Shown piece after piece: positions 1 through 6,083 of a stretch of DNA of 6,083 nucleotides (position 1 is the stretch's first letter; each line of letters begins with the position of its first letter). The stretch is from a bacterium (GTDB taxonomy: Bacteria; UBP6; JAFGXH01). The stretch spans positions 1 through 6,083 of the forward strand of contig JAMOQH010000171.1 in assembly GCA_027064085.1 (NCBI GenBank), written 5' to 3'. The notes under the pieces were generated by a model. That model searched no databases. It saw only the letters and a program-made list of their open reading frames with translations, and had not been told where the DNA came from. The translations under genes and the position numbers were made by a program.

Positions 1-824
1 TGTGCTTGTTTTTTAATATTAGCAGTTCCATCACTGTAAGTAGGTCTAATTTCTTTATAATAAACACCAATTGGAATAATTCCATTTTCTTGAGGCATTG
101 CAAGTTTATAAGCTTCAATTTTATCAGTAGCATCATGCTCAATATCTTGACCTATAACTCTCATAAGTGGCTTTAATTTATCAAATTGATCATCGCCTCT
201 AAATGTAACACAAGGAGAAATAACATCAATAATTGCAAAACCAGGGTGAGCAATAGCTTCTGCAATAAGAGCAGATAAATGTTTGATATTTGATGAAAAT
301 CCTCTTGCTATAAATGATGCACCATAACCTAATGTATAATGAACAGGATTAACAGGAGTATCAATATTTCCATAAGTTGTTGTTTTAGTCCAATCTCCAG
401 TTGGAGTTGTAGGAGAACATTGACCTTTTGTTAACCCATAAATATTATTATTCATAACAATATAAGTTACATTTATGTTTTTTCTAGCAGCATGAGGTAA
501 GTGACCTCCACCAATAGAATAACCGTCACCGTCACCACCAACAACTAAAACTGTTTTATCAGGATTAGCTTCTTTTGCTCCTGTTGCAATAGGAATTGCT
601 CTACCATGAATGGAATTAAACCCATAAACATTAGTATATCCAGGAAAACGACTAGAACAACCAATTCCACTAATTAGCATAGTATCTTCAGGATTAATTT
701 GTAAACTTGCTAATGCTTTATGAGTAGCACCAAGAACACCAAAATCGCCACAACCTGGACACCAAACAGGCTTTAGGTTTGTTCTATAATCTTTTGCTTT
801 ATATTGTATATTAGCTTTTAACAT
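1..824 (-). CDS. korB: 2-oxoacid:ferredoxin oxidoreductase, beta subunit (3' end off the left edge)
   Basis: This is the thiamine diphosphate-binding beta subunit of a cytoplasmic 2-oxoacid:ferredoxin oxidoreductase, which joins CoA to a decarboxylated 2-oxoacid and passes electrons to ferredoxin. I read 274 codons from the ATG at 824-822 with no stop before the left edge. Family members of this type run about 280-340 residues, so little is missing. Visible motifs are CPGCG (residues 22-26), GIGCS (53-57), HGRA (73-76), the diphosphate/Mg motif GDGD (97-100) with NNN (125-127), and SPC (203-205). Cys22, Cys25, Cys56 and Cys205 sit where the family's 4Fe-4S ligands are expected. There is no separate ferredoxin domain in the visible part. 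The gene lies 9 nt after korA. The substrate, 2-oxoglutarate or pyruvate, cannot be settled by eye. 2-Oxoglutarate is my preference because of the fused KorA partner. Confidence 0.93.
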   Translation of the reverse strand, partial: MLKANIQYKAKDYRTNLKPVWCPGCGDFGVLGATHKALASLQINPEDTMLISGIGCSSRFPGYTNVYGFNSIHGRAIPIATGAKEANPDKTVLVVGGDGDGYSIGGGHLPHAARKNINVTYIVMNNNIYGLTKGQCSPTTPTGDWTKTTTYGNIDTPVNPVHYTLGYGASFIARGFSSNIKHLSALIAEAIAHPGFAIIDVISPCVTFRGDDQFDKLKPLMRVIGQDIEHDATDKIEAYKLAMPQENGIIPIGVYYKEIRPTYSDGTANIKKQA

Positions 825-828
825 TATT

Positions 829-836
829 CTCTCCTA
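829..836 (-). promoter_or_regulatory. korB ribosome binding site overlapping the korA stop codon
   Basis: Read on the minus strand, TAGGAGAG lies four bases before the korB ATG. Its first three bases are the TAG stop codon of korA. A ribosome ending korA therefore stands on the korB binding site. This suggests translational coupling and near-equal amounts of the two subunits, as expected for a 1:1 complex. The overlap is seen directly; the coupling is inferred. Confidence 0.8.
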
Positions 837-2585
837 AACATATTGCTTTTTAAGCACTTCATAGATTTCAGAAACATTAAATGGTTTTCCTCCAACTCTT
901 CTATAAGAATAAGTATCTTTAGGGAGTTGCATTTCTGATTTTAAGAAACCATGAAATTGACCACTAAAATTTAATTCAACAACAACAAGTTTTTCTAATT
1001 TATCAACCATAGGTTGCATAACATGTTTTGGAAGTGGATACATTAATTGAGGAACAATTAATGAAATATTATAACCTTCTTTTTCTAACATTTGAACAGC
1101 TTCTTTTACTGCACCAGCAGAAGATCCCCAAGCAATTACACCTGTTTTAGCGTCTTTATTTTCTGAAAGTTTAACTTCATCAAATTCTTTAGCAATTGCG
1201 TCAAGCTTTTTCTGCCTTTTTTCACTCATTTTTTGATGCCAGTCTAAATCAGAAGTAGGGCGACCATTTTCATAATGCTCAAGGCCACTTGTTTGATAAA
1301 TAACACCTTTTTGGCCAACTGAAGGCATAGGTGAAACACCATTTTCAGTTAATTTATACCTTAAAAACTCTTCATCATTATCTGCAGGTTTTAATCTTTG
1401 AGATACTTCATATTTATGTAAATCAAAAGGATCTGTTGATTCCATTCTTGCTGATAAAAATTGATCACTTAGTACAAATACAGGCATTTGATATTTTTCT
1501 GCAATTTGAAAAGCTACATTTCCTAAGTCATAAACATTTTCTACATCTGTAGGAGCTAAAATAGCTTTTGGGCTATCACCTGATGTTGAGTACATTGCTT
1601 GTAAGAAATCTGATTGCTCAAATTTAGTAGGTAAACCAGTTGAAGGACCACCTCTCATAACATTAACAATTACTAAAGGAATCTCTGCCATTCCTGCAAG
1701 GCCAATTGCTTCTGATTTTAATGCAACACCTGCTCCGCTTGTTCCTGTCATTGCTTTTTTACCTGAAAAGGATGCACCAATTGCCATATTAATAGCAGAG
1801 ATTTCATCTTCAGCTTGAATAACAGTTCCACCAACTTTAGGTAAGTGCTCATTTAAGAACATTAAAATTTCTGATGCAGGAGTAATAGGATAAGAACCAT
1901 AAAAGTCTAATCCTTGATGTATAGAAGCTAAACTCATAGCATCATTACCATGAATAACAATTTTTGGTTTACCTTTAGTAAATTCAAATTTTAACTCAGC
2001 ATCTAAATCTTTATTTTCTGAAATATGATTAATACCAGCTTCTAATGATGCAATATTACCATTAATAACAGCATCACTCTTCTTTTTAAATTTAGCTTTA
2101 ATTGCTTCTTTTAAACCATCAGAAGGTAAATCAAACATACCGGCAAGAAGACCAAGAGCAAAAATATTTTTACCTCTAATTCCACCAGTTTTTTCTTTTG
2201 TAAGGGCTGCTATAGGAATTTGAATATTTTTCAAGTTCTTTTCTTTCCAAGGTAATTCTTGATCGAGAGGGTTTAATTTGTCTTTTGAATCAGATATAAT
2301 ATAAGCTCCATCTGCTACTTCATACTCTGTTTTAAATCTTGGATAATCTGCCCAGTTAAAAACAACAAGAACATTAACCAAATCACCTTGTGTATATAGT
2401 TTATCATTACTAATTCTTAATTTTGCACTAGACTCACCACCTCTAATTTGAGGTCCAAATGACTTCAATAGCATTCCATATAATCCTTCTTTTGCCGCAG
2501 CTGCAAGTAATATTTCTCCTGAAGAAATAACACCATCACCACCGCTACCAATCATTGTGATAACGATATCATTAGTTTTTACCAC
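834..2585 (-). CDS. korA: 2-oxoacid:ferredoxin oxidoreductase, fused gamma-alpha subunit
   Basis: This is the large subunit of the KorAB-type 2-oxoacid:ferredoxin oxidoreductase, partner of KorB just downstream. I start it at the GTG at 2585-2583, giving 583 residues, because a strong AAGGAGG lies four bases upstream. The ATG at 2639 in the same frame would add 18 residues, but it falls at the predicted -10 element and has no good binding site. The N-terminal gamma domain (about residues 1-190) shows GSGGDG (13-18) and GPQIRGGES (44-52). The alpha domain follows with YPITPASE (232-239, the family's 2-oxoacid-binding loop), QAEDE (257-261), GTSGAG (281-286) and RGGPSTGLPT (311-320). The C-terminal roughly 100 residues match the alpha-subunit domain II. 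The gamma-alpha fusion is the two-subunit form, unlike four-subunit OorDABC. No frameshift is seen. Confidence 0.93.
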   Translation of the reverse strand: MVKTNDIVITMIGSGGDGVISSGEILLAAAAKEGLYGMLLKSFGPQIRGGESSAKLRISNDKLYTQGDLVNVLVVFNWADYPRFKTEYEVADGAYIISDSKDKLNPLDQELPWKEKNLKNIQIPIAALTKEKTGGIRGKNIFALGLLAGMFDLPSDGLKEAIKAKFKKKSDAVINGNIASLEAGINHISENKDLDAELKFEFTKGKPKIVIHGNDAMSLASIHQGLDFYGSYPITPASEILMFLNEHLPKVGGTVIQAEDEISAINMAIGASFSGKKAMTGTSGAGVALKSEAIGLAGMAEIPLVIVNVMRGGPSTGLPTKFEQSDFLQAMYSTSGDSPKAILAPTDVENVYDLGNVAFQIAEKYQMPVFVLSDQFLSARMESTDPFDLHKYEVSQRLKPADNDEEFLRYKLTENGVSPMPSVGQKGVIYQTSGLEHYENGRPTSDLDWHQKMSEKRQKKLDAIAKEFDEVKLSENKDAKTGVIAWGSSAGAVKEAVQMLEKEGYNISLIVPQLMYPLPKHVMQPMVDKLEKLVVVELNFSGQFHGFLKSEMQLPKDTYSYRRVGGKPFNVSEIYEVLKKQYV

Positions 2586-2589
2586 GATT

Positions 2590-2596
2590 CCTCCTT
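2590..2596 (-). promoter_or_regulatory. korA ribosome binding site (decides the GTG start)
   Basis: AAGGAGG on the minus strand, almost a full anti-Shine-Dalgarno match, stands four bases before the GTG at 2585. This is the main reason to prefer the GTG over the upstream in-frame ATG at 2639. Confidence 0.8.
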
Positions 2597-2638
2597 GTGT
2601 AAAGTTTAACTTTAATTCAGATACAATTCCAAAAAACA

Positions 2639-2667
2639 AGAGTACAAAAGTTGATGTATAGTGTCAA
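2639..2667 (-). promoter_or_regulatory. Putative sigma70-type promoter of korAB
   Basis: On the minus strand a perfect -35 hexamer TTGACA (2667-2662) is followed after exactly 17 bases by TACTCT (2644-2639), a weak match to TATAAT. Transcription would start near 2631, leaving a leader of about 45 nt before the GTG. A/T-rich DNA lies just upstream of the -35, which could act as an UP element. The poor -10 lowers confidence and may mean an activator is used. Confidence 0.45.
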
Positions 2668-2923
2668 GAAAAAATGCTTTTTTTTTAAATAATCTACTAT
2701 TTAGCTATAAGTCCATAAGATTAATTAATTGTTAGATAAGGAAATATCTTTTTGGAGTTATCCATGTTATGATTATTGGCTCCCAAAACTGATATTGACA
2801 TTAAATACTAAGTTTTGCTTGAAGGGATATTATATTTCCTATAAAAAATTATACCAAATGGGATACAGTTCTACTTCTACTTTGCCTCTACACTATTTTG
2901 CCTTGATATTTCAATTTAATTTC
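2668..2923. other. Gene-free intergenic stretch between two divergent promoters
   Basis: No convincing gene is seen here. The only open frame of any length (TTG at 2729 to 2977, 82 codons) has no ribosome binding site, runs through the promoter of the next gene, and has a composition typical of translated A/T-rich noncoding DNA. A 7-bp perfect inverted repeat, CAAAACT (2784-2790) and AGTTTTG (2811-2817), is separated by 20 bases. It could be an operator or chance. A T-run lies around 2678-2686. I recognise no RNA gene. Confidence 0.5.
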
Positions 2924-2952
2924 TTGACCAATCTAAAATTTAGGCGTATTAT
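2924..2952 (+). promoter_or_regulatory. Putative sigma70 promoter of the membrane-protein gene
   Basis: TTGACC (2924-2929) and TATTAT (2947-2952) each match the sigma70 consensus at five of six positions and are separated by the ideal 17 bases. Transcription would start near 2959, giving a leader of about 78 nt before the ATG at 3037. A weaker alternative lies closer to the gene (TTGATA at 2989-2994 with an A/T-rich -10). Confidence 0.6.
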
Positions 2953-3025
2953 ACTTTTCTCGATATGCAAATTCTAATACTTGTTATATTGATAGATGCT
3001 CGAATAATATGATAAATTACTTGAT

Positions 3026-3033
3026 TAGGGGGG
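3026..3033 (+). promoter_or_regulatory. Ribosome binding site of the membrane-protein gene
   Basis: A G-rich AGGGGGG stands three bases before the ATG at 3037. It pairs with the 16S tail through AGG and GG with one wobble. The spacing is short but supports this start over the internal Met17. Confidence 0.6.
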
Positions 3034-3036
3034 CTT

Positions 3037-4137
3037 ATGTTTAAAACAAATGAAGGAAGTACTGCAAGATTACTTCAATTATGTATGGGCTATTTCGTTT
3101 TCTATGTGATTACTGGTGTTACTGTTAAATATTTTTTAGTTTATAGTGAGGGACCAAAACTTAATGGTATGCAAAATCTAGCCTATAGTACATTAGGGGG
3201 TACACTTGTTGCTCTCTCTGTTGTTTTATTATTTAGGTGGTATAAATTACAAAGTATTAAAAAAGTAAGCTTTTTAGGAATGATGGTTCCTGTTGAACTT
3301 TTTTATATTATCCCCTCAGGAGTTCTTACTGCAATTGTTATTCCAACAACAACTTTAATGTATTCATTTAAAGGAATTTCAGTAATGGTTGCAATGGTGG
3401 TAATGCGTGGTGCAATTATTATTATTAGTCGTATAATTGATACTATACAAATTAAACAAGGGATTTTAAAGAAAACCGTTTATTTTGAAGAAAATATTGC
3501 CGTTGGATTTGCGATGATTGCTGTTGGGATTAAAATATTTGGTGGTGGTGACCATGGCAAAGCAAGTCCTTTTACATCTCTGCCGGTTATGACTGTTTTT
3601 AGTGCCTATCTTATTGCTTATGCATTTAGAATCTATATTATGAATTATTTTAAAAATACTCGTCCTAAAAATTCAAAAGCAAGTAATAATAAAGCTTTTT
3701 TTGCAATAGAGCAAATTTCTTCAAGTGTAACTATGTTTTTAGTTACTTTAACCATTGTTGTATTGTTTAAATTAGATTTATTAAGTGGGCCTCGTGTTAA
3801 TCCATTTGTAAACGCAATCATTGCTCCAAATACAGGTCAAACTGCTGGATGGTGGTACTGGGCCATTTTTGCAGGAATGGCATTTGGTATAGTCGCATTC
3901 TTTTCTGTGTTTATTTTTATGTTTAAAGGCCGTACAGCTACATTTGCAGGGCTTGTTAATAGATTAACATCCTTAGTTGCAGGAACAACGGCTACTATCA
4001 TTTTTGCTTTAGCATTTGGTGGTAAATTTCCTAAAATAATTGACTGGGTATCTCTTGGTTTTATTTTCATAGCAGTATTTTTTATGACTAGAGCAGAGAA
4101 AAAGCGTGCTAAAGAGATTAAGTCTGAAGAGGCTTAG
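3037..4137 (+). CDS. Multi-spanning inner-membrane protein of unknown function, DMT/EamA-like
   Basis: This is a 366-residue, strongly hydrophobic protein with about ten likely membrane segments, roughly at residues 14-36, 47-67, 78-102, 108-132, 153-168, 180-203, 229-247, 272-296, 302-327 and 335-351. A short basic/acidic cytoplasmic tail (352-366) follows. Loops of note are IPTTTLMYSFKG (102-113), the basic stretch after helix six (206-219), and a small-residue loop at 169-180 with GGGDHGK. There is no cleavable signal peptide. The helix count, length and the Arg within a hydrophobic segment (124) loosely recall drug/metabolite or nucleotide-sugar transporters. I see no family signature that fixes a substrate. 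The gene has its own promoter and appears monocistronic, convergent with the helicase gene 40 bp downstream. The membrane location is well supported; a transport role is inference. Confidence 0.85.
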   Translation: MFKTNEGSTARLLQLCMGYFVFYVITGVTVKYFLVYSEGPKLNGMQNLAYSTLGGTLVALSVVLLFRWYKLQSIKKVSFLGMMVPVELFYIIPSGVLTAIVIPTTTLMYSFKGISVMVAMVVMRGAIIIISRIIDTIQIKQGILKKTVYFEENIAVGFAMIAVGIKIFGGGDHGKASPFTSLPVMTVFSAYLIAYAFRIYIMNYFKNTRPKNSKASNNKAFFAIEQISSSVTMFLVTLTIVVLFKLDLLSGPRVNPFVNAIIAPNTGQTAGWWYWAIFAGMAFGIVAFFSVFIFMFKGRTATFAGLVNRLTSLVAGTTATIIFALAFGGKFPKIIDWVSLGFIFIAVFFMTRAEKKRAKEIKSEEA

Positions 4138-4162
4138 TTGAAGTATTGAGCTTAGTCGAAAT
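4132..4162 (+). repeat. Two short direct repeats, the first containing the stop codon
   Basis: GCTTAGTTGAAGT (4132-4144) and GCTTAGTCGAAAT (4150-4162) match at 11 of 13 bases, 18 bases apart. The TAG stop of the membrane-protein gene (4135-4137) lies inside the first copy. The second copy, with its preceding TTGA, resembles the TGAGC-nnn-GTCGAA type of intergenic element that I recall as dispersed in several bacterial genomes. That link is from memory and is not shown by this window. Confidence 0.5.
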
Positions 4163-4177
4163 GTGGGCTTATTTTTT
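4147..4177 (+). terminator. Weak rho-independent terminator candidate after the membrane-protein gene
   Basis: Bases 4147-4154 can pair with 4164-4171 over eight positions, three of them G-U, around a 9-base loop. TTTTTT (4172-4177) follows immediately. The stem is low in G+C, so termination would be weak. It uses the second direct-repeat copy and faces the convergent helicase gene, whose stop codon starts right after the T-run. Confidence 0.35.
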
Positions 4178-5431
4178 CTAAAATCTGTTTTTTTTTGAGT
4201 CTCTTTTTTTATTTCTATTGGCAAAAAACTCTTGCCTTTTTCTATTTTTTTCCTTTTCTGCTTCTTTCTTTTCTAAATTACTCATAGGTTTATCAGTTTG
4301 AGGAAACGGGTTGTCGTTTACTATTTGAATCTTTTGCTTAATCAGTTTTTCAATATCTTTTATATAAACATTTTCTTCTGGTTCACATATTGAAATAGAA
4401 ATACCCTCTTCACCAGCACGCCCACATCGTCCAATTCTATGGACATAAGTTTCAGATTCATTAGGTATATCAAAATTAATAACATATCTAAGCTTATCAA
4501 TATCTATACCACGAGCTGCAATATCCGTGGCTACTAATATTCTAAGTTCACCTGTTTTAAATTTTTTTAGTACTTTTTGGCGTTGATTTTGGCTTTTGTT
4601 GCCATGAATAGCAGCACATTCAATATTTTCCTTTTTAAGATTGCGTACTATACGGTCTGCTCCATGTTTGGTTCTTGAAAAAAGCAATACTTTATCTAAT
4701 TCAGGATTTTTAAGGATATGCAAAAGCAAATTATTTTTACTTTTTCTATTGGTAGTATATAGATATTGCTGTATTGTTTCCGCTGTTGAAGAAACTGGAC
4801 TAACAGCTACCTCCTTTGGATTACTTAAAATTTCTTGTGAAAGCTCTAGAATTTTTTGAGGCATAGTTGCCGAGAAAAATAAGGATTGTCTTTTTTTAGG
4901 TAATTTAGTTATAATCTTTTTAATATCATGAATAAACCCCATGTCAAGCATACGGTCTGCTTCATCTAGAACAAAATATTTGATATCATGTAAAGAGATA
5001 TACCCTTGATTCATTAGGTCAAGTAAGCGTCCAGGGGTAGCTACCAAAACATCGATTCCACTTTTTAGAGTACTCTTTTGAGCTCTCTGACTAACTCCTC
5101 CAAAAATTACTGTATTCTTAATATTTGTATACTTTCCATAAGCGGTAAAGCTTTCTCCAATTTGTATTGCAAGCTCTCTAGTAGGAGTAACTACTAGTGT
5201 TAAAATCTTTCTTTTGCCTTTATTTTTTTGTTGATTATTTATCAAATGCTCAATAATTGGAATAGCAAAAGCGGCTGTTTTTCCTGTTCCTGTTTGTGCA
5301 CTGCCTATAACATCTTCTCTATTTAAAATAAGTGGAATTGCTTTAGCCTGAATAGATGTAGGTTCTTTATAATTTTCATCTTTCAATGCCTTGAGTATAA
5401 GTGGGTTTAATTTAAAGTCTTTGAATTTCAT
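4178..5431 (-). CDS. rhlE: DEAD-box ATP-dependent RNA helicase, RhlE-type
   Basis: This is a 417-residue cytoplasmic RNA helicase that uses ATP to open short RNA duplexes or remodel RNA-protein complexes. The family acts in ribosome assembly, RNA decay and cold adaptation. All core motifs are present in order: Q motif with EPTSIQ (23-28), motif I AQTGTGKT (45-52), Ia PTRELAIQ (83-90), GG (111-112), Ib TPGR (132-135), II DEAD (156-159), III SAT (187-189), IV LLFSRT (249-254), V ATDIAARGID (301-310) and VI HRIGRCGRAG (331-340). Motif VI has Cys where Thr is commonest; the arginines are intact. The C-terminal tail (about 387-417) is rich in Lys/Arg and probably binds RNA. The ATG at 5431-5429 is preceded by AAGGA with a four-base gap. 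The gene appears monocistronic. The exact paralogue name (RhlE rather than another DEAD-box member) is less sure than the family. Confidence 0.93.
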   Translation of the reverse strand: MKFKDFKLNPLILKALKDENYKEPTSIQAKAIPLILNREDVIGSAQTGTGKTAAFAIPIIEHLINNQQKNKGKRKILTLVVTPTRELAIQIGESFTAYGKYTNIKNTVIFGGVSQRAQKSTLKSGIDVLVATPGRLLDLMNQGYISLHDIKYFVLDEADRMLDMGFIHDIKKIITKLPKKRQSLFFSATMPQKILELSQEILSNPKEVAVSPVSSTAETIQQYLYTTNRKSKNNLLLHILKNPELDKVLLFSRTKHGADRIVRNLKKENIECAAIHGNKSQNQRQKVLKKFKTGELRILVATDIAARGIDIDKLRYVINFDIPNESETYVHRIGRCGRAGEEGISISICEPEENVYIKDIEKLIKQKIQIVNDNPFPQTDKPMSNLEKKEAEKEKNRKRQEFFANRNKKRDSKKNRF

Positions 5432-5440
5432 TTTTTCCTT

Positions 5441-5579
5441 TTGTAATAGTTTAATACTATTTTGATTATTATTTGATACATTATTGTACTTTTGTTAATT
5501 GTTTTTGCCTCCAAAACATCTTCATTATACCATATATTTTATTACTTGCAATTATTTTGTTTATTTTTTTCGTTTCAAC
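5441..5579. other. A/T-rich leader region upstream of the helicase gene
   Basis: This must hold the helicase promoter on the minus strand. The best -10-like boxes are TAGTAT (5459-5454) and TACAAT (5488-5483), but neither has a good -35 at 16-18 bases, so I do not call one. No gene or repeat is seen in this part. Confidence 0.4.
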
Positions 5580-5618
5580 CTGCCTTTGAGACAGGGTAAA
5601 CCCTCGTCTTTACGGCAG
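5580..5618 (+). repeat. 39-nt interrupted palindrome (hairpin)
   Basis: The outer arms CTGCC (5580-5584) and GGCAG (5614-5618) enclose a 3x3 internal loop. Inside it GAGAC (5588-5592) pairs with GTCTT (5606-5610) through one G-U, and AGGGT (5593-5597) pairs with ACCCT (5600-5604), with a single bulged C at 5605. It is distinctly richer in G+C than its surroundings and has no T-run. This is the look of a dispersed palindromic repeat, but only one copy is in the window. The G-U pair is compatible with RNA from the plus strand; from the minus strand it would be an A-C mismatch. Confidence 0.5.
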
Positions 5619-5628
5619 TTTTACACGG

Positions 5629-5654
5629 ATAAAAAAGCCCAAGGTCTTTTTTAT
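5629..5654. terminator. A/T-rich hairpin, possible bidirectional terminator
   Basis: ATAAAAAAG (5629-5637) and CTTTTTTAT (5646-5654) are perfect complements around an eight-base loop containing CCC and GG. On either strand the hairpin ends in a run of six T, as in A-tract/T-tract bidirectional terminators. The most likely user is the minus-strand gene at the right edge, whose stop codon is about 170 bases upstream in that direction. The stem has little G+C beyond one G-C pair, so it could be weak. Confidence 0.4.
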
Positions 5655-5685
5655 GGATTTTTAAAGCTAAGTTTAAAAATTAGGG

Positions 5686-5816
5686 AGATAACGGTGAGTA
5701 TATGGTGCGTGCCGCAGTTCAATGCTACTCACTTTCAGTTTACAACCGGTGTTGGAAAAAGTCCTATCTTTCATATTTACAACTAATTGCGGCATGCGCT
5801 ATATTTTTTGTTGTGT
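5686..5816 (-). repeat. Long-stem structured element, attC-like recombination site candidate
   Basis: On the plus strand, 5700-5719 pairs with 5785-5804 over all 20 positions. Sixteen pairs are Watson-Crick and four are G-T/T-G wobbles. Outside it, AGATAAC (5686-5692) pairs with GTTGTGT (5810-5816) at six of seven positions. The two helices are separated by unpaired bases, 7 on the left and 5 on the right. An AAC box and a GTT box bracketing a long two-part stem is the layout of integron attC sites, where the bottom strand folds. The neighbouring gene is on the minus strand, so the plus strand would be the bottom strand, as required. The boxes fit RYYYAAC/GTTRRRY only partly (GTTGTGT differs at one base; the other box at two). 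The 65-base loop holds smaller hairpins (CAAC/GTTG at 5743-5754) and two copies of TTTACAAC (5739-5746, 5776-5783). It could instead be a structured RNA or another kind of palindromic repeat. Confidence 0.35.
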
Positions 5817-5822
5817 GTAGTG

Positions 5823-6083
5823 TTATTCCATTTCTTTTTTCAGTGCTTCTAACATTTCAAAATTTCTTGAGTTAGGAAGTTTAATTAATGAAGTTAAAAT
5901 GGGAACTTTAAGTTCTTCAGATATTAAAAACCAAACAGGATTTTTAAATAGTTTTGTATAGCCTGGATCATTTTCGGTTTCTCCATTCCATCTCATCACT
6001 AAATGTCTTTCTCCACTTTCCCAAATTCCGTAAGCTATTGAAAAGTAGTTATTGTCATAAACTATGTTTTCAACTTTAAAATT
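5823..6083 (-). CDS. Conserved-looking hypothetical protein (5' part off the right edge)
   Basis: The last 86 codons of a minus-strand gene, ending in TAA at 5825-5823; the start lies outside the window. The visible part looks like a real soluble protein: charged, with aromatic-rich segments YGIWESGE (18-25), VMRWNGE (29-35), GYTKLFKNPVWFL (41-53), and a final helix of EALKKEME type (79-86). No signal peptide, membrane segment or catalytic motif can be seen. I do not recognise a named family and give no function. The gene is followed, in its own direction, by the attC-like element about 7 bases after the stop, then by an A/T hairpin that may terminate it. That placement is what a gene cassette would show, so it may be a mobile accessory gene. 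The coding frame is well supported; the cassette idea is inference. Confidence 0.75.
   Translation of the reverse strand, partial: NFKVENIVYDNNYFSIAYGIWESGERHLVMRWNGETENDPGYTKLFKNPVWFLISEELKVPILTSLIKLPNSRNFEMLEALKKEME

Follow-up and report, generated by a model that had tools for sequence, protein, structure and literature searches.

An attC-like hairpin beside rhlE points to an integron-like gene-capture system with an Xer-type recombinase

Introduction

The stretch of DNA analysed here, referred to as the window (6,083 nucleotides), carries near its right edge a hairpin-forming element next to a small gene of no recognised family. The original prediction read this element as a possible integron attC site, and the question is whether it belongs to a gene-capture system and, if so, which recombinase would act on it. 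In canonical integrons, the recombining strand of attC is chosen through extrahelical bases on the bottom strand (PMC2727003). The integrases of known integrons (IntI) are all said to require an additional domain, the I2 insertion. This insertion had been identified nowhere outside IntI in a study from 2016, and the origin of I2 and of the extrahelical bases was there described as a "chicken-and-egg paradox" (PMC4792948).

Results and discussion

Structure and surroundings of the site

The window comprises all of contig C171 from an incomplete assembly (3.65 Mb, 195 contigs); thus, its right edge is the contig end. The coordinates of its features are given in Table 1. As predicted, the site begins 7 bases past the stop of a partial minus-strand gene (gene end 5823). 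This gene has no match in Pfam, NCBIfam or PADLOC and no relative among the loci compared; weak tblastn matches (37–40%) were found in three Acinetobacter plasmids. Past the site lies rhlE, in agreement with the earlier view that the cassette adjoins core genes. The nearest homologues of rhlE in same-family genomes are ~40% identical, too distant for its neighbourhood to be aligned with theirs, and an empty insertion site was accordingly not seen.

Table 1. Features of the window that bear on the attC-like site
Feature	Position	Strand	Basis or remark
Cassette gene, partial (C-terminal 86 aa, runs off contig)	5823..6083	−	No family match
RhlE-like DEAD-box RNA helicase, core gene past last cassette	4178..5431	−	Chromosomal gene
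attC-like recombination site of gene cassette (candidate)	5686..5816	− (gene orientation)	Covariance model; pPP2 identity
R'' box ACACAAC	5810..5816	−	Sequence; covariance-model alignment
R' box GTTATCT	5686..5692	−	Covariance-model alignment
Inferred crossover in R'	Between G (5692) and TT (5691–5690)		From pPP2 duplicated cassettes
L arm, 5' arm of bottom-strand hairpin	5700..5719	+	G/T wobble bases 5704, 5706, 5709
L arm, 3' arm of bottom-strand hairpin	5785..5804	+	Wobble partners 5800, 5798, 5795
Variable terminal loop, 65 bases	5720..5784	No strand	Sequence between arms

On the plus strand, the site consists of AGATAAC (5686–5692), a 7-base spacer (5693–5699), an arm, the loop, the second arm, a 5-base spacer (5805–5809), and GTTGTGT (5810–5816). 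The AAC and GTT boxes and the spacers of 7 and 5 bases had been described exactly; six of the seven box positions pair as stated, one of them as G·T. The fully paired 20-bp stem of the original prediction stands in so far as all 20 positions pair, but four of them do so only as G·T. The plus strand of the window, on which the arms pair, is the bottom strand of the cassette, which corrects the strand naming; on the top strand, three wobble positions within the inner 16 bp become A·C or C·A mismatches. Minimum free energy folding of the site alone was weak (z −1.63; 13 of 200 shuffles were equally good), and the site was therefore judged by its relatives instead. An Rfam search returned chance matches only, phage sequences gave no match, and among 98 relatives searched at the DNA level no copy turned up outside the site's own genome.

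Two other features of the window were recorded. Between rhlE and the site (5577–5640) are the inverted repeats ACCTGCC...GGCAG and a GGGCTTTTTTA hairpin, with no Rfam match, and positions 3037–4137 encode a membrane-like protein of 366 aa with no match in Pfam or NCBIfam.

Relatives of the site in a plasmid cassette array

A DNA search of plasmids matched one record, Persicobacter psychrovividus pPP2 (NZ_AP025294.1), in six places (69% identity over 93% of the query). From 355 to 403 kb of pPP2, the annotated genes are all on one strand, with attC-like sites between them. RNAalifold of the pPP2 sites gave 13 pairs, 11 of which have changes on both sides. A covariance model, R1, built from 23 aligned pPP2 sites alone with the window left out, matched window positions 5686–5816 with a score of 74.8 bits and an E-value of 4e-18 in 20 kb (the E-values of this model being rough). 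The attC-like reading and the arrangement of a cassette followed by its attC on the same strand are thereby supported, and an attC model match, whose absence had been named as telling against the prediction, was found. The non-canonical boxes and the lack of extrahelical bases, conceded earlier as weak points, are real but are properties of the whole site family.

In an integron, each cassette opens with the outer portion of the R' box that belongs to it. The tail of each R' box should therefore complement the head of the next site's R'' box. In pPP2, this complementarity extended over four of four bases in 50 of the 65 adjacent pairs, compared with 331 of 4225 non-adjacent pairs (~8% by chance). 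Other named genomes followed the same rule in 27 of 33 adjacent pairs, and so did both places of the window's genome that contain two sites, C18 and C188 (GTTGGTG/CACCAAC and GTTAGGT/ACCTAAC). Duplicated pPP2 cassettes are identical over a stretch bounded exactly by TT and CCG; beyond these limits, most pairs diverge within 2–6 nt. This identifies the cassette as the unit and places the crossover at G^TT.

A site that folds 7 bases past a stop codon could also be a transcription terminator or another RNA hairpin 3' of the gene with no role in recombination. We regard this as extremely improbable for the window site: it lacks an Rfam match, such sites are common to unrelated genes and phyla, and the matching of boxes between neighbouring sites would be meaningless for a terminator. 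For the site family, the adjacency rule and the boundaries of the duplicated cassettes refute it. On the strength of the model match and the pPP2 relatives, we take the window hairpin to be a genuine gene-cassette recombination site of an integron-like gene-capture system.

The pPP2 array (355000–404592) also contains eleven near-identical cassettes of ~640 bp in two size groups of six and five copies; they carry the R'' box AGATAAC, are scattered through the array, and mostly have no annotated gene. A longer subclass of sites (~187–197 nt) with an extended loop occurs beside the 130-nt class. In the Flagellimonas marinaquae plasmid NZ_CP092416.1, positions 10812–10959 match parts of the pPP2 array with 91% identity, and the match falls at a gene annotated as a dihydrofolate reductase family protein.

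An Xer-like recombinase associated with the array

At the head of the pPP2 array is a tyrosine recombinase gene that extends across the start of the record. Its homologue in the window's genome, 52% identical and with an open frame, is encoded on contig C159 (771–1604, minus strand). The earlier statement that the window has no integrase is true, and the reason is that the recombinase sits on C159; that contig in turn stops 770 bases beyond the recombinase gene, which accounts for the absence of an attC-like site on it. The best NCBIfam match of the C159 protein was the XerA-type family NF040815 (229.5 bits, over the cut-off of 220). It was also the best match of its genome to the IntI profile, far below the cut-off of 265 (111.7 bits in the genome search; 205 bits over two stretches, which is still under 265).

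The proteins closest to the recombinase by sequence are Xer and archaeal XerA (NF040815; PDB 4a8e, 5hxy), and its predicted structure (pLDDT 86.8) matched an archaeal Xer best (Z 24.2), with IntI4 next (Z 21.2). The alignment to IntI4 breaks at an insertion of ~36 residues in IntI4. Two catalytic motifs are separated by 64–68 residues in nearly all recombinases of the new group (63 in one), by 70–72 in two Xer-type proteins of the window's genome, and by 106 in the two IntI for which a measurement was possible. A quick tree placed IntI in its own fully supported group with the new recombinases outside it, although the branch uniting all of the latter was poorly supported (38%); the nearest recombinases in this tree come from several phyla. 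From profile scores, motif spacing, and predicted structure, we read the array recombinase as Xer-like and devoid of the IntI-specific I2 insertion.

Linkage of sites and recombinase across genomes

We collected 80 recombinase-anchored loci from Cloacimonadota, Fidelibacterota, Thermodesulfobacteriota, Spirochaetota, Bacteroidota, and others. The site model gave 73 matches in these loci, and all 73 are on the strand of the recombinase. Among the 61 matches tabulated, 59 are downstream of the recombinase, the exceptions being in locus L056. In that locus (2055–9101), unlike in the others, four sites that share the strand of the recombinase are located upstream of it.

Sites were present (E 1e-4) in every one of the 36 recombinase-bearing genomes that were tested; eight of these genomes have IntI. 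Sites were found in 106 of 116 Bacteroidia genomes with the recombinase and in 74 of 131 without it (p 3e-10), where "without" means below a strict score threshold and includes these 74 site-bearing genomes. Altogether, 180 of 247 evenly drawn Bacteroidia genomes carry sites, as do 5 of 145 other genomes drawn as relatives of the window's genome. Judged from the distribution of its sites, the integron-like system is common in Bacteroidota. This frequency contrasts with the near-zero number of integrons in published surveys: integrons were nearly absent from Bacteroidetes in the IntegronFinder 2.0 survey, where earlier work had found only integrases without sites and one complete integron, that of Salinibacter, is now known (PMC9024848).

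attI and its stand-alone copies

The 7-mer that must open the first cassette was sought after the stop codon of each recombinase. In 25 of 30 loci it was present no more than 180 bases past the stop, mostly at 60–107 bases, compared with 5 of 826 when 7-mers were swapped in from other loci. In the window's genome, the region 3' of the C159 recombinase recurs on C18, C57, and C188 with 88–98% identity, and these near-identical copies are the basis on which the attI of C159 is assigned. No recombinase coding sequence precedes the copies on these three contigs, each copy stops exactly at the start of the first cassette, and one or two cassettes follow it. Random genomic insertion of the cassettes (attG) was considered and dropped on account of the attI copies at their 5' edges; the first cassette lies at a near copy of attI in three loci, so these appear to be satellite platforms. 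Genome G252 likewise has a stand-alone platform, in which 127 bases are 93% identical to the integrase-side attI and include the last integrase codons.

Read by eye, the region upstream of the C57 and C188 copies has a promoter-like TTGATT-17-TATACT, a candidate for the cassette promoter Pc of canonical integrons, together with a stretch resembling a ribosome-binding site and a short frame (MIKEIYTQLCLHSQ...) that continues through attI. Weaker attI copies were found on two further contigs. The one on C30 (~17545–17625) directly precedes a transporter-like gene, with no site up to the contig end, and that on C133 (~7385–7450) precedes an oxidoreductase gene, after which comes a degenerate site scoring 20.9 bits.

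The attI data also bear on whether the window site might be a normal attC belonging to an IntI-type integron, with the integrase absent from the incomplete assembly. In size, in boxes and spacers, in the cassette rule, and in the G^TT boundary it agrees with attC sites, and some distant genomes of the set carry IntI together with these sites. Nevertheless, the attI-like sequence beside the C159 recombinase is nearly identical to that beside the cassettes, and this recombinase is itself the genome's best, low-scoring match to IntI. Moreover, 28 of the 36 site-bearing genomes have no IntI, the eight IntI loci examined gave no match to the site model, and extrahelical bases are absent. An IntI-type origin of the window site is thus largely refuted already, and we hold it to be very unlikely.

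Strand choice and proposed mechanism

The arms of the hairpins pair without gaps, i.e., extrahelical bases are absent. The stems are asymmetric in another way: two positions five pairs apart are A·C on the top strand in 31 and 32 of 57 anchored sites, respectively, and at four asymmetric positions A·C outnumbers C·A on the top strand by 97 to 3, which corresponds to G·T on the bottom strand. In 97 of 110 sites, folding of the arms was more favourable on the bottom strand.

The cassette units, the position of attI, the G^TT boundary, the covariation of the hairpins, their common strand, and the attI copies can be read directly from the sequences, and the following reaction would fit them. The bottom strand, i.e., the plus strand of the window, would fold into a hairpin and act single-stranded rather than as a double-stranded inverted repeat. 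Conserved G·T wobbles, together with the unpaired spacers, may do the job of extrahelical bases in strand choice and favour the bottom strand. The recombinase would cut R' at G^TT and join the cassette circle to attI. A single integrase may act in trans on several attI platforms, each of which could have its own promoter-like site and leader open reading frame.

We consider it highly probable that an Xer/XerA-type recombinase without I2 captures circular cassettes in this way, that the window site is part of such a system, and that the gene at 5823–6083 with its site is the last mobile cassette before the chromosomal rhlE. The start of this cassette and its attI fall beyond the contig end, and the window probably represents the far end of a further attI platform, next to rhlE. 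A different reading is that the site is a dead remnant, a fossil cassette insertion in a genome whose recombinase has another role, e.g., dimer resolution. The window has a single site, and stems are weakened at C188 (locus L036, 8340–8470), in the second C18 site, and on C133. The window site, by contrast, retains the full stem and the conserved wobbles, the frame of the C159 recombinase is open, and the genome has two further recombinases, both longer Xer-type proteins. The duplicated and reshuffled cassettes of pPP2 argue for activity in that plasmid. A dead remnant is therefore unlikely in our view, if less so than an IntI-type attC.

Relation to known systems

The system resembles canonical integrons (class 1 and sedentary chromosomal integrons, e.g., that of Vibrio cholerae) in having an integrase gene with an adjacent attI and co-oriented one-gene cassettes that each end in an imperfect-palindrome attC of ~130 nt. 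Shared are also the R''/L''/L'/R' layout with unpaired spacers and a variable loop, the G^TT crossover, and a cassette start complementary to the cassette's own R''. It differs in a recombinase without the I2 insertion, a stem with conserved G·T positions in place of extrahelical bases, an integrase co-directional with the cassettes and with attI at its 3' end, and integrase-less attI copies within the same genome. Because two features that define the IntI class, I2 and extrahelical bases, are missing, we treat the system as a variant rather than placing it within that class. Unlike Xer and archaeal XerA (NF040815), the recombinase is genetically tied to attI and cassette arrays. CTXphi and IMEX, which integrate via XerCD, share an Xer-type enzyme and a hairpin site without extrahelical bases (PMC4792948), whereas the present system is equipped with a recombinase, attI, and cassette arrays of its own. 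CALIN and attG insertions likewise place cassettes away from the integrase gene, but here the first cassette lies at a near attI copy in three loci. By definition, a CALIN is a cluster of two or more attC sites that has no integrase in its vicinity (PMC9024848), and the window, with its one site, falls outside this definition.

A search of the open-access literature found no description of this system; preprints and subscription journals lay outside the search, and priority is thus unproven. Whether the sites represent a second, ancient integron lineage, mainly of Bacteroidota, with folded single-stranded sites, an I2-less Xer-type integrase, G·T-marked hairpins, and several attI platforms per genome served in trans is a proposal that we regard as evenly balanced. 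If true, this lineage would either supply the intermediate state so far lacking for the origin of IntI integrons or represent a separate, independent invention of integrons. An I2-less integrase and cassette sites free of extrahelical bases would make the paradox of their origin directly testable, and a large cassette pool, phage defence genes included, may escape present detection tools.

Cassettes elsewhere in the genome

A genome-wide search, which the original prediction had proposed, found five strong sites besides the window's own; with six in the genome, the window site is not single-copy. The other sites follow accessory genes. None of the three outcomes named beforehand as refuting the prediction thus holds or applies. 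On C57, a gene for a 257-aa protein without family match is followed by a gene on the opposite strand. On C18, a gene for a 502-aa protein precedes a TIR and TPR-S pair and then an ABC transporter operon. The cassette with this pair (locus L135, 1986–3793) encodes a TIR protein and a second protein that combines a TPR-S domain with an effector-like region at its N terminus; the two are probably a defence pair. The order on C188 is a nuclease-like gene without family match, a cassette with Thoeris-type ThsA and ThsB between two attC-like sites (locus L036, 8340–9991), a truncated GmrSD-type gene, and purA. The truncated GmrSD-type gene stops at DSQQ before purA.
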